DNA of 64,000 nucleotides from Hymenobacter sp. BT188 (GTDB lineage: Bacteria; Bacteroidota; Bacteroidia; Cytophagales; Hymenobacteraceae): the NCBI RefSeq assembly GCF_014333585.1, contig NZ_JACSCW010000006.1, positions 62,001 through 126,000 on the forward strand. Direction: 5' to 3'. Position 1 is the stretch's first letter. The number at the start of each line of letters is the position of its first letter. Under the pieces are notes generated by a model. It saw only the letters and a program-made list of their open reading frames with translations, was not told the DNA's origin and did not search any database. Position numbers and translations under genes: made by a program. Below, in pieces: positions 1 to 64,000 of this stretch.

Positions 1-681
1 AGCCTTTGTTTTCTTTAGCTTCTTTTGGAGCTTACTATCAGAAAACGCCTCATTACCTTCGAAAGCAATGTCACGAATGCGGATTTTATCACCTTTATCT
101 ACTTTAATTTTTAGTACTACGCTATTCGACAAGCTCGAATCGGGTACCTGTGTGATGTTTACTTTGGCATCCAGAAAACCCTTATTCGTGTAGAATTTGC
201 GCACCTGAGTGCGCGTGTTATTCAATAGTGCGTCCGTAACCACTTTACCCCGGATAAGCTTGATCTTGTCCCGTAGCTCATCACCCTGGCTCTTGCTGAT
301 GCCTACAAAATCGAACTTAGAAAGGCGAGGACGCTCACTCAGGAAGAAGTCGAGAAAAACGCGCTGTCCGTCTATGCGAGTAACAGACACGCTCACATCA
401 CCGAGGATGCCTTGCTCCCACAAGCGGCGAATGGCTTTACCAATCTCCTCCCCTGGAATAGTTATCGGGTCGCCTACCCGCAGTCCAGTTATTCCAATCA
501 GCGTATTTGCATCCAGATAGCGCGCTCCACTAATAGTAATGCCCCCCAGCTCGTAACGCTGAGGCTCGGCAGGCGCTGATGCAGGCGCAGGCGTTTGGGC
601 ACGCAATTGTCCAACGCCAACTAATCCAAGCGACAATGTGAGGGCTAACAGCCTGATAAATCTATTGAGAGAAGCAATCAT
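1..681 (-). CDS. bamA: Outer membrane protein assembly factor BamA, N-terminal part (cut by window edge)
   Basis: The reading frame is open from an ATG at 681 to the left edge, giving 227 codons of the N-terminus. It starts with a signal peptide (hydrophobic stretch about residues 9-24, ending near LRAQ), then POTRA-type repeats: YELGGITISGARYLD near residue 42, FDFVGISKSQGDELRDKIK near 120 and IRDIAFEGNEAFSDSKL near 200. In the family, POTRA domains hand unfolded outer membrane proteins to the C-terminal 16-strand barrel, which lies outside this window. It follows uppS by 9 bp on the same strand, an arrangement common in Bacteroidota. The identification rests on POTRA sequence and context; the barrel cannot be checked here. 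Confidence 0.88.
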   Translation of the reverse strand, partial: MIASLNRFIRLLALTLSLGLVGVGQLRAQTPAPASAPAEPQRYELGGITISGARYLDANTLIGITGLRVGDPITIPGEEIGKAIRRLWEQGILGDVSVSVTRIDGQRVFLDFFLSERPRLSKFDFVGISKSQGDELRDKIKLIRGKVVTDALLNNTRTQVRKFYTNKGFLDAKVNITQVPDSSLSNSVVLKIKVDKGDKIRIRDIAFEGNEAFSDSKLQKKLKKTKA

Positions 682-690
682 TCTAAAAAC

Positions 691-1437
691 TTACGAAACG
701 GTTAGTTGCTCACTGGTTTTGCCAAAACGGCGCTCGCGCCGCTGATAGGACTGAATGGCATCATAGAAATGTTCACGCCGAAAGTCAGGCCACAACAAAT
801 CAGTGATATAAAGTTCAGTATAAGCCAGTTGCCAAAGCAAAAAGTTACTGATACGCTGCTCTCCGCTAGTCCGAATAAGCAACTCAGGGTCAGGAATGCT
901 CCCCGTAGCAAGGTATTGGGCTATTGTGGCCTCATTTACAGCGGTAGGCTCCAATCGGCCAGCAGCCACCTCTTCGCTAATGCGGCGCATGGCCTGAGTC
1001 AGGTCCCAGCGCCCGCTATAGCTTAAAGCCAGTACAAGCGTCATACGGGTGCCGGCGCGGGTCAATTCCTTCGCTTCAGCTAGTTCACGCTGACAGGATG
1101 CTGGCAAACTATCAATCTGCCCAATAGACTCGAGCCGAATACCATTTTTAAGTAAAGTCGGTGTTTCTTGGCGAATAGTATGTACCAACAACTGCATCAG
1201 GGCTGTCACTTCATAGGCTGGCCGGGCCCAGTTTTCGGTCGAAAAAGCGTAGAGCGTTAGGTACGCAATGCCCAGTTCGGCTGCCGCTTCCACTGTATCC
1301 CGCACAGCCGTAATGGCGCTCTGGTGACCAAAAATGCGTAGGCCACCTTTTTGCTTAGCCCAGCGGCCATTACCATCCATGATAACGGCTACGTGGGCGG
1401 GTAAATTCTGAGAGTCAACTTCGGACCTAGAGGCCAT
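691..1437 (-). CDS. uppS: Isoprenyl transferase (undecaprenyl diphosphate synthase)
   Basis: A cis-prenyltransferase of 248 residues, the usual length. It condenses isopentenyl diphosphate onto farnesyl diphosphate to make the C55 lipid carrier for peptidoglycan and O-antigen. The signature HVAVIMDGNGRWAKQKG is at residues 15-31, with the catalytic Asp at 21. The helix motif LTLYAFSTENWARP follows near residue 60, and the C-terminal signature PDPELLIRTSGEQRISNFLL is intact near residue 182. The enzyme is soluble and membrane-associated. It sits between a DUF6089 gene (84 bp upstream) and bamA (9 bp downstream), so it is probably cotranscribed with bamA. The ATG at 1437 gives the normal N-terminus just before the signature. 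Confidence 0.96.
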   Translation of the reverse strand: MASRSEVDSQNLPAHVAVIMDGNGRWAKQKGGLRIFGHQSAITAVRDTVEAAAELGIAYLTLYAFSTENWARPAYEVTALMQLLVHTIRQETPTLLKNGIRLESIGQIDSLPASCQRELAEAKELTRAGTRMTLVLALSYSGRWDLTQAMRRISEEVAAGRLEPTAVNEATIAQYLATGSIPDPELLIRTSGEQRISNFLLWQLAYTELYITDLLWPDFRREHFYDAIQSYQRRERRFGKTSEQLTVS

Positions 1438-1521
1438 TGCTATTTTTTGCGTAAAGAGGCTGCAAGTTACGCAAATGGTTGCATTTGCCTTCCGTCGGAA
1501 TGAGCGCTACTCCTCTGCGCT

Positions 1522-2244
1522 TTAGTCGGGGCAATAAATTTTATAGAATGTATAGGAGATGCTTACACCATTATAGAAATACCAATCCTTGGTATTCCGA
1601 TTTGCTATGAATGCATTTTCGTTGCTTAGATGATCTAATTTATCTGTAAAGGTTTTGCGAGCCCCAGCTTCCAACCCCAGGTTCCACCTAGGTGATAATG
1701 CATACTTTATTCCCGCACCAACTGGAATAGCAACACCTAGCATACCTCCACTGGTATTGGGAATATTAAAGCTTTGCCCTTCGAAAGTCGTTTTTGTATT
1801 GGCATAAAATCCTGCAACGCCAATAAACACATAAGGCGTGAAGTGAATCTTATCCTTTCGGTTATGATAATTGAAAAAGTTGTATTCCAATACGCCAGAC
1901 ACCTCAGCCAGACCACCCTTCATAGTAGCTTGCCGATAACTATGTAATGGTGCTGTCGCATCATTTACGCCTTGTACATTCTCATCGTTCGCTTGGAGCA
2001 TGCCGCCTGTAAAAGCCCCCCGGAGTGTAATTGGCACTGAGATATCCTTTCGATAGAAAATAGTCAGAGCCGGCCTATTATTCTCGAACTGATAATTGGG
2101 TGAGAGCTCACCTTTATAATTCAGCCCCCCAATACCAATACCCAACTCACTGGTATTTTGAGCATTAGCAGAAGCAATAAAAAAAACACTCCCTACTTGC
2201 AAAAAGCAAGTAAGGAGTGTTATGCGGAGAAGCAAATGCAGCAT
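1522..2244 (-). CDS. DUF6089-type outer membrane beta-barrel protein (second copy)
   Basis: A 240-residue protein with a signal peptide (about residues 1-28, cleavage after SANA), followed by alternating hydrophobic strands typical of a small outer membrane barrel. LGIGIGGLNYKGEL opens the mature part, PYVFIGVAGFYANT lies mid-protein, and GLEAGARKTFTDKLDH matches a motif in the neighbouring protein. It ends in YKIYCPD; a late Cys-Pro is typical of DUF6089 proteins. The family has no proven function, but it commonly sits just before uppS-bamA in Bacteroidota, as here. The upstream DUF6089 gene ends 43 bp away. Its signal-peptide codons contain a strong hairpin followed by a T run on the coding strand (2179-2220), reported separately. 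Confidence 0.85.
   Translation of the reverse strand: MLHLLLRITLLTCFLQVGSVFFIASANAQNTSELGIGIGGLNYKGELSPNYQFENNRPALTIFYRKDISVPITLRGAFTGGMLQANDENVQGVNDATAPLHSYRQATMKGGLAEVSGVLEYNFFNYHNRKDKIHFTPYVFIGVAGFYANTKTTFEGQSFNIPNTSGGMLGVAIPVGAGIKYALSPRWNLGLEAGARKTFTDKLDHLSNENAFIANRNTKDWYFYNGVSISYTFYKIYCPD
2179..2220 (-). terminator. Terminator-like hairpin inside the signal-peptide coding region of the second DUF6089 gene
   Basis: Arms at 2186-2200 and 2206-2220 are 15 bp long with one mismatch around a five-base loop. Read on the minus strand, the second arm runs into eight T residues (complement of the A run 2179-2186). This is a textbook intrinsic terminator shape, yet it encodes about residues 9-22 of the protein starting at 2244. 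No in-frame ATG lies downstream of it. It may terminate the upstream DUF6089 transcript or act as an attenuator. The structure is seen directly; its activity is inferred. Confidence 0.55.
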
Positions 2245-2287
2245 CAGACTGACTCTTGAGTGGAATAGACAGCCAGATATTATACGG

Positions 2288-3187
2288 CTATCGGAATTTA
2301 GGACTCTTCACGCGTGGCTGAAGAATGTAGTTGAGCGTGATACCAGTAACGATATACCAATCATCTTCATTGCTCTTGCCACGCATATTTCCTGGATCAT
2401 TGAAGCCAGCAAACTCGCCAGTGCGGCTAAGCGTTATATCACGACCGAAGTACTCAGCAGCAGGGCTACGAAGATCAGCGTCGGCAGCAAAGTTACCGCT
2501 TACATCATCAAGGTAGTCAGTGAATGTCTTGCGCCAGCCTATCTCCAAGCCGATATCAAAGTCTTTATTGATTTTGTAACGAACGCCACCGCCAAATGGA
2601 ATGGAGATCTGGGTTTTGCTGTAGCCTTCTGTCTGGCCTTCTGTATTCAAGGACTGAAGCTCTACATAATCACCAGGAGTCAAAGTCGTTGCGTTATCCT
2701 TTACCAAACCCTTGGGGTTATGATAGAAGGCAGCAATACCAGCGAACACATAAGGCACAAAATCAGGGCGCTTAACGTAGGTATTGCGGTTTTCGATCAG
2801 ATCGAAAACTCCGATAGCTGACAATTCAACTATATCATTGCGGAAAGCGAAATTACGGTTGTAGCGATACTTGGCATCCGAATCGTTCTGGTTAGCAGCT
2901 TTCGTGTCATCGCCGGTAATACGGCCATAAGACAGACCAGCCCGACCAGATATCCGGGGGGCAAAACGGCGTGTGAAAGTCAGGCCTATGTTGGGCCGGG
3001 TAGCAGCAAAACGGAAACTGGGAACACTGGCCTTCGGTACTATATCACCGAAATAATTCATAGCGTTCAGGCTTACTCCTACGGAATTGTACTGTTTCCG
3101 TTTGTTAAACTGCTGGGCGCTTGCCTCATTGGCTACCAGTGCAAGCACGAGCAACACAGCTAAGGTGTGGGTAAAGAAATGCTTCAT
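2288..3187 (-). CDS. DUF6089-type outer membrane beta-barrel protein (first copy)
   Basis: The ATG at 3187 is preferred over an upstream in-frame codon at 3244 because it begins a clean signal peptide (MKHFFTHTLAVLLVLALVAN, cleavage near ASAQ), giving 299 residues. The mature protein starts with a barrel-like segment containing NYFGDIVPKAS, then FVPYVFAGIAAFYHNPKG near the middle and GLEIGWRKTFTDYLDDVSG toward the end. The last motif is shared with the adjacent smaller DUF6089 protein, so the two look like diverged tandem copies. It lies between nadK (128 bp upstream) and the second copy. Function is unknown; an envelope role is inferred from the uppS-bamA context. Confidence 0.85.
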   Translation of the reverse strand: MKHFFTHTLAVLLVLALVANEASAQQFNKRKQYNSVGVSLNAMNYFGDIVPKASVPSFRFAATRPNIGLTFTRRFAPRISGRAGLSYGRITGDDTKAANQNDSDAKYRYNRNFAFRNDIVELSAIGVFDLIENRNTYVKRPDFVPYVFAGIAAFYHNPKGLVKDNATTLTPGDYVELQSLNTEGQTEGYSKTQISIPFGGGVRYKINKDFDIGLEIGWRKTFTDYLDDVSGNFAADADLRSPAAEYFGRDITLSRTGEFAGFNDPGNMRGKSNEDDWYIVTGITLNYILQPRVKSPKFR

Positions 3188-3315
3188 AATCAAACCAAGG
3201 TTAGTAATATCAGATTTTGAGAAAGCGAGGTAGCCAATAGGCACAAGTAGCAGTCAGCGACAAAAGTAGGGTTTGTAAGGAACTTTAAAAACAAATATTA
3301 CAAATAGCCCTTCAC

Positions 3316-4209
3316 TTATACGGGGGCTCCAGCAGGGTTACGTCGATCTAAGCCCCAGTTTAATTTACTGCGCAAGGTGGTCAGAAAATTAACGTGATTC
3401 AATTTGACCAGTCGTGCCCCAAAGTTTTCACGTCTTACAGCAATCTGCACATTAGCCTCTACCGGAACTGAGCGTGAATCGAGCGACAGCAAGAAATTGT
3501 TGCTTCTACCTTCTATTTCAAAGGAAATAACGCTACGGTCTGACACGATTAGAGGACGCACATTAAGATTGTGTGGGCACACGGGTGCGATAATAAAGTT
3601 GTTGGTTTGTGGCAACATCACGGGTCCTCCACAGCTCAAAGAATAGCCTGTAGAGCCGGTAGGAGTAGCTACAATCAGGCCATCTGCCCAATAAGAATTC
3701 AAATATTCGCCATCGATATAGGTATGCACCACAATCATAGACGACGTGTCTCGCTTGAGAATGGAGAATTCATTAAGACCAAAATTGATCTTACCGAAAA
3801 CATCCGGATCGGTTTCTACGCGGATCAAACTTCGTTCCTCAATTACGAAATGTCCTTTATATAAGGCGTCTATAGCCTGAGCTATACGCTCTGGCGTGAT
3901 GGTAGCCAAGAAACCGAGCCGACCGGTGTTTATACCTAAAATCGGAATTTGTAGGCTCCCAACATAGGTTACTGTATCTAATAGAGTACCGTCACCACCA
4001 ATGCTAAGAACGAATTGTACGCCTCGCAAAGAATCGCCACGCTGAAAAATCGTGATTTTTTCAGGCAAGTGGAGCCGGGATGAGAGGGAGGAATGAAACG
4101 ACTCGGCAATGAGAATTTCGGTCTGACGAGATACCAGATCGTTTAGCAGAGCCTGCACGAATGGCAAGTTAGAATCGTCTAGGGGCTTACCAATTATGGC
4201 GATTTTCAT
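3316..4209 (-). CDS. nadK: NAD kinase
   Basis: A 297-residue NAD kinase, making NADP+ from NAD+ with ATP or polyphosphate. The ATP-site signature SIGGDGTLLDTV has GGDGT at residues 71-75. It is followed by ILGINTGRLGFLATI and, further on, by the NAD-binding loop TPTGSTGYSLSCGGP. Length and order match the family. The ATG at 4209 directly precedes the first Rossmann strand (KIAIIGK). It lies 39 bp after the Omp85-like gene and before the DUF6089 pair; nadK near uppS-bamA is a familiar Bacteroidota arrangement. Confidence 0.96.
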   Translation of the reverse strand: MKIAIIGKPLDDSNLPFVQALLNDLVSRQTEILIAESFHSSLSSRLHLPEKITIFQRGDSLRGVQFVLSIGGDGTLLDTVTYVGSLQIPILGINTGRLGFLATITPERIAQAIDALYKGHFVIEERSLIRVETDPDVFGKINFGLNEFSILKRDTSSMIVVHTYIDGEYLNSYWADGLIVATPTGSTGYSLSCGGPVMLPQTNNFIIAPVCPHNLNVRPLIVSDRSVISFEIEGRSNNFLLSLDSRSVPVEANVQIAVRRENFGARLVKLNHVNFLTTLRSKLNWGLDRRNPAGAPV

Positions 4210-4248
4210 AACAAAAGAGTAACCTTCGGTAAACCGTCGGGATAGAGT

Positions 4249-5688
4249 TTAGATAGGAAAATCGCTGCGAAGGAAGAAACCGCCTTCTCCTCGACCATTT
4301 CGGGTGTACTCCACCGTTAGCACCCGATCGTAGTAGGTGACGAAATGCAGCCCGACCCCGGCGGCCCCCAATAGTTGGTTGGGCAATCTGTTTTCTGGGA
4401 AAGTTGTTCGGGCTAACACGTACCCGGCGTCAGTAAAGGTATTCAAATAAATAACCAAGGGTAAGCTGTTTATCTTGGAATTAGTTATGCCCTGCAGCTT
4501 GATTTTACCGGCATCAAGAAGTCTATATGACACACTTTGCCGCGCTAATCCATAGTGACGGCCGTCTATAACATAGGCATCATACCCCCGCACATGTGAG
4601 TCGTAGCCAAGAGCTCGGTTATCGGCGTAGCCAATCCGTTGGGCAAACCGCAGTTGACTCTGCAAATTGAAATTGTAGTAAAAATTGCCCCCCAGCGCGA
4701 AATATTGGGAATACCGGCCCACGAGGGTAGTAAAATTGGCGTTACCTGATGTCAGGAAAATGCGATGTGACAAGACTACTTGAGCGAATCGGCCGGTAAG
4801 GGGATAGGCAAACGTATTCCGTTGATTCAGGGTGCTGGTGAGTTTAAGTTCCAGATACTCCCGCCGCGGCCCATTTAGAAAATATACAGGATTGAGTTCG
4901 ACAACCGAATCGGAAACCTGCTCCTTATAATAAGCTACATCTAAGGCAGAGAAACGCTGCACCGATTGGCGCCAACGTAGCCCCAATGAGCCATACTGGC
5001 GCATAAGCGGTAAGCCATCTTCGGGGCGAAACGTGACGAGTCGGTCGCGAATGGTGGCGTAGTCGAGGGCACGGCTACGCGTGTATGAGATGCCCGCCCC
5101 AAAACCGATACGCCGGCGCGGACCATAGCCTGGCGCTTCGTAAAACAACTCGTAGCGGCGGTTGAAGCCTAACTGCACATTAGCGCGTACTTCTTCATTC
5201 CGGCCCCGGAAGTTTTTGCGCACAATGTATAGCCCGTAGTTGACCCGGCGCAATCGGTCGGGGCGGTCAAGCCAGGCGTTAAAATTACGCTCAGCAAATG
5301 AAAGCGTTGGAATGGGAAAGGTGTACCATCGTTCCTGGACCGCAAACAGCACGGTAATTTCGCCGTTGCGACAAACTGTTTGCTGAATGACGCTGTGGAA
5401 CAGCCGCAGGTTGAATAGTCGCAGGCGGTTATTTTCAAGCCGAGCAGCCAACGTAGCAGCATCAAGGGTATCTCCTTCGTGGAAATCTAGTTCAGCACGT
5501 AGTACTACCTCCTTGGTGACCTCATTGCCCGCAAACAAAATGGTACCCACGCGCACCACGGCATACTGCGGGCATTGCGTCTGTAGCAGGCTATCAGTTG
5601 GAGCGCGTTTTAGAGAATCGGGAACCAGCCTGGAGGGCAAAATGCTGCTGCCCAGCAGTAAGGAAAGCAAACAGGCGAGCAGGCTCAA
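4249..5688 (-). CDS. BamA/TamA-family (Omp85) outer membrane protein
   Basis: A 479-residue Omp85-like protein with an N-terminal hydrophobic leader, then one clear POTRA-like domain (about residues 45-125: VGTILFAGNEVTKEVVLRAE and ENNRLRLFNLRLFHSVIQQT). From about residue 140 the sequence is a barrel rich in aromatic beta-strands, with YDSHVRGYDAYVIDGRHYG near 365 and GAAGVGLHFVTYYDRVLTVE near 440. It is much shorter than BamA, which follows separately at the left edge, so this is a second Omp85 protein with few POTRA domains. It may insert or translocate a specific outer membrane substrate; that role is not shown by the sequence. It lies 141 bp downstream of the CBS gene and 39 bp before nadK. 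Confidence 0.8.
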   Translation of the reverse strand: MSLLACLLSLLLGSSILPSRLVPDSLKRAPTDSLLQTQCPQYAVVRVGTILFAGNEVTKEVVLRAELDFHEGDTLDAATLAARLENNRLRLFNLRLFHSVIQQTVCRNGEITVLFAVQERWYTFPIPTLSFAERNFNAWLDRPDRLRRVNYGLYIVRKNFRGRNEEVRANVQLGFNRRYELFYEAPGYGPRRRIGFGAGISYTRSRALDYATIRDRLVTFRPEDGLPLMRQYGSLGLRWRQSVQRFSALDVAYYKEQVSDSVVELNPVYFLNGPRREYLELKLTSTLNQRNTFAYPLTGRFAQVVLSHRIFLTSGNANFTTLVGRYSQYFALGGNFYYNFNLQSQLRFAQRIGYADNRALGYDSHVRGYDAYVIDGRHYGLARQSVSYRLLDAGKIKLQGITNSKINSLPLVIYLNTFTDAGYVLARTTFPENRLPNQLLGAAGVGLHFVTYYDRVLTVEYTRNGRGEGGFFLRSDFPI

Positions 5689-5748
5689 GTAAGTAGCATT
5701 AAGAATGGAGTATCAGGCGAAACACAAGTGTCGTTCCGCAACGCCAAG

Positions 5749-5787
5749 AATAGCTTAGAGCTTACAGCAGTGCACGGCTAAGCTATT
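5749..5787. repeat. 10-bp inverted repeat between the CBS gene and the Omp85-like gene
   Basis: AATAGCTTAG at 5749-5758 is matched by CTAAGCTATT at 5778-5787 with a 19-base spacer. It lies in the 141-bp gap after the CBS gene (minus strand) and before the Omp85-like gene. No long T run follows, so it is either a weak terminator or an operator. Confidence 0.4.
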
Positions 5788-5829
5788 ATTCTTTGCGAAT
5801 ACAACTCTCTTACCCAGAAGAGGTTAGGC

Positions 5830-6507
5830 TCACAAACTCAAATACTTCAAAAGAGCATCGAAGCGGTCCTGCTCGCCTTCGCCTACATCGGTAGCGCCGC
5901 TAAACTGAGCGGTGATAACGTACCCGAACCGCTCCAGCGTAGCTACGATGCGGGTGAGCGAAGGTGTGTTGAGCTTCAGCGTCAGCCGAATTTTATATGG
6001 GTCGCTTTCATCCTGCGCAACGTGGGCACTCAGGATTTTGGCGTTATTTTCCTCTACGTACCGGCTGATTTGGGTGAGAGAATAATCGCGCTCATCCATA
6101 GAAAGCACCAAAATCCCCCCCTGCCCTACGGCAATGGGCATCTGGCCAAGCGCGGCCAGCGTATCGCCTACCGTCACTACACCCATATATTCGCGCTGCT
6201 CATCGAGGACGGGCACCAGCTGAATTTTATTCTGGATAGCTATTTCCATGATGCTATAGAAATGTTGATCGTGCTGCACGTGCACATCGGCGTAGCCCAG
6301 CGTCAGGTGGCTGAGCAACTCCTCCGTCTGGTCATAGTCCAGCAGATCAGATTCGGTAATAAGACCGCGATACTGGCGGTTGTCGACGACGGGAAGCTGC
6401 CCCACGTGAAACTCCTCCAGCCATTTGGCAGCCTTCCCGGTCGAGTCCGTCACTTGTAGTGCCGGAATCATATGGTTGAGCAATTCTTCGGCAAGCATAG
6501 AATGCAT
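5830..6507 (-). CDS. CBS-domain protein
   Basis: Two CBS motifs (about residues 10-60 and 75-130 from the chosen start; ITESDLLDYDQT and VVTVGDTLAALGQ) followed by an ACT-like C-terminal region (GGILVLSMDERDYSLTQISR onward). CBS pairs bind adenine nucleotides and act as regulators. The start at 6507 (or the ATG at 6498) is preferred to the codon at 6564, because the longer version adds a hydrophobic tail not expected in a cytoplasmic CBS protein. It sits in the pabA to nadK cluster, a position often held by a CBS protein in Bacteroidota. What it regulates cannot be told from the sequence. Confidence 0.8.
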   Translation of the reverse strand: MHSMLAEELLNHMIPALQVTDSTGKAAKWLEEFHVGQLPVVDNRQYRGLITESDLLDYDQTEELLSHLTLGYADVHVQHDQHFYSIMEIAIQNKIQLVPVLDEQREYMGVVTVGDTLAALGQMPIAVGQGGILVLSMDERDYSLTQISRYVEENNAKILSAHVAQDESDPYKIRLTLKLNTPSLTRIVATLERFGYVITAQFSGATDVGEGEQDRFDALLKYLSL

Positions 6508-6631
6508 GTGTAGGCTGAGAAACGGAAGTAAACGTGGATAAGCTACAAACCAAAAGGCAAACAAGCGCCAAGGAGCAAACTTTGTTTAGCTAAGTTGGCC
6601 CCGAATTACAAATTGAAACGCAATTTGCCTT

Positions 6632-7423
6632 CTATGTTACGGAGCTAATGACCTGCTGGTGCTTAGTGCTATGCAGAAACTGACGGAGCCGTGCATTAAA
6701 TGCCTCGGGGCGCTCCATCATGGGCGCGTGACAACAGTGGTCCAGAAAATGCAGCTCGGAGTTGGTGATAAGGCGGTGAAACTCGTGCGCTACTATTGGG
6801 GGGGTAATCGTGTCGTTCAAGCCCCAGACGAGCAGGGTTGGCACCTGAATTCGGCCTAAGTCTTTGGCTAAATTATGGCGTTGAGCTGAGCGAGCGATGT
6901 TGATGATACGAAGTACCTTGATGTTAGAGTTCGTAACGTTGAACACCTCATCTACTAAGTCTTTGGTCGCTAACGAAGGATCGTAAAATGTGTAAGCCAC
7001 CCGCTGCTGCACGAAACCGTAGTTGCCCCGTTTTGGAAACGAGCTGCCCATCGAGTCTTCAAACAAACCACTGCTGCCAGTGAGCACTAGGCGTTGCACC
7101 TGCTGCGGATTGTGCAGCGTATAAACCAGTGCCACATGACCACCCAGCGAGTTACCAAGTAGTGTAAAAGGCTGATGCAAGCCCATTTCGGCCACAAATT
7201 CCTCTACGTACCCCACCAATCCAGGTACGCCAGCCTTGGTGAGGGGCATCTCATAAATTGGCAGCATCGGAATGATGACGCGGTAGTCGCGCGCGAAATC
7301 ACTTACAACGTCCTGCCAGTTGCTCAGGGCGCCAAACAAGCCGTGCAGGAGCAGGAGCACCTCGCCGGTGCCTTCCTCCACGTACTGAAATCCATTCTTT
7401 TCCTTAATCTGCAATTCCATCAT
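6632..7423 (-). CDS. Alpha/beta-fold hydrolase
   Basis: A 263-residue soluble alpha/beta hydrolase. The oxyanion segment LLLLHGLFGALSNWQDV is near residue 23, the nucleophile elbow LLGNSLGGHVAL near residue 93 carries the Ser, LLVWGLNDTITP near residue 204 carries the probable acid Asp, and the C-terminal HCCHAPMMERPEAF supplies the His. All triad positions are filled, so it should be active, probably as an esterase or C-C hydrolase. Its ATG lies 9 bp after the pabA stop codon, so the two are cotranscribed. The substrate is unknown. Confidence 0.85.
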   Translation of the reverse strand: MMELQIKEKNGFQYVEEGTGEVLLLLHGLFGALSNWQDVVSDFARDYRVIIPMLPIYEMPLTKAGVPGLVGYVEEFVAEMGLHQPFTLLGNSLGGHVALVYTLHNPQQVQRLVLTGSSGLFEDSMGSSFPKRGNYGFVQQRVAYTFYDPSLATKDLVDEVFNVTNSNIKVLRIINIARSAQRHNLAKDLGRIQVPTLLVWGLNDTITPPIVAHEFHRLITNSELHFLDHCCHAPMMERPEAFNARLRQFLHSTKHQQVISSVT

Positions 7424-7432
7424 CTCGGCTTC

Positions 7433-8053
7433 TCAGCGGGCAGACGCGGGTACGGCGGGTGCCGACCGGGCGTCCATTGCAATGATACAACACTTGACCC
7501 AATTGCCGAGCAAGGCTAAGCCGTGACTCGTCAGTAATGCTTCGGGATGGAACTGTACGCCGTAGAGCGGCAATGAGTGGTGACGCAAGGCCATTATTTC
7601 CTGATATTCATCCGTAGTGTGGGCCAATGGCACAAGTACTTCGGGCAAGTCCTTGATTATTAAGGAGTGGTAACGGGTGACCATCAATCTGGGGGGCAAA
7701 TTTTCGAATAACGACTCTTGGGGGGCAATTTCGATTTCCGAAACTTTACCGTGCATAGGCCGCACAGCACGTTGCAGTTTTGCCCCAAAAAATTCGCCTA
7801 ATGCTTGGTGCCCTAGGCACACGCCCAGCATTGGTACCCGCTGATGATACGCTTGGATTAGTTCGGGCATTACGCCTGCCCTGCCCGGTGTACCTGGCCC
7901 CGGCGACAACACGATTGCATCGAACTCAAGCTCCCTGATATTCGCCAAAGGCACATCGTTGCGCACGACTTGCACCTGCACATTCAACTGCTGCAAGTAG
8001 TCTAACAGGTTGTAAGTGAAGGAATCAAAGTTGTCGAGCAGAAGAAGCCGCAC
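7433..8053 (-). CDS. pabA: Aminodeoxychorismate/anthranilate synthase glutaminase subunit
   Basis: A 206-residue class I glutamine amidotransferase. It supplies ammonia from glutamine to a chorismate-using partner, giving aminodeoxychorismate (folate) or anthranilate (tryptophan). DNFDSFTYNL is at residues 7-16, LSPGPGTPGRAG near 49, and the nucleophile Cys79 is in MLGVCLGHQALG. GVQFHPEALLT replaces the more usual HPES; the catalytic His and Glu are retained. No trpE or pabB lies nearby, so PabA or a dual-purpose subunit is a better guess than a dedicated TrpG. Two GGGGGGC motifs fall inside it (7691 and 7720). Confidence 0.88.
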   Translation of the reverse strand: MRLLLLDNFDSFTYNLLDYLQQLNVQVQVVRNDVPLANIRELEFDAIVLSPGPGTPGRAGVMPELIQAYHQRVPMLGVCLGHQALGEFFGAKLQRAVRPMHGKVSEIEIAPQESLFENLPPRLMVTRYHSLIIKDLPEVLVPLAHTTDEYQEIMALRHHSLPLYGVQFHPEALLTSHGLALLGNWVKCCIIAMDARSAPAVPASAR

Positions 8054-8186
8054 AGGATAACTAACTAGTTGAATAACTAAGGGACTGAGCTGTTGATGGG
8101 TTGAAAGGTTGCAAGCTTAAAGCCTTGATTGTTCACCTTACAAGCGACAAACAAATTAGCTCCAGTAATGGCTCAATAGTTCAGCT

Positions 8187-8708
8187 CTAAAATACCCCCC
8201 GCAAGCGGGTTAGAAGCGTACTGGCGAATGGCATTACAAAACCCACCACCTCCAAGGCTACCGGGGTGGCCTGTCGCACAACGGTGAGCATCTGCGAGTC
8301 GCCAGTTAGGGTGGGGGAGAGCAGATTTACGCCAGCTAAGCCCAAACCGTGTAGGAGCAGACTTAAGCCCAATATCCATTTCAACGCCCCAGCAGCGCCG
8401 CCCAGCAAGTTGTCGAGCAAGCCGAGCGGGGTCAGATGCACGGCGCTCTTTACGAAGCTGCCTAATAAATGAACTCCCCAACCAATGAGCACGCACACCA
8501 ACAAGAATGACACGATGGGCAGTAGCCCAAAGGCCTCACCCACATAATGCCGAACCAGCGGAATAGCATCGTTGAGCAAGCTGAGCCCGCCTACCACCCC
8601 TAGCACAAAGGCCAACAGTGACGCGACCTCCAACACTAAGCCCCGCCGAAACCCCTTCACTGCGCCCACGCCCACCACCAAAAGCAGAAAGAGGTCGAAA
8701 CCAGACAT
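8187..8708 (-). CDS. CvpA family membrane protein
   Basis: A 173-residue protein with four predicted membrane segments (about residues 3-20, 26-48, 62-85 and 100-125) and the typical CvpA opening FDLFLLLVVGVGAVKGFRRG. The family includes the colicin V production protein. Its function outside that setting is unclear, with suggested envelope-integrity roles. It lies between the yqeY-like gene (76 bp upstream) and pabA (133 bp downstream) on the same strand. The ATG at 8708 gives the standard N-terminus. Confidence 0.82.
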   Translation of the reverse strand: MSGFDLFLLLVVGVGAVKGFRRGLVLEVASLLAFVLGVVGGLSLLNDAIPLVRHYVGEAFGLLPIVSFLLVCVLIGWGVHLLGSFVKSAVHLTPLGLLDNLLGGAAGALKWILGLSLLLHGLGLAGVNLLSPTLTGDSQMLTVVRQATPVALEVVGFVMPFASTLLTRLRGVF

Positions 8709-8784
8709 TTTGGAAGGGGCTAAAAAATTAGGAGTTGGAGCTAGAAATAGATTCAGGCAACTTCCAGGTTCAACTCCTTAAAAA

Positions 8785-9249
8785 CTAGACGTTTGTATTG
8801 TTCAGTAAGTGACCTACAACTTGCGAAATCATGCGCCCGTCTGCTTGGCCACCTAACTCGCGAGCTGCTACCCCCATTACTTTGCCTAGGTCTGAAGGAC
8901 CAGTGGCGCCCACGCGCTGGATAATATCAACGAGGCGCTCAACCAAATCGGCTTCGGAGAGTTGCTGAGGTAAGTATTCTTCGATGATGGCCAACTCCGC
9001 CAGCTCAATTTCTTCGAGATCGGAGCGAAACTGCTTCTGATACATTTCGGCAGCTTCTCGGCGCTGCTTGGCCTGCTTGGTGAGCAGCTTGATTTCGGCT
9101 TCGGGCGTGAGGGCTGCGCCGTGGGCGCCTTCAGCTGTTTCGGCCAGCAATATCTGCGATTTGATGCTGCGCAGAGCCGTGAGGCGTACTTTATCTTTAG
9201 CAAGCATCGCTTGCTTGATAGCAGCGTCGATAGTTTCTTTCAGGGCCAT
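8785..9249 (-). CDS. GatB/YqeY domain protein
   Basis: The ATG at 9249 starts the family N-terminus (MALKETIDAAIKQAMLAKDK); the longer frame from 9300 is disregarded. The product is about 154 residues, the usual length. YqeY resembles the tRNA-binding tail domain of GatB, the amidotransferase subunit, and contains VMGVAARELGGQADGRMISQ near the C-terminus. Its role as a free-standing protein is not settled; a tRNA-related one is inferred from homology. It is divergent from pdxJ with a 141-bp gap between starts. Confidence 0.85.
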   Translation of the reverse strand: MALKETIDAAIKQAMLAKDKVRLTALRSIKSQILLAETAEGAHGAALTPEAEIKLLTKQAKQRREAAEMYQKQFRSDLEEIELAELAIIEEYLPQQLSEADLVERLVDIIQRVGATGPSDLGKVMGVAARELGGQADGRMISQVVGHLLNNTNV

Positions 9250-9390
9250 AATAGAGGAATTGTAAAGTAAAAAAAGCCGCCTGTGACGAACGGGCGGCAA
9301 GCCAACGAACCCAAAAAAGCTCCCGTAAAATCGGCGTACTTTCGCGGTGCGCTGGCTTCAGATCAAAGCCAATTTTCGCTTTCTAACGAG

Positions 9391-10104
9391 ATGACAAAAC
9401 TAAGCGTAAACATAAACAAAATCGCTACCCTGCGGAACGCCCGCGGCCACAACCGCCCCGATGTGCTGCAAGTGGCCCGCGACTGTGAGCGGTTCGGGGC
9501 CCAGGGCATCACGGTGCACCCACGGCCCGATGAGCGCCATATCCGCTACCAGGACGTGCGCGACCTTAAGCGGATTGTGACTACAGAGTTAAACGTGGAA
9601 GGCAATCCGACACCCGATTTTATTAATCTGGTGCGAGAAGTGCGCCCCGAGCAGGTAACCCTCGTGCCAGACGCGCCTGATGCTATTACTTCCAATGCCG
9701 GTTGGGACACCATCGAGCATCAGATTTATCTGCTGGGCGTCGTGACGGAGCTTAAGGCGCTGGGGTGCCGGGTTTCTATTTTCCTAGACCCCAATCCAGC
9801 TATGGTGAAAGCCGCCGTAGGTACCGGCACCGACCGCATTGAGCTGTATACGGAAGCGTATGCGCAACATTTTCATGCTGATCCGGCCGCTGCTATTGCC
9901 CCTTATCGTACTGCGGCTATTCTGGCGCAGGAACTCGGTATCGGTTTGAATGCCGGCCATGATTTAGACCTGGATAACCTTGCTTACTTAAAGCAGAATT
10001 TACCCGGGCTGGAAGAAGTGAGCATCGGGCACGCGCTCGTCTGTGATGCGCTCTATTTCGGGTTGGAAAACACAATTCAGCTGTACCGCCGGCAATTACT
10101 GTAG
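9391..10104 (+). CDS. pdxJ: Pyridoxine 5'-phosphate synthase
   Basis: PdxJ joins 3-amino-2-oxopropyl phosphate (1-amino-acetone 3-phosphate) with deoxyxylulose 5-phosphate to make pyridoxine 5'-phosphate in the DXP-dependent vitamin B6 pathway. The ATG at 9391 gives the canonical start [18 protein letters not shown]; the upstream extension from 9283 is not conserved-looking. [13 protein letters not shown] near residue 41 and the late [13 protein letters not shown] and [15 protein letters not shown] segments are all present. Length is 237 residues, normal. A DXP-dependent route fits ispF in this same window. Confidence 0.95.
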
Positions 10105-10186
10105 GAACGCATCACGCCCGCTGCGGCGTTAGACCTTGCGCTTTTGGCTTATTTTATCAGGCTGCGTTTCTACCAAATTCTACTAC

Positions 10187-11245
10187 ATGCCTCGTCTTTC
10201 TCTCTCCGATTTTCTGCAAGGCCCGCCCGAGGTGCCCATTCTGGATGTGCGGGCTCCGGTAGAATATGCCCATGGTCACATTCCGGGGGCCGTGAGTTTG
10301 CCGCTGTTTACGGATGAGGAGCGGGCCCGCATTGGCACTACTTATAAGCAGGTCAGTCAGGAGAAAGCCATCCATATCGGTCTGGATTTTTTTGGCCCAA
10401 AGATGAGTAAGATGGTGAAGCTGGCGCAGAAAATTGCCCCCCAGAAGGAAGTGCGTCTGCATTGCTGGCGCGGGGGCATGCGCAGCGGAGCCGTGCTGTG
10501 GCTGCTGGAGTTGGCCGGCTTTAAAGTGCATCTGCTGGACAAAGGCTACAAAGACTATCGCCGCTGGGCACTAACTCAATTTGCCCAGCCGCGTTCTTTA
10601 TTCGTGCTTGGCGGCCTGACGGGCAGCGGCAAAACCGACGTGCTGCACGAGTTAGCCCGTCAGGGCGAACCTATTGTTGATCTGGAGGGTTTGGCCAGCC
10701 ACAAAGGCTCTTCGTTTGGCAGCATTGGGTTGTCGCCGCAGCCTACGGCCGAGCAATTTGAGAATGAGTTAGCCCTTGAGTTGTCAAATTTGCCCCCCAA
10801 TGCCATGCCGTGGTTCGAAGACGAGAGCCTGTCTATTGGCCGCGTGACGATTCCAAAGCCACTTTTCGAGCAAATGCGCCTCGCCCCACTCGTGGTGCTC
10901 GACATTCCGCGGACGGTGCGCACCAGTAAGTTAGCAGCTGAGTACGGTCGCGAAGACCCCGCTGAGTTAGCCGGGGCCATTCAGCGCATTAGTAAGCGAT
11001 TGGGTGGTTTGGCAACGAAGGAAGCGTTGGCGGCCATTGAAGCGGGCGATATGGAAAAAATGGTGGACATCGCCCTCGATTATTATGACAAAACCTACGG
11101 CCACGGGTTAAACACCAAAATCAACAGCACCATTGTGCGTGTTCCTTCTCACACCTGCGACCCGGTGGTGAACGCGGAACTGGTGCGGGCCGCGGCCAAA
11201 ACGGTAGTTGCCCAGTCTCTTTTTGCTTCCCGAGGCGTAGCTTAA
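10187..11245 (+). CDS. mnmH: tRNA 2-selenouridine synthase
   Basis: MnmH (SelU/YbbB) replaces the sulfur of 2-thiouridine at wobble position 34 by selenium from selenophosphate. From the ATG at 10187 the product is 352 residues. An N-terminal rhodanese domain carries the catalytic Cys93 in HCWRGGMRSG, and a P-loop domain has GLTGSGKT at residues 143-150. Both match the family. It is followed 54 bp later by selD, which makes its selenium donor, so the pair forms a complete selenium-to-tRNA route. A GCCCCCC motif at 10436 reads Ala-Pro in frame. Confidence 0.93.
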   Translation: MPRLSLSDFLQGPPEVPILDVRAPVEYAHGHIPGAVSLPLFTDEERARIGTTYKQVSQEKAIHIGLDFFGPKMSKMVKLAQKIAPQKEVRLHCWRGGMRSGAVLWLLELAGFKVHLLDKGYKDYRRWALTQFAQPRSLFVLGGLTGSGKTDVLHELARQGEPIVDLEGLASHKGSSFGSIGLSPQPTAEQFENELALELSNLPPNAMPWFEDESLSIGRVTIPKPLFEQMRLAPLVVLDIPRTVRTSKLAAEYGREDPAELAGAIQRISKRLGGLATKEALAAIEAGDMEKMVDIALDYYDKTYGHGLNTKINSTIVRVPSHTCDPVVNAELVRAAAKTVVAQSLFASRGVA

Positions 11246-11299
11246 TTCCAGGTTCTACATCAAGCTACGAAGCACCACGATAACCTCCTTATTGAATTT

Positions 11300-12352
11300 A
11301 TGATCTCCGAAGAAATCGACCAGATTCGCCTTACTCAGTATAGTCATGGGGCAGGCTGCGGCTGCAAAATCGCGCCGAAAGTGCTTGACCAAATTCTGCA
11401 CACCAGCATTCCGCAGCCTCAAAACGATAAGCTGCTGGTGGGCAATAGCTCCCGCGACGATGCGGCTGTGTTCGATATCGGCGGCGGTCAGGCCATTATC
11501 AGTACCACCGACTTTTTCATGCCCATTGTAGATGACGCCTACGACTTTGGGCGTATTGCCTCGGCCAATGCCATCAGCGACGTGTATGCCATGGGCGGCC
11601 GACCGGTTATGGCTATTGCCGTGCTAGGCTGGCCCATCGATAAATTGCCCCCTGAGGTGGCGCGCCGCGTTATTGAAGGTAGCCGTAGCATCTGCGCCGA
11701 AGCGGGCATCCCGCTGGCGGGCGGCCACAGCATTGACTCACCAGAACCCATTTTCGGCCTAGCCGTGACTGGCATGCTTGATATTGCCAACCTCAAGCGC
11801 AACGACACGGCCACGCCTGGCTGTGAGCTTTACCTTACCAAACCGTTGGGCGTGGGCATGATGACCACAGCGCAAAAACGCGCCATTCTGCGGACTGAGC
11901 ACGAGCAAATTGCCCCCCAGCAAATGATGCAGCTCAACAAAATTGGCTACGAACTTGGGCAACTAGCCGCCGTGCACGCCATGACCGACGTGACTGGTTT
12001 TGGTCTGCTCGGGCACTTGGCGGAGGTATGCGAAGGCAGCAACGTGACGGCAGAAATTGACTTCGCGAAAGTGCCTTTGCTCAAGGAAGCAGAGGAATAC
12101 CGTCAGCAAAAAGCAGTTCCCGGCGGCACTATCCGTAACTGGGACAGCTACGGCCACAAAATCGGGCCGGTGACAGATGAGCAGCGCCAGTGGCTTTGCG
12201 ACCCCCAAACGTCGGGGGGCTTGCTGGTGTGCGTAGCGCCGGAAGGACGCGAGGCGGTGGGGGGCATTTTTGCCCAGTACGGCCTTGACTTGCAATCCTT
12301 TGGCACGCTGCGGCCACATACGCCGGGCGAGGCCTGGATTCAGGTTCGGTAA
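11300..12352 (+). CDS. selD: Selenide, water dikinase (selenophosphate synthetase)
   Basis: SelD makes selenophosphate from selenide and ATP. Its glycine-rich N-terminus THE motif [17 protein letters not shown] places the catalytic residue at position 20; the codon is TGC, so this is a cysteine form rather than a selenocysteine form. [20 protein letters not shown] (residues 51-70) and the later [15 protein letters not shown] are intact. Length is 350 residues, as expected. With mnmH immediately upstream, the selenophosphate is most simply used for tRNA modification; no selA, selB or selC is in the window. Confidence 0.96.
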
Positions 12353-12355
12353 GCG

Positions 12356-12949
12356 GTGAAGATATTCCAGATACTGCGGCCCCTGCTGGAAATTGGGGTG
12401 GTCGTGTTTGCCATTGTCTTCGGGCTACGCTTTATCACCAGCTTTTTCTCACAGAAAAGCAAAGTCTATCGGCCTACATTTCTGCGGCAATTTTACCTGC
12501 TATTCTGGCCGTTGCTGTGCCTAGGCGTGGGCTTGCCTAATCTGGGCTTCTACTTTTACACGACTCACTTAGCGCCCCACGAGGCGGTTTTGCTGCTGGC
12601 TCTGGCAGCCGTACTGCTGGGCTTTTCGATGCCAGCATTGCTGCTGCACGCTCAATATTACGCTCGCAATCTGCACACCACGCTGGTTTTTGACCCGAAG
12701 GACAATCGCTTGGAAGTGTATGAGGGACGTGTGCGAATTCCGTTCCGACAAAGCGAACTGGTGCGCGTGGAGCGCGTTACTTGCAAGTCGAAGCGATTAT
12801 TTTGGAGCAACTACGACTTTCTGCGCCTGCACCTACGCACTGGCGAAGTACTCACGCTTACGTCTTTGCTACTCAACCTCGCTCCGCTGACAGAATTCTT
12901 GCGTAATACGCCCCTGGAGCACCGGCAGCGCTGGTTTTGCTGGACCTGA
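12356..12949 (+). CDS. Hypothetical membrane protein downstream of selD
   Basis: It begins with GTG three bases after the selD stop codon, which implies cotranscription. The 197-residue product has three likely membrane segments (about residues 8-28, 45-66 and 78-100) and a C-terminal soluble part (about 110-197) resembling a PH-like beta fold: TLVFDPKDNRLEVYEGRVRI, then FRQSELVRVERVTCKSKR and LRLHLRTGEVLTLTSLLLNL. I do not recognise a named family. A membrane-anchored PH-like protein is a description, not a function. Confidence 0.7.
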   Translation: MKIFQILRPLLEIGVVVFAIVFGLRFITSFFSQKSKVYRPTFLRQFYLLFWPLLCLGVGLPNLGFYFYTTHLAPHEAVLLLALAAVLLGFSMPALLLHAQYYARNLHTTLVFDPKDNRLEVYEGRVRIPFRQSELVRVERVTCKSKRLFWSNYDFLRLHLRTGEVLTLTSLLLNLAPLTEFLRNTPLEHRQRWFCWT

Positions 12950-13017
12950 GTGACCGAATTGGCAACGCATCATCCCCAAACGCGTTTGCTTACTAGAAGA
13001 TTTGAACCTCGCTATCT

Positions 13018-13788
13018 ATGCAATTACACTACCGCGAACAGGGCCAAGGCACACCGCTAGTTATTCTGCACGGCCTTTTTGGCACTCTCGACAATTGGCA
13101 AACCTTGGCTAAACGCTGGGCGGAACATCATCGGGTTATTGCCGTGGACTTACGCAACCACGGCCGTTCGCCCCATACCGAGGAGCATACCTATGAGTTG
13201 ATGAGTGAGGACGTGCGGGAGCTTTTCACCCAACTCCAGCTCGAAGCCCCTACCCTACTCGGTCACAGCATGGGGGGCAAAGTAGCCATGCGCTTCGCCC
13301 TCGATTACCCCGATTTGCTAGCGCGACTGGTGGTGCTGGACATTGCGCCCAGCTTCTCGGATATGCTCCACCAAGACAACATTTTGGCGGGCCTTCACGC
13401 TGTAGATCTACCGCGCGTAGAAAACCGGCAGCAGGCCGACGAGATGATGGCCCAGCATATAAAGCAAGATTCGGTACGGCAGTTTCTGCTAAAAAACCTT
13501 TACCGCCGCGAAGACCATTCGTTTGGATGGCGCCTTAACCTAGAGGCGCTCACCTCACATATGGCACACGTCGGTGCGGAGATAAAAGCCCCCCAGCCTT
13601 TCCTGAAGCCCGCTTTATTTGTTCGGGGGGGAAAATCAGACTACATCACGACGGAGGACAAGCTGCATGTTATTCCGACGCTCTTCCCCAATTCTCAGGT
13701 TGAAACCATTCCTGATGTGGGTCACTGGCTCCATGCCGAAGCTCCAGACAAGGTGTTTGAGCTGGTTAATGCCTTTATGCAAGGTTAG
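13018..13788 (+). CDS. Alpha/beta hydrolase, YbfF-like esterase
   Basis: A 256-residue hydrolase. VILHGLFGTLDNWQTLAKRW near residue 15 and VIAVDLRNHGRSPH near residue 40 match the YbfF acyl-CoA/ester hydrolase pattern. The nucleophile elbow is LLGHSMGGKVAMRFA (Ser near 83), the late ALFVRGGKSDYI carries the acid region, and DVGHWLHAEAPD carries the His. The triad is complete. The physiological substrate is unknown. It stands on the plus strand between the selD operon and an RsmI-like gene 40 bp later. Confidence 0.87.
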   Translation: MQLHYREQGQGTPLVILHGLFGTLDNWQTLAKRWAEHHRVIAVDLRNHGRSPHTEEHTYELMSEDVRELFTQLQLEAPTLLGHSMGGKVAMRFALDYPDLLARLVVLDIAPSFSDMLHQDNILAGLHAVDLPRVENRQQADEMMAQHIKQDSVRQFLLKNLYRREDHSFGWRLNLEALTSHMAHVGAEIKAPQPFLKPALFVRGGKSDYITTEDKLHVIPTLFPNSQVETIPDVGHWLHAEAPDKVFELVNAFMQG

Positions 13789-13828
13789 GGTACTAACCTC
13801 TTGCACTACATCTTAAATCTCACTTCTC

Positions 13829-14533
13829 TTGCCCGGCATCCTCTATCTTATTCCCACTATTCTAGCCGATGATACGGCCGCGCAGGTATTGCCAGCGCCG
13901 GTAGCTACCCATGTGGCTGCACTCTCGAATTTTCTGGTAGAGAATGCTCGCACGGCCCGGCGCTTTGTGAAAAGTGTAGCCCCAGCGCACGTAATCGAAG
14001 ATCTACGCTTCACGGTGATTGACAAAGACTCATCGGAAGCAGAAATTAGAGCAGCGCTGAAGCTGGTATCCGCCGGCCAAGATGCGGGCATATTATCGGA
14101 AGCAGGCTGTCCTGGTGTGGCTGATCCGGGCGCAGAAGTGGCCCGGGTGGCGCACCAATTAGGTATTAAGGTGGTGCCGTTGGTGGGGCCGTCGTCGCTG
14201 CTGCTGGCTTTGATGGCTTCGGGTATGAATGGGCAAAGCTTTGCTTTTCACGGCTATTTGCCCATCGAAAAAGCCAAGCGAATCGCGGCGTTAAAGCAGT
14301 TAGAACGGACGGCTATTGCGCAACATCAAACGCAGCTTTTTATCGAAACGCCTTACCGCAATATGCCGCTGCTGGATGACTTGCTGGTGCATTTACAGCC
14401 TACTACCCGCTTGTGCATTGCTGCCAGCCTTACGGCTCCAAATGAGTTTGTCCAAACTCATACCGTAGGTGATTGGAAAGGCAAGCTACCCGAGATTCAT
14501 AAGCAGCCAGCGGTGTTTCTACTAGGAAAGTAA
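13829..14533 (+). CDS. RsmI-like tetrapyrrole-methylase-fold SAM methyltransferase
   Basis: It begins at a TTG codon at 13829; no ATG gives the expected opening GILYLIPTILADDT. The 234-residue product contains DAGILSEAGCPGVADPGAEV near residue 89 and VVPLVGPSSLLLALMASGMN near 115, the hallmarks of the RsmI branch, which 2'-O-methylates 16S rRNA C1402. It is shorter than classical RsmI (about 280 residues) and lacks a C-terminal extension, so it may be a paralog with another substrate. It converges with feoB, with 18 bp between stop codons. Confidence 0.82.
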   Translation: MPGILYLIPTILADDTAAQVLPAPVATHVAALSNFLVENARTARRFVKSVAPAHVIEDLRFTVIDKDSSEAEIRAALKLVSAGQDAGILSEAGCPGVADPGAEVARVAHQLGIKVVPLVGPSSLLLALMASGMNGQSFAFHGYLPIEKAKRIAALKQLERTAIAQHQTQLFIETPYRNMPLLDDLLVHLQPTTRLCIAASLTAPNEFVQTHTVGDWKGKLPEIHKQPAVFLLGK

Positions 14534-14551
14534 ACGGTACTAGAACGCCTT

Positions 14552-16738
14552 CTACTTAAACACCTGATACACAATCAGCGACGACACGTAAGCCAAGCCT
14601 GTCATGTAGACTAGCTGCATCAGGGGCCATTTCCAGCCTTTGGTTTCGCGGTACACAACGGCCAGCGTACTCATGCACTGCATGGCAAATACATAGAACA
14701 CTAGCAGAGAAAACGCGCGTGCCGGTGTAAAAAATGGCTGCCCATTTTCGTCTTTCTCAGCGGCGAGCTTTTGTTGCACTGTGCGCATATCTGCATCCTG
14801 TCCTACGCTATAAATCGTAGAAATGGTCCCCACAAATACTTCGCGGGCCGCAAAAGACGTGATCAACGCAATACCAATTTTCCAGTCGAAGCCCAAGGGA
14901 CGAATTGCTGGCTCCAACGTTCGGCCAAACAGCCCAGCATAAGAGTTCTCGAGCTTCTCAGAGGCAATTCGGTTGTCGGTTTCCTCCGGCGATAGTTGCT
15001 GCTGGGCGGCTATAACACGGGCCTGCTGCTCAGCTTTATCTAGGGCATCGCCCGGACCATATGAGGCTAGTACCCATAAAATAACGGAAATGGCCACAAT
15101 GACTTTACCTGCCTGAAACACGAAGGTTTTTACCTTCTCAACGATGGTAATACCCACGTTTTTCCAGCGTGGCCAGCGGTACACCGGGAACTCCATAATA
15201 AAGTAGCTCCGCTCCTGGGTTTTGAGAAGGAATTTCAAGGCTAAAGCCGAGAAGATAGCCGACAGGAAGCCTAGTAGATACAAGCCCATCAGCACCACGC
15301 CTTGCAAATTGAAGAAGCCCAGCACTTTTTCATCAGGTACCACTAAAGCCGTCAGAACCGTGTATACCGGAATCCGGGCCGAGCAGCTCATCAGCGGCGT
15401 AACGAAGATGGTAATAATACGGTCCTTCCAGTGCTCAATGGTGCGGGCGCTCATGATAGCGGGCACTGCGCAAGCCACGCCCGAAATGAGTGGAACCACG
15501 CTCTTACCGTTCAATCCGAACTTGCGCATAATGCGGTCCATCATGAATGTGACGCGGGCCATATAGCCTGTCTCTTCCAATACCGCGATGAACGCAAACA
15601 GCAAGGCAATCTGTGGAATAAAGATCAAAACGCCCCCCAGACCTGCAATAACCCCCTCAGTCAGCAGATTTATCAGCGGCCCGTTGAAGTTGGTTTGGAT
15701 AAGTGAGTTGATCAACGCAATGCCCTGATCGATCAGGTCCATGGGGTAGCTGGCCCAGGCAAAAACGGCCTGAAACATCATAAACAGCACCCCAAAGAAA
15801 ATCAGGTAGCCCCAAACCCGATGGGTCAGGATTTTGTCTAACTTATTGCTGTACGGCTCATTGCGCTCCGTACGCGTCACTGATACCGCGTTGAGCAGAA
15901 TCTCATTGATGCGGGCGTAGCGGGCAATGGTTTCCTGCGCCTGGCGAGCGGTAGGCTCGAAGCCATACTGCTCAACCAACTCCTGCACGTACTGGCGCTG
16001 ATCGGGCGTTAAAAAGCTGATATGCCGGAACTGGTGCGCATAGTGCAGCGCCAGATAATCGTTGTGCAAATTGAAATAGTATCGAATCTGCCGGATCATG
16101 GGCAGCAGTTCCTCCGCGGGCTCATAAAAGCTTACCGTAGGTGCGTCCAGATGCTGCGCCATTACAATCTTGAGTGCAGCCACTCCAATGCCCTTCCGGG
16201 CATTCATAGGTATCACGGGGACACCTAACTCCTGCTGCAGCTCAGCAGTATCGATATGCACGCCATGCTGCTCGGCGACATCCATCATGTTGAGAGCCAA
16301 TACAGCAGGCAATCCCAAATCGGCGAGCTGAGTAAACAGCAATAGGTTACGCCGCAGATTGGAAGCATCAACCGTTACTACTACGAAATCAGGATACTGA
16401 GCCGATTCACGGTCGTAAAGCAAGTCCGTGATTACCTTCTCGTCCAAGCTTTTCGGGTACAGTGAATACGTACCCGGCAAGTCGATAATCTCGGCGCGGT
16501 GCTGGGGTGTAAGCTGGCTGATGCCGGTCTTCCGATCAACAGTTACCCCGGGGAAGTTACCTACTTTCTGGTTCAGCCCCGTAAGCTGATTAAACAGCGA
16601 GGACTTGCCCGAGTTAGGATTGCCCACTAAGGCAATCCGCGTAAGCTCTCCACGGGCGTGAGGCGTAGGTATGCTATCAACGCCTGAGGCGACGGCCGCC
16701 GGAGCGGACAATGTATGTATAGTTGCCAGGCGAGCCAT
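14552..16738 (-). CDS. feoB: Ferrous iron transporter B
   Basis: A 728-residue inner membrane Fe(II) transporter. The cytoplasmic G domain has G1 GNPNSGKSS at residues 39-47, VDRKTG (G2 region), DLPGTYSLYP (G3) and ALNMMDVAE (G4). A spacer domain and then the Gate and Nucleoside-recognition-like membrane domains follow from about residue 310, including GACAVPAIMSART-like sequence and CSARIPVYTVLTAL. The extra N-terminal 30 residues before the G domain are unremarkable. It lies 9 bp after feoA and is read with it. No frameshift or missing motif was seen. Confidence 0.97.
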   Translation of the reverse strand: MARLATIHTLSAPAAVASGVDSIPTPHARGELTRIALVGNPNSGKSSLFNQLTGLNQKVGNFPGVTVDRKTGISQLTPQHRAEIIDLPGTYSLYPKSLDEKVITDLLYDRESAQYPDFVVVTVDASNLRRNLLLFTQLADLGLPAVLALNMMDVAEQHGVHIDTAELQQELGVPVIPMNARKGIGVAALKIVMAQHLDAPTVSFYEPAEELLPMIRQIRYYFNLHNDYLALHYAHQFRHISFLTPDQRQYVQELVEQYGFEPTARQAQETIARYARINEILLNAVSVTRTERNEPYSNKLDKILTHRVWGYLIFFGVLFMMFQAVFAWASYPMDLIDQGIALINSLIQTNFNGPLINLLTEGVIAGLGGVLIFIPQIALLFAFIAVLEETGYMARVTFMMDRIMRKFGLNGKSVVPLISGVACAVPAIMSARTIEHWKDRIITIFVTPLMSCSARIPVYTVLTALVVPDEKVLGFFNLQGVVLMGLYLLGFLSAIFSALALKFLLKTQERSYFIMEFPVYRWPRWKNVGITIVEKVKTFVFQAGKVIVAISVILWVLASYGPGDALDKAEQQARVIAAQQQLSPEETDNRIASEKLENSYAGLFGRTLEPAIRPLGFDWKIGIALITSFAAREVFVGTISTIYSVGQDADMRTVQQKLAAEKDENGQPFFTPARAFSLLVFYVFAMQCMSTLAVVYRETKGWKWPLMQLVYMTGLAYVSSLIVYQVFK

Positions 16739-16747
16739 CCGCGCCGG

Positions 16748-17011
16748 TTAGTTTTTCAATAAAATAGTAGCCGCCTCGCTTACTCGCAGCGAAAGCGTGT
16801 AATCTTCGTCGCCGAGTACCAGCGTGATGGGGCACCCCAACGGAGCGCGGCTATTCAGGCGCACTTGCGTACCCGGAATGCAGCCCATTTCTAACAGTTT
16901 CAATGCCATCTCGGGATCCTGCAGACAGCAAATCGTCCCGCTCTCGCCCAGACGAAGGTCTTTCACACTACGTTGGGTCGTAGGGGCAGCGGTAGTAGAA
17001 CGAATAGCCAC
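16748..17011 (-). CDS. feoA: FeoA family ferrous iron transport protein
   Basis: An 87-residue SH3-like protein with LRLGESGTICCLQDPEMALK, then LLEMGCIPGTQVRLNSRAPL, the FeoA signature. FeoA helps FeoB function by contacting its cytoplasmic part. It is first in the feoAB operon, 9 bp ahead of feoB. A good -7/-33 promoter pair sits upstream (17044-17074). Iron regulation is likely by family knowledge, but no clear Fur box was picked out. Confidence 0.93.
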   Translation of the reverse strand: MAIRSTTAAPTTQRSVKDLRLGESGTICCLQDPEMALKLLEMGCIPGTQVRLNSRAPLGCPITLVLGDEDYTLSLRVSEAATILLKN

Positions 17012-17043
17012 AGGCAGGATTGGTTATTTAGACAGGATTCAAA

Positions 17044-17074
17044 CAAAGGTACGCCCCATTTAGGTTTCGGCCAA
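17044..17074 (-). promoter_or_regulatory. Candidate feoAB promoter
   Basis: On the minus strand a TTG at 17074-17072 is followed after 20 bases by TACCTTTG at 17051-17044. This fits the Bacteroidota sigma-A pattern (TTG, about 20 bases, TAnnTTTG). Transcription would start near 17037, about 26 bases before the feoA ATG. Confidence 0.55.
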
Positions 17075-17226
17075 AAGATGGTTTTCTTCAACCACTTATA
17101 ATATGGTACAAGAATCTGCTTAGAATTATTCCATCAGAAAATTGCACAGGTATAACTATTCAAGGAAAACAGGGATCACATTGGCACATTCATTGTAGTT
17201 TTGGGGTACAACTACTCATTTTCAAT

Positions 17227-18126
17227 ATGTTTAAACGTGTACTTTCTTTAGTCGTCTTTGCTGTGATGCTGCCTTATTTCAGCTTCGCGCAGGCCGACCG
17301 AATTTCAGGTCGAGTAGTTAATAAAGAAACCCAGGAGCCTATTCAGTACGCTTCCATCGGGTTGAAAGAAGAGCAAGTAGGTGCTTTGACCAACGAATAC
17401 GGCTATTTTCAGATAGCCATGCCAGAGAAAAATCAGAAAGACTCGCTGATTGTGATAGCGCTGGGCTTTAAGCGCACAGCCATTCTGGTAAGAAAAAGCG
17501 ATAAGAATCTGGAGGAAATAATTCTTGAGGTGCCCAAGCGCGAATACTTGCTCAACGCAGTTAAAGTTGAGGCTAGCAAGGTAAAGCCAATCGGACTTGG
17601 AGCGCGCTCCAATACGCCCGGCGACGGCATGATTCAGGGCATGCCCGGTACTCAATATGCCTTCTATGTCAAGAATGACAAAGGCAAGAAACTAGGCTTG
17701 GTACGCACCGTGTCATTCTTTATTGGTGAGCATGGCTTTCCTCGCGAGCCGTTCCGCATTCGTATTTACGCCCCCGACGGCAACTATAGCTCGCCAAACT
17801 CCGACTTACTGACTGAGAACGTCGTGGTATCGGCTATGAAAGGTGGCGCCTGGTACACCGTCGATTTGACGCAGTACAACATCGTGGCGCCGGACGAAGG
17901 GTTCTATGTCGCCATGGAATGGATCGTGACGGGTGACAAGTTTTACACCACCAACTTCATGGACACCTACACGCCCTACGGTCAGATCCTGCGGCCGACG
18001 TTCGAATTCAAAGAAAGCCGCACCTGGAATTACACTATCGGACGCGGCTGGAGCTTAATCACCTTGGCTAATAATGGTATGCGCTACAATGCCATGATTA
18101 AGGCCGAGGTAGACATGTATAAATAG
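17227..18126 (+). CDS. Secreted carboxypeptidase-regulatory-like domain protein (copy 1)
   Basis: A 299-residue exported protein with a signal peptide (residues 1-22, ending FSFAQ) and a carboxypeptidase-D regulatory-like beta-sandwich (about 25-110: ISGRVVNKETQEPIQYASIG, ALTNEYGYFQI). The C-terminal half (about 125-299), from LGARSNTPGDGMIQGMPG on, looks like a second beta domain with PREPFRIRIYAPDGNYSSP and DEGFYVAMEWIVTGDKFY. The regulatory-like domain is frequent in Bacteroidota surface proteins. The function of the second half is not known to me. A near-identical-length paralog follows at 18306. Confidence 0.82.
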   Translation: MFKRVLSLVVFAVMLPYFSFAQADRISGRVVNKETQEPIQYASIGLKEEQVGALTNEYGYFQIAMPEKNQKDSLIVIALGFKRTAILVRKSDKNLEEIILEVPKREYLLNAVKVEASKVKPIGLGARSNTPGDGMIQGMPGTQYAFYVKNDKGKKLGLVRTVSFFIGEHGFPREPFRIRIYAPDGNYSSPNSDLLTENVVVSAMKGGAWYTVDLTQYNIVAPDEGFYVAMEWIVTGDKFYTTNFMDTYTPYGQILRPTFEFKESRTWNYTIGRGWSLITLANNGMRYNAMIKAEVDMYK

Positions 18127-18305
18127 AGCATAGCTGCTTTCTCCTCCTTATCAAGCTGTTTTTAAACCCCTGTCTCTACTCGTAAGTCGGTATTTAATTA
18201 TACTAAACGCCGCTTTACGCGCTTTTACAAAGCTTCATTAAACAAGTCCCTCTCACAGCCCTCTCTCTCTTACAAACTTGTCTCCCGGTCTGTAAACCTC
18301 CCTTT

Positions 18306-19205
18306 ATGTTCCAACGCGTACTATTCACCTTTACCTTCTGTTTGCTGCTTCCGGCACTAAGTATGGCCCAGGAGACTCGGCTATCCGGCCGTATCATCGA
18401 CAAGAAGACGAAAGAGCCCATTCCCTTCTCTTCCATCGGTTTGAAGGATGAGCAAAGCGGTGCTCTTACCAACGAAATCGGCATCTTCCAAATGAGCGGT
18501 CCTACCAAAAATGCCCAGGACTCGCTGATCGTTCTAGCCTTGGGTTACGAGCGCAAAGCTGTGCTGGTAAAGCGTGGCGCGAGCCAGGCCGATATGGTAA
18601 TTGAAGTTTCCAAACGGGTATATGAGCTGGCTGAGGTTAAAGTACAGGCCAGCAAGGTGAAAGACCTGAAATTGGGAGCCCGCTCTAACACACCCGGCGA
18701 TGGCATGATTCAGGGCATGCCCGGCAGCCAGTATGCATTTTTCGTGAAAAACGAAAAGGGCAAAAAGCTGGGTAACGTGCGCTCCGTTTCGTTCTATATT
18801 GGGGAGCACGGCTTCCCGCGCGAACCATTCCGGGTGCGCATCTACGCTCCCGACGGCAACTACAGTTCGCCAAACTCCGACTTGCTGACTGAGAACGTGG
18901 TGGTGTCGGCACCGGGCGGCGGACAGTGGTTTACGGTTGATTTGACGCAGTACAACATCGTGGCGCCGGACGAAGGATTCTATGTAGCCATGGAGTGGAT
19001 TGTAAGCGGTGACAAGTTCTACACCACCAACTTCGACGACAACTACACTCCTTACGGACAGATCATGCGTCCCACGTTTGAATTCAAAGAAAGCCGCACT
19101 TGGAGCTATACGCTCGGTAAAGGCTGGACACTGATGACCATGTCGGGAGCTGGTGGCTTGCGCTACAACGCCATGATCAAGGCCGAAGTTGACATGATTA
19201 AGTAG
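18306..19205 (+). CDS. Secreted carboxypeptidase-regulatory-like domain protein (copy 2)
   Basis: It has the same length (299 residues) and layout as the gene at 17227: signal peptide ending SMAQ, LSGRIIDKKTKEPIPFSSIG, then the shared C-terminal domain. The N-terminal domain differs at many positions, whereas from LGARSNTPGDGMIQGMPG on the two are almost identical, including a run of about 40 identical bases (near 17870 and 18942). It has its own pyrimidine-rich leader (about 18240-18305), and a strong hairpin terminator follows at 19238. Role unknown; presumably a periplasmic or surface protein. Confidence 0.82.
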   Translation: MFQRVLFTFTFCLLLPALSMAQETRLSGRIIDKKTKEPIPFSSIGLKDEQSGALTNEIGIFQMSGPTKNAQDSLIVLALGYERKAVLVKRGASQADMVIEVSKRVYELAEVKVQASKVKDLKLGARSNTPGDGMIQGMPGSQYAFFVKNEKGKKLGNVRSVSFYIGEHGFPREPFRVRIYAPDGNYSSPNSDLLTENVVVSAPGGGQWFTVDLTQYNIVAPDEGFYVAMEWIVSGDKFYTTNFDDNYTPYGQIMRPTFEFKESRTWSYTLGKGWTLMTMSGAGGLRYNAMIKAEVDMIK

Positions 19206-19237
19206 ACTTTATTTCGTTCAATAGCTATTTTATTCTT

Positions 19238-19278
19238 ACAAAAAAGCCCCCCAGACATCGTTTGGGGGGCTTTTTTGT
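19238..19278 (+). terminator. Bidirectional terminator made of an inverted GCCCCCC pair
   Basis: ACAAAAAAGCCCCCCA on the left arm pairs with TGGGGGGCTTTTTTGT on the right across a short loop. An A run precedes it and a T run follows, so it can stop both the paralog gene (plus) and the lipoprotein gene (minus, stop at 19308). Confidence 0.85.
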
Positions 19279-19307
19279 AAATCTGAGCTTGAACTCAGCA
19301 ATTTCTT

Positions 19308-19916
19308 TTACCTGTTGATCACGGCTATTTCAACGCGACGGTTTTGCTGGCGGCCAGCGGCCGTAGCGTTAGAAGCCACAGGTTTCGACTCGCCCATAGG
19401 CTGAATAGCTACGCGCGAAGCTTCGATCTTGCCATTCTGCACCAGCCAGTTTTTCACTGCTTCGGCGCGCTGCTCGCTTAACTCTTTGTTGTACGACTTG
19501 GTATCGCGCGAATCAGCATGACCAATAATATGCAGCTGCTTACCAGCCGAACGTTGCCCAATAGAAGCGGAGATCTGCTCCAGCGCTTTGGCTGCGCCCG
19601 GCTTAATCGTGGCTTTGTCGGTATCAAACAGCACCGTTTCCTTGATGCCATACACGCTGTACTGGTCATTGCCGCGCACAGACACGTCCGGAAGATTAAC
19701 CTCCGGAAAATCGACGTCGGGCAAATTCAGCGCGTCGGTATCGATCAAATCGCCCTCGGCAACGGCGACAGCGGGGCCTTCTTGGCCTTCACGATAAACT
19801 ATAGCTGTATCGGCGCTGGCTTCTTCGGGCTCGTTTTTGGTAGCCGGATTTTTCAGGTTGTCGCAGCTAGCCAGCAGGACAGCGGCACTGAGAATCGTAA
19901 GGAGGAACTTTTTCAT
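19308..19916 (-). CDS. OmpA-family lipoprotein
   Basis: A 202-residue lipoprotein. The lipobox LLASC puts the lipidated Cys at residue 18. An acidic, repeat-like linker (about 30-85, with LPDVDFPEVNLPDV) leads to an OmpA C-terminal peptidoglycan-binding domain (about 90-202): VLFDTDKATIKPGAAKAL, HIIGHADSRDTKSYNKELSE, then GRQQNRRVEIAV. It should tether the outer membrane to the cell wall. The ATG at 19916 lies inside one arm of a perfect 23-bp inverted repeat (19915-19983), which could limit translation initiation. Confidence 0.9.
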   Translation of the reverse strand: MKKFLLTILSAAVLLASCDNLKNPATKNEPEEASADTAIVYREGQEGPAVAVAEGDLIDTDALNLPDVDFPEVNLPDVSVRGNDQYSVYGIKETVLFDTDKATIKPGAAKALEQISASIGQRSAGKQLHIIGHADSRDTKSYNKELSEQRAEAVKNWLVQNGKIEASRVAIQPMGESKPVASNATAAGRQQNRRVEIAVINR

Positions 19917-19983
19917 AGCCTCGGTGAACCGTTGTGGAGCCCTGTTCTACGAACACGACCCCACAACGGTTCACCGAGGCTAT
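19915..19983. repeat. Perfect 23-bp inverted repeat overlapping a start codon
   Basis: The arms 19915-19937 and 19961-19983 are perfect reverse complements, each 23 bases. The 23-base loop contains its own small hairpin (TGTTC-TAC-GAACA). In minus-strand mRNA the 3' arm ends on the first bases of the lipoprotein ATG (19916-19914). There is no T run after it. It could terminate the upstream hydrolase transcript, block lipoprotein translation, or be a small mobile or operator element. Confidence 0.75.
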
Positions 19984-19998
19984 TGCCTTGCTTTCCTT

Positions 19999-21396
19999 TT
20001 ACTTCGCTTTCTCCGTGGCCTGCACTATAATCCACTGCCGGATTGCCTCCTGCGCCTGGGGCGAAAAAGTAGGCTGTGGCTGGCCATTCACCACTGCCCA
20101 CTCCGATGGATCCGCCTGAAACATATGGTTTACGCCAGTCAATTTGCGGGTATTCACCGAAGAACTACTTTTCAGACCTCTCTGCAAGGAATTAAGATTA
20201 AGTTCAGCTTCAATATACGTGTCGGCAGTACCAGAAAGCAGTAATACTGGGCACTTCACACTAGGCAGTTTATCGGCAGGGTTAAAATCCAGAAAGTAGC
20301 GATACTTATCAGTAGTTAACAAGCCAGCACTAATCTTAGCTGTGGCCATATCGATAGATGGATTCGTTTCTCTTAGCATGATAGCCACTAAGCGCTGAGC
20401 CTTAGTGTTATCAGGCGTTTGACGAATTACATCAAGAATAGCCTGTCGGCGCATAACTCCTATTTGCATTTGCGTCAGGCTGGCGCCCAAGGAGCGATGC
20501 AATTCGGCTTGCTGCTGCAGTACCAAGTCGCGGCCAGATAACCCACTGGCGGCCATGGTAACCACGAAGTTGGGAGCGTCTTCTTGGGCGGCGGCGAGCA
20601 AAGCAAGATTGCCCCCCTCACCGTGTCCAACAAACCCAACTTTGGCAGCATTGATCTCGGGCCGACTACGCAGCGCACGCATAGCTGCCTGTAGGTCGGT
20701 TAATAAGGCCGGAGGTGTAGCCTCATTATAGTCACCGCCTGATTTGCCTACGCCCCGGTCATCGAAGCGAAGCACGGCAATACCACGACGGGTCAGGAAG
20801 TCGGCCAGCACGCCCATGGGGCGGTAGTCACCTACAGCAGCATCACGATCTTGGGCTCCCATATCCGAAATCAATACGACAGCAGGAAATGGACCTTCAC
20901 CCGCCGGTACCGTGAGCATTCCTCCCAAGGTCAAATTGGCTTCGGTGTTAGTCACAGCTACTTCCTCCTCGCGATAAGGAGGCGTTAGTCGGGCACTTTT
21001 GGCCGTGCTTATCGGGGCCGACGTGTAGCCAAGCGTCAAAGCCACTTGGTAGCCAGGCTGTTGCCAGGTACCAGTCAATGCTTTGCCATCTGCTGACACC
21101 AAGCCCATGAATTGACTGCCCGCTTCGGGAGCCATAAATACGATGGTATCACCTCTTACTTCAACGCTGACAGCCATGCGGCTAATCTTTTGCTGCGGCA
21201 CGTCAAGCGTAGCGAAGAAAGAGCCCCCAGTGAGGGCTACTACTCTAAATACCACCTCTAGCTGGCCGCCTGGCACAGGTAAAGGCCCCTTCCACAGACC
21301 ATCTAATGCAGGCGCTGCCGCACGAGCTGGAGTGGACAGAAGCAGCCCAATAACCATACAGAAGCTTAAACAAGATGAGTAGAGAATTTTCTTCAT
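19999..21396 (-). CDS. Exported alpha/beta hydrolase-like protein with Gly at the nucleophile position
   Basis: The start at 21396 gives a signal peptide (MKKILYSSCL onward, ending ARAAA); the codon at 21453 is less likely. The 465-residue product has an N-terminal beta domain (about 30-140) and an alpha/beta hydrolase domain (about 145-465) of the acylaminoacyl-peptidase-like group, with VLRFDDRGVGKSGGDYNEAT near 208. The expected nucleophile elbow GHSEGG reads GHGEGG at residues 257-262 (codon GGT instead of AGT). The acid Asp (LLLSGTADTYI) and His (GVNHMFQ) are present. Either it is catalytically dead or it uses another residue. Its stop lies 83 bases before the lipoprotein ATG. Confidence 0.83.
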   Translation of the reverse strand: MKKILYSSCLSFCMVIGLLLSTPARAAAPALDGLWKGPLPVPGGQLEVVFRVVALTGGSFFATLDVPQQKISRMAVSVEVRGDTIVFMAPEAGSQFMGLVSADGKALTGTWQQPGYQVALTLGYTSAPISTAKSARLTPPYREEEVAVTNTEANLTLGGMLTVPAGEGPFPAVVLISDMGAQDRDAAVGDYRPMGVLADFLTRRGIAVLRFDDRGVGKSGGDYNEATPPALLTDLQAAMRALRSRPEINAAKVGFVGHGEGGNLALLAAAQEDAPNFVVTMAASGLSGRDLVLQQQAELHRSLGASLTQMQIGVMRRQAILDVIRQTPDNTKAQRLVAIMLRETNPSIDMATAKISAGLLTTDKYRYFLDFNPADKLPSVKCPVLLLSGTADTYIEAELNLNSLQRGLKSSSSVNTRKLTGVNHMFQADPSEWAVVNGQPQPTFSPQAQEAIRQWIIVQATEKAK

Positions 21397-21837
21397 GCAA
21401 AAGGAAGTGAGGAATGAATGTGGGTAGCTTAAGATAAGCGTGTGGTAAGCCAAGGACGCAATGCGTTACCACATCAGATCGGAAATTTCGGCTTATACAA
21501 AACGTGCACCAGAGGCACACAAAAATGGCATTAAGGCCAGAAAAAAAACTTTTTCTGGCCTTAATGCCATTTTATTTATAAACTAAGATAAGAAAGTTGT
21601 CTTAATGCTTACAAATTAACGAAATATAACATGACTCAATCGGATAGTGCATTTGCAAAAGCATTCGAAGTCTACCCATTCATACTTATAAACGGATTAT
21701 TTTGAATTTAATCACCCGTTAGCATCCTACTATATTTTGGGACTTACATCAACTCAGAATTATCTATTTCAATTTCTATTTTTTAAATTATACTAAGGAA
21801 TATACATAGCATATAAAGACATATAAGCAGAGATTAA
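21397..21837. other. 441-bp gene-free, A/T-rich interval
   Basis: No convincing gene was found here on either strand. The interval is far richer in A+T than its surroundings, especially 21574-21837. It holds one strong hairpin (21522-21573, listed separately) about 265 bases after the murF-alr stop codon. The remainder probably contains the promoter of the hydrolase gene starting at 21396 and the 3' untranslated region of murF-alr; no clear promoter box was identified. Confidence 0.5.
21522..21573 (-). terminator. Perfect 24-bp stem hairpin, bidirectional terminator
   Basis: The arms 21522-21545 and 21550-21573 are perfect reverse complements around a four-base loop. The stem contains GGCATTAAGGCCAG flanked by A and T runs, so it can work in both directions. 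It probably ends the murF-alr transcript. Confidence 0.75.
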
Positions 21838-24333
21838 CTATTCAGTTATGAATATGCGCTTTACTCGCTCGCTCACATTTGTCAATAGCTCGTAGGGGAT
21901 GGTGCCGATGCGGGAAGCCAGTTCAACCAAGGGCATCTCCTCACCAAATACAACTACTGAGTCGCCGGCCTGCACATCGGGAATGTGGGTTACATCGACC
22001 ATGCACATATCCATGCACACGTTGCCCAATATTGGAGCCCGTAGGCCGCGTATTACTACTTCGCCCACGCCATTGCCGAAGCGCCGATCATAGCCATCGG
22101 CGTACCCGATGGCTATTGTGGCAGTGCGCCGCTCAAAGTTGGTGGCAACACCCCGGCGTCCGTAGCCAACAGTTTGACCAGCAGGCAGTTTTTTAACCTG
22201 AGAGATGACTGTGCGCAAGGCGCTAACTGGTCGCAGAGCCGCTGAATCCTGCCCCGAGGCTTCTACTCCATAAAGGCCGATGCCCAGCCGCACCATGTCC
22301 AGATGAGCCTCCGGAAAGCGTATGATGCCAGCAGAATTTAACGCATGCTTCAATACAGGATAACCAAGAGCGGCTTCCACAAGCGGAGTCATTCGCTGGA
22401 AAGCGGCTAGCTGCTGGTGCGAGAAATCGTTGTGCTGCTCTTCGTCAGCACCTGCCAAATGGGTCAGCATGCTGGCTATGCGCAGTTGGGTGGCTTTTTC
22501 GCGCAATAGTTTGCACAGCTCTTCCAGGTCCTCCTCAGCAAAGCCTAACCGCCGCATACCTGTATCGAGCTTCAGATGAATGGCCGGCATGGACTGATCC
22601 TGGGTGGCCAACAGGTAATCGTGCAGACGCTCGAAGGAGTAGATTTCGGGTTCCAGATGATACTGATGCAACTTTTGAAAGCTGTCGGGCGAAGGATTCA
22701 TCACCATAATCGGCAGACTAATACCGTGTTGCCGCAGCTCGACGCCTTCATCAGCGTATGCCACGGCCAGGTAATCGGCGCGGTGAAACTGGAGCAGGTT
22801 GGCCACTTCGTAGCTGCCGCTGCCGTATGCAAAGGCTTTTACCATTACCATCAGGCGGGTGCCGGGCGCGAGGCGGGCACGGTAGTAGTTGAGGTTGTGA
22901 ACCAGCGCATCCAAGTTCACTTCCAGTACGGTACCGTGAATCTTTTGCTGAAAAGCGGCCACAATCCGCTCAAACTCAAAGCGGCGGGCACCCTTCACCA
23001 GAATCGTCTCGTGGCGAAACTGCTCGGGCTGAAAAGCAGCCAGAAACGCTTCGGTACTGTCATAAAAAGCCCCCCGGACCTCGCCAAACAGCTGCTGATG
23101 CGCGCTTATTGCCTCGCCAATGCCAATGATTCGACCTACACCGTGAGCGGGCAGTTGAGCTGCGATTCGAGTATATAGATCCGCTGCCGGTAAGCCTGAT
23201 TCGAGCACGTCGGAAAGGATAAGGGTGCGTTGCCCACGGCGCGGCTGACGAGCCAAGGCATCAAGGGCCAGCGTGAGGCCGGCTAAGTCATTATTGTAAG
23301 TATCGTCGAGCACGTAGCAGTCGTTGAGGGCCTGCTTCATCTCTAGGCGCATGGCCACGGGCAGCAGGCGGTCGAGGCGGCGCTGAATCTCGGCGGTGGG
23401 CACGGCGTACCAGAGCAGCACAGCCAAACAATGCAGGGCATTTTCTACCGAAGGCTCATCGGCGAAGGGCAAGGTAAACGTATATTCTTCAACTCTCGGG
23501 CGGACCAGATTCACATGCACCACCGTGCGTTCGGCACTGGCCTCCGTTATCGTAACGCCCAAATTTGCTCCCCGCTGCTGTTGCCGGCTCCAGGTAAAGG
23601 TTCGGGCCGGATTAAGCCTCTGCTGGGCAGCATTGTGAATGGCTTCATGGTCGCGGCAGTAAAAGAGCGTATCTACAGCTTCAAAAAGCTGCATTTTTTC
23701 CTGCACTTTCTCTTCTGCCGAGGCAAAGCCCGCATCGTGGGCCGTACCAAGATTGGTGAAAATGCCGAGTGTGGGCTGAATGATAGCGGCGAGTTTGGTC
23801 ATTTCGCCCCGCTCTGAAATGCCTGCCTCAAAAATTCCGAGCGTGTGCGTTGCGTTCAACTCCCACACCGACAGAGGCACGCCAACTTGCGAATTATAGC
23901 TACGCGGGCTTTTACAGATCAGCTCATCGGAGCTAAGCAATTGGGCCAGCCACTCTTTTACAATGGTTTTGCCGTTGGATCCTGTGATCCCAACTACCGG
24001 AATATCAAATTGTCGCCGGTGCCAGGCTGCCAGCGCCTGCAGGGCCGCCAAACTGTCTTCCACTTGCAGAAAGCCTGCTTCGGGAAAGGCCGATTTGCCC
24101 CCCGGAATCTCTTCGACACTATCGACAACAAACAGGCGCACGCCGCGCTGATACAAGTCGGGCAGGTAGCGGTGGCCGTTGTGCTGGGCTCCGCGGATGG
24201 CAAAAAACAGGGACCCGGCCGGCTGCCCCACGCGCCGGCTGTCGAGCAGCAGGTGTTGCACGCGACTCGCCTCGGGAGGCGTTTGGAGCAAGGTGCCGCC
24301 GGTGAGAGCGGGCAAATCGGAGAAGGATAGCAT
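21838..24333 (-). CDS. Bifunctional MurF ligase / alanine racemase fusion
   Basis: A single 831-residue chain. The N-terminal half (to about 455) is UDP-MurNAc-tripeptide:D-Ala-D-Ala ligase, with VVGITGSNGKTIVKEW (ATP loop at 117-123) and ILSDVLESGLPAADLYTRIA. The C-terminal half is alanine racemase, opening VLEVNLDALVHNLNYYRARL with the PLP lysine in MVMVKAFAYGSG and the late AIGYADGYDRRFGNG. It thus makes D-Ala and adds D-Ala-D-Ala to the peptidoglycan precursor. The fusion is known in Bacteroidota. The ATG at 24333 is chosen because the TTG at 24342 lies inside a TACCTTTG -7 box (24347-24340), implying a leaderless or nearly leaderless mRNA. Confidence 0.93.
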   Translation of the reverse strand: MLSFSDLPALTGGTLLQTPPEASRVQHLLLDSRRVGQPAGSLFFAIRGAQHNGHRYLPDLYQRGVRLFVVDSVEEIPGGKSAFPEAGFLQVEDSLAALQALAAWHRRQFDIPVVGITGSNGKTIVKEWLAQLLSSDELICKSPRSYNSQVGVPLSVWELNATHTLGIFEAGISERGEMTKLAAIIQPTLGIFTNLGTAHDAGFASAEEKVQEKMQLFEAVDTLFYCRDHEAIHNAAQQRLNPARTFTWSRQQQRGANLGVTITEASAERTVVHVNLVRPRVEEYTFTLPFADEPSVENALHCLAVLLWYAVPTAEIQRRLDRLLPVAMRLEMKQALNDCYVLDDTYNNDLAGLTLALDALARQPRRGQRTLILSDVLESGLPAADLYTRIAAQLPAHGVGRIIGIGEAISAHQQLFGEVRGAFYDSTEAFLAAFQPEQFRHETILVKGARRFEFERIVAAFQQKIHGTVLEVNLDALVHNLNYYRARLAPGTRLMVMVKAFAYGSGSYEVANLLQFHRADYLAVAYADEGVELRQHGISLPIMVMNPSPDSFQKLHQYHLEPEIYSFERLHDYLLATQDQSMPAIHLKLDTGMRRLGFAEEDLEELCKLLREKATQLRIASMLTHLAGADEEQHNDFSHQQLAAFQRMTPLVEAALGYPVLKHALNSAGIIRFPEAHLDMVRLGIGLYGVEASGQDSAALRPVSALRTVISQVKKLPAGQTVGYGRRGVATNFERRTATIAIGYADGYDRRFGNGVGEVVIRGLRAPILGNVCMDMCMVDVTHIPDVQAGDSVVVFGEEMPLVELASRIGTIPYELLTNVSERVKRIFITE

Positions 24334-24339
24334 GGAGAG

Positions 24340-24347
24340 CAAAGGTA
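24340..24347 (-). promoter_or_regulatory. -7 box of murF-alr (nearly leaderless)
   Basis: TACCTTTG on the minus strand ends 7 bases before the ATG at 24333, so transcription should start at or next to the start codon. No good -33 TTG was found at the usual distance. Confidence 0.45.
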
Positions 24348-24391
24348 CGGCGTGTGGTATCTTTGCGGTCTTTTACGTTTGTTTCTTCCTC

Positions 24392-25303
24392 GTGCAACTC
24401 ACTCGCTACCACCTGGCCGCCCTTGCGGCTTTTCTCATTTGGGGGTTTTTCCCCATTCCGCTCCGTACGCTCACCAGCTACAGCAGCGGACAGATTCTGT
24501 TTTTTCGGGTGCTCATTTCCCTTCTAATTCTACTGATTATTAACCTACTGTTCCGCGCTTCGGCCGTGCGCACAACCTGGCGAAAGTGGCGTGCAGCGCC
24601 AGTAGGTGAACGACGCGGAGTGGCCGGCAGCACCTTGCTGGGGGGCATTTTGCTGACGTCCAACTGGCTGCTGTTTATTTATGTCATTAATAAGGTAAGT
24701 GTGCAGGCGGGCTCGTTTGCCTACCTAATCTGCCCTATTCTGACGGCGCTACTAGGATTTTTGGTGCTCCGCGAAAAGCTGCGGCGTAATCAGTGGCTAG
24801 CCATCGGGCTGAGCGCTTTGAGCTGCGCGTTGCTGGGTACGGGCTCGGCGCGCACTTTACTTATGAGCTTGGTCGTAGCGGCCACGTATGCCTTGTACCT
24901 CATCACTCAGCGGCGCCTGCAAGGCTACGACCGGCTGGTGCTCCTCACTGTGCAGCTTTCCCTGGCTGCCGCCTTTATTCTCCCCACTGCGAGCTTGTTA
25001 GGGGCTTCTCCCCTGGCTGGTTTCCACGACCTGCATCTGCTCCTGATGACGGCCATTCTGAGTGCCGTGTTCACGGTGCTACCGCTGTTTCTGAACCTGT
25101 ATGCCTTGAATACGTTGCCTTCAGGCACGGTGGGTATTCTGATGTATCTCAATCCGGTCGTGAGCTTTCTGCTGGCTTTCCTTTATTTCAACGAGGCCGC
25201 GACTACGCTGCAGGCCATTGCGTACGCGATTATTCTAGGCTCCGTTGTGCTGTATAATATGCGTTTTGGAGCCAAACTGGCCAGTAAAGAGCTCGGTAGT
25301 TGA
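24392..25303 (+). CDS. EamA/RarD-like drug-metabolite transporter
   Basis: A membrane protein of about 303 residues with ten predicted helices arranged as two EamA repeats. It begins at a GTG at 24392 (VQLTRYHLAALAAFLIWGFF). An ATG at 24332 is in frame but overlaps the divergent murF-alr start. RarD-like features include SGQILFFRVLISLLILL and TSNWLLFIYVINKVSVQAGS. The family exports metabolites; the substrate is unknown. TATCTTTG at 24358-24365 may be its -7 box. Confidence 0.82.
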   Translation: MQLTRYHLAALAAFLIWGFFPIPLRTLTSYSSGQILFFRVLISLLILLIINLLFRASAVRTTWRKWRAAPVGERRGVAGSTLLGGILLTSNWLLFIYVINKVSVQAGSFAYLICPILTALLGFLVLREKLRRNQWLAIGLSALSCALLGTGSARTLLMSLVVAATYALYLITQRRLQGYDRLVLLTVQLSLAAAFILPTASLLGASPLAGFHDLHLLLMTAILSAVFTVLPLFLNLYALNTLPSGTVGILMYLNPVVSFLLAFLYFNEAATTLQAIAYAIILGSVVLYNMRFGAKLASKELGS

Positions 25304-25363
25304 CCCTTTTTCGCTTCGGCTGAGTTAAAACCCGTACAGGTTACCAACTTCCATTTCCAACGC

Positions 25364-25867
25364 ATGCAGCAGCCCGCTAAGAAGTTTTATACACCGCCTG
25401 AAGCGCTTCAGAAAATAGCCGCTTTCTGCACCTACCAAGAACGCACGTTCAAGGAAACCGAGGAAAAGCTACGTAGCTATGGCCTTACAGAGGATGAAGC
25501 TGGCGAAATCATTATTCGGCTGAGCCGGGAGAAGTTGCTGGATGAAGAGCGCTACGCCAAAAGCTTTGTGCGGGGCAAATACCGGCTCAAAAAGTGGGGT
25601 CGCCGCCGCATTCTGCAAGACCTCAAGTTCAAGGGCATCTCAGAGTACTGCATCAAGGAAGGCATGAAGGAGATAGACGGCGATGAGTACTACCAAAATC
25701 TAGTGGATGTGCTGGAAAAGAAGGACCGGCAGGAAAAGGAAAAGAACCCGCGCATCCGCCGCCAAAAGCTCCAGCTTTTCATGACCAGCAAAGGCTACGA
25801 GTCCGACCTAATTAAGATGGCCCTAGAGGATCTGGGTAAGGAAAAGACCGACGACGAAGACGAATAG
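25364..25867 (+). CDS. recX: Regulatory protein RecX
   Basis: A 167-residue RecX-like protein with its three-helix repeats: ALQKIAAFCTYQERTFKETE, EKLLDEERYAKSFVRGKYRL, KWGRRRILQDLKFKGISEYC. RecX binds RecA filaments and limits recombinase activity. No recA is adjacent, which is common in this phylum. The C-terminus is very acidic (KTDDEDE). It is followed by a strong terminator shared with katA. Confidence 0.92.
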   Translation: MQQPAKKFYTPPEALQKIAAFCTYQERTFKETEEKLRSYGLTEDEAGEIIIRLSREKLLDEERYAKSFVRGKYRLKKWGRRRILQDLKFKGISEYCIKEGMKEIDGDEYYQNLVDVLEKKDRQEKEKNPRIRRQKLQLFMTSKGYESDLIKMALEDLGKEKTDDEDE

Positions 25868-25882
25868 CAGTATTCACAAAGC

Positions 25883-25918
25883 AAAAAGCCCCCCAGACTA
25901 AGTCTGGGGGGCTTTTTT
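25883..25918 (+). terminator. Bidirectional terminator (recX / katA), inverted GCCCCCC pair
   Basis: AAAAAGCCCCCCAGACT at 25883-25899 pairs with AGTCTGGGGGGCTTTTT at 25901-25917. A and T runs on the two sides suit termination of both convergent genes. Confidence 0.88.
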
Positions 25919-25932
25919 ACGACTATCTGCTA

Positions 25933-27585
25933 TTAATATGGCCGTGCGTCGTGAGCCATTTCTTCGGCTTGTGCCACGGCTTCAGCGCTTTTGCTTTCGT
26001 TAGCCTGCGTGGCACCTTGGGCGCCGCTAGCGGTTTGCTTCAGCCCTTCGGCCAGACGATTGCCCCAATCCGGGTCGCAGTTGGTGCACAACTCGATCAT
26101 CTTTTTCTGGATCACCTCATTGGCATCGCTCAGAGCGCCTACCATATTGCTGATCAGATCGTTGCGCTCCCAATCTTCGTGCAGACGGTACCGCTCACCG
26201 GCTTGCTTGAAGTTGTTCTGACGGTCAATGGTCTGACGAATCAGGCGGCCCGTGTACTCCGGCGTGTGGTCGGGAGCCGAGCGGGGAGCTTCTTTCAGGC
26301 CGTTCAGCGAGGAAGGCTCATAGTTGACGTGCAGGTTCTGGCCAGGCGCCGAATCGACGTGATAAGCCATCTGACCATCACGCTGATTTGTAGCTACGTG
26401 CTTCTTGGGCGCGTTGATGGGCAGCTGCAAATAGTTGGTACCCACGCGGTAGCGCTGCGTATCGGAGTACGAGAACGTACGGCCCTGCAACATTTTATCA
26501 TCGGAGAAGTCCAGTCCATCTACCAGCACACCGGTACCAAAGGCTACCTGCTCCACCTCCGCGAAATAATTCTCGGGGTTTTTGTTGAGCGTCATCTTTC
26601 CCACGGGCAAGTGGGGGAACTGATCTTCGGGCCAGATCTTGGTATCGTCGAGCGGATCGAAGTCTAGCTCCGGATGCTCGTCGTCGCTCATGATCTGCAC
26701 ACGCAGTTCCCACTGCGGGAAGTTGCCGTTCTTGATATTATCAAACAGGTCCTGGGTGGCGTGGTTAAAGTTTTTGGCCTGAATGGCTTCTGCTTCGGCT
26801 TGCGTCAGGTTTTTAATGCCCTGAAGAGGCTCCCAGTGGTATTTCACCAGTACAGCTTCGCCGGCTTGATTTACCCACTTATAGGTGTTTACGCCTGAGC
26901 CCTGCATCTGACGATAGTTGGCTGGGATACCCCAAGGCGAAAATAGGAAGCTCACCATATGCATGGCTTCCGGCGTGTTGCTAATGAAGTCGAAAATGCG
27001 CTCCCCGGTCTGACGGTTGTGCACCGGATCAGGCTTCTGGGAGTGAATCAAATCCGGGAACTTCATCGCATCGCGGATAAAGAACACCTTCAGGTTGTTG
27101 CCTACCAAGTCCCAGTTACCGTCTTCGGTATAGAATTTCACTGCGAAGCCACGCGGGTCACGCAGGGTTTCAGGCGAGTGTCCGCCATGGCCTACCGTGG
27201 AGAAGCGCACAAATACCGGCGTCTCTTTACCCTTAGTATTGAATAGCTTAGCGCGGGTATACTTCTCAATTGGCTCGTCGCCTACTTTGCCGTAGGCTTC
27301 GAATACGCCGTGGGCACCGGCACCACGGGCGTGCACCACGCGCTCCGGAACTCGCTCCCGGTCGAAGTGGCTGATTTTTTCGATGAACTGATAGTTCTCC
27401 AGCGTAGCGGGGCCACGGCTGCCCACGGTGCGCGTATTCTGGTTGTTTGTGAGTGGATGCCCCTGACGGGTGGTGAGGGTCTGCGCATTTTCGCCGGCCG
27501 CCGTACGCGTATCGTGCGAAGTGCCAGCCCCGGTTACGGCCGTACCCGTACCGTTGCCGGACGTGGGATTCTGATCTTGGTCCAT
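25933..27585 (-). CDS. katA: Catalase (heme, monofunctional)
   Basis: A 550-residue heme catalase decomposing hydrogen peroxide. The catalytic His lies in [18 protein letters not shown] near residue 83, the Asn in [15 protein letters not shown] near 157, and the heme-ligand Tyr in [16 protein letters not shown] near 374. Length suits the small-subunit class with an extra low-complexity N-terminus (first 50 residues rich in Gly, Thr, Asn) and an Ala/Glu-rich tail. No signal peptide is seen. It is divergent from an oxyR gene, which almost certainly controls it. Confidence 0.95.
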
Positions 27586-27655
27586 AGTAAGCTTTTGTTA
27601 GGTGATTGGTTACTTATACGAGAACCGTTGGAAGACAATCTTATATAATTTCCAC

Positions 27656-27701
27656 CAAAGATGGTGTCAGTGCAAGTATAAATCAAATCATTTGTTTTGA
27701 T
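27656..27701 (-). promoter_or_regulatory. Candidate katA promoter with OxyR-type operator
   Basis: On the minus strand TTTG (27687-27684) is followed after 20 bases by CATCTTTG (27663-27656), one mismatch from the -7 consensus. The -33 lies in an inverted repeat ATCAAA-N8-TTTGAT at 27682-27701. The interval lies between katA and oxyR, so this is a reasonable OxyR binding site. Function is inferred. Confidence 0.45.
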
Positions 27702-27738
27702 AACAGTATCAGCAACGCTTATAGTTTAACTTCGCATC

Positions 27739-28665
27739 GTGAATCTTCAACAGCTAGAATATCTTATCGCTCTCGATACGCACCGGCAGTTTGTAGGCGC
27801 CGCCAATAGCTGCCACGTAACACAACCGGCCCTTAGTATGCAACTCCAAAAACTAGAGGATGAGTTGGGCGTGCTGCTCTTTGATCGCAAGAAAAAACGC
27901 TTGGAGCCAACTGCTGTAGGCGTTAAAGTAATACAGCAGGCACGCCATGTGATCCGCGAGGTACAGCTACTGCGCGAAGTGGTAGAGGTGGAAAAGGGAG
28001 AGCTAATTGGTGAAGTGCGGCTCGGCATTATTCCCACGCTGGCGCCCTATCTGGTGCCCTTGTTTTTAGTGCCATTGGCCGAACGTCACCCTCAGTTGCG
28101 GGTACGCGTGGAGGAACTACAGTCCGAAGAATTGGTGCGCCAGCTCAAAGCGCACCAGCTTGATATAGGGCTACTTATCACTCCCCTCGACGATGCGCAG
28201 CTCCGCGAAGTGCCACTGCTGGAAGAGCCGTTTTTGGGATATGTATCGGCCTCGCACCCGCTGTATGCGCACGCCACCCTACGCCCCTCCGATCTTTCGG
28301 GGCCCGGTTTGTGGCTGCTGCAGCAAGGCCATTGCTTCCGCAATCAGGTGCTCACTATCTGCGCGCCGCCGACTGGCGTGCACACCTATAGCTACGAAAG
28401 TGGCTCCATTGAGACCTTAAAAGAATTGGTGCGCCGCAACCATGGCTATACACTGGTACCCGAATTGTCGGTACTGGAAGAGGCCGAGGAGAACCCTATG
28501 GTGAAACGCTTCGAGGATCCTGAACCGGTGCGCGAAGTAAGCCTAGTGGTGCATCATGGCTTCGTGCGCACCCAACTGCTCACCAATTTGCGCCAGCTGA
28601 TTCTGGAGCAGGTGCCCGAGCGGCTGCACGCAGGCTGGGCTACGCAGAAAATAAAATGGCAGTAA
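27739..28665 (+). CDS. oxyR: Hydrogen-peroxide-sensing LysR regulator OxyR
   Basis: A 308-residue LysR-type regulator starting at GTG. The N-terminal winged helix-turn-helix is NLQQLEYLIALDTHRQFVGA followed by HVTQPALSMQLQKLEDELGV. The C-terminal sensing domain carries GHCFRNQVLTIC, with cysteines at 199 and 208, the same positions and spacing as the redox pair of E. coli OxyR. Oxidation to the disulfide should activate it. It is divergent from katA, its likely target. It ends 10 bp from the stop of the DUF4230 gene. Confidence 0.93.
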   Translation: MNLQQLEYLIALDTHRQFVGAANSCHVTQPALSMQLQKLEDELGVLLFDRKKKRLEPTAVGVKVIQQARHVIREVQLLREVVEVEKGELIGEVRLGIIPTLAPYLVPLFLVPLAERHPQLRVRVEELQSEELVRQLKAHQLDIGLLITPLDDAQLREVPLLEEPFLGYVSASHPLYAHATLRPSDLSGPGLWLLQQGHCFRNQVLTICAPPTGVHTYSYESGSIETLKELVRRNHGYTLVPELSVLEEAEENPMVKRFEDPEPVREVSLVVHHGFVRTQLLTNLRQLILEQVPERLHAGWATQKIKWQ

Positions 28666-28675
28666 AAAAAGCCCC

Positions 28676-29305
28676 CTAGCGCTTCGCCGGCCGCTGCGGT
28701 GGGGCCATTTGCTGGGTCAGTACCACACGGCGGCCCGTCATGATTTCGAGCATGGGGCGCAGAATCTTCTCTGCATTTTGCGTGGTCTGGGGCAGGATAC
28801 CCGACTGGAGCGCTGTTTGGCGCACGTTGCGCTCGGCATAGCGGTACCCTTCATCGATGAGTTCGGCATCCTGAAAAAACGAGTTTTCGGTGCTGTATAC
28901 TTTGCTTTGGCTATGGTCGACGCGCCAGGTGCACAGCTCAGGCGCGGGTAACGCCACTCTTATAATAGAGTCGCCCTCAAACACCACATCCTGGGCGCGC
29001 ACTTTGGTCATGTCAAGGCAGCCAACTGCCTCACCAGCTACGATAATAGCTACTTTGGAATCGGGCAGAAAGCGGTAGGTGCTTTTGTGGTATTCCACCA
29101 CATCCTTGAAGCGAAAGCGCACCAGCTCCATGCGACCCAGGCTTTCCACCTTGGTTAGCACCGTGTTATGGGTCACGGTGATTTGCGGAGTGGGCCGCAA
29201 TGGGTTTTGCAGCTCAGCCAGTGTGGGCTGCACTTTTTCCCACAAAAACCAGCCTAACCCCACCAAAAACAACAACGGTAATAAGCGGCGGAGTAAGCGG
29301 ATCAT
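28676..29305 (-). CDS. DUF4230 membrane-anchored protein
   Basis: A 209-residue protein with an N-terminal membrane anchor (about residues 6-23: LLPLLFLVGLGWFLWEKV) and an extracytoplasmic DUF4230 domain. LTKVESLGRMELVRFRFKDV is near residue 50, VAIIVAGEAVGCLDMTKVRA near 85, and a conserved YRYAERNVRQTALQSGI helix follows later. The family is widespread but uncharacterised. It converges with oxyR. Confidence 0.82.
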   Translation of the reverse strand: MIRLLRRLLPLLFLVGLGWFLWEKVQPTLAELQNPLRPTPQITVTHNTVLTKVESLGRMELVRFRFKDVVEYHKSTYRFLPDSKVAIIVAGEAVGCLDMTKVRAQDVVFEGDSIIRVALPAPELCTWRVDHSQSKVYSTENSFFQDAELIDEGYRYAERNVRQTALQSGILPQTTQNAEKILRPMLEIMTGRRVVLTQQMAPPQRPAKR

Positions 29306-29445
29306 TCAGGAAGGGAAAATAGTGGGCGGTGGACAAGGGTAATAGCTAGTCTGAATACGTTGCCGACTCCTATGTGGCACTGTTGAGCCGTAACAAATAT
29401 TTGCTTGCTTTTAATTCATCCTACTAAAAGCTGCTTCCTCCTTAG

Positions 29446-30384
29446 TTAAGCTACTTCTGGCCACCAGGCACTGCGCCTTTCGAATCGGGCCCGAAACCCA
29501 GCCCAGGCTTGTAAACCACCCGTATGCACGGCTACCACGGTGCTACCTGCGGCGAAATAATCCTGCTGTAGCAAATCCAGGATGCCATACAGGAGCTTCC
29601 CCGTGTACAAAGGATCGAGCAACACCTCATGGCGCTGCTGAAACTGCTGAATAAACGTCATCAGCTCGGGCGAGAATCTAGCGTAGCCACCAAAATGATA
29701 GTGCGTTTGGACTGACCATGGAGCCGTAATTATTTGCCCGGCGGCCGTTGCTAACGCGTAGATATCATCTTGCAGAAAACCGCCATTCTTCAGCGCGGCT
29801 ATACCGACGGCTTGCTGCTGAGGCTTCAGCGCTGTTAAAAAGCCCCCCAGCGTGCCGCCAGTGCCGCAGGCTACACACAGCGTATCAAAAGAAGTTTGGG
29901 CGCTCAGCTCTGTCACTAATTCGGCGCAACCGCGGAGAGCAAGCTCATTTGTACCGCCCTCGGGCAGTATATAAGCTGAGCCCGTTTGTTGAAGTAGTTC
30001 GGCCTGAAATGCTGGTTCCTGCTTCCGTTGGTACGTGTCGCGGGCGAGGTAGCGCAGGGTCATGCCGTTAGCTGCGGCCTGGGTGAGCGTAGGATTCAGC
30101 GGGCTTGTTGGCTCGCCCCGCACTATGCCGATTGTGCGGAAGTCATACAACCGTCCCGCAGCCGCTACTGCCGCCAGATGGTTGGAAAAAGCCCCCCCGA
30201 AGGTGAGCAATGTGTGGTGGCCTTGGGCGCGCGCTTCAAGCAAGTTGTACTTGAGCTTGCGCCACTTATTTCCCGGCAGTTCGGAGTGCGTTAAATCATC
30301 ACGCAGCAAGATTAACCGAATGCCGCGACGGTGTGCGGCAGGCTCGTTCAGCTCTTGGAGAACCAGCGGAATTGGTGTTGTCAT
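29446..30384 (-). CDS. D-cysteine desulfhydrase / ACC deaminase family PLP enzyme
   Basis: A 312-residue fold-type II PLP enzyme. The PLP lysine is in LPGNKWRKLKYNLLEA near residue 40, followed by LLTFGGAFSNHLAAVAAAG (substrate-side loop) and the phosphate-binding glycine loop CVACGTGGTLGGFLT. The family includes ACC deaminase and D-cysteine desulfhydrase; the sequence does not decide which, but in Bacteroidota the desulfhydrase-like activity is more plausible. Its neighbours give no pathway clue. Confidence 0.83.
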   Translation of the reverse strand: MTTPIPLVLQELNEPAAHRRGIRLILLRDDLTHSELPGNKWRKLKYNLLEARAQGHHTLLTFGGAFSNHLAAVAAAGRLYDFRTIGIVRGEPTSPLNPTLTQAAANGMTLRYLARDTYQRKQEPAFQAELLQQTGSAYILPEGGTNELALRGCAELVTELSAQTSFDTLCVACGTGGTLGGFLTALKPQQQAVGIAALKNGGFLQDDIYALATAAGQIITAPWSVQTHYHFGGYARFSPELMTFIQQFQQRHEVLLDPLYTGKLLYGILDLLQQDYFAAGSTVVAVHTGGLQAWAGFRARFERRSAWWPEVA

Positions 30385-30434
30385 ACGGCAATTACACCCA
30401 GCCGGAGCTTAGCTGCGAGATTCTTTGGCAGGGA

Positions 30435-32990
30435 TTACGCGGCCACCAAATCCTGATCAGCCAGCACCGGCCGCTTTTTCCAGATATAAAAAGCCACACC
30501 TATCAAACCCAAAATCAGGATGATGGACGACACCAGCGACACGGTATTGCCGATAGCGTAGGACTGAGGCGCAAATTTGAACTCAATGGTATGCTGACCT
30601 GCTGGCACGGGCATGGCACGTAGCACATAGTTGGCCCGAATGTGCGGCACCAGCTTACCATCGATGTAGGCGTTCCAACCGTCCTTGTAGTAGATTTCGG
30701 AGAAGACAACGAAGCCGTCCTGAGCAGCATTGGCTTGATATTTCAGCGCGTCCGGCGAATAGTTGGTCAGACGGATGGTGGAGCCGGCGGCGTTGTAAGA
30801 AGTTTTTGAAACTGGGAATTTCGAGGTATCAACGACAGCCGTGGTAGCAGGATTGAAGTTGCTGAGGGCCGCTATTTCCTGGTCAGGGCTCTGCACTTTC
30901 TGAATTTCGCTTACAAACCACGCGTTCCCCAACGCAGCCGGATTGCGCTGTACCTGGGAGGGCTGATTGGTTTGCGGGTTGGGCGGCGTAATTAGATAAC
31001 GGGTATTCAGCATATTGAGCACCTGCGTGTTATTCTGCGAAATCTGGCGCTCAATCAGATCCTGGTAGCGGCGTAGCTTAGCGCCGTGGTAGCCACCGAT
31101 GCTCTTGTGGAAGTAAGAGGTGTTGGCTTCGTTGAACGGGTTGTTCAGATTCAGCACACGGTAGCTCAGGTCCTTATCCTGCAGAATCTGCTGGTCCTGA
31201 GGAGTTGGCACGAACTGCTGCGTCACGGTTTCACGCTGAAAGTTGGAATCGTTGAGGTAGCGCTTATCAACCGCCCAGAGGTCGACGAGGGTGAGCCCAG
31301 CCATAACTGCGGCAGCGGCCGTAGCGGAAAGCTTGCGTTGCAAAAAGAAATATAAAACGCCCCCCGCAGCCAGAATAAAGAACAACGAGCGCAACACGTC
31401 GGCGCGGAGCAGGCTAGCGCGGTCTTCACGAATGGCATCGAGCGGAAAGCCGCTTTGCTGCAATTGCGCATCGATAGGAGACGCATAATCAGCACCTAAG
31501 CTGAGTAGCCAAGCCAGGATGCACAAACCTGCCGTGCCAGCAACGGCATAAAGCAGCTTGCGCTTGAGGTCAGATGTTTCGGCTGAGTCGGCGGCGGGAA
31601 GCGTGAGGGCGGGTTGGCCAGCTACTGGTGCCGAGGTTGTGCGGTGGGCGCGCAGCACGCGGGCCAAGGCCAGTACAGCCAGCAAAGGCATAGCCAGTTG
31701 GGCAATTACCAATGCCATACTCACCGACCGGAACTTATTGTAGCCGGGGAAGTAATCGAACATGAGGTTGTTAAACGTCTCAAAGTTCTTACCCCAAGCC
31801 AGCACAATGGACAGAATGGTACCGATCAAAAGCCAGGTGCGCAAGCGACGGTCAGCCACAAACAATCCCAGCACAAACAGCATGCAGACCACCGCGCCTA
31901 CATACACGGGGCCGCTGGTGCTTGGTTGGTCGCCCCAATAGAGGGGAAGTTGGCTTAGATAATCGCGGAGTTGAACAGGTGGTACGCCGAGTTGGGTGAG
32001 GGCTTTGCCAGTGGCCGAGCTTTCGCTTAGCGCCCCTTGGCTGGCGCCCCCGAAGTAATTGGGAACGAGCAAGGTAATGGTCTCACCTACCCCATAGCTC
32101 CAATTAAAAGCGTAGTCACGGTCGAGGCCGGAGCCGCTGGGAGCATCATCAGAAGCGGCCACGGCTGAGGCGCCAGGTGAAGGCGCAGTGAGTTCGGAGC
32201 GGCCGCGAATGGAGTATTTACCATATTCGGCCGTTACATACAGGCGACCGAAGCTGACCCCAACAGCTAATAAGGCGGCGGCACCTAACAGGGCCGTCCG
32301 ACCGAGAAAGTCGGGTAAACGCTTTTCGCGGAAGGCATAAATCAATTCTACAATGCCGAACACCAACACCAGCAACAGCAGGTAATAGGTGATTTGAAGG
32401 TGATTGGAGCGCACATTCATGGTCAGGCCCAGAGCAAACAAGGCCGCGCCGAGCCAGCGATTGCGTCGAAATGTGACCAGCAGACCTGCTAGCACCAGCG
32501 GCGCATAGGCAATAGACAATGACTTGGTATTGTGCCCAGCGGCCAGAATAACGAGGTTATAGCTGGTAAAGCCCAACGCAATAGCGCCAACTACCGCCAC
32601 CAAAGGCCGCACCCCCAACGTTATAAACAGGATATAGCCGCAGAGCAGCGCCAGAAACAGGTTGGCCACTACCGCCGGCAGATTCAGGGTAAAAACCTGG
32701 TGCAGATACGTGGATAAGTCGCCGGGGAAGCGGGTGCTGATGAGGTAAGTAGGCATCCCGGAGAACATGGAGTTGGTCCAGAGGGCTTCCTTGCCGGTTT
32801 CGGCCCGATAAGTGGCCGCTTCCTGCGAGCCGCCTCTGAACTGCACAATGTCGTGCTGGGCGAGCGTTTGGTCATCCAGCACCAAGGGCGAAAAGTAAAC
32901 GAAAACCAGCGCTAGAAAAAACAACACAGCCAGCAGGTGAGGCAGCATCCGCCGCCACAAGGGCACGGCAACGGGAGAAACAGTAGTCAT
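30435..32990 (-). CDS. YfhO family membrane protein
   Basis: From the ATG at 32990 the product is 851 residues. About a dozen membrane segments fill the first two thirds and a large extracytoplasmic region the last third, closed by one more helix near the C-terminus (NTVSLVSSIILILGLIGVAF). YfhO resembles GT-C glycosyltransferases; Bacillus YfhO glycosylates lipoteichoic acid. Bacteroidota copies have no proven substrate. AQHDIVQFRGGSQEAATYR near residue 50 fits the first periplasmic loop, where GT-C enzymes hold acidic residues. Confidence 0.85.
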   Translation of the reverse strand: MTTVSPVAVPLWRRMLPHLLAVLFFLALVFVYFSPLVLDDQTLAQHDIVQFRGGSQEAATYRAETGKEALWTNSMFSGMPTYLISTRFPGDLSTYLHQVFTLNLPAVVANLFLALLCGYILFITLGVRPLVAVVGAIALGFTSYNLVILAAGHNTKSLSIAYAPLVLAGLLVTFRRNRWLGAALFALGLTMNVRSNHLQITYYLLLLVLVFGIVELIYAFREKRLPDFLGRTALLGAAALLAVGVSFGRLYVTAEYGKYSIRGRSELTAPSPGASAVAASDDAPSGSGLDRDYAFNWSYGVGETITLLVPNYFGGASQGALSESSATGKALTQLGVPPVQLRDYLSQLPLYWGDQPSTSGPVYVGAVVCMLFVLGLFVADRRLRTWLLIGTILSIVLAWGKNFETFNNLMFDYFPGYNKFRSVSMALVIAQLAMPLLAVLALARVLRAHRTTSAPVAGQPALTLPAADSAETSDLKRKLLYAVAGTAGLCILAWLLSLGADYASPIDAQLQQSGFPLDAIREDRASLLRADVLRSLFFILAAGGVLYFFLQRKLSATAAAAVMAGLTLVDLWAVDKRYLNDSNFQRETVTQQFVPTPQDQQILQDKDLSYRVLNLNNPFNEANTSYFHKSIGGYHGAKLRRYQDLIERQISQNNTQVLNMLNTRYLITPPNPQTNQPSQVQRNPAALGNAWFVSEIQKVQSPDQEIAALSNFNPATTAVVDTSKFPVSKTSYNAAGSTIRLTNYSPDALKYQANAAQDGFVVFSEIYYKDGWNAYIDGKLVPHIRANYVLRAMPVPAGQHTIEFKFAPQSYAIGNTVSLVSSIILILGLIGVAFYIWKKRPVLADQDLVAA

Positions 32991-33114
32991 CAGCGAAAAG
33001 AAGAGTCGATTAACGGCCAAAAAGCCCCCCAGGGCCCGGCAAAGCACGCCGAAGGTAGGTCGTTTATTTTATTCCAGGAAGTGCGCCGTCTCGGCCGAAC
33101 GATTTTAGCGGGCA

Positions 33115-33170
33115 CAGAAATGCCCCCCAAGCGCATGGTTTAGAAACCGGGCGGCTGGGGGGCATTTCTG
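33115..33170 (-). terminator. Inverted GCCCCCC pair, probable terminator of the DUF4834-fkbM operon
   Basis: CAGAAATGCCCCCC (33115-33128) pairs perfectly with GGGGGGCATTTCTG (33157-33170) across a 28-base loop. It lies 9 bases after the stop codon of the DUF4834 gene. The T content after the stem is low, so termination may be weak. Confidence 0.6.
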
Positions 33171-33178
33171 ATGAGAGC

Positions 33179-33469
33179 TTATTTTACTTCCTCGTATTCC
33201 ACGTAATCACCGCCGTTGAACTTGGTATCTGGGCGGGCTTTGGGCTGGGGCGGCACATACTCTACGCGCACCTGGCCGGGAGCCGGCGCGGGGCCGGGCG
33301 GCGGTCCGAAGGGCGAAGCTTGTCCGAAAGGCGGCGCCTGGCCAAACTGCTGCCCGTAGCGACGAACTTGCTTTTTGATGAACATGCCCACCACCAAACG
33401 CAGCACCACGGGCAGCACGAAGCGCACGAGCAGCGAAATGATGAGCAGGGTGAGGAGGAACTTGGTCAT
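33179..33469 (-). CDS. DUF4834 family small membrane protein
   Basis: A 96-residue protein with one N-terminal hydrophobic helix (about residues 3-30), a Pro/Gly/Gln-rich middle, and the family tail GGDYVEYEEVK. It overlaps the fkbM-like gene by 4 bp (ATGA), so translation is coupled. Function unknown. Confidence 0.82.
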   Translation of the reverse strand: MTKFLLTLLIISLLVRFVLPVVLRLVVGMFIKKQVRRYGQQFGQAPPFGQASPFGPPPGPAPAPGQVRVEYVPPQPKARPDTKFNGGDYVEYEEVK

Positions 33470-34233
33470 GGGCGGGAAGGCGGGGAAACGGGTTGAAAGT
33501 AAAAATCGGCCGTGACGGCGCTGCTGAGCTGCTCAGCCGAGCAGGCTACAAGTTCAGAACGCGGCGAAAGCATAAATGGTTTATAGCCCAGCTCCGCCAG
33601 CAAATTAACAACGGCCTGCCGATTCTCCAGGCCATTCAATTCGGTTTGAATAAGGGGCCGAAAACGACGCAACGTGGCTTGCAGGTGGCGAAACACTTCG
33701 TGCTCGAAGCCTTCTACATCGCACTTTACAAAATCCAGGCGTGGCAGATCGGCCAGCAGTTCATCGGGCACGCGCATGGGTACCTCGTAGGTGCGGGCGT
33801 AGGTTTCGTTGGGGTTGGAGGCCGCCACCTTGGTCATGCCGTGGTGAAGCAGACCGTCGCGCTCTGGCGTACCCATCTGCACAGTCGTATTTTGCCCCCC
33901 AAGCGCGTAAGGCAGCAGTGTCAGGTTGTTGTGGCCACTCAGGCGCACATTGTCGCGCCAGATTTTTTGGAAATCCGGGATGGGCTCTACGGCCAACACC
34001 TGCCCCTTCGCTCCTACCAAACGCGACAACGCCACGGAGTAATAGCCCAGGTTAGCGCCAATATCCAGGCACACGAAACCGGGCCGAATGATCTTTTCCA
34101 GAAAAAACAGCTCGGGATACTTCGCTTTACCCCAGCCCACGCTCACCAACCCCAAATACACGCGGCTCACGAAGCGGATATAGCGCTCGAAGCCGAGGGC
34201 CTGGACCAATAATTTGCGAAGCTGTTTTACCAT
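33466..34233 (-). CDS. FkbM family methyltransferase
   Basis: A 255-residue SAM methyltransferase. Motif I is VCLDIGANLGYYSVALSRLV near residue 54, followed by VLAVEPIPDFQKIWRDNV, and DFVKCDVEGFEHEVFRHLQA near residue 165, the FkbM signature acid. Family members O-methylate sugars or polyketides; no glycan cluster is nearby, so the substrate is open. A TACCTTTG box (34249-34242) lies just 8 bases from the ATG, implying a very short leader. It is coupled to the DUF4834 gene. Confidence 0.86.
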   Translation of the reverse strand: MVKQLRKLLVQALGFERYIRFVSRVYLGLVSVGWGKAKYPELFFLEKIIRPGFVCLDIGANLGYYSVALSRLVGAKGQVLAVEPIPDFQKIWRDNVRLSGHNNLTLLPYALGGQNTTVQMGTPERDGLLHHGMTKVAASNPNETYARTYEVPMRVPDELLADLPRLDFVKCDVEGFEHEVFRHLQATLRRFRPLIQTELNGLENRQAVVNLLAELGYKPFMLSPRSELVACSAEQLSSAVTADFYFQPVSPPSRP

Positions 34234-34241
34234 AGCAGCGG

Positions 34242-34249
34242 CAAAGGTA
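34242..34249 (-). promoter_or_regulatory. -7 box of the fkbM-DUF4834 operon
   Basis: TACCTTTG on the minus strand, separated from the ATG at 34233 by 8 bases. The transcript would be leaderless or nearly so. No convincing -33 was seen. Confidence 0.4.
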
Positions 34250-34300
34250 GCACGTCCGGTTACGTGGTCGCACTACCATCAGCATTGCTAGGCCCAACAG

Positions 34301-34753
34301 CTACTTTCGGTGCTTGCGTGTTGCCCACGCTGCGCCCGCCGCCGCCAGCCCACCGATCAGGTACCAAGCTACCGTCATCAGCTTGGTTTGTGGGGTGCGG
34401 TTGCTGGGAGCTTCGCCCAGGCCCATTGGGCCGGGTAGCACCACGCCACCTATGCCAGCCGCCAAGCCGAGCACAATGCCGCGTTGCCAGGCATTTTTGC
34501 CAGTTCCTACCAAGCTGTAGTACAAGCCGTTGGAAAGTAGGTCGCCGGCCATGGTCAGGTTGAACAGGGTGTCGTGGTCGGGCTGGGGGGCATTTGCCTT
34601 GCCCAGTAGCTTGCGCAGGCCGCGCATACCCAGCACGTCCATACGCGGGGCAGTTTCGGGGATAAGATGACGGGCGGTTTCGTGCACAGCCGTCAGCACT
34701 GCGGCGCCCGCGAGGCCGTTGCTCAAGGCGCGTATTACAGTAGCATATTTCAT
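34301..34753 (-). CDS. Hypothetical membrane protein
   Basis: A 150-residue protein with three probable membrane segments (about 12-27, 90-108 and 125-143) and a conserved-looking polar stretch between (TARHLIPETAPRMDVLGMRG). It ends in a positively charged tail (TRKHRK). The overlapping longer frame (34260-34832) has no membrane pattern and an odd Arg/Pro composition, so this frame is preferred. I do not recognise the family. Confidence 0.65.
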   Translation of the reverse strand: MKYATVIRALSNGLAGAAVLTAVHETARHLIPETAPRMDVLGMRGLRKLLGKANAPQPDHDTLFNLTMAGDLLSNGLYYSLVGTGKNAWQRGIVLGLAAGIGGVVLPGPMGLGEAPSNRTPQTKLMTVAWYLIGGLAAAGAAWATRKHRK

Positions 34754-34881
34754 GTGGCAGGAGGTTCAAAATAAAGTTAAGCTCAGCTATTGCGGCCGGA
34801 CGCTTTTTCCAAACGCATAAGCGCTGCGGCACGTTGCCCGGCTCTGGGTAGCGGCTGAGGTTAGAAAAAAGCCCCCCGGCA

Positions 34882-34913
34882 TTGCGCTAGTTTCCGGCGC
34901 CTGCCTATCTTTG
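34882..34913 (+). promoter_or_regulatory. Candidate tRNA-Thr promoter
   Basis: TTG at 34882-34884 and TATCTTTG at 34906-34913 are 21 bases apart, close to the Bacteroidota consensus. Transcription would begin near 34920, about 23 bases before the mature tRNA end. A lone GCCCCCC motif (34871) sits just upstream. Confidence 0.55.
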
Positions 34914-34942
34914 TTGGCCTGAGCAGCTAGTGTTCAGCAGAC

Positions 34943-35015
34943 GCCTCTTTAGCTCAGCTGGTAGAGCAGCTCATTCGTAATGAGCAGGTCGTTGGTTCGA
35001 GTCCAATAAGAGGCT
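34943..35015 (+). tRNA. tRNA-Thr (anticodon CGT)
   Basis: A 73-base cloverleaf. The acceptor stem GCCTCTT (34943-34949) pairs with AAGAGGC (35008-35014), with discriminator T at 35015. The D-arm AGCTCAGCTGGTAGAGC and the T-arm with GGTTCGAGTCC are standard. The anticodon arm CTCATTCGTAATGAG has CGT at its centre, reading ACG codons for threonine. CCA is not encoded. It is a single tRNA with its own promoter and terminator. Confidence 0.96.
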
Positions 35016-35021
35016 CTTCGT

Positions 35022-35066
35022 AAAAAAGCCCCCCAAAGTCGCTGATGCGCCTTGGGGGGCTTTTTT
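35022..35066 (+). terminator. tRNA-Thr terminator, inverted GCCCCCC pair
   Basis: AAAAAAGCCCCCCAA (35022-35036) pairs perfectly with TTGGGGGGCTTTTTT (35052-35066), 6 bases after the mature tRNA. It also faces the kinase gene (minus, stop at 35111). Confidence 0.88.
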
Positions 35067-35110
35067 GTCATGTTTTTTGGCAGCGCAACGCTAAAGAGAT
35101 TCTCAAGAAA

Positions 35111-38100
35111 TCAGCGCCGGAAGTACACGGAAAAGGCAGAGCCGATGCCTACTTCACTTTCTGCCTCAATTTTGCCCCCCGCATTCTCAATTATCTTCTT
35201 GACCATATATAGCCCAATGCCAGAGCCCTCTACGTGGGTGTGGTAGCGCTGAAACATGGCAAACAGTTGGCGTTCACGGGTTAGGTCGAGGCCTAGGCCA
35301 TTGTCCTGCACTTTCAGAACATCATATTCAGCCTCCGTATGGCAGCTAATGCGCACTTGAGCCGGGCGGTCGGAGTGGCGGTATTTGAAGGCATTGCTCA
35401 ACAGATTATAGACTACTGAGCGCAGGTTTTTCTTCGAGAAGGAAAGCGTAGGACACATATCTACATCTACTTCCAGATGCGCCTGCGCTTGCGCCATTAG
35501 AGGCACCAGATCGAGGCGTACGCCCTCGATAACTTCAGCTAAATCGACGGTTGTAGCGGGCTGATCGTGCTCCTTTTGCAGCTTCGAAACATCGGTCAGG
35601 TGGTCGATAGTGGTTTTGAAACGATCTACCGCTCCATGCATCATCGACAGAATAAAGCTTACGTCGCCCTCCTGACTGCTGGGGGGCAATTGTTGTTGCA
35701 GCGCGTGCAGCAGGCCCTCAATATTGGTAATCGGCGCTTTCAGGTCGTGCGAGGCAGTATAAATGAAGTTGTCCAGGTCCACGTTCGTGCGTCGGAGTTG
35801 GTCGTTGATGCTGCTCAGTTCTAGGTTGGTCGTAGCCAACTCTTGAGCCATTGCCTGCGCCTGCTGTCTGCCCTCTTCTATTACCTGGCGCGCCTCCACC
35901 GACTCCGTGATGTCAGTGACCATGGTGTAGAATCCGACCACGCTACCGTCCTGAATATCGGGCACGTAGCTGGTCCGAATATGCTTGACAAAATTCTCCC
36001 GGTACGGCATTTTGGCCTCAAAATCCAGCCGTTCTCCAGCCAGTGCCCGCTCGATATAGCCTTTTATGCCTTGGTAGGCCTTATCTCCCACTACATCTCG
36101 TACGGCCCTGCCCAGTAAGGCTTCGGCAGGCTGATTAAACCAGGCTTTATAGGCCTTATTGGTAAACTGGTACTTTTCTTCCCGATCTAAGTAGCCAATA
36201 AGTACAGGAAGAGCATCGGTCACGAGGCGCAGCTGCTGAGTGCTGGCCTCACTGGCTTTGCGGGCTTCCACCTGCTCTGTTACCTCAAAGGCAAACACCA
36301 GCACGCCATCCACCTCGCCGCGCTCATTGTAGCGAGCTTGTTGGATAAAATTGAAGTATCGGTCTTCCAATACGCCATCATCAGGCCGTGCGAAAGGAAT
36401 GAGCAAGGCTTGTTCCTCGTGCGTGCCTCCTAATTCGTATATGCAACGAAACGTTTCGGCCACCCGATTATTCGCTATTTCTGATAGTGCTTCATAAATG
36501 GACCGGCCTAATAGTCGACGGTTAGGAAATAGTTGCTGGTAACTGGGGTTAACCAGTTCAAATACCAGATCAGGGCCGCTCAGGATGCAAATAGCGGCGG
36601 GAGCTTGCATAAACAGCCGCTCCAAGTGCAGGCGCTGCCGCTCCGTTTCAGCCTGAGCACGCTGCAATTCGTTCGTGCGCCTTTGTACCCGACCTTCCAG
36701 CTCCTTATTGAGCTGTTCAAGCTGGTGTTGGGCCCGGAATAGCTCAGCATTGTTGACCAGAAATTCCTCATTTGCGGCCTGAAGCTCTTCATTCGCAGTC
36801 GCCAGTTTCTCGTTCAGGATCTGCACCTGCTGGCGGCTTCGCTCTACCTGCTGGCGAGCTTTTACCTGCGCTGTAACCTCGTAAGCAAACACGAGGATGC
36901 CGTTAATCTGGCCGGCCAGATCGCGGGTAGCCTGGTAAATAAAGTTGTAGAAGTTCTCTCCCAGCTCATTGGTGCCCGTGTTGGCATGGTCGAGCTGCAC
37001 CAGCATTTCCTGCGCGTAGAATGTTTCCCCGGTACGATACACCTTGTCGAGCAAGCCAAAGATCGGTTGCCCGGCCAGCTCCGGCATTGCCTCGCGGATA
37101 CCCCGGCCTACCAACGGACGCTCGCCTACCAGTTGCTGATAATAAGGATTAACGAGGCGAAATCGATGGTCAGGGCCTTCGAATATGCAGATCATGGCCG
37201 GTGCCTGCATAAAAATATTGCGTAGCTGCTCGCGCTCAAGCTCGGTTTCGGCCCGGGCCACTTCCGCTTGCTGGGTGGCGGCCACCAATTCCAGATTAGT
37301 AGCTGCCAGTTGCTGGTTCAGCACCTGCAACGTCGCTTCATCCTGTTCCATCTGCCGGCGCGTCTGCACCAGCTCGCTCACCTCGTAGGCAAAAACCAGA
37401 ATGCCATCAATGGTGCCTGTGGCATCGTGGGTGGCTTGGTTGATAAAGTTGAAATAGCGCGGATTGGGGCCTTCGTAATCGGCTTGGGAGAAATGAATAG
37501 GGATTTCGTTGCCGTAAAATGTCTCGCCCGTACGGTATACTTCATCGAGCAAACCAAAAAATGGCTCACTTTCCAGCTCGGGCAAGGCTTCCCGGATGGT
37601 TTTGCCTACCAACTGCCGCCCCCCGAAAAGCTGATGGTAGAGCGGATTGGCAACAGTAAAAACGTACGTGGGACCTGAGAGTCGGGCAATACAGGCCGGC
37701 GCCTGGCTAAACAGCGTATCCAGCTGCTGGCGCTGTGTTTCGATGCGGGCCAGCCCCTCCCGCTCCTTAATCTGACTTTCGCGCAAGGCCAGCTCCACAG
37801 CGCTCCGGTCCTGATCGGCGGTATCGGTAAAGCTTACTACCAACAGCTCACCACTGCGCTGGGCGGCCAGCTGAAAATAATTATCGAGCCCGTCGGCCTG
37901 GTAGTTCAGCTTATACTGGTCGGGTTTGCCGCTTGCAAATACCTGTTGGTAGAAAGCAAATACCCCGTTGGGTAGCGAAGCGGGGAAGCGCTCCTTTATG
38001 GTACCGTAGGGCTGTTCGAGCGGACCCACCATGCGCTGACCGGCCGGATTGATATAATCAATAGTAAAATCTATAATTTCATCGCTGCCCGCTTTATATA

Positions 38101-38203
38101 CTGGGGAAAGCAGATTGACAGCCGTCAGGGATATATCCAGTAGCGTGTGAAGCAGGTCGCTGGGGTCGGCTAAGGCGGTTAACGGCACAGGCGGATCGGG
38201 CAT
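35111..38203 (-). CDS. Multi-PAS sensor histidine kinase
   Basis: A 1030-residue cytoplasmic-looking kinase without evident membrane helices. About five PAS modules (near residues 10-125, 165-280, 325-440, 520-640 and 650-770) are joined by coiled-coil linkers. Modules two to four repeat the pattern LFxQAPAxIxxxxGPxxxF then YRTGETFY or similar. The C-terminus holds HisKA (SHDLKAPITN, His near 815) and HATPase_c (NLLSNAFKY, DNGLGLDLTRER, GSGIGLYMVKKII). No response regulator adjoins it. The ligand is unknown; modules like these often bind heme, flavin or small aromatics. Confidence 0.92.
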   Translation of the reverse strand: MPDPPVPLTALADPSDLLHTLLDISLTAVNLLSPVYKAGSDEIIDFTIDYINPAGQRMVGPLEQPYGTIKERFPASLPNGVFAFYQQVFASGKPDQYKLNYQADGLDNYFQLAAQRSGELLVVSFTDTADQDRSAVELALRESQIKEREGLARIETQRQQLDTLFSQAPACIARLSGPTYVFTVANPLYHQLFGGRQLVGKTIREALPELESEPFFGLLDEVYRTGETFYGNEIPIHFSQADYEGPNPRYFNFINQATHDATGTIDGILVFAYEVSELVQTRRQMEQDEATLQVLNQQLAATNLELVAATQQAEVARAETELEREQLRNIFMQAPAMICIFEGPDHRFRLVNPYYQQLVGERPLVGRGIREAMPELAGQPIFGLLDKVYRTGETFYAQEMLVQLDHANTGTNELGENFYNFIYQATRDLAGQINGILVFAYEVTAQVKARQQVERSRQQVQILNEKLATANEELQAANEEFLVNNAELFRAQHQLEQLNKELEGRVQRRTNELQRAQAETERQRLHLERLFMQAPAAICILSGPDLVFELVNPSYQQLFPNRRLLGRSIYEALSEIANNRVAETFRCIYELGGTHEEQALLIPFARPDDGVLEDRYFNFIQQARYNERGEVDGVLVFAFEVTEQVEARKASEASTQQLRLVTDALPVLIGYLDREEKYQFTNKAYKAWFNQPAEALLGRAVRDVVGDKAYQGIKGYIERALAGERLDFEAKMPYRENFVKHIRTSYVPDIQDGSVVGFYTMVTDITESVEARQVIEEGRQQAQAMAQELATTNLELSSINDQLRRTNVDLDNFIYTASHDLKAPITNIEGLLHALQQQLPPSSQEGDVSFILSMMHGAVDRFKTTIDHLTDVSKLQKEHDQPATTVDLAEVIEGVRLDLVPLMAQAQAHLEVDVDMCPTLSFSKKNLRSVVYNLLSNAFKYRHSDRPAQVRISCHTEAEYDVLKVQDNGLGLDLTRERQLFAMFQRYHTHVEGSGIGLYMVKKIIENAGGKIEAESEVGIGSAFSVYFRR

Positions 38204-38384
38204 AGCAAATACTGAAAGGTTCTAAGCTTTATAGATAGAGCAATACCCTGATAAATAGCGCTGTACGCAGGAAAACTGATCAAGCAATGCGGCGGAGTGC
38301 ATCACCCCAGATGAGTTAACCAGCACACCCTGTAGAAATGCTTCTACCAAGGTAGTGTTTTGGCACTGGGGCTTTTTTAACTTA

Positions 38385-38831
38385 TTAGCAAACAGCTACA
38401 GCGCTCCTTGGCTGGCACTGCTGACAAACTCCCGTCATCAGATACTCGCGCGATGCTGCCTGAAAGCCCCCCGGCAGCGCCACAGCCGGAATAGCCACTT
38501 GGTTGAGGCAATAGGTATGCTGACAGGCCGAGCACTTGAAGTGCACATGATCATCGGTATGCGCGTGGCGGGCACATTCGCGCGAGCAAAGTGCATAGCG
38601 CAGAATATCGGTGTTGTCGATAACGCGATGAATCAGCCCTTTTTCCTCAAAGGTTTTGAGGGTTCGATACAAGGTGATGCGATCGGTGTTGGAGTCCAGG
38701 CTTTGCTCCAGATCATGGCTAGACTGGGCGTAGGTTTTTGCCAGGAACGCCCGCAACACAGCCTGACGCACGGGCGTTTGGCGCAATCCATGTTGGGCAA
38801 GCAGGGCGGTAGCAGAATCGGCAGCGGACAT
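38385..38831 (-). CDS. Fur family transcriptional regulator
   Basis: From the ATG at 38831 the product is 148 residues. The winged helix (ALLAQHGLRQTPVRQAVLRA, DRITLYRTLKTFEEKGLIHR) is followed by a metal-binding half with HAHTDDHVHFKCSACQHTYC and a second CxxC (CQQC). The two CxxC pairs indicate a structural zinc. Fur, Zur and PerR cannot be separated with confidence from the sequence. The gene lies alone between the kinase and the fasciclin gene. feoAB and katA in this window are possible targets, but this is conjecture. Confidence 0.87.
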   Translation of the reverse strand: MSAADSATALLAQHGLRQTPVRQAVLRAFLAKTYAQSSHDLEQSLDSNTDRITLYRTLKTFEEKGLIHRVIDNTDILRYALCSRECARHAHTDDHVHFKCSACQHTYCLNQVAIPAVALPGGFQAASREYLMTGVCQQCQPRSAVAVC

Positions 38832-38969
38832 AAGAATTCGGAAACGTAAACGAATAAGCGCTAATACCGGCAGTTTCGTTCGGCTAGTGAATTGTAAAAA
38901 TACAACCAACTAACATTTCAGAGCCCTTTACACAGATTGCACAACGGCTACTCATGCGCCAGAAACACT

Positions 38970-39006
38970 AAAAAAGGGCCTGCTTTATAGAAGCAGACCC
39001 TTTTTA
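38970..39006 (-). terminator. Terminator between the fasciclin gene and the Fur-family gene
   Basis: AAAAAGGGCCTGCTT pairs with AAGCAGACCCTTTTT (one G-T position) around a five-base loop. It follows the fasciclin stop codon (39024) on the minus strand and could also work in the other direction. Confidence 0.75.
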
Positions 39007-39023
39007 CTTTCTATACAGAATGC

Positions 39024-39578
39024 CTACTTGGCGGGCATCAAGACGGCATCGATGGAATGTACGGTACCGTTGGTGGCTTTGATATCGGGGGTGGTTACGG
39101 TAGCCGAACCGCCTTTGGCATCACGAATCGTGACGGTGCCGCCCTCTAGGCTCACAGTCAGCGACTCGCCCTGCACAGTTTTGATGGTCTGACCATCCTT
39201 CAAATCAGCGGCCATCACGTTGCCCGGTACTACATGGTAGGTCAGAATCTTGGTAAGCTGCTTTTTATTGGCGGGCTTGAGCAGGTTGTCTACCGTGCCG
39301 GCTGGCAGCTTAGCGAAGGCTGCATTATCGGGAGCAAATACAGTAAACGGACCTTTTGCTTTCGCCTGTTCGGCTAGGCCGGCAGCTTTCAAGGCGGTTA
39401 ATAAAGTAGTATGCTCCGTTGAGAGAGCGGCACTGCCGGCTAAGTCTTTGTTAGTAGAAGTAGACGTTGTAGCCGTTGCAGCAGTAGTGGCCGCCGGAGC
39501 AGGCGTCATTGTTTGGGCCGTGGCAGCGCCAGTAATACCCAAGAGAGCAATTGCAAGGATGATTTGTTTCTTTTTCAT
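39024..39578 (-). CDS. Secreted fasciclin-domain protein
   Basis: A 184-residue exported protein with a signal peptide (residues 1-21, MKKKQIILAIALLGITGAAT and on), a short Ala/Thr-rich spacer, and one fasciclin (FAS1) domain. The domain has FTVFAPDNAAFAKLPAGTV near residue 82, ILTYHVVPGNVMAADL near 112 and GTVHSIDAVLMP at the end. FAS1 domains mediate adhesion or matrix contacts. No anchor is apparent, so it may be free or loosely surface-bound. Confidence 0.9.
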   Translation of the reverse strand: MKKKQIILAIALLGITGAATAQTMTPAPAATTAATATTSTSTNKDLAGSAALSTEHTTLLTALKAAGLAEQAKAKGPFTVFAPDNAAFAKLPAGTVDNLLKPANKKQLTKILTYHVVPGNVMAADLKDGQTIKTVQGESLTVSLEGGTVTIRDAKGGSATVTTPDIKATNGTVHSIDAVLMPAK

Positions 39579-39734
39579 AGATGAAGACTAGTAGTTAAAA
39601 ATGCGGGAAGTGATTGTACAACCACGGACCAGCTGAATGGTTGAGATTAATTTGTTTTAATGTCTTCACCATCAGCATTTTCCTTTTAATCCTCCGTTGG
39701 AAATACAAGCTACATCACATTATAATATTCGAAT

Positions 39735-39803
39735 AAAAGCCCCCCGGGCACAAAAAAAGCCAGACGTGAGAGCGTCTGGCTTTTTTGTGCCCGGGGGGCT
39801 TTT
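39735..39803. terminator. Long nested double hairpin between two minus-strand genes
   Basis: The left arm 39735-39766 and right arm 39773-39803 pair over about 31 bp with one bulged A. The inner part (AAAGCCAGACG with CGTCTGGCTTT) is a complete terminator by itself, and the outer part (GCCCCCCGGGCAC with GTGCCCGGGGGGC) is a second one built around the inverted GCCCCCC pair. It follows the Ser/Gly-rich gene (stop at 39814). Confidence 0.8.
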
Positions 39804-39813
39804 TACTTAGACC

Positions 39814-40590
39814 TTAGAGGCTGCTATCGTAGTCGGACGAGCTGGATGAGCTGCTGCCCATGCCGCCGCGGTAGCCGGATTGATTGCCCGACTGGCTGCC
39901 AGAAGAGGAGCCATAGTCGCTACCACTGCTGCTACCCGAGCGGTAGCTGCTGCCGCTATTGCCGGAGCCGCTGCTTGGGGCCGGACGGTAACCCGACTTC
40001 GATTTGTCGGAGTCGGAGCCATAGCTGCTACCTGAACCATAGCTGCCGCCTGAACCGTAGCTGCTGGAGCCATAGCTACCAGTGGAGCCGTACTTACCTG
40101 ACTCTGAGCTTACGTTACCGCGGTAACCAGACTTGTCTTTTTTGCCGCTCTTGCCTTTATAAGACTTGTAGCTTTTGTCGCTGCTCTTGGAGCGCAACGC
40201 CAGCCAGCTTAGGCCACCAATAAGCAGCGCGCCACCTACAATTTGCTGCGTAGTAGTCAGCTTACCGAATTGGCTGGTAGCCTTGCTGCTGAGGTCTTTT
40301 ACCGACTGGGGAAGCTGGTTGAGCGTGTCATTTAAGCCCAACTGATCGACCCAGTTTTTGACAGCTCCACTGGCTCCGCCTTGCTCGCGGTTTTGGTCCT
40401 GATTGCTGCTGTCGTTCTGACGGTTCTGGTCACCCGAACTGCCACTAGCAGTGCTAGCCGAGCCCGCAGCACCCGATGCTTTGGTAGCTGAGCCTGGAGT
40501 CGAAGTAGATTTCTGGGAAGAAGCACCAGCGTTTGCGCCAGTGGAAGAGGGAGTAGATCCGGGGTTGGGTTGATTTGGCTTGTTTTCCAT
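39814..40590 (-). CDS. Ser/Gly-rich low-complexity membrane-anchored protein
   Basis: The start at 40590 gives 258 residues beginning MENKPNQPNPGSTPSSTGAN; the longer frame from 40749 reads through upstream sequence. It has a Ser/Thr/Asn/Gln-rich N-terminus (1-75), a short helix-forming segment (VKNWVDQLGLNDTLNQLPQS), one membrane helix (about 118-134: IVGGALLIGGLSWLAL), a Lys/Ser-rich patch and a tail of SYGS, SSYG and GSGS repeats ending DYDSSL. No family was recognised. The tail resembles disordered surface or phase-separating sequences. A nested hairpin follows. Confidence 0.7.
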   Translation of the reverse strand: MENKPNQPNPGSTPSSTGANAGASSQKSTSTPGSATKASGAAGSASTASGSSGDQNRQNDSSNQDQNREQGGASGAVKNWVDQLGLNDTLNQLPQSVKDLSSKATSQFGKLTTTQQIVGGALLIGGLSWLALRSKSSDKSYKSYKGKSGKKDKSGYRGNVSSESGKYGSTGSYGSSSYGSGGSYGSGSSYGSDSDKSKSGYRPAPSSGSGNSGSSYRSGSSSGSDYGSSSGSQSGNQSGYRGGMGSSSSSSSDYDSSL

Positions 40591-40851
40591 AGTAGTGGTG
40601 AGGGTAATAGAACGAATAATTACGTGCGACCGGCAGGTCACACTAGGTCTATATCGTATTTCCTTGAAGCCGGGTTGCGAATAAGGTATACTTTTTCCGG
40701 CAGTCGGGCCTCGGCCTTCATTCGTAGTCGTCAGTAAGTTAGAGCGCATCTAAGCTGAACAATTATGAGATGTTGTCGCTTTTCCTTCGCGAAAGGCGGC
40801 CAACCTCTTTTTTATTTTCTCTTGTCAAAAAAGCCCTCCAGCTCAGTGTAT

Positions 40852-41586
40852 ATGTCAAAACGGTTCGAGAATAAAGTCTGTATCGTTACCGGCGCTACGT
40901 CCGGTATCGGACGTGCGGTAGCCGTGCAGCTAGGGCGCGAGGGCGGCTGTGTGGTAGTGCTGGGGCGCAACGCCGAGGAGGGCCGCGAGGTAGTGCGTCA
41001 AATAAAAGCGGCTGGTGGCGAAGCCCTTTTCGTGCGGGCCGATGTGGGCAAGGATGCGCACCTGCAAGCGGCTGTTCGCAAGACCCTGGCACGTTGGCAC
41101 CGAGTAGATGTGCTGATTAACAATGCCGCCGAAATGACCTACGTACCCTTGGTAGATTTGCCCCCCAAAGAATGGGATACGCTCATGAATGTAAATATGC
41201 GGGCCCTGTTTCGTCTCTGCCAGCTCTGTTTGCCCCACATGAAGCACGGTAGCATTGTGGCAGTCAGTTCCGTGCATGCCCACCAAACTACGGCCAACGT
41301 AGTGCCTTATGCTACCAGCAAAGGCGCTATAGAAGCCTTTGTGCGCGGCCTCAGCCAAGAAATTGCGCATACCCAAACCCGCATCAATGCCGTGGCGCCC
41401 GGCGCCGTAGATACTCCTATGCTCTGGGATAACCCCAACGTAAAAAGTGGCCGCGAGAAGATAACCGGCCAGGTAGGGAGCCCCGAAGAACTGGCCGCCG
41501 CCATCTGCTTTCTGGCCGCCGCCGAGTCCAGCTTTATCAACGGCACCACCTTAGTAGTAGACGGCGGCCGACTTGCCGCGCTATAG
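40852..41586 (+). CDS. SDR family oxidoreductase
   Basis: The start at 40852 (MSKRFENKVCIVTGATSGIG) is the normal SDR N-terminus. The 244-residue product has the cofactor motif TGATSGIGRA near residue 14, NNAAEM near 87, the catalytic Ser in AVSSVHAHQ and YATSK (Tyr, Lys) near 149-153. The C-terminal VAPGAVDTPMLWD and VVDGGRL are typical. It is an NAD(P)-dependent dehydrogenase, reductase or epimerase of unknown substrate. Confidence 0.9.
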   Translation: MSKRFENKVCIVTGATSGIGRAVAVQLGREGGCVVVLGRNAEEGREVVRQIKAAGGEALFVRADVGKDAHLQAAVRKTLARWHRVDVLINNAAEMTYVPLVDLPPKEWDTLMNVNMRALFRLCQLCLPHMKHGSIVAVSSVHAHQTTANVVPYATSKGAIEAFVRGLSQEIAHTQTRINAVAPGAVDTPMLWDNPNVKSGREKITGQVGSPEELAAAICFLAAAESSFINGTTLVVDGGRLAAL

Positions 41587-41665
41587 CGTGTAGCAGAGCG
41601 TGGTAATTTTTAAGCTATCACGCATTCAGGAAAAAGCCCCCAGCCGCTATTTATATACTACATAC

Positions 41666-42025
41666 CTATCCACGGGCGCCCTTGTGCATCTGCTCCGGGT
41701 CGGGCAGAGGTTTGTTGCCAGCGTAAAGGTGGGCATCAAGGCGACCGGCGAGGCGGGCTTCGGCCTCAAACTTATTGTTGAAGTAGCCTACCCGCGCCGA
41801 CTCAACTAAGTACCTCCACAAGAAAGTCGCGATGCCGTACTCCTGAAACTGTCGGATGTGGCACATCTCGTGGGCTACCCAATAAGGATCCTGCAAAAAC
41901 TGCTCGCGGGTAGTTCCGCTGAGGTGAATACTGTTGCCCAAAACCATAGCCACACTCCGCGATTTCAGAACGATGCGGGCAATGCGGGCGAAGGGCGAAT
42001 TCTCAATAATTCGGGGCGGCTTCAT
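41666..42025 (-). CDS. Small HExxH (DUF4157-like) protein
   Basis: A 119-residue protein with VAHEMCHIRQFQEYG near residue 50, an HExxH zinc-metallopeptidase motif in the DUF4157 style, preceded by SIHLSGTTREQFLQD. No third zinc ligand is obvious, though a Glu in FEAEARLAG (helix near residue 88) is a candidate. No signal peptide. It may be a small protease or a relic. It converges with the SDR gene. Confidence 0.65.
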   Translation of the reverse strand: MKPPRIIENSPFARIARIVLKSRSVAMVLGNSIHLSGTTREQFLQDPYWVAHEMCHIRQFQEYGIATFLWRYLVESARVGYFNNKFEAEARLAGRLDAHLYAGNKPLPDPEQMHKGARG

Positions 42026-42342
42026 GGGTGGTTATTTGGGCGGCGTAGTATACGCCAAACGTTGAGCTTTTAGCCATGGTTCAGCTATAATTTTACCCTT
42101 ATAAATTTATACTATTAGAAGTTTATTTACCCAATTAGGGGGTAAAACTTGGATGCCCAAATTTTTATGGCTTAGCTTTAACCTATGGGGCTCGCTACAA
42201 ACGGTCGGTTTTGGCCCCCATACAACCGCTTTTTTATCACTTTTTTTCCTGGACAAACAGTCCGGTTTTTCGCTCATACGACCCACCCTTTCGCCGCTTG
42301 CGGCTACGCCCGAAAATTGATTTTGCCCCCCTACGACGGACA
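42026..42342. other. 317-bp gene-free interval upstream of the NlpC/P60 gene
   Basis: No gene is supported here. It contains a perfect small hairpin GGCGTA-GTA-TACGCC (about 42040-42054), an A/T-rich middle and one GCCCCCC motif at 42325, 12 bases before the start codon. The divergent promoters of the HExxH and NlpC genes presumably lie here; no clear box was assigned. Confidence 0.5.
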
Positions 42343-42960
42343 ATGAAACATAGCCTTCTCTATTGCCTCGCCGCTGCCTCGCTCACGCTTTCCTTCTTTT
42401 ACGACCGCACCCCTGCTGACGATACTACCGCTTCGGCCCCAGTCTTAGCCGAAGCCTCTCTTTTCCCCTCCTGGACACCGGATATGCCGGTGCCGCCTGC
42501 GGACGACTACACCGCGGCTAGTTCCCGCGATTCGCTTGCCTATAACTACTACGCACAGACTCTCGGTTTGAAGCTCGATTTCGACGAGAACAAAGCCCTG
42601 CTTCGCACCGTCACCGATTGGCTCGGCACCCCTTACCGCTACGGCAGCAGTACCCGCCGCGGCACCGATTGCTCCGGCTTTGTAAGCCGCGTTTTTCAAG
42701 AAGTTTACGGCATTACCCTTCAGCGCAGCTCGCGCTCCATGTTTCAGAACGTGAAGCGCATCAGCAAGACTGAGATGGAGGAAGGCGACTTGGTATTCTT
42801 CCGTCGCGGGCCCGGCCAGCCTATTTACCATGTTGGTATTTATCTCAAAGATGGCAAATTTGCCCACTCAGCTACCAGTAGAGGCGTAACGATAAGCTCC
42901 TTACAACAAGGCTATTATAATCGAAACTTCTATGCGGCTGGTCGCGTTGAAACCAATTAA
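42343..42960 (+). CDS. NlpC/P60 (C40) cell-wall peptidase
   Basis: From the ATG at 42343 the product is 205 residues with an N-terminal hydrophobic leader (about 1-20). The NlpC/P60 domain (about 85-205) has YGSSTRRGTDCSGFVSRVFQ with the catalytic Cys, and YHVGIYLKDGKFAHS with the catalytic His. It should cleave D-Glu to diamino-acid bonds in peptidoglycan peptides, in the periplasm. A UUCG-loop terminator follows 28 bases after the stop. Confidence 0.88.
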   Translation: MKHSLLYCLAAASLTLSFFYDRTPADDTTASAPVLAEASLFPSWTPDMPVPPADDYTAASSRDSLAYNYYAQTLGLKLDFDENKALLRTVTDWLGTPYRYGSSTRRGTDCSGFVSRVFQEVYGITLQRSSRSMFQNVKRISKTEMEEGDLVFFRRGPGQPIYHVGIYLKDGKFAHSATSRGVTISSLQQGYYNRNFYAAGRVETN

Positions 42961-42987
42961 CTGGCCGCCACCCGTATTCCCTACATT

Positions 42988-43018
42988 AAGCCCTGCTCTT
43001 CGGAACGGGGCTTTTTTT
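42988..43018 (+). terminator. Terminator with TTCG loop after the NlpC/P60 gene
   Basis: An 11-bp imperfect stem (AAGCCCTGCTC with GAACGGGGCTT) closes on a TTCG tetraloop and runs into seven T residues. This is a strong intrinsic terminator. Confidence 0.85.
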
Positions 43019-43132
43019 GTGGCTTACTGTTGAGCTGCTGAGCCAAAACCATTTTGAGCAGTTACAGTATAGAACAGGCAAGCGCCAGCCCAATGCGGAT
43101 TGGCAGCAATTCACTCTCAACTTCGCTTTTCT

Positions 43133-43975
43133 ATGAATACTCCGAACCCCAAAGGCGAGAATATCGCCTCCTCTCCCCTCTTCAAAACTTTCCTTGGCAA
43201 GGCTGAAGAATATCTGAAAAAGCCCCTGCGCATCAAACAGCTTCTGAATGATGCTTACCAGAAAGCCAGCGAGAAAAACGACTTAGGTACGCTTGCTCAC
43301 GAGGCTTGGGAAAGCTTGCAAGTGCTTTTCCGGTTGGTACGCACGTCCGTATCGGGTGAGTACACGGGCGTGCCTACACCTACTATCGTGGCGGCGGTGG
43401 CTGTGCTCATCTACTTCCTGAGCCCCATTGACCTGATTCCGGACTTTATTCCGGTGATTGGCTTGCTCGATGACGTGGCCCTGCTGGCTTGGTTCACTAC
43501 CAAACTGAAAGAAGAAATGGACCACTTCGTAGCGTGGGAGCACTCGCGGCCGACTGTGGTTAACACCAGCAGTGCAATGGCCAGCACCAGCGGTCCGGTA
43601 GATAGCCCTTCCGGCGCGGCCGTATCTTTGACCTCAAGTGACGGCACCACGGCCGAAGCGGGTCCGAAGCCGCAAAATGCCCCCCAGAAGTCTCCCGACC
43701 ATACGCTGGATCGGGGCGTGGAAGCACCGGAGTCGGCGAAGCGCATGGGCACCGTTGATTTGAACCACCCAGCCGCGGGTTCCAGCCACTCACAGTCAAA
43801 CACCGATTCAGGCATTTCTTCGCCCGATAGCAGCAACCCCAATCCCAGCCTGACGGGCCCAAACGACACAGAACCTAAAACCGATGTGCGGCCTCACGCC
43901 GATGATACCTACAACACCGACGGCAGCCGCACTCGCAACGATAGCTCGAACGACACCGGCGGCAATGTACGCTAG
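43133..43975 (+). CDS. DUF1232 (YkvA) membrane protein with long disordered tail
   Basis: The start at 43133 (MNTPNPKGENIASS) replaces a TTG at 43100. The 280-residue product has a DUF1232 core near residues 85-125 (VLIYFLSPIDLIPDFIPVIG, then LLDDVALLAW), which forms a membrane hairpin. After about residue 145 comes a 135-residue tail rich in Ser, Thr, Pro, Asp and Asn, without fold signs. DUF1232 function is unknown; the tail is unusual in length. A strong terminator follows. Confidence 0.82.
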   Translation: MNTPNPKGENIASSPLFKTFLGKAEEYLKKPLRIKQLLNDAYQKASEKNDLGTLAHEAWESLQVLFRLVRTSVSGEYTGVPTPTIVAAVAVLIYFLSPIDLIPDFIPVIGLLDDVALLAWFTTKLKEEMDHFVAWEHSRPTVVNTSSAMASTSGPVDSPSGAAVSLTSSDGTTAEAGPKPQNAPQKSPDHTLDRGVEAPESAKRMGTVDLNHPAAGSSHSQSNTDSGISSPDSSNPNPSLTGPNDTEPKTDVRPHADDTYNTDGSRTRNDSSNDTGGNVR

Positions 43976-43993
43976 ACGCAATTCTTAAAAGGC

Positions 43994-44029
43994 AAAAAAG
44001 CCCCCCAGCTCAGGCTGGGGGGCTTTTTT
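43994..44029 (+). terminator. Bidirectional terminator, inverted GCCCCCC pair
   Basis: AAAAAAGCCCCCCAGC (43994-44009) pairs perfectly with GCTGGGGGGCTTTTTT (44014-44029) around a four-base loop. It serves the DUF1232 gene (plus) and the ACP-like gene (minus, stop at 44053). Confidence 0.88.
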
Positions 44030-44052
44030 ATGTTCTTAATAAAACTCTCTGC

Positions 44053-44325
44053 CTAAGCCACCTGCCGAATTTTGGGTGTGTGAGAGGCTACGTAGCTTAC
44101 AAAGTCGCCCACGGTGCTCAAAGGCACTTCATCGGGAATAGTGATTTTGAAGCTGCGCTCGAGCTCAAGAATAATGTCTACTACATCAACCGTGTCGAAG
44201 CCAAGCTCACGACTTAGGTTGCTGCCGATACGCAGGCGCGTGGGCTTAATAGCTTTACGCTTGCTGATGATGCGCAGCACTTGCTGCTCGATGGTAGAAG
44301 GGACAGAGGTAGATGAGGAAATCAT
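44053..44325 (-). CDS. Acyl-carrier-protein-like protein with Thr at the carrier position
   Basis: From the ATG at 44325 the product is 90 residues, typical of an ACP. The helix-II motif reads ELGFDTVDVVDIILELE, where canonical ACPs have DSL; the phosphopantetheine Ser is replaced by Thr45 (codon ACG). The remaining helix pattern (IPDEVPLSTVGDFVSYV) is normal. Either it is an unmodified ACP-fold protein or the Thr is used, which is not usual for holo-ACP synthase. It lies downstream of the RND permease across 107 bp, possibly at the tail of that operon. Confidence 0.78.
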   Translation of the reverse strand: MISSSTSVPSTIEQQVLRIISKRKAIKPTRLRIGSNLSRELGFDTVDVVDIILELERSFKITIPDEVPLSTVGDFVSYVASHTPKIRQVA

Positions 44326-44364
44326 ATTAAGGGAAGAATACAGACAAGGGGACTGTAAGACCTG

Positions 44365-44420
44365 AGAAATGAGATTTAGTTTACCAGGGCGGCTAGTATA
44401 ACGTCTCACTTCTCATTTCT
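44365..44420. repeat. 10-bp inverted repeat between the RND permease and ACP-like genes
   Basis: AGAAATGAGA (44365-44374) is matched by TCTCATTTCT (44411-44420) over a 36-base loop, with further partial pairing (AGAC and GTCT) outside. It lacks a T run on the minus strand and may reduce readthrough into the ACP-like gene. Confidence 0.4.
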
Positions 44421-44432
44421 TGTGTCTAAAGT

Positions 44433-47400
44433 TTAAGCTTCAGCTAAAACAGGTGGGCGAGTGGCGCGAATTTCTTCCGCGTCGGCGGGGGGCGTTACAG
44501 GGGCATCAGGGTCGTTTCCGGTAATCTTAGCACGGAGCCGTTCGTTGATCAAATACATTACAGGGACTACTACCAGGGTAATAATGGTTGCAAAGCTAAG
44601 ACCGAAAATAATCGTCCAAGCTAGTGGGCCCCAGAACACAACTGACTCGCCTCCGATGAAGAAGTGCGGCTCAAACGAGTTGAACATCTCATAGAAATCA
44701 ATATTCAAGCCAATTGCTAATGGGATAAGTCCTAGAATGGCTGCGGTGGCAGTCAAAATCACCGGATTCAGACGCGTCCGCCCCGCCAACACGATGGCCT
44801 GTCGCAGCGGCATGCCTTGAGAGCGAAGCATATCCGTAAATTCGACCAAGAGAATACCATTTTTCACCACGATACCCGCCAAGGCAATAATTCCTACACC
44901 GGTCATTACAATACTCACGTTCATGCCCGTGATGGCCAAGCCCAGCATTACCCCAATGATGGAGAAGATTACCTCCGTCAGGATGATGATCGGCTTGCTT
45001 ACCGAGTTAAACTGCGTCACCAGAATAATAAAGATGAGGGCCAACGCACCGACGGCAGCTATGCCAAGGAAGTCGCTGGTCTCTTTCTGATCTTCCTGCG
45101 CACCACCCATCTTAATGGTATAGCCAGCCGGAGTTGGGAAAGCTTTCAACGCCGTTTCAATCTCGCGCACCACATCGGGGCCAGTGAAACCGTTGAGTAC
45201 GTTCGACGAGATAGTAATCACTCGCTTCACGTCTTTGCGCTTAATGCCGCCATACGTAGTGCCGTACTTCACCTCAGCCACCGAAGAAATCGGCACCTGA
45301 CGGATCTGACCGGTAGCATCGCGGAAAGTGAGCGGCGAGTTCAGAATGGCGTTCACGTCTTCGCGGTAAGGCTTGGCGTAGCGCACCTGAATCGGATAAT
45401 CGTCGTCAGCGGTTTTGAATTTGCTGGCTTCGTAGCCGTAAATGGCCGTCCGCACTTCCATACCAATCTGGGCGGTGCTGATGCCTTCGCGGTTGGCCCG
45501 TACCCGGTCGATGTTCACGGCAATTTCCGGGTTGCGGTCTTCCAGGTTGGAGCGCAGATCTTCGATACCACCAATATTGGTGGAGTCGAGGTAGCTAATT
45601 ACCTTCTTCGACAGCTTGGCAAGCTCCGGATAATCGTCGCCGGATACTTCAATAGCAATAGGCTTGCCGGTAGGCGGGCCGCTGGCCTCCTGGTCTACCG
45701 AAACCTCAGTTCCCGGAATGCCTTTCACCACTTCCCGAATCTTGTCCATATAGGTAGAAGTGGCCGGACCAGTCCGCTCACTCAACTCCTTGAACGCTAC
45801 ACCAACTTTGGCCAGGTGCGACTGCGACACGCCCGTAGCCGTAGCTTCACCGGGGTCGCCGGCACCAATAGCGACGTTCGAGATAACCGATTCCACGTCA
45901 GGGTTATTACGGCCGATGACGCCGTAGATGCGCTTCTCCAACTCGCGGGCTACCGAGTCAGTTACCTCTACCCGCGTGCCTACTGGCATTTTCAGGTAGG
46001 TGTACACGAACTTAGGATCACCTTTCGGGAAGAAGTCAACCTTAGGCTGGCGGGCGGCCACGGCAAAGAAAGAGCCGATGAATAGCACCACCATGCTACC
46101 CATTATCAGCGCCGGGTGGCGAAGCGCCCACGTCACGACGCTCGCGTAGCCATTCTGGAAGCGGGGCAGAATCTTGGTCTGGAAGCCCGCAATCATGTGC
46201 ACGAACACGAACTTGTTCAGGAAGCACAGCACGATAACCGTAATCATTAGGTTGCCCACAAAAGGCGAACCCATCAAATACCCTATCAGAGCTATAAGCA
46301 GCAACACGCCCATTCCGATCAGGAAGTTCTTATCCAGCTTCGGCCGCTCGGCGTTATGGTGGTCTTCGCGCTCCATGAACGACACGGCAAACACCGGGTT
46401 CATGATGAAGGCTACAATAAGAGAAGCCATCAGCGTCAGGATGAGTGTAACGGGTAGGTAGAACATGAAGCTACCCACAATGCCCGGCCAGAACAGCAGC
46501 GGCACAAAGGGCGCCACCGTGGTCAGCGTACCGGCCAATACGGGCACGAATACTTCACCAGCTGCATACTTAGCCGCCTGCTTGGTCGTCATCTCGGGGT
46601 GCTCGTGCAGCAAGCGGTGCGTGTTTTCGATAACCACAATAGCGTCGTCCACCACAATGCCCAGCGCGAGCAGGAAGGCGAACAGCACAATCATGTTCAG
46701 CGAAAAGTCGAACGTCGGTAGCAGCACGAAGGCCAGGAACATGGAAAGTGGCACCGACAAGCCTACGAATAGGGCGTTGGTGGTGCCCATGAAGAACATC
46801 AGAATCAACGTTACCAAAAGGAAGCCGATGATAATGGTATTGATCAGGTCGTGCAGGGTTACGCGGGTGTCGTTAGACGTGTCGCCGGTTACGGTGATGT
46901 CCAGTTCCTTGGGCAGCGTCTTCTTCGAGTCGTCGATGATCTGCTTAATCTTGTCGGAGGCATCAATCAGGTTTTCACCCTGACGCTTTACCACGTTCAG
47001 CGTAATAGCAGGCTTGCCATCGAGGCGGGCGTAGCTTTCGCGCTCCTTGAAGGCGTCTTCTACCGTAGCAATGTCGCCGAGGCGAACAGCAGAGCCATTC
47101 AGGTTTTTGATCTGAATATCAGCAATGTCGGCGGCGCGGACATACTGACCAGCCACACGCACGGCGCGCTTCTGGTTGCCCACATCAATAGAACCACCTG
47201 AGATGGTGATGTTTTCGCCGGCAATAGCCCGCTGAATGTCCGTGAAGCCCAAGCGAGAAGCGCGGAGCTTATTCAGGTCTACGTCTACGTTTACCTGCTG
47301 CTCCAAGGCACCTACGATATCTACCCGGGTGATTTCGGGCAGCGCCTCAATCTTATCCTGGAAGTCATCGGCGAACTTCTTCAACTGAATCACCGACAGA

Positions 47401-47861
47401 TTACCTGCCAGGTTGATGTTCATGATAGGCAGCTCGGAGAGGTTTACCTCCTGCACCGTGGGGGGCGTGGGCAGGTCGCTGGGCAACTCCGAAGACGCCT
47501 TATCGACGGCATCCTTGATAAGCTGCTTGGCATACTGCACATCCACGTCGGAGCTGAACTCCACGTCTACGATGGCGTAGTCCTGGTTGGAAGTGGAGTT
47601 GATTTTCTTCACTCCATTCACCGACTTAATTTCCTTCTCGAGCTGGCGCGTTACCAGATTCTCGATGTCGGTGGGGGAAGTACCGGGGTATACCGTGGCC
47701 ACAATGATGCGCGGAATCACGATATCCGGAAACTTCTCCTTGCCTAGCTTGATATAGGCAAATACCCCAGCCACGCATAGCAGCAGCGTGATAATATAAA
47801 CGCTGGTCTTATTATCAATAGACCAACTGGTGGGCTTGAATTCTTTTTCGATGTCCTGCAT
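44433..47861 (-). CDS. RND efflux permease (HAE1/AcrB type)
   Basis: A 1142-residue inner membrane proton-driven pump subunit. It starts with the usual helix (VYIITLLLCVAGVFAYIKL) and the porter segment VATVYPGTSPTDIENLVTRQ. The proton-relay helix has LGIVVDDAIVVIENTHRLL near residue 405, holding the two Asp. A second permease half repeats the twelve-helix plan, with SIIGVMLGLAITGMNVSIVM late. Its adaptor and TolC-like partners are encoded just upstream on the same strand. The substrate is unknown; an HAE1-type multidrug or lipid exporter is likely. Confidence 0.94.
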   Translation of the reverse strand: MQDIEKEFKPTSWSIDNKTSVYIITLLLCVAGVFAYIKLGKEKFPDIVIPRIIVATVYPGTSPTDIENLVTRQLEKEIKSVNGVKKINSTSNQDYAIVDVEFSSDVDVQYAKQLIKDAVDKASSELPSDLPTPPTVQEVNLSELPIMNINLAGNLSVIQLKKFADDFQDKIEALPEITRVDIVGALEQQVNVDVDLNKLRASRLGFTDIQRAIAGENITISGGSIDVGNQKRAVRVAGQYVRAADIADIQIKNLNGSAVRLGDIATVEDAFKERESYARLDGKPAITLNVVKRQGENLIDASDKIKQIIDDSKKTLPKELDITVTGDTSNDTRVTLHDLINTIIIGFLLVTLILMFFMGTTNALFVGLSVPLSMFLAFVLLPTFDFSLNMIVLFAFLLALGIVVDDAIVVIENTHRLLHEHPEMTTKQAAKYAAGEVFVPVLAGTLTTVAPFVPLLFWPGIVGSFMFYLPVTLILTLMASLIVAFIMNPVFAVSFMEREDHHNAERPKLDKNFLIGMGVLLLIALIGYLMGSPFVGNLMITVIVLCFLNKFVFVHMIAGFQTKILPRFQNGYASVVTWALRHPALIMGSMVVLFIGSFFAVAARQPKVDFFPKGDPKFVYTYLKMPVGTRVEVTDSVARELEKRIYGVIGRNNPDVESVISNVAIGAGDPGEATATGVSQSHLAKVGVAFKELSERTGPATSTYMDKIREVVKGIPGTEVSVDQEASGPPTGKPIAIEVSGDDYPELAKLSKKVISYLDSTNIGGIEDLRSNLEDRNPEIAVNIDRVRANREGISTAQIGMEVRTAIYGYEASKFKTADDDYPIQVRYAKPYREDVNAILNSPLTFRDATGQIRQVPISSVAEVKYGTTYGGIKRKDVKRVITISSNVLNGFTGPDVVREIETALKAFPTPAGYTIKMGGAQEDQKETSDFLGIAAVGALALIFIILVTQFNSVSKPIIILTEVIFSIIGVMLGLAITGMNVSIVMTGVGIIALAGIVVKNGILLVEFTDMLRSQGMPLRQAIVLAGRTRLNPVILTATAAILGLIPLAIGLNIDFYEMFNSFEPHFFIGGESVVFWGPLAWTIIFGLSFATIITLVVVPVMYLINERLRAKITGNDPDAPVTPPADAEEIRATRPPVLAEA

Positions 47862-47879
47862 GGCTTAATTCCTAACTTC

Positions 47880-49007
47880 TTACAGGCTTACAACCTGTCC
47901 TTCGTTGATATTCTGATAGCCCGCTGAAATAACTTTGTCATTGGCGCTCAGGCCGCTGGTTACTTCTACTTCGCCATTATAAGTGGCACCGGTCTTGATG
48001 ACGCGCTTGCGAGCTACCGGCTGGTTGCCCTTTTGCTCCACCACATATACATAACTGTTTTGCTCGTCACGTTGCACCAAGTCAACTGGAATTACCGTGG
48101 CGTTCGGGCGGTTGTAGTTCAGGATGCGCACGGTAGCTACCATGTTGGGGCGCAGCTGTAGCTTCGACTTGCTATCGAGGCGCAGCTCCGTGGTGAAAGT
48201 GCGGCTCGTAGGGTTGATGGAACTGCTAACCACGCGCACGGTAGCTGGGAACTCCTGATTGCCCAGATCAGGGATAGCAACTACGGCCTTGTCGCCGGCC
48301 TTAATGCTGCCGGAGTAGCTTTCCGATACGTCGGCCAGAATTTTGCCCCCCGTACCACTTACGAGGCGCACTACCGGCGTACCTGGTGCTACTACTTCGC
48401 CCAGCTTTGGCAGAACTTCATCGGCAGTGCCTGCGAAAGGAGCAGTTACGTTGTACAGCTCGCGCTGACGGCCGAGGGTGCTCAGGTTGCGTTGCAGCGC
48501 TTCGTAGTTGTTCTTAGCCTGCAAAAACTGAATCTCGGTTCCAATTTTCTGGTCCCAGAGGCGCTTTTGCTTTTCATATACCACGCGAGCTAAGTCCAAG
48601 CGGGTGCGCAACTCGGCAATGTTGGATTCGAGTACACCAGCGTCGATGGTGGCGAGCACCTGTCCTTTGCGAACCCGGTCGCCGCGCTGTACGCGCAAGC
48701 TGGTAAGCGAACCACCGGAGCGGGCCGATACGGTAGCGTTCTGATCGAAATCGACGCGGCCCTGCACCTCTAAGTAGCTCTTAAAGTCGGCGGGCTTCAC
48801 GTTTAGCACCGATACGGGCACAATCTGAGCGGCAGCGGCAGTTGCAGCTGTATCAGTAGAACCAGCTTTGGCTTCCAGAGCGGCAATCTTAGCCTGATTT
48901 TCGGCCTGTTCTTTTTTCAGCGCGGCCAACTCAGCCTGCGGGTCCTTCTGCCCGCAGGCAGCTAGCAGCGTTAGGGCAAGAATGGCGGGAGTGATGCTGT
49001 ATTTCAT
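47880..49007 (-). CDS. RND efflux periplasmic adaptor lipoprotein
   Basis: From the ATG at 49007 the product is 375 residues with a lipoprotein signal (LTLLAACGQ). The upstream GTG at 49025 would bury the signal. A short coiled coil follows ([20 protein letters not shown]), then the split lipoyl domain ([20 protein letters not shown]), an alpha-hairpin ([20 protein letters not shown]) and the beta-barrel and membrane-proximal domains. It bridges the RND pump and TolC. It lies 18 bp before the permease. Confidence 0.92.
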
Positions 49008-49051
49008 GGAGGGGAAGCGGTTCACTAACTAACTGAAAGGATGAAAAAAGG

Positions 49052-49106
49052 TGCGACTGGGGGGCTTTTTTGTGCCCTATCAGGAGCAAAAAGCCCCCCA
49101 GTCGCA
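49052..49106. repeat. Inside-out inverted GCCCCCC pair between tolC-like and adaptor genes
   Basis: TGCGACTGGGGGGCTTTTT (49052-49070) pairs perfectly with AAAAAGCCCCCCAGTCGCA (49088-49106), 19 bp with a 17-base loop. The T and A runs lie on the loop side of the stem, so this is not an ordinary intrinsic terminator. It lies inside the efflux operon. Confidence 0.8.
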
Positions 49107-49113
49107 GCTATGA

Positions 49114-50667
49114 TTATTTGGTGCTTTGATATAGCGTACCAGCGGCCTTATCGAAATCGACTTTAGCTACCAGCGCATCATAAAGCGAAGTGTAATAGTT
49201 GGTCTGAGCTTGGCGCAAATCAGTTTCAGCCGTAATCACCTCCAGGTTGGAGCCTACGCCCTCCTGAAACTTAATCTTGGCTACCCGCGCTACTTCCGTG
49301 GCTAGCTCAAGGTTAGCCTTTTGATTGGCTAGCACGTCAAGCGTGTTTTGCAAACTAGTCTCGCTCTGACGGCGCTCCAAGTCGATGCCTTGCTGCAAAG
49401 TGGTGAAGCCCTTTTGTACTTGCTCCAGTGCTAGTTTACCTTGCTGAATAGAGGCGCGCTTACGGAAGCCATCGAACACCGGAATCTGCAACGCCAAGCC
49501 GTAGTTGCCGAAGCCAAACCAGTTCTGATTCAGAACTTGCCGCCCACTGGGCGTGGTAGCTCTGGAATTGGGTCCGCGAAAATCAAGTAGCCCGCCCAGG
49601 CGCGGATCAGAGCCAATGAAACCGTAGTTGGCGGTGAGATTGAGCGAAGGCAGGTAGCCTGCCCGGCGGTTGCGCACATCAAGCGCGGCCAGGTCACGCT
49701 GGGTTTCCAGCACTTGGTATTCAATGCGGCGGCTATAGTCGAACTCGTTGCCGGCGCTTTGTAGGCGGTTGCGCTCAGCCTCTACCACGGCCGCGTCGAG
49801 GCGGTCGGTGAGGTTGACGGCCTGACGCTGGTCGAGGCCCATCTGAAACTTAAGCAGGGCCACACTCAGATCAATCAGGCGGGTGGCATTTTGCTGCTCA
49901 ATGCGCAGGTTATTGAGCTGCACCTGCAGGCGCTGCACGTCCAGCTTTTCGACAAAGCCTTCCTTAAACGTCTGCTCGGTCTGGTAGAGCAATGTATCGA
50001 GGCGCTGCACGTTACGGGCTAGCAGCTGTAGCCGCTCACTAGCCACCAAGGTGCTATAGTAGGCTTTTGATACCTGCTCCACCACCTCAATTTCCGTTTG
50101 CTGGCTTTGGCGCACCGCTAGCTTCTCATACACTTTAGCGGCTTTCAGTCCCAGAAAAACGGAAGCATTGAACAGAGGCTGCGAAGCATTAACCGCAGCA
50201 TTTCCTTGATAGCGTAAACCAAACGCAAGCGGCTGAGGACCAGACGACTCCACTTGTGTATAAGCGGGCTCCAACACTACACTCTGGCCGCTTTGCACGT
50301 TGCGCAACTGATCGGGCGTGAGGGTGGTACCATTGAGAGTGCCAGCTCCACCTGCGAAAGCGCCAAAATCGACGAGCTGGCGCTGAAGCTTGAAATTGTC
50401 CGTTACGCCACCCCCAATGTTGATCTGAGGCAAGCCACTGGCCTTTACTTCATTCACCCGCGCCGACGCAATCTGCTCGTTGAGGCGCTGTGATTGGAGG
50501 GTTGACTTGTTCTGCAAGGCATAGTCGATGGCCTGCTGTAAGCTCAGCGTCATAGGCGCGCTAGAAGCCGGCGACTGGCCCGTGGAGGGCGTTTGGGCGA
50601 GTAATTGGTGCAGCCCTAGAAAGCTCAGCACCACAGCGAGCATTAGAAGGCGAAACGTGTTTTTCAT
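49114..50667 (-). CDS. TolC family outer membrane channel
   Basis: A 517-residue protein with a signal peptide (residues 1-25, ending LLAQ) and two TolC-like helical repeats. MTLSLQQAIDYALQNKSTLQ opens the first, and LALQIPVFDGFRKRASIQQG near residue 390 opens the second. Trimers form the outer membrane exit duct. It is the first structural gene of the efflux operon, 33 bp after tetR. Confidence 0.92.
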   Translation of the reverse strand: MKNTFRLLMLAVVLSFLGLHQLLAQTPSTGQSPASSAPMTLSLQQAIDYALQNKSTLQSQRLNEQIASARVNEVKASGLPQINIGGGVTDNFKLQRQLVDFGAFAGGAGTLNGTTLTPDQLRNVQSGQSVVLEPAYTQVESSGPQPLAFGLRYQGNAAVNASQPLFNASVFLGLKAAKVYEKLAVRQSQQTEIEVVEQVSKAYYSTLVASERLQLLARNVQRLDTLLYQTEQTFKEGFVEKLDVQRLQVQLNNLRIEQQNATRLIDLSVALLKFQMGLDQRQAVNLTDRLDAAVVEAERNRLQSAGNEFDYSRRIEYQVLETQRDLAALDVRNRRAGYLPSLNLTANYGFIGSDPRLGGLLDFRGPNSRATTPSGRQVLNQNWFGFGNYGLALQIPVFDGFRKRASIQQGKLALEQVQKGFTTLQQGIDLERRQSETSLQNTLDVLANQKANLELATEVARVAKIKFQEGVGSNLEVITAETDLRQAQTNYYTSLYDALVAKVDFDKAAGTLYQSTK

Positions 50668-50700
50668 AAAAAGCGGGAAGCAGTAAGCGAATCGTTGTTC

Positions 50701-51315
50701 TTATTCCTGTTCCGTCACCTGACGGTACTCATTAATCAGCTTGTGGCCCCGGAGCGTGGCCGACCCAATCATAAAGTGCTCGAGGCAAATGCTTTGCACT
50801 CGACCTGGATCAAACTGGCGGGGTGGATAGAGTTCAGCGTTGAAGGCTAGTTCTATTTGGGCTAACCTAAGGCGGGACAGCACTGCTATATCAAGGTCGG
50901 CGCGGTAAAGGCCCTCGCTGATGCCACGACGTAGGTTGTCGGTAATCATTTCGAGGATAAATTGGTTTTTGTGATCGACCCACACTTGCCAGGCTTGGGG
51001 ATGATATTTCTGGAGGTCGTAGAAGATACTGGGATGAATATTGGTCATGAGGTGCTTGCTCCACTCCATCATCTGAAACAACTCTTCCAGCGCATTGTCT
51101 GCCTTAGCTGCCATGCCGGCGCAGTCAGCTTCTTCATGCGCCAGAAAGTGAACCATCACAGCATGCACGATCTGATCTTTATTCTCAAACCATTTGTACA
51201 ACGTCTTTTTCGACATGGCCAAGTTTGTAGCAATGTCGTCCATCGATACACTCTTGATACCGTTGCGCATGAATAGCGCTTTAGCTGATAGTAAGATGCG
51301 GTCTTTGATTTCCAT
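50701..51315 (-). CDS. TetR/AcrR family repressor of the efflux operon
   Basis: The start at 51315 (MEIKDRILLSAKALFMRNGI) gives 204 residues. The helix-turn-helix is SVSMDDIATNLAMSKKTLYK near residues 22-41, followed by WFENKDQIV. The C-terminal domain is the variable ligand-binding part. It heads the tetR-tolC-adaptor-RND operon, so it should regulate all four genes, itself included. A palindromic candidate operator overlaps its promoter (51326-51365). Confidence 0.9.
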   Translation of the reverse strand: MEIKDRILLSAKALFMRNGIKSVSMDDIATNLAMSKKTLYKWFENKDQIVHAVMVHFLAHEEADCAGMAAKADNALEELFQMMEWSKHLMTNIHPSIFYDLQKYHPQAWQVWVDHKNQFILEMITDNLRRGISEGLYRADLDIAVLSRLRLAQIELAFNAELYPPRQFDPGRVQSICLEHFMIGSATLRGHKLINEYRQVTEQE

Positions 51316-51325
51316 AATTCCGGTA

Positions 51326-51365
51326 CAAAGATACACAGGAAACTTTTATTGAATCCAAAGTTTCC
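51326..51365 (-). promoter_or_regulatory. tetR promoter with palindromic operator
   Basis: TATCTTTG on the minus strand (51333-51326) lies 10 bases from the ATG. Upstream, GGAAACTTT (51338-51346) and AAAGTTTCC (51357-51365) form a perfect 9-10-9 inverted repeat covering the -33 region. This is the expected place and form for a TetR operator. Binding is inferred. Confidence 0.6.
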
Positions 51366-51559
51366 ATTAATTTTTTGAAATCTTTTGCCCGGCTATCTAG
51401 TAGCTAGGCAGACGCTGGGGGGCAAATCTTACTTTACACTTCGCCAACTTTATTTTTCGGGGCCGCAAATTTGCCCCCCACACGTTGCTTTGGGGCTTCC
51501 TCTCTACTTTACCGTACCTTAGGCTCGTCATTCATTCCTCCGCCCCAATTTCTGCTTCC

Positions 51560-52039
51560 ATGAAAATTCGTACCGGCTTCGGCTACGACGTACACCAACT
51601 CCGGGAGGGCCTGCCCTTCTGGCTCGGGGGCATTCAGGTGCCGCACACCCACGGCGCCCTGGGCCACTCCGATGCCGATGTGCTCATCCACGTTATCTGT
51701 GATGCGCTGCTAGGCGCGGCCAATCTGCGCGACATCGGCTTTCACTTCCCCGACACCGATCCGCAGTACAAAGGCATCGACAGCAAACGTTTGCTGGCCC
51801 AAGTGGTGCGCCTGCTCCACGAGCGCGGCTACACCATAAGTAACATCGACTCGACCATCTGCCTGGAGCAGCCGAAGGTTAATCCGCACATCTCGGAAAT
51901 GCAGCGCGTGTTAGCTGAAGTCATGGGCATTGAAGCTGATGATATCTCTATTAAAGCGACCACCACCGAAAAGCTCGGCTTTGTGGGTCGGAAAGAGGGT
52001 GTCGCGGCTTATGCTTCCGTGCTTATCATTAAGCTGTAA
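51560..52039 (+). CDS. ispF: 2-C-methyl-D-erythritol 2,4-cyclodiphosphate synthase
   Basis: The start at 51560 (MKIRTGFGYDVHQL) is canonical; the longer frame from 51485 is ignored. The 159-residue enzyme of the MEP isoprenoid pathway has metal ligands in GYDVHQL (Asp10, His12) and GHSDADVLIHVICDALLGA, and the C-terminal TTTEKLGFVGRKEG. It releases CMP to give MEcPP, feeding undecaprenyl synthesis by UppS elsewhere in the window. It stands alone, with a GCCCCCC motif upstream at 51473. Confidence 0.95.
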   Translation: MKIRTGFGYDVHQLREGLPFWLGGIQVPHTHGALGHSDADVLIHVICDALLGAANLRDIGFHFPDTDPQYKGIDSKRLLAQVVRLLHERGYTISNIDSTICLEQPKVNPHISEMQRVLAEVMGIEADDISIKATTTEKLGFVGRKEGVAAYASVLIIKL

Positions 52040-52112
52040 GGCTTAAGCTAAAAGCAATTTTTTCGCACTTCCTGCGTCATTTCCTTCCTGATTCATTCAC
52101 TTTTTCCACCCC

Positions 52113-53813
52113 ATGCAGAAAAACACGTTCTACGCCCTGCTGTTGGCGGCCTGCTGTGCTACCTCCGCTGTAGCCCAGGATGCGCCCACCAAGCGTAAAG
52201 TCAAAGTAAAGCGCAAGCAGAAAACGGAAGCCCCTACCAAAGAGGGCGCCGAACCCAACGTCAGCGCTGCCACAGCCACTGCCACCGATTGGGCCGCTAC
52301 CTATGGCCCCACCATTACGCAGGCCGATCTACGTCAGCACCTCACGATTCTGGCCTCCGACGCTTACGAGGGTCGCGAAACCGGTGAGAAAGGTCAGAAA
52401 ATGGCCGCTGAGTACATCAGCAAGCAGTTTAAAGACCTGGGCCTAACTGGTCCCGTTCAGGGTTCGGACAATCCATATCTTCAACACTTCACCATGGTGC
52501 GCTCCACCTGGGCTGATGGTGCTACCATGAAAGTAGGTGGCCAGACCTATAAGTGGCTGACTGATTTCTACGCGATGGGCGCTTCGCCATTCCAGCAGGA
52601 AACGGCTATTCAGCCGGTATTTGCTGGCTACGGCATTGAGCAGGATGGCTACTCTGACTATGCTAGCTTGGGCGATGTGAAAGGGAAAGACCTGATTATT
52701 CTCTTGGGCGAGCCGATGAACGCGCAGAAGCAGCCGGTACTCGGTAAAGATGGTTCTCCGAGCAAGTGGGGCACCGACTACCGCGCCAAATCGGCTATGG
52801 CTACGCAAAAGGGTGCCCGCAGCGTCTTCTTTATTGATACCGACCCGAACGGCAACTTCCCCAAGCTGGCCGCTCGCATGGCGCCTTACATCAGCCGGCC
52901 AAGCATCACGTTCAAAGAAGCACCCGCGGCAGCTAATCCTCGGGTAGCTACTTTCTTCGTTTCGCCGGTCGTGGGGGGCAAAATGCTCGGTACTACCGCC
53001 GCGGCGCTTGCTCAGTATCAGACGTCAGTAGGCAAAGCTGGCAAGCCCGTAGCGGCTACGTTCAAGCCGGCAAAGGTGAGCATCAACGCCGCCAAGAAGC
53101 TGGAAGATTTCACGACGGAGAACGTGTTGGGCTACTTGGAAGGCACCGATAAGAAGGACGAGCTATTAGTAGTATCGGCGCACTACGACCACATCGGCAT
53201 CGTTGACGGCGAGGTAAATAACGGCGCCGACGACGACGGCTCCGGTACGGTATCGGTTATCGAAATGGCGCAAGCGTTTACCCAAGCCAAGAAAGAAGGT
53301 CACGGCCCACGTCGCAGCATTCTGTTCCTGACCGTAACGGGCGAGGAAAAAGGTTTGCTGGGCTCGGAGTATTACACCGATCATCCGGTGTTTCCGCTGG
53401 AGAAAACCATTGCTGACCTGAACATTGACATGGTTGGCCGCACCGATAAGGAGCACGAAGGCAAAGGCGACTACGTGTACGTTATTGGCTCTGATAAGCT
53501 CTCCTCAGAGCTGCACGCCATCAATGAGGCGGCCAATAAGAAGTACACGAACATCGACATGGACTACCGCTTCAACGACCCGGAAGATCCTAACCGCTTC
53601 TACTACCGCTCTGACCACTATAACTTCGCCAAGCACAAGATTCCAGTGGCCTTCTACTTCAACGGCGTGCACGATGACTACCACGCCGCCGGCGACGAAG
53701 TTGAGAAAATCGAGTTTCCGAAGATGGAAAAGCGCGCTCAGTTGGTATTCTATACTGCCTGGGAGCTAGTTAACCGCGACAATCGAATCGTAGTTGATTC
53801 GAGCAAACCTTAA
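52113..53813 (+). CDS. Secreted M28 family zinc aminopeptidase
   Basis: A 566-residue exported peptidase: signal peptide (residues 1-21, ending AVAQ), a basic spacer (KRKVKVKRKQKTE), a PA-type insert (about 130-290) and the M28 catalytic domain (about 340-560). Zinc ligands and catalytic acids appear in SAHYDHIGIVDGEVNNGADD, TGEEKGLLGSEYY, NIDMVGRTD and NGVHDDYHAAGD. It should remove N-terminal residues from peptides in the periplasm or outside. A terminator follows. Confidence 0.93.
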   Translation: MQKNTFYALLLAACCATSAVAQDAPTKRKVKVKRKQKTEAPTKEGAEPNVSAATATATDWAATYGPTITQADLRQHLTILASDAYEGRETGEKGQKMAAEYISKQFKDLGLTGPVQGSDNPYLQHFTMVRSTWADGATMKVGGQTYKWLTDFYAMGASPFQQETAIQPVFAGYGIEQDGYSDYASLGDVKGKDLIILLGEPMNAQKQPVLGKDGSPSKWGTDYRAKSAMATQKGARSVFFIDTDPNGNFPKLAARMAPYISRPSITFKEAPAAANPRVATFFVSPVVGGKMLGTTAAALAQYQTSVGKAGKPVAATFKPAKVSINAAKKLEDFTTENVLGYLEGTDKKDELLVVSAHYDHIGIVDGEVNNGADDDGSGTVSVIEMAQAFTQAKKEGHGPRRSILFLTVTGEEKGLLGSEYYTDHPVFPLEKTIADLNIDMVGRTDKEHEGKGDYVYVIGSDKLSSELHAINEAANKKYTNIDMDYRFNDPEDPNRFYYRSDHYNFAKHKIPVAFYFNGVHDDYHAAGDEVEKIEFPKMEKRAQLVFYTAWELVNRDNRIVVDSSKP

Positions 53814-53827
53814 GTTTTTAGTTGGTG

Positions 53828-53864
53828 AAAAAGCCCCCCGGAGTTTCTCTGGGGGGCTTTTTTT
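53828..53864 (+). terminator. Terminator of the M28 gene, inverted GCCCCCC pair
   Basis: AAAAAGCCCCCCGGAG pairs with CTCTGGGGGGCTTTTT (one G-T pair) and continues into a longer T run. It follows the M28 stop codon by 14 bases. Confidence 0.85.
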
Positions 53865-53901
53865 GTGATTACTTCAATTACCTAGGGTGCTAGGCTGAGA
53901 A

Positions 53902-53930
53902 TATTCAAGAAGCTCTTTAATGCTTGAATA
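53902..53930 (+). promoter_or_regulatory. Candidate operator upstream of lutB-like gene
   Basis: TATTCAAG (53902-53909) and CTTGAATA (53923-53930) form a perfect 8-13-8 inverted repeat in the 157-bp gap before the ATG at 54022. A weak -7-like TAACTTTA follows near 53945. It may bind a regulator of lactate use; this is inference. Confidence 0.4.
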
Positions 53931-54021
53931 GCAAGTGTAAGGCGTAACTTTAAGGTAGAATTCAGAGTTACCAGGTGCTTCCCCTGTTGGTTTCGGCCGA
54001 CTTTCTTACCCTTTTGCCGCC

Positions 54022-55395
54022 ATGACTAAAGTCATTCAATTTCTCGCCGATTCAGAGTCCAAAGCCTTTGATCTAGAGCACCGGCGCAAGATTCGCTTCA
54101 ACATTGGCAAGTACAACGCGGCCGTGCAAACTGGCCTCACTTGGTACTACGATCATGAACTGGCGCGGGAGCGGGCCTCGTACTTGAAGGCGAAGGTGAT
54201 TAATAACCTCGATCAGTACTTGCTGGAGTTTGAGCGCAACTTCACGGAGCGCGGCGGCAAGGTTATTTGGGCCCAGAATGCGGAAGAAGCCTTGTATGAG
54301 ATTGGCAAAATCATGGCCCGCCGCCACGCCCGCACGGTGGTGAAGGCCAAGAGCATGACCACTGAGGAGATTCACCTCAACAAGTTTCTGGAGAAAAACG
54401 GCATCGAGTCGATCGAGACGGATCTGGGCGAGTACATCGTGCAGCTCAACGGCGAGCGGCCCTACCATATCGTGACGCCGGCCATGCATTTAAGCAAGGC
54501 CGACATTGCTGCCATCTTCGTTAAGCACCTCGGCATCGAGCACACCGATGATGCCCAAAAACTTGTGCTTACCGCCCGCCATTTGCTACGCGATAAGTAC
54601 ACCTCGGCCGAAGTGGGTATCACGGGGGGCAATTTTCTGATTGCTGATACCGGTGCCGTGGCTGTAACCGAAAATGAGGGCAACGCCCGCTTGTCGGCCA
54701 CGTTTCCGCGCACGCACATCGCTATTGTGGGCATTGAGAAGGTAATTCCAACGATGCAGGACCTGAACCTGTTCTGGCCCTTGCTCAGCACTAGCGGCAC
54801 CGGTCAGCAAGTGACGGTGTACAACACCATCTACACCGGCCCGCGCCAGCCGCTGGAAAAAGACGGCCCCGATGAGATGTTCGTGGTGCTACTAGATAAC
54901 GGCCGCACCAATCTGCTGGCCCAGCCCGATAAGCGGGAGGCGCTGCACTGCATTCGCTGTGGCGCTTGCCTAAACGTGTGCCCGGTGTATAAAAACATCG
55001 GTGGCCACACCTACGAGGCTACGTACTCGGGGCCCATCGGCTCCGTGATTACGCCTCATCTATCGGGTATGGCTGAGAATAAGCATTTGAGCTATGCTTC
55101 CAGCTTGTGCGGCGCCTGCACATCGGTGTGCCCGGTGAAGATTAACATTCACAACATTTTGCTCAAAAACCGGCAGCAAAGCGTAGCAGAAGGCCACATG
55201 GACAAAGAAGAGCGCATTGCTATTCAACTGTGGATGCGCACCATGAAGAGTCGGCGCTTGCTGAACTTACTGCCTGCCAAAGCTAAAAACTGGGTGCTGA
55301 TGCGCATGTTGAGCCAAGTGGGCTGGAACAAGCGACGCGACGCGCTAGAGGTGGCGCCCAAGTCATTCAACAAGATGTGGAAGGAGCGAAAATAG
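54022..55395 (+). CDS. lutB: LutB-like iron-sulfur lactate utilisation protein
   Basis: A 457-residue protein with an LUD domain (about 60-300) and two ferredoxin-type clusters: CIRCGACLNVCPVYK near residue 313 and CGACTSVCPVKI near 367. LutB is the electron-transfer subunit of the LutABC L-lactate dehydrogenase. LutA and LutC partners are not adjacent in this window, so the operon is either split or the partners lie elsewhere. The ATG at 54022 is the natural start. Confidence 0.88.
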   Translation: MTKVIQFLADSESKAFDLEHRRKIRFNIGKYNAAVQTGLTWYYDHELARERASYLKAKVINNLDQYLLEFERNFTERGGKVIWAQNAEEALYEIGKIMARRHARTVVKAKSMTTEEIHLNKFLEKNGIESIETDLGEYIVQLNGERPYHIVTPAMHLSKADIAAIFVKHLGIEHTDDAQKLVLTARHLLRDKYTSAEVGITGGNFLIADTGAVAVTENEGNARLSATFPRTHIAIVGIEKVIPTMQDLNLFWPLLSTSGTGQQVTVYNTIYTGPRQPLEKDGPDEMFVVLLDNGRTNLLAQPDKREALHCIRCGACLNVCPVYKNIGGHTYEATYSGPIGSVITPHLSGMAENKHLSYASSLCGACTSVCPVKINIHNILLKNRQQSVAEGHMDKEERIAIQLWMRTMKSRRLLNLLPAKAKNWVLMRMLSQVGWNKRRDALEVAPKSFNKMWKERK

Positions 55396-55495
55396 CCCCC
55401 TTCTCGCTGAATGGCAATATTTTATCATTAAAACCAACCCTCAGAGCTGAACAAGAGTAGAGAAGCGGCATACCCGTGTTCTACTCCTACTCCTT

Positions 55496-56581
55496 ATGCT
55501 CGATTTATTATCGCATGTTCTGGCTTTTGCAGCCGGAGCAGCCTTGGTAATTTATACTGTAATGGGAGCTATACGCTCCTTTGTATTGCCGCGCAACGAT
55601 CTGGTAATCACCAACAAGTGGACCTATCTAATTATTCGGCGCCTGTTCAGCAGCCTTACTTCGCTGTTTAGCACCTTCGCCCAGCGCGACCGCATAATGG
55701 CTATGTACGCTCCTACCAGCCTTATTATGCTGGAAATAAGCTGGCTTCTGATGGTGGCTGTGGGCTACACCGGTATTTACTGGGGAATTGGCGAAGGCTC
55801 CTTGATTGATTGCTTTAAAATCAGCAACAGTGCTTTGCTTACCTTGGGTTCTGATGATGCTAAGTCCATAGCGGGCAGCATTTTGACCTACTCCGAAGCA
55901 ACCTTTGGGCTACTGCTGCTTACTCTGCTCATCTCTTATCTGCCGACTATTTACCAAGCCTATTCGCGGCGCGAGCTGGTAGTAGCTCGCCTTGAGCGAC
56001 GAGCCGGCACACCAATGTCGGCTCCCGTCCTGCTGATCTGGCTTAATCGTACGGGCTCCCTGCTCGACGATGGACCGCAATGGGAAGCCTGGGAAGAATG
56101 GTTTGTAGAGCTGGAGGAAAATCACACCTCACTCCCCGTATTGGTTTATTTCCGCTCGCCGCAGTCGGGCCGCTCGTGGATAACGGCGATGGGCACACTC
56201 CTCGACGCGGCCGCCCTCATCATGAGCACCGTCGATCAGCGCCGCGACGCGAAGATCGAACTATGCTTTAAGGCCGGCTGCGTTGCGCTCAACCGGGTAT
56301 ACCGGTATTTTCAGGAACGTATTCGCTCGACACCAGAGTCATATGGTGGAGAAAATGACCCTATGAAGGACCCACAGCGCACCGAATTTATGCGCACCTA
56401 TGACCTTCTGGCCGACACTAGCATTCCACTAGTTGCGGATAAAGAAGCGGCTTGGGAAAAGTATCATCTGCTGCGCAGGCATTACTCACACGCAGTAGAG
56501 TATTTGGCCAAGCTCACGATGGCACCGGACCTCAAACCGATTACGCCCCAGGCCGGTGACACGAAAGAAGCTGACAAGTGA
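55496..56581 (+). CDS. Hypothetical membrane protein with channel-like pore region
   Basis: A 361-residue protein with three membrane segments: about 7-30 (HVLAFAAGAALVIYTVMGAI), 72-97 (TSLIMLEISWLLMVAVGYTG) and 130-150 (ATFGLLLLTLLISYLPTIYQ). Between the second and third lies a re-entrant-looking stretch (DCFKISNSALLTLGSDD), placed like a potassium-channel pore helix and filter (TVGYGD in canonical channels). The last 200 residues are cytoplasmic with a coiled character. The canonical filter is absent, so ion selectivity cannot be claimed. Unknown function; no partner gene nearby. Confidence 0.7.
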   Translation: MLDLLSHVLAFAAGAALVIYTVMGAIRSFVLPRNDLVITNKWTYLIIRRLFSSLTSLFSTFAQRDRIMAMYAPTSLIMLEISWLLMVAVGYTGIYWGIGEGSLIDCFKISNSALLTLGSDDAKSIAGSILTYSEATFGLLLLTLLISYLPTIYQAYSRRELVVARLERRAGTPMSAPVLLIWLNRTGSLLDDGPQWEAWEEWFVELEENHTSLPVLVYFRSPQSGRSWITAMGTLLDAAALIMSTVDQRRDAKIELCFKAGCVALNRVYRYFQERIRSTPESYGGENDPMKDPQRTEFMRTYDLLADTSIPLVADKEAAWEKYHLLRRHYSHAVEYLAKLTMAPDLKPITPQAGDTKEADK

Positions 56582-56595
56582 ATTACCCCGGAGTG

Positions 56596-56630
56596 AAAAA
56601 GCCCCCTGGAAGCTTCTGGGGAGCTTTTTT
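56596..56630 (+). terminator. Terminator after the channel-like gene
   Basis: An imperfect hairpin of the same family (AAAAAGCCCCCTGG arm with CTGGGGAGCTTTTTT) lies 14 bases after the stop codon. It has degenerate GCCCCCC arms (five C, and GGGGAGC), so it may be a decayed copy. Confidence 0.7.
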
Positions 56631-56646
56631 ATTCAAAAAACTTAAC

Positions 56647-57555
56647 TTAATAATTGTTTTCCTCATCGGGTAGAATATTGATGTCTTGCACCAATACATG
56701 CTGTTCTATCTCGCGGCCGCGGGGCGTGTTAGCCAAGCCGCCGAGGGCGGTTTCTTTATAGCGCGTTTCCATGCTTTGGCCTACTTCGCCCAGCGCCATC
56801 ACGCACTGATCGACGGGAATAACCGGATTAACGCCGGCAATGGCAATCTGGGCAGAGGAGAAAGCGATAGCCGCCGCCGAGGCATTGCGTACCACACACG
56901 GCACCTCCACCAATCCCGCCACTGGGTCGCAGATGAGACCCAGCATACATTGAATAGTAATGGCAACAGCCGCGAAGGTTTGCTCTACGTCGCCACCCAG
57001 GCAATACACAATAGCGCCGGCGCCCATCGCGGCGGCGCTACCTGTCTCGGCCTGGCAGCCGCCCACGGCCCCGGCCAATGAAGCATTCTGCTCGATGATG
57101 AGCGCAATGCCAGCCGCCACAAGCAAGCCTTCGTGAATTTTATGGTCGTTGAGTTTATGCAAATCCTGGAGCGTAACCAGTACGCCGGGCAGAATCCCGG
57201 AGGCTCCGGCAGTAGGTGCAGCGACCACCCGACCCATGCACGAGTTTACTTCCTTCGCACCCAATGCCCTGGTGATTAGCTGCTTAAACTCGGGCGACAA
57301 TACCGTAACCGGTGAGGCGGCAATCTTCTTGGCGCCGTTATTTACCATACCCGAGCGGGAAGTCATATTCTCAGTGAGGCCGGTATGCACGGCCTCGCGC
57401 ATCACGTCGTAGGCGCGCTGCACGCCAACCCAAATTTCCTCTTCAGTGCGGCCCTTCTGCTCAATCTCGTAGGCCAGCACAGGTTGATAAAGCGCTTCCC
57501 CAGTACGGGCGCAATGGGCTTCCCAGCTGGCAAAATCGGTGAATAATAAAGACAT
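56647..57555 (-). CDS. sdaA: L-serine ammonia-lyase, alpha-type subunit
   Basis: A 302-residue iron-sulfur serine dehydratase alpha domain, deaminating L-serine to pyruvate. The cluster cysteines are in NSCMGRVV, GGCQAETGSAAAM and LICDPVAGLVEVPCVVRN; the glycine-rich AAPTAGASGILPGVLVTL is also present. Only the alpha domain is encoded here, without the N-terminal beta domain of single-chain enzymes and with no beta gene adjacent. The partner is either elsewhere or dispensable. Confidence 0.88.
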   Translation of the reverse strand: MSLLFTDFASWEAHCARTGEALYQPVLAYEIEQKGRTEEEIWVGVQRAYDVMREAVHTGLTENMTSRSGMVNNGAKKIAASPVTVLSPEFKQLITRALGAKEVNSCMGRVVAAPTAGASGILPGVLVTLQDLHKLNDHKIHEGLLVAAGIALIIEQNASLAGAVGGCQAETGSAAAMGAGAIVYCLGGDVEQTFAAVAITIQCMLGLICDPVAGLVEVPCVVRNASAAAIAFSSAQIAIAGVNPVIPVDQCVMALGEVGQSMETRYKETALGGLANTPRGREIEQHVLVQDINILPDEENNY

Positions 57556-57663
57556 AATGGGTGGGAGGCAAAAGTGGGTGGAAACTCCCTATTTCAACGC
57601 GAAACAGTAGAGAGGGGTGCAAAAATTGCGATAATTTCCGCAGCAGCTTCGTGGGTGCTGCAC

Positions 57664-57698
57664 AAAAAAGCAGCTACCTGGTTAAGGTAGCTGCTTTT
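57664..57698 (-). terminator. Terminator of msrB
   Basis: AAAAGCAGCTACCT and AGGTAGCTGCTTTT form a 14-bp stem with a five-base loop (57666-57698). On the minus strand the T run follows the stem, ending the msrB transcript (stop at 57741). Confidence 0.8.
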
Positions 57699-57740
57699 CA
57701 CGCTTTAGCTGAACACAGGTTAAGCGCTGTGCTGTTTTAC

Positions 57741-58199
57741 TTATGCTTTCTGTGGCTCCGTCACTAGCTGAACCGAGGCAGAATTAATGCATAAACGCAG
57801 GCCGCTGGGGGGCGGTCCGTCGGGGAATACGTGGCCCTGGTGGGCGTCGCAGACGTTGCAAAGCACTTCCACACGGGTCATGCCGTAGCTGGTGTCTTTC
57901 TTGTATTTGATGGCATTGTCCTGCACTGGTTGGGTAAAGCTCGGCCAGCCCGTACCCGATTCAAACTTGGTGCGCGAGTCGTAGAGCGGCGTACCGCAGC
58001 AGACGCAGGCGTACAGGCCAGCCTCGTGGGCCTCGCAGTATTCGCCACTGAAGGCGCGCTCCGTGCCATGCTCGCGCGTGACGTGGTATTGCTCAGGGGT
58101 GAGCTGGGCTTTCCACTCGGCGTCAGTTTTGACTACACGGCGTTCGGGGGGCATATTGCCATTATTGGCGAGACGAATTACATCGTTCCAGGTTTGCAT
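57741..58199 (-). CDS. msrB: Peptide-methionine (R)-S-oxide reductase
   Basis: A 152-residue MsrB that reduces the R-sulfoxide of methionine. Zinc cysteines lie in [10 protein letters not shown] and [12 protein letters not shown], and the catalytic Cys in [24 protein letters not shown] is the substrate-site motif. No signal peptide, so it is cytoplasmic. It is a single gene with its own terminator. Length is normal. Confidence 0.95.
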
Positions 58200-58388
58200 A
58201 TTCTTGTGGTTCGGTCAGAGAATGTATTAATGTGCAAACGCCGTGGGCGCCGTGGAAGTTTAAATAGATAGCCTGATTGCGTTCTGGTCGTTTTAGCAAA
58301 ATAGTTTTTCTGATTTCGCTAAGATTAAAGTAAGCAGAAAGTGCGAGCACAAAGCAACGCGTGTCTCATTTTCACGCTACACCTTATC

Positions 58389-59903
58389 ATGAAGATCCTC
58401 ACTGCCGCCCAAACCCGCGCCGCCGATCAGGCTACCATTCAAGCTGAAGGCATCAGTTCCGAAGCACTTATGGAGCGCGCTGCCACTACTTTCACTGATT
58501 GGCTCACCGCTCGGCAGTCGCCCAAGGAAGCCGGGGAGATAGTGATACTCTGTGGCCCCGGCAATAATGGCGGCGACGGCCTGGTGGTAGCCCGCCGGCT
58601 GTATGGCCGCGATTATGCGGTGCGGGTAGCCGTGTTACCGTCGGAAAACCAGTCTGCTGATTTTCAGAAAAACTTCCAGAAATTACCCCCCGAGATAATC
58701 GTCACCGAGCTATCAGCCACAAATTTGCCCCCCATACCAGCGGGCACTCTGGTGATTGACGCGCTGTTCGGTACTGGTCTGTCCCGGCCGCTAGAAGGGC
58801 TAGCCGCTGCCGTAGTGCAGCATCTGAACACTGCTTCGGCACGCGTGGTAGCCGTAGATATCCCGTCCGGGCTTTTCTCCGATGCACCCCAACCAGCCGA
58901 CAGCGCTATAGTAAGGGCTCGGCACACGGTCAGCTTTGAGTTGCCAAAGCTGGCCTTTATGCTGCCTCATAATGCTGCGTATGTTGGCCAGTGGCACGTG
59001 CTGCCTATTGACTTAGACCAGAAGTTTATCCAAGAAACCGCGACCAAACTTCACTTCATTGACGCCGCATTATTAGCCGGACGGCTTCAGAAGCGGGCAC
59101 GTTTCGCTCATAAGGGCACCTATGGTCACGCGTTGTTGCTGGCCGGCAGCAAGGGCAAGATAGGAGCAGCGGTGCTGGCCGCGCAGGCCTGCCTGCGCAG
59201 CGGCGTGGGCCTGCTTACGCTGCGAGTACCCGCTGTTGGCTACGATGTGGTGCAAACAGCAGTGCCCGAAGCTATGTGTCTCACCGACCCGGCTGCCGAT
59301 TTCGTGTCCGAGTTACCCGACCTTGCCCCCTACTCCAGTATCGGAATCGGTCCCGGGCTGGGCAAAGAAAAAGCCCCCCAGCAGGTGCTGGCGCAACTAC
59401 TACGCGAAGCGAAAGTGCCGCTCGTGCTGGACGCCGATGCCCTGAATATCTTGGCCGAAAATCGGGAGCTATTAGCCACACTTCCACCCAATTCGCTGCT
59501 CACCCCGCACCCCAAAGAGTTTGAACGTCTAGCAAGTCCCGCCCGCGACGATTACCACCGGCTAGATTTGCTACGCGATTTCTGCCAAAAGTATAGCTGC
59601 TATACGATCCTGAAAGGGGCTAACACGTGCCTCGGCACTCCCGATGGTACGCTTTACTTCAACAGCACCGGCAACCCCGGTATGGCCACGGGCGGCTCGG
59701 GCGATGTACTCACGGGCATTCTCACCGCGCTCCGTGCCCAGCCGCTTTCACCATTGGACGCAGCCCTGATTGGCATCTATGCCCACGGCCGCGCAGGGGA
59801 CTTAGCAGCCCATAGCACCGGTGAAGCCGGCTTAGTTGCGGGAGATATAGCGCGGTTTATAGGACCAGCTTTGGAAGAGTTAACGACGAAAGAATCGTTC
59901 TAG
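58389..59903 (+). CDS. nnr: Bifunctional NAD(P)H-hydrate epimerase / ADP-dependent dehydratase
   Basis: From the ATG at 58389 the product is 504 residues. The N-terminal epimerase (about 1-215) has GPGNNGGDGLVVARRLYGRD and AVDIPSGLFSD. The C-terminal ribokinase-like dehydratase (about 230-500) has HALLLAGSKGKIGAAVLAAQ and ATGGSGDVLTGILTAL. Together they repair damaged NADH and NADPH hydrates. The fusion is normal in bacteria. Three copies of the C6 motif or close variants lie within it (58685, 58727, 59373). Confidence 0.94.
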   Translation: MKILTAAQTRAADQATIQAEGISSEALMERAATTFTDWLTARQSPKEAGEIVILCGPGNNGGDGLVVARRLYGRDYAVRVAVLPSENQSADFQKNFQKLPPEIIVTELSATNLPPIPAGTLVIDALFGTGLSRPLEGLAAAVVQHLNTASARVVAVDIPSGLFSDAPQPADSAIVRARHTVSFELPKLAFMLPHNAAYVGQWHVLPIDLDQKFIQETATKLHFIDAALLAGRLQKRARFAHKGTYGHALLLAGSKGKIGAAVLAAQACLRSGVGLLTLRVPAVGYDVVQTAVPEAMCLTDPAADFVSELPDLAPYSSIGIGPGLGKEKAPQQVLAQLLREAKVPLVLDADALNILAENRELLATLPPNSLLTPHPKEFERLASPARDDYHRLDLLRDFCQKYSCYTILKGANTCLGTPDGTLYFNSTGNPGMATGGSGDVLTGILTALRAQPLSPLDAALIGIYAHGRAGDLAAHSTGEAGLVAGDIARFIGPALEELTTKESF

Positions 59904-59934
59904 AGGTGCTTGTTGAGTAGATATTGAGGGCTGC

Positions 59935-60831
59935 TCAAGACACCCAATACACCGCGAGAAACTGCACCAGCATTACGCCATCGGCCAACAAAGCGAAGTA
60001 ATAATCGGGGCGCATTTCATCGGCGTACCACACAATTAAGGCTGCCAAAGCAGTGGGAATAGTAAGTACCAGTAGATAGAGCGGCGTGACGCCTTGGGGA
60101 ATGAGGATACCCGCTACGGCCAAGGATAATAGAGCTAATATTTTGGTGGCTTTCACTCCAAAAATCCCCGGAAACGTGCGGGTGCCGCTCAACAGGTCTT
60201 TCGTATAATCTCGAATATCAAACACGAAAGCCAAAGCCAGAATAAAGAAAAACCGCCGGGCGAAAAGCACGATTACCACTGGTGCGGTCAGGCTTTTGTG
60301 CAGGTACAAAGCCGGAATCCAGACGGTAACGGCTGCCCAGACATAGGCAATCAGGAATACCTTGAGGAGCGGAAAATCACGCAGGGCACGCCAGCGGCCT
60401 CGAATGCGCACGATGGGCAATGAGTATAGCAGCGAAATAGCGGCCAGATGCGCCAGAAACCCGGTCATCGGCTGCCAGCCATCGAGCCAAAAAAGCCCCC
60501 CAGCCACTGCCAGCGCCCCCAAAGCCACCATAAACAGTTCCCGGCGGTGCTGAATCATCCAGAGCTTGCGGCCCGACAGCACGAGTTGTTGCCTATGCTT
60601 ATAGGGCAACACGCTATCAATGTTATACAGGAATAGGGTAGCGGCAAAAATCATTACCCCCAACCGTCCCGGAATATCTACGCGCCAGAAAAGAAACGTA
60701 GCCCACGTGAGTCCCGCCGCCGCTGCCGACACCAGCACGCTGCTATACAGCACGGCATCTGTCCACCGCTTCAGGCCAGTAAAAGCGGAAGCAGGAGCAG
60801 TAGCCGGCGATTTGTCGATACTATCGTGCAT
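59935..60831 (-). CDS. UbiA-like prenyltransferase-fold membrane protein
   Basis: The start at 60831 (MHDSIDKSPATAPAS) is supported by a TACCTTTG -7 box at 60884-60877, which lies upstream of it and over the alternative TTG at 60879. The 298-residue product has about eight membrane segments. A first acidic site is weak (YNIDSVLP) and a second is better (FDIRDYTKDLLSGTRTFPGI). The UbiA superfamily attaches prenyl chains to aromatic or other acceptors; this divergent member has no known substrate. Confidence 0.75.
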   Translation of the reverse strand: MHDSIDKSPATAPASAFTGLKRWTDAVLYSSVLVSAAAAGLTWATFLFWRVDIPGRLGVMIFAATLFLYNIDSVLPYKHRQQLVLSGRKLWMIQHRRELFMVALGALAVAGGLFWLDGWQPMTGFLAHLAAISLLYSLPIVRIRGRWRALRDFPLLKVFLIAYVWAAVTVWIPALYLHKSLTAPVVIVLFARRFFFILALAFVFDIRDYTKDLLSGTRTFPGIFGVKATKILALLSLAVAGILIPQGVTPLYLLVLTIPTALAALIVWYADEMRPDYYFALLADGVMLVQFLAVYWVS

Positions 60832-60894
60832 GGCAGCGGGTGGGCAAGCGGGGGCAAAAAGCTCAACGCTCAGTCCCAAAGGTACGGTTCCCTC

Positions 60895-61578
60895 TTATTT
60901 GCCCGTTTCGGCGTAATTCGCATCCACGGGCTTCGATTCAGGGGAGCCTTTCTGACGCAGAAAAATGGATAAGACCACGATGGAAACGATGGACAGGAAC
61001 TCGCTCTGCCAGTTTTGCAGCGACTCAAACCAAAACCGGGAGGTTTGCATGTATCCCCACACGCTTATCGGTGGTTCACCTACGTGCACCTGCTCGATAT
61101 TATAGACCTCGGCTCCACCCAACGCGTGCAGGTACAGTGCGCCCAGAAACAGCAGAAAAAAAGTTAAGCTGAGCGAATTCTGATATAGCTTCAATACCCA
61201 GCCGCCACGCTTCACTGCGCTCGGCGCATCCGACTTGCTGGGGTCAGGATCTTGGTCTACTTCCTCTTTTTCGTACAGCTTTTTCGACTCAGAGGAGCCC
61301 CGTTGGCGCAGCCACACAGTGAGCAACACGTACAGGGCCATTTGCAGAAACTCGCTTTCCCAGTTCTCAAATGTGGCTTCTATGAAGTGTCCTGATTGAA
61401 AATACTGGCCTAAGGTGAGCGGAGCCAGCTCCATTTGCTTCAGCTCATTGTTGTAGTCGTGCCAGCCTGTAAAGAGCTGCCCCACCAGCGTCAGCACAAC
61501 TAAAGTAGTGACGACAAGCGATAGACTGTTCTCATAGAGCCAGCGCCATGTGGGCGATGCGGGTGGGTGGGTGAGCAT
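60895..61578 (-). CDS. DUF6766 membrane protein with internal duplication
   Basis: A 227-residue protein with four membrane helices built of two similar halves. Half one (about 13-100) has YENSLSLVVTTLVVLTLVGQ and FENWESEFLQMALYVLLTVW, then LRQRGSSESK. Half two (about 130-220) has YQNSLSLTFFLLFLGALYLH and LQNWQSEFLSIVSIVVLSIF, then LRQKGSPESK. The duplication is obvious from sequence. Function unknown. Confidence 0.8.
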   Translation of the reverse strand: MLTHPPASPTWRWLYENSLSLVVTTLVVLTLVGQLFTGWHDYNNELKQMELAPLTLGQYFQSGHFIEATFENWESEFLQMALYVLLTVWLRQRGSSESKKLYEKEEVDQDPDPSKSDAPSAVKRGGWVLKLYQNSLSLTFFLLFLGALYLHALGGAEVYNIEQVHVGEPPISVWGYMQTSRFWFESLQNWQSEFLSIVSIVVLSIFLRQKGSPESKPVDANYAETGK

Positions 61579-61603
61579 ACACCGCCTTACGACGGAGCCC
61601 CAA

Positions 61604-61647
61604 AAAAGATAAGCGGTCCGCCGGCAAACTACCAGCGGACCGCTTTA
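61604..61647 (-). terminator. Terminator of ppa
   Basis: AAGCGGTCCGC (61611-61621) pairs with GCGGACCGCTT (61635-61645), an 11-bp perfect stem. On the minus strand a T run follows (the A run near 61602-61607), so it ends the ppa transcript. Confidence 0.8.
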
Positions 61648-61667
61648 AAGCACAGAAATATCCCTTT

Positions 61668-62255
61668 TTACAATTCCACGCCAGCGGGGCGAGGCTTCAC
61701 GGGCGGGGTTGCGCCACCTAACGGAAATGTATCGTTATAAAGCTTGATGCTGTCGGCGATGATGCGGTAAGCATCTTCGCGGCCCATAAAGCGCTCTACC
61801 GAAACTTGCTTGTTCTCTAGGGCTTTATAATCCTCGAAGAAGCGACGCATCTCGCGCAGGGTGTGGGGGGGCAAATCGGCGATATCGTTGAAGTGATTGA
61901 CCGAAATGTCATTGGCGGCCACGGCAATAATCTTGTCGTCCTCCTCATTCTGATCAATCATCTGCATTACACCAATGACTTTGGCCTCAATAATACACAT
62001 GGGCACCACATCGACGGAGCAGATAACCAGAATGTCAAGCGGGTCTTTATCGTCGCAGTAGGTCTGAGGAATAAAGCCGTAAGCGGCAGGGTAATGCACC
62101 GCCGAGAACAGCACGCGGTCCAGCTTGAGCAGGCCGCTGGCCTTATCCAACTCGTATTTGCCTTTCGAGCCCTTTGGAATTTCGATGATGCCATTTACAA
62201 CGTTCGGAGCGTTATCACCGCGCTCTACATCGTGCCAGGGGTTAAAGTGAGTCAT
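61668..62255 (-). CDS. ppa: Inorganic pyrophosphatase (family I)
   Basis: A 195-residue soluble pyrophosphatase hydrolysing PPi to phosphate. The metal-binding signature is [17 protein letters not shown] near residue 67 (canonical DGDPLDVLV), with upstream [20 protein letters not shown]. Length and Asp ligands are intact. It is a single gene with its own terminator and a 185-bp upstream gap in which no other feature was recognised. Confidence 0.95.
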
Positions 62256-62440
62256 TATTGTGAAAAAGAAAGTAAAATCTTGAAATCAGAAGTAAAACGC
62301 AGCCGCTGCTACGTGCGCGAGCTTGTAAAGAAAAAATAGCAGGCCGCAGGTGCGTACGGATTAGCTGGAATGAAGATGTCGCGAGCCGATAAAAAGCTGA
62401 TTTTAACCGTTAAAAGCAGCTTCTAACTCTTAAACTAATG

Positions 62441-64000
62441 CTAACGCAAAACTTCCACTAACGGCTTGCCCGTGCAGCCATCCGGTTCCTGAATATGGAG
62501 CCAGCTGGCAATTGTCGGCGCAATATCGGTAATAGCAGCCGGAGCGCGCGATTCGCCGTGGCGCACGTGCCAGCCCCAGAACACTAACGGCACATGGGTG
62601 TCGTAGTTGCCCGACGAGCCGTGGGTAGTGCCTTTGTTGACGGGATAAGCATATGATTCTAGCCACCCTGGCTCCAGCACAACCAGAACGTCCCCGCTGC
62701 GCTTGGGAAAAAACCCGTTTTCCAAGTACATCAGCATGCCACTTTCCCAGTGCGATTTCTGCAAATCATCAGAGGTAATGGCACGCGTCACGCCCGCGAA
62801 ATTCAATACAATGTCCGCTACCTCGTCCTGAAACTGACGAAGGTTTTGTTTGCGCTCAGCAATAAGCGGCCGGTTGAGATATATCTGCTGGTTGTCGTAG
62901 GCTAACACCCAGTTGCCGGCCCCATGCCGACGTACCAGATCACGCTGCACCGAGTCACGCATGATGCGTGGCCCCACTGACCCGGCCGGAATGCGGTGGT
63001 TCCGCAGGAAGTCGGGCGAGTGCGCCGCCCCATGGTCAGCCGACAGGAAAATCAGGGCATTGCCCTTGCCCACTGTTTTATCCAGATACTCCAGCAAGCG
63101 CTTTATTTCCAGATCCAGCCGCAGGTAAGTGTCTTCCGCCTCAATAGAATTAGGCCCGAACTGGTGACCTACGTAGTCGGGCGAGGAAAAACTCAGAGCT
63201 AGAAAGTCGGTTATACCACGCTGGCCAAGCTGCTCCGCGCGGATTGCTTCCATGGCAAAATCGAGGGACAGCGTATTGCCGAAGGGAGTAGAACGAATCA
63301 GGTCGAGGTTGCGGCCAGCAGCTACGGGGGGCTTTTCACCAGCGGTTTGCAGAGCTGTATTCGTCTGCGCGGTTGGCGCGGCGCTCAGCGTGGGCAAGTC
63401 GTGGGGAAATACAGGCTTGGCTTCCCCTCTGAAGGTGCTTTCCCAGGGCACATCGTCGGCGGTGCTTTCGGTGTATTGGGCGATGGGTAATAGCGTAGTC
63501 CAAGGCTTGTCGAGGTACTGAGCCGGCAGGTTGCGGCTATTAAACTTGGCTACCCACTCAGGCAAGCTGTTTTGGTAGAAGGTGCTGGTAATGAAAGCGC
63601 CGTTCACGCCATCATACCAGTAAGCACCCGTGGCGGAATGGCCGGCCGGCAGAATAGAGCCTCGATCCTTCATAGAAATCCCAATCACCTTCGCCTGAAA
63701 ATTTGTAGCCAACCGCAGTTCGTCCGTGATGGTGCTCGTGAGCATATGGCGTGGCGACTGTTGCCCGGCCTCTGTCGTACCACCTACCGACTGCACCGTT
63801 TTGTCTTCGGTTACATACGTGGCGCGCCCGGCCTCACGCACGTACCAGTTGTTGCCCACAATACCGTGAACGGAAGGCGTGGTGCCTGTATAAATACTGG
63901 CGTGGCCCGGCCCGGTATAGGTCGGCACGTAGTTGTAGTGCGTGTTTTCGTAACTGAATCCTTCGCCGAGCAGCCGTTTAAAGCCTCCATTCCCGTACTT
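62441..64000 (-). CDS. PafA-like alkaline phosphatase / nucleotide pyrophosphatase (5' end outside window)
   Basis: The frame is open to the right edge, so the N-terminus is missing; 519 residues are visible. NYVPTYTGPGHASIYTGTTP near the start of the visible part holds the phosphorylated Thr/Ser region of the alkaline phosphatase superfamily. Metal-binding residues lie in SFSSPDYVGHQFGPNSIEAE and FLSADHGAAHSPDF. The closest named relative by motif is the Ca-type PafA phosphatase of Bacteroidota. It is expected to be periplasmic; the signal peptide is not in view. Confidence 0.85.
   Translation of the reverse strand, partial: KYGNGGFKRLLGEGFSYENTHYNYVPTYTGPGHASIYTGTTPSVHGIVGNNWYVREAGRATYVTEDKTVQSVGGTTEAGQQSPRHMLTSTITDELRLATNFQAKVIGISMKDRGSILPAGHSATGAYWYDGVNGAFITSTFYQNSLPEWVAKFNSRNLPAQYLDKPWTTLLPIAQYTESTADDVPWESTFRGEAKPVFPHDLPTLSAAPTAQTNTALQTAGEKPPVAAGRNLDLIRSTPFGNTLSLDFAMEAIRAEQLGQRGITDFLALSFSSPDYVGHQFGPNSIEAEDTYLRLDLEIKRLLEYLDKTVGKGNALIFLSADHGAAHSPDFLRNHRIPAGSVGPRIMRDSVQRDLVRRHGAGNWVLAYDNQQIYLNRPLIAERKQNLRQFQDEVADIVLNFAGVTRAITSDDLQKSHWESGMLMYLENGFFPKRSGDVLVVLEPGWLESYAYPVNKGTTHGSSGNYDTHVPLVFWGWHVRHGESRAPAAITDIAPTIASWLHIQEPDGCTGKPLVEVLR

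Follow-up and report, generated by a model that had tools for sequence, protein, structure and literature searches.

A long palindrome in Hymenobacter sp. BT188 that very probably encloses the promoter of an OmpA lipoprotein gene and may act as a border hairpin behind the gene upstream

The stretch of DNA analysed here, hereafter the window, comprises 64 kb of the chromosome of Hymenobacter sp. BT188. Within it, an OmpA-domain lipoprotein gene and an alpha/beta-hydrolase-like open reading frame (ORF) are co-directional on the minus strand and separated by 82 nt, 69 of which are occupied by a palindrome. The features of this locus, all on the minus strand, are as follows.

19308..19916, minus strand: OmpA-domain lipoprotein gene (202 amino acids; PF00691, E 2.5e-21; lipobox-like LLASC read by eye)
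19915..19947, minus strand: 3' arm of the palindrome, making up most of the predicted 5' leader and including the first two bases of the ATG
19934..19973, minus strand: 40-nt core, shared without change by the window, Hymenobacter qilianensis and H. roseosalivarius
19941, minus strand: predicted transcription start, the 7th nucleotide after CGTA (distance assumed)
19948..19951, minus strand: CGTA, a -10-like element; the 5' arm ends in its C, and its GTA forms the loop
19951..19983, minus strand: 5' arm of the palindrome in the sense direction, holding a -35-like AAC (19969-19971) and the promoter spacer
19999..21453, minus strand: alpha/beta-hydrolase-like ORF, 5' of the lipoprotein gene, listed from TTG

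For the hydrolase ORF, an internal ATG is a likelier start than the listed TTG and, judging from the gene arrangement, this gene is a possible source of RNA that reads through into the lipoprotein gene. On its other side, a single ORF carries both Mur ligase and alanine racemase domains (21838-24342), and between this ORF and the hydrolase gene lies a perfect 24-bp inverted repeat with an A-tract and a T-tract (21522-21573), which is probably a bidirectional terminator. Convergent with the lipoprotein gene are two tandem genes encoding similar 299-aa proteins with an N-terminal CarboxypepD_reg-like domain (17227-18126 and 18306-19205).

The 69-base near-perfect palindrome (19915-19983) consists of two 33-nt arms that are 91% complementary and separated by 3 nt. 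Its outer 23 pairs are perfect, in agreement with an initial sequence-only reading of this DNA, which had described mismatch-free 23-bp arms, one of them reaching into the start codon; the outermost A and T are indeed the first two bases of the lipoprotein ATG (19916-19914). The same reading had placed a second small palindrome in the loop. The symmetry is genuine (TGTTC-GTA-GAACA), but rather than forming a separate element it prolongs the same stem past one G.G mismatch. Two further positions are G-U pairs on the sense strand, and the sense RNA has 32 pairs and one mismatch. Folding of a 141-nt sense stretch around the palindrome gave -74.6 kcal/mol compared with -38.9 +/- 3.8 kcal/mol for shuffled sequences (z = -9.47).

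The palindrome heads the inverted repeats listed for the window, with the longest arms; its arm length of 33 nt is equalled by one other pair, of 79% complementarity. The window holds seven other pairs whose arms reach 16 nt or more at 90% complementarity or higher, and every one of them possesses A/T tracts, either next to a C/G run or on the flanks of the stem, whereas the palindrome has none. Intrinsic terminators of this genome are built from an A-tract, a C/G-rich stem and a T-tract. The palindrome is like them in being a long stem between co-directional genes, at a place where some relatives have a hairpin followed by a T-run, and unlike them in that no T-run directly follows its stem, which extends to the next start codon. 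A terminator scan of the window did not call the palindrome and found no minus-strand terminator-like site between the hydrolase and lipoprotein genes; it reported one weak plus-strand site of 6 pairs (19975-19990, tail CTTTCCTTTT) that overlaps the end of the palindrome. With neither a T-run nor A/T tracts, and given the outcome of the scan, we concur with the earlier judgement that this is not an ordinary terminator. A search of positions 19700-20200 against Rfam gave nothing above the gathering score; of three matches below the threshold, two were to microRNA hairpin families.

ECF-sigma promoters as a general class have AAC at -35 and a CGT-type -10 element, as exemplified by B. subtilis sigma-W. 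The palindrome contains the motif AAC-N17-CGTA, with AAC in the 5' arm and CGTA at the loop, and the form AAC-N16/17-CGTA looks like an ECF-sigma promoter in both sequence and spacing; we treat it as putative. A match at E <= 1e-40 was obtained in 113 genomes of the genus; from 111 of them, leaving out G036 and G123, we collected the regions upstream of the orthologous lipoprotein gene, and we added contig L036 to give 112 loci. Of these, 110 were anchored, with L122 and L129 dropped because no ATG lay near the aligned start, and since L036 and L128 are one contig the set holds 109 distinct regions. With spacings restricted to 15-18, 90 of the 110 regions (89 of the 109 distinct ones) contain AAC-N15..18-CGTA no more than 130 nt from the start, compared with a mean of 2.49 and a maximum of 6 in 100 dinucleotide shuffles, and with none of the 110 on the reverse strand. 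Of the occurrences, 58 have a spacing of 16, 32 a spacing of 17 and one a spacing of 18. The regularity of AAC-N16/17-CGTA before the OmpA lipoprotein gene can also be seen across the genus in individual loci, for instance L006, L008, L073 and L100. From this pattern, we consider it very probable that the promoter of the lipoprotein gene is located inside the palindrome.

Genome-wide, GAAC-N16/17-CGTA is not enriched (101 matches, compared with 320 for the reversed pattern), and hence no regulon was drawn. Among the 22 sigma-70 region 2 loci above cut-off, the motif lies within 500 nt upstream of the domain in one, which is no more than expected by chance. Neither result points to a particular sigma factor for the motif, and none of the sigma-70 loci stood out convincingly as autoregulated. 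Excerpts from studies of other Bacteroidota give motifs that differ from that of the window, both for the one proposed for P. gingivalis SigP (PMC4800418) and for the SigW-1 promoters of B. thetaiotaomicron, where TGTT is reported near -10 (PMC12596196). A TAnnTTTG-like element is absent from the last 150 nt before the gene in the window and its three close relatives (clade A, below) and in the three members of a further group (clade B, below). Our literature search returned nothing on Hymenobacter sigma factors or promoters in connection with OmpA, nor on transcription start sites or RNA-seq, which is not proof of absence.

If the promoter is real, RNA starting downstream of CGTA lacks the 5' arm, and the stem would therefore form only in RNA that reads through from the hydrolase gene. 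The interpretation that we tentatively prefer, and to which we give somewhat less than an even chance, is that the palindrome marks the border of the hydrolase unit as a hairpin which, at this locus, also surrounds the promoter of the lipoprotein gene and keeps read-through RNA from being translated. With the -35 element of the ECF-type promoter AAC-N17-CGTA in the 5' arm and the -10 element at the loop, promoter-started RNA would carry the 3' arm only, as a leader of approximately 25 nt, and would be translatable. RNA reading through from the hydrolase gene would carry both arms and form a stem of approximately 33 bp, in which the ribosome site and the start codon would be buried, and without firing of its own promoter the lipoprotein would not be made. 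Computation establishes the palindrome, the conserved motif and where it lies, the conservation of the core and the repeated presence of unrelated long hairpins in this gap (below); we infer that the motif serves as a promoter, that transcripts do read through, that translation is blocked by the stem and that the stem has been retained for this reason. A regulatory stem at the start codon, as the sequence-only reading had proposed, is plausible, and its claim that the start region would be locked in the mRNA would hold for read-through RNA but not for promoter-started RNA, which lacks the 5' arm. That reading had named a transcription start downstream of the hairpin as evidence against its proposal; the predicted start, at about 19941 and inside the 3' arm, would come close to this.

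The palindrome is present in other versions at the orthologous place in three genomes, G010 (H. qilianensis), G102 and G103 (identical here to H. roseosalivarius), which together with the window we term clade A; H. qilianensis and H. roseosalivarius are the two close named relatives found. Under one scoring, the stem spans 33 nt per arm in the window, 25 in G010, 22 in G102, where it is perfect, and 17 in G103; in H. roseosalivarius the outer stem has decayed or been lost. The predicted effect on translation initiation was assessed by comparing the folding of RNA that includes the end of the upstream gene with that of RNA beginning at the 7th nucleotide after CGTA, an assumed start. In read-through RNA, the predicted cost of opening positions -18..+12 places clade A at ranks 1, 2, 3 and 6 of 110 loci, for which the median is 5.0 kcal/mol. 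Between read-through and promoter-started RNA, this predicted cost falls from 40.5 to 10.5 kcal/mol in the window, from 28.3 to 7.3 in G102, from 27.9 to 7.0 in G010 and from 15.5 to 5.1 in G103. The mean unpaired probability of positions -15..+9 did not separate clade A, the gain on removal of the 5' arm ranking 34, 53, 46 and 7 of 89; opening cost was chosen after this measure, and both are given. The promoter-started leaders of clade A are themselves more structured than most (ranks 1, 5, 7 and 16 of 89). Excerpts from work on Flavobacterium johnsoniae, in a phylum without Shine-Dalgarno sites, report that structure in the start region reduces initiation (PMC6847099). On these folding predictions, the read-through RNA of clade A should be a poor template for the lipoprotein, whatever the hairpin does for the hydrolase mRNA.

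The 40-nt core (19934..19973) shows no difference between the window, H. qilianensis and H. roseosalivarius, whereas 4-fold sites of the two flanking genes in the same three species are 54-75% identical, with the H. qilianensis hydrolase read in part; between the window and H. roseosalivarius alone, the figure is 55%. Promoter spacers elsewhere in the genus vary widely in comparison with the perfectly kept core spacer of these three species. The kept spacer speaks for constraint, which from sequence comparison could act either on the stem or on the exact sequence. The fourth member, G102, has AACCC in its inner 5' arm in place of the GGTCG of the other three, and AACCC is the exact reverse complement of its own 3' arm; by manual count, five of its six inner-stem differences keep or improve pairing. 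This pattern fits selection for the stem or, alternatively, a single template switch. Across the four clade A sequences, a small set for this purpose, covariation amounted to 3 two-sided pairs, a number reached by 70 of 500 shuffles and so not above chance.

Hairpins were also scored over 300 nt in the 110 upstream regions; a shorter scan, confined to the 130 nt before the gene together with its ATG, truncates the hairpin of G138. Three genomes that we term clade B carry palindromes of 28 pairs (G066), 27 pairs (G133) and 28 pairs with two mismatches (G072), which are unrelated in sequence to that of the window and enclose the lipoprotein promoter in another register, with the AAC placed at the loop and the CGTA falling within the 3' arm. 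Pairing is largely kept between G072 and G133 (25 of 27 pairs, with 2 two-sided changes), while in alignment G066 breaks 17 of the 27 pairs, though its own 28-bp stem is perfect, so that little can be read from the comparison. Counts of G-U and A-C on the sense strand were too small to tell which strand is being selected. Clades A and B lie apart in the tree of the lipoprotein (63 rows), with hairpin-less rows in between, and in the hydrolase tree (37 rows) each forms a supported group at an unresolved fork; from this and from their unrelated sequences, we take the two sets of palindromes to be probably of independent origin. Five further genomes (clade C: G018, G075, G088, G137 and G141) have T-run-type hairpins at or just before CGTA, and in four of them AAC is missing at the usual distance. 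Another lineage has its hairpin entirely 5' of the promoter (G138, 39 pairs; G140, 31; G009 and G023, 15 each). The inverted repeats of the first two (L081 and L083) are without a T-run and are about equal in length to, or longer than, that of the window.

Strong hairpins are concentrated at loci where the hydrolase gene lies upstream. A score of at least 13 was reached at 16 of 36 such loci and 1 of 74 others, in a manual count that relies on crude upstream-gene classes and is uncorrected for kinship. At a score of at least 10, the manual count was 19 of 36 compared with 12 of 74 in the 300-nt scan, and the corresponding figures in the 130-nt scan were 14 of 36 and 1 of 74. Many of the 12 hairpins among the 74 lie far upstream, probably within the upstream coding sequence, and that of L144, in the hydrolase class, may do so as well. 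The classes were assigned by a crude pattern, under which at least L009 was misfiled. Promoter enclosure is not common to these lineages, because the hairpins of G138, G140, G009 and G023 lie wholly upstream of the promoter, and neither is start-codon burial, because the clade B hairpins end at -22 to -33, with opening-cost ranks of 4, 32 and 48 of 110. What the lineages share is the presence of a hairpin between the hydrolase and lipoprotein genes, which supports a border role as seen from the hydrolase side.

This shared feature can also be read as serving the upstream gene only, in that the hairpin would terminate the hydrolase mRNA or protect its 3' end, and the overlap of the hairpin with the promoter and start codon would merely reflect a compact gap. 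We regard this as a real possibility, though we doubt it. Strong hairpins follow the hydrolase gene in several lineages whatever their position relative to the promoter, a score of at least 13 is reached at 16 of 36 hydrolase-upstream loci against 1 of 74 others, and there is no minus-strand terminator-like site between the two genes. However, neither clades A and B nor G138 and G140 have a T-run after the stem, in contrast to the A/T tracts of the window's other strong hairpins, and a role at the hydrolase 3' end alone leaves unexplained why the stem extends into the ATG and why opening costs there are the highest among 110 loci. A different proposal, which we think unlikely, grants a functional promoter but no function to the stem, which would be a near-neutral quasipalindrome made and re-perfected by template switching during replication. 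Excerpts from PMC8794818 indicate that template switching can create and mend hairpins, and those described there resemble the window's in having a perfect stem and a multi-base compensatory difference in one species, though they lie in RNA genes whereas the stem of the window covers a promoter. The AACCC of G102 is what one switch would yield, and the decayed outer stem of H. roseosalivarius is likewise in keeping with near-neutrality. A near-neutral stem is harder to reconcile with the identity of the core, which includes the spacer and the loop-side stem, at 54-75% 4-fold identity, with the wide variation of promoter spacers elsewhere in the genus, and with the recurrence of long hairpins in the same gap of other lineages.

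The inner dyad TGTTC-GTA-GAACA is centred on the -10 element and intact in three of the four clade A species, as would be expected of a DNA operator bound by a dimeric regulator. We nonetheless consider an operator very unlikely, since the 5' half of the dyad carries five base differences in G102 that retain pairing rather than identity, the clade B palindromes differ in sequence and register, and stems of 22-33 bp go beyond what an operator usually needs. The size and symmetry of the palindrome, which is readable as an insert between two genes, also recall a small palindromic mobile unit, REP- or MITE-like, as the sequence-only reading had suggested. There is no second copy of the 69-mer in the genome (5.0 Mb, 20 contigs), and the 23-mer, with up to 3 mismatches allowed, matches only the palindrome's own two arms, which disposes of the idea that the arm belongs to a repeat family. 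In 120 genus genomes, matches to the palindrome with E below 1e-9 outside the source genome were confined to the orthologous place in G010, G102 and G103; many of the weak matches to part of the core in other genus genomes look coding by eye. Two clade B palindromes used as queries likewise matched only at their own or a sister's locus. Being single-copy and locus-specific in both the source genome and its relatives, the palindrome is extremely improbable as a mobile unit, and we rejected this reading.

The border hairpin that we tentatively prefer, with its enclosed promoter, has a precedent in bacteriophages. The excerpted text of PMC2988022 describes hairpin and promoter logic of this kind for T4 I-TevI, lists T4 soc and e among cases of ribosome-site sequestration, and names T4 I-TevI, I-TevII, I-TevIII, segB, soc and e, among others, and Aeh1 mobE as having read-through-blocking hairpins. 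In these systems, as proposed for the window, the ribosome-site hairpin is confined to RNA from upstream promoters, and RNA from the adjacent promoter is too short to fold it (PMC2988022, as excerpted). By the same features, the window is predicted to have a stable hairpin over the translation start, with an opening cost of 40.5 kcal/mol (weaker in H. roseosalivarius, at 15.5), and by sequence its promoter-started RNA would lack one arm, as CGTA lies at the loop. The phage examples are late genes that possess Shine-Dalgarno sites and are served by T4 late promoters, whereas the window presents a chromosomal gene of a Bacteroidete with an ECF-like promoter and a predicted start. By analogy, the hairpin of the window would work like those of T4 I-TevI without being a member of that phage set.

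If this is true, the T4 rule by which only transcripts from a gene's own promoter escape the hairpin and are translated extends to a cellular chromosome and an ECF-like promoter. It would also mean that a stem at a start codon need not imply a structured main mRNA. With unrelated hairpins in varied positions around one conserved promoter, the hydrolase-lipoprotein gap offers a natural series for studying the origin and role of border hairpins. A broader and more speculative proposal, which we think rather improbable, is that Hymenobacter has converted this ECF-type promoter to a long palindrome at least twice, probably by template switching, giving a chromosomal switch that admits the gene's own promoter only, by shutting translation in clade A and by otherwise insulating the gene from neighbour RNA in clade B, and that such switches may recur at other ECF-driven genes of Bacteroidota.

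Finally, locus L064 (G018) contains at approximately 1440-1580 another probable gene start with GCGTAGAACAGG-CCTCCAC, a sequence very like the -10 element and leader of the window. This start region is set within an inverted repeat, CCTGTTCTAC...GTAGAACAGG, and from its sequence is possibly another promoter with a palindrome.
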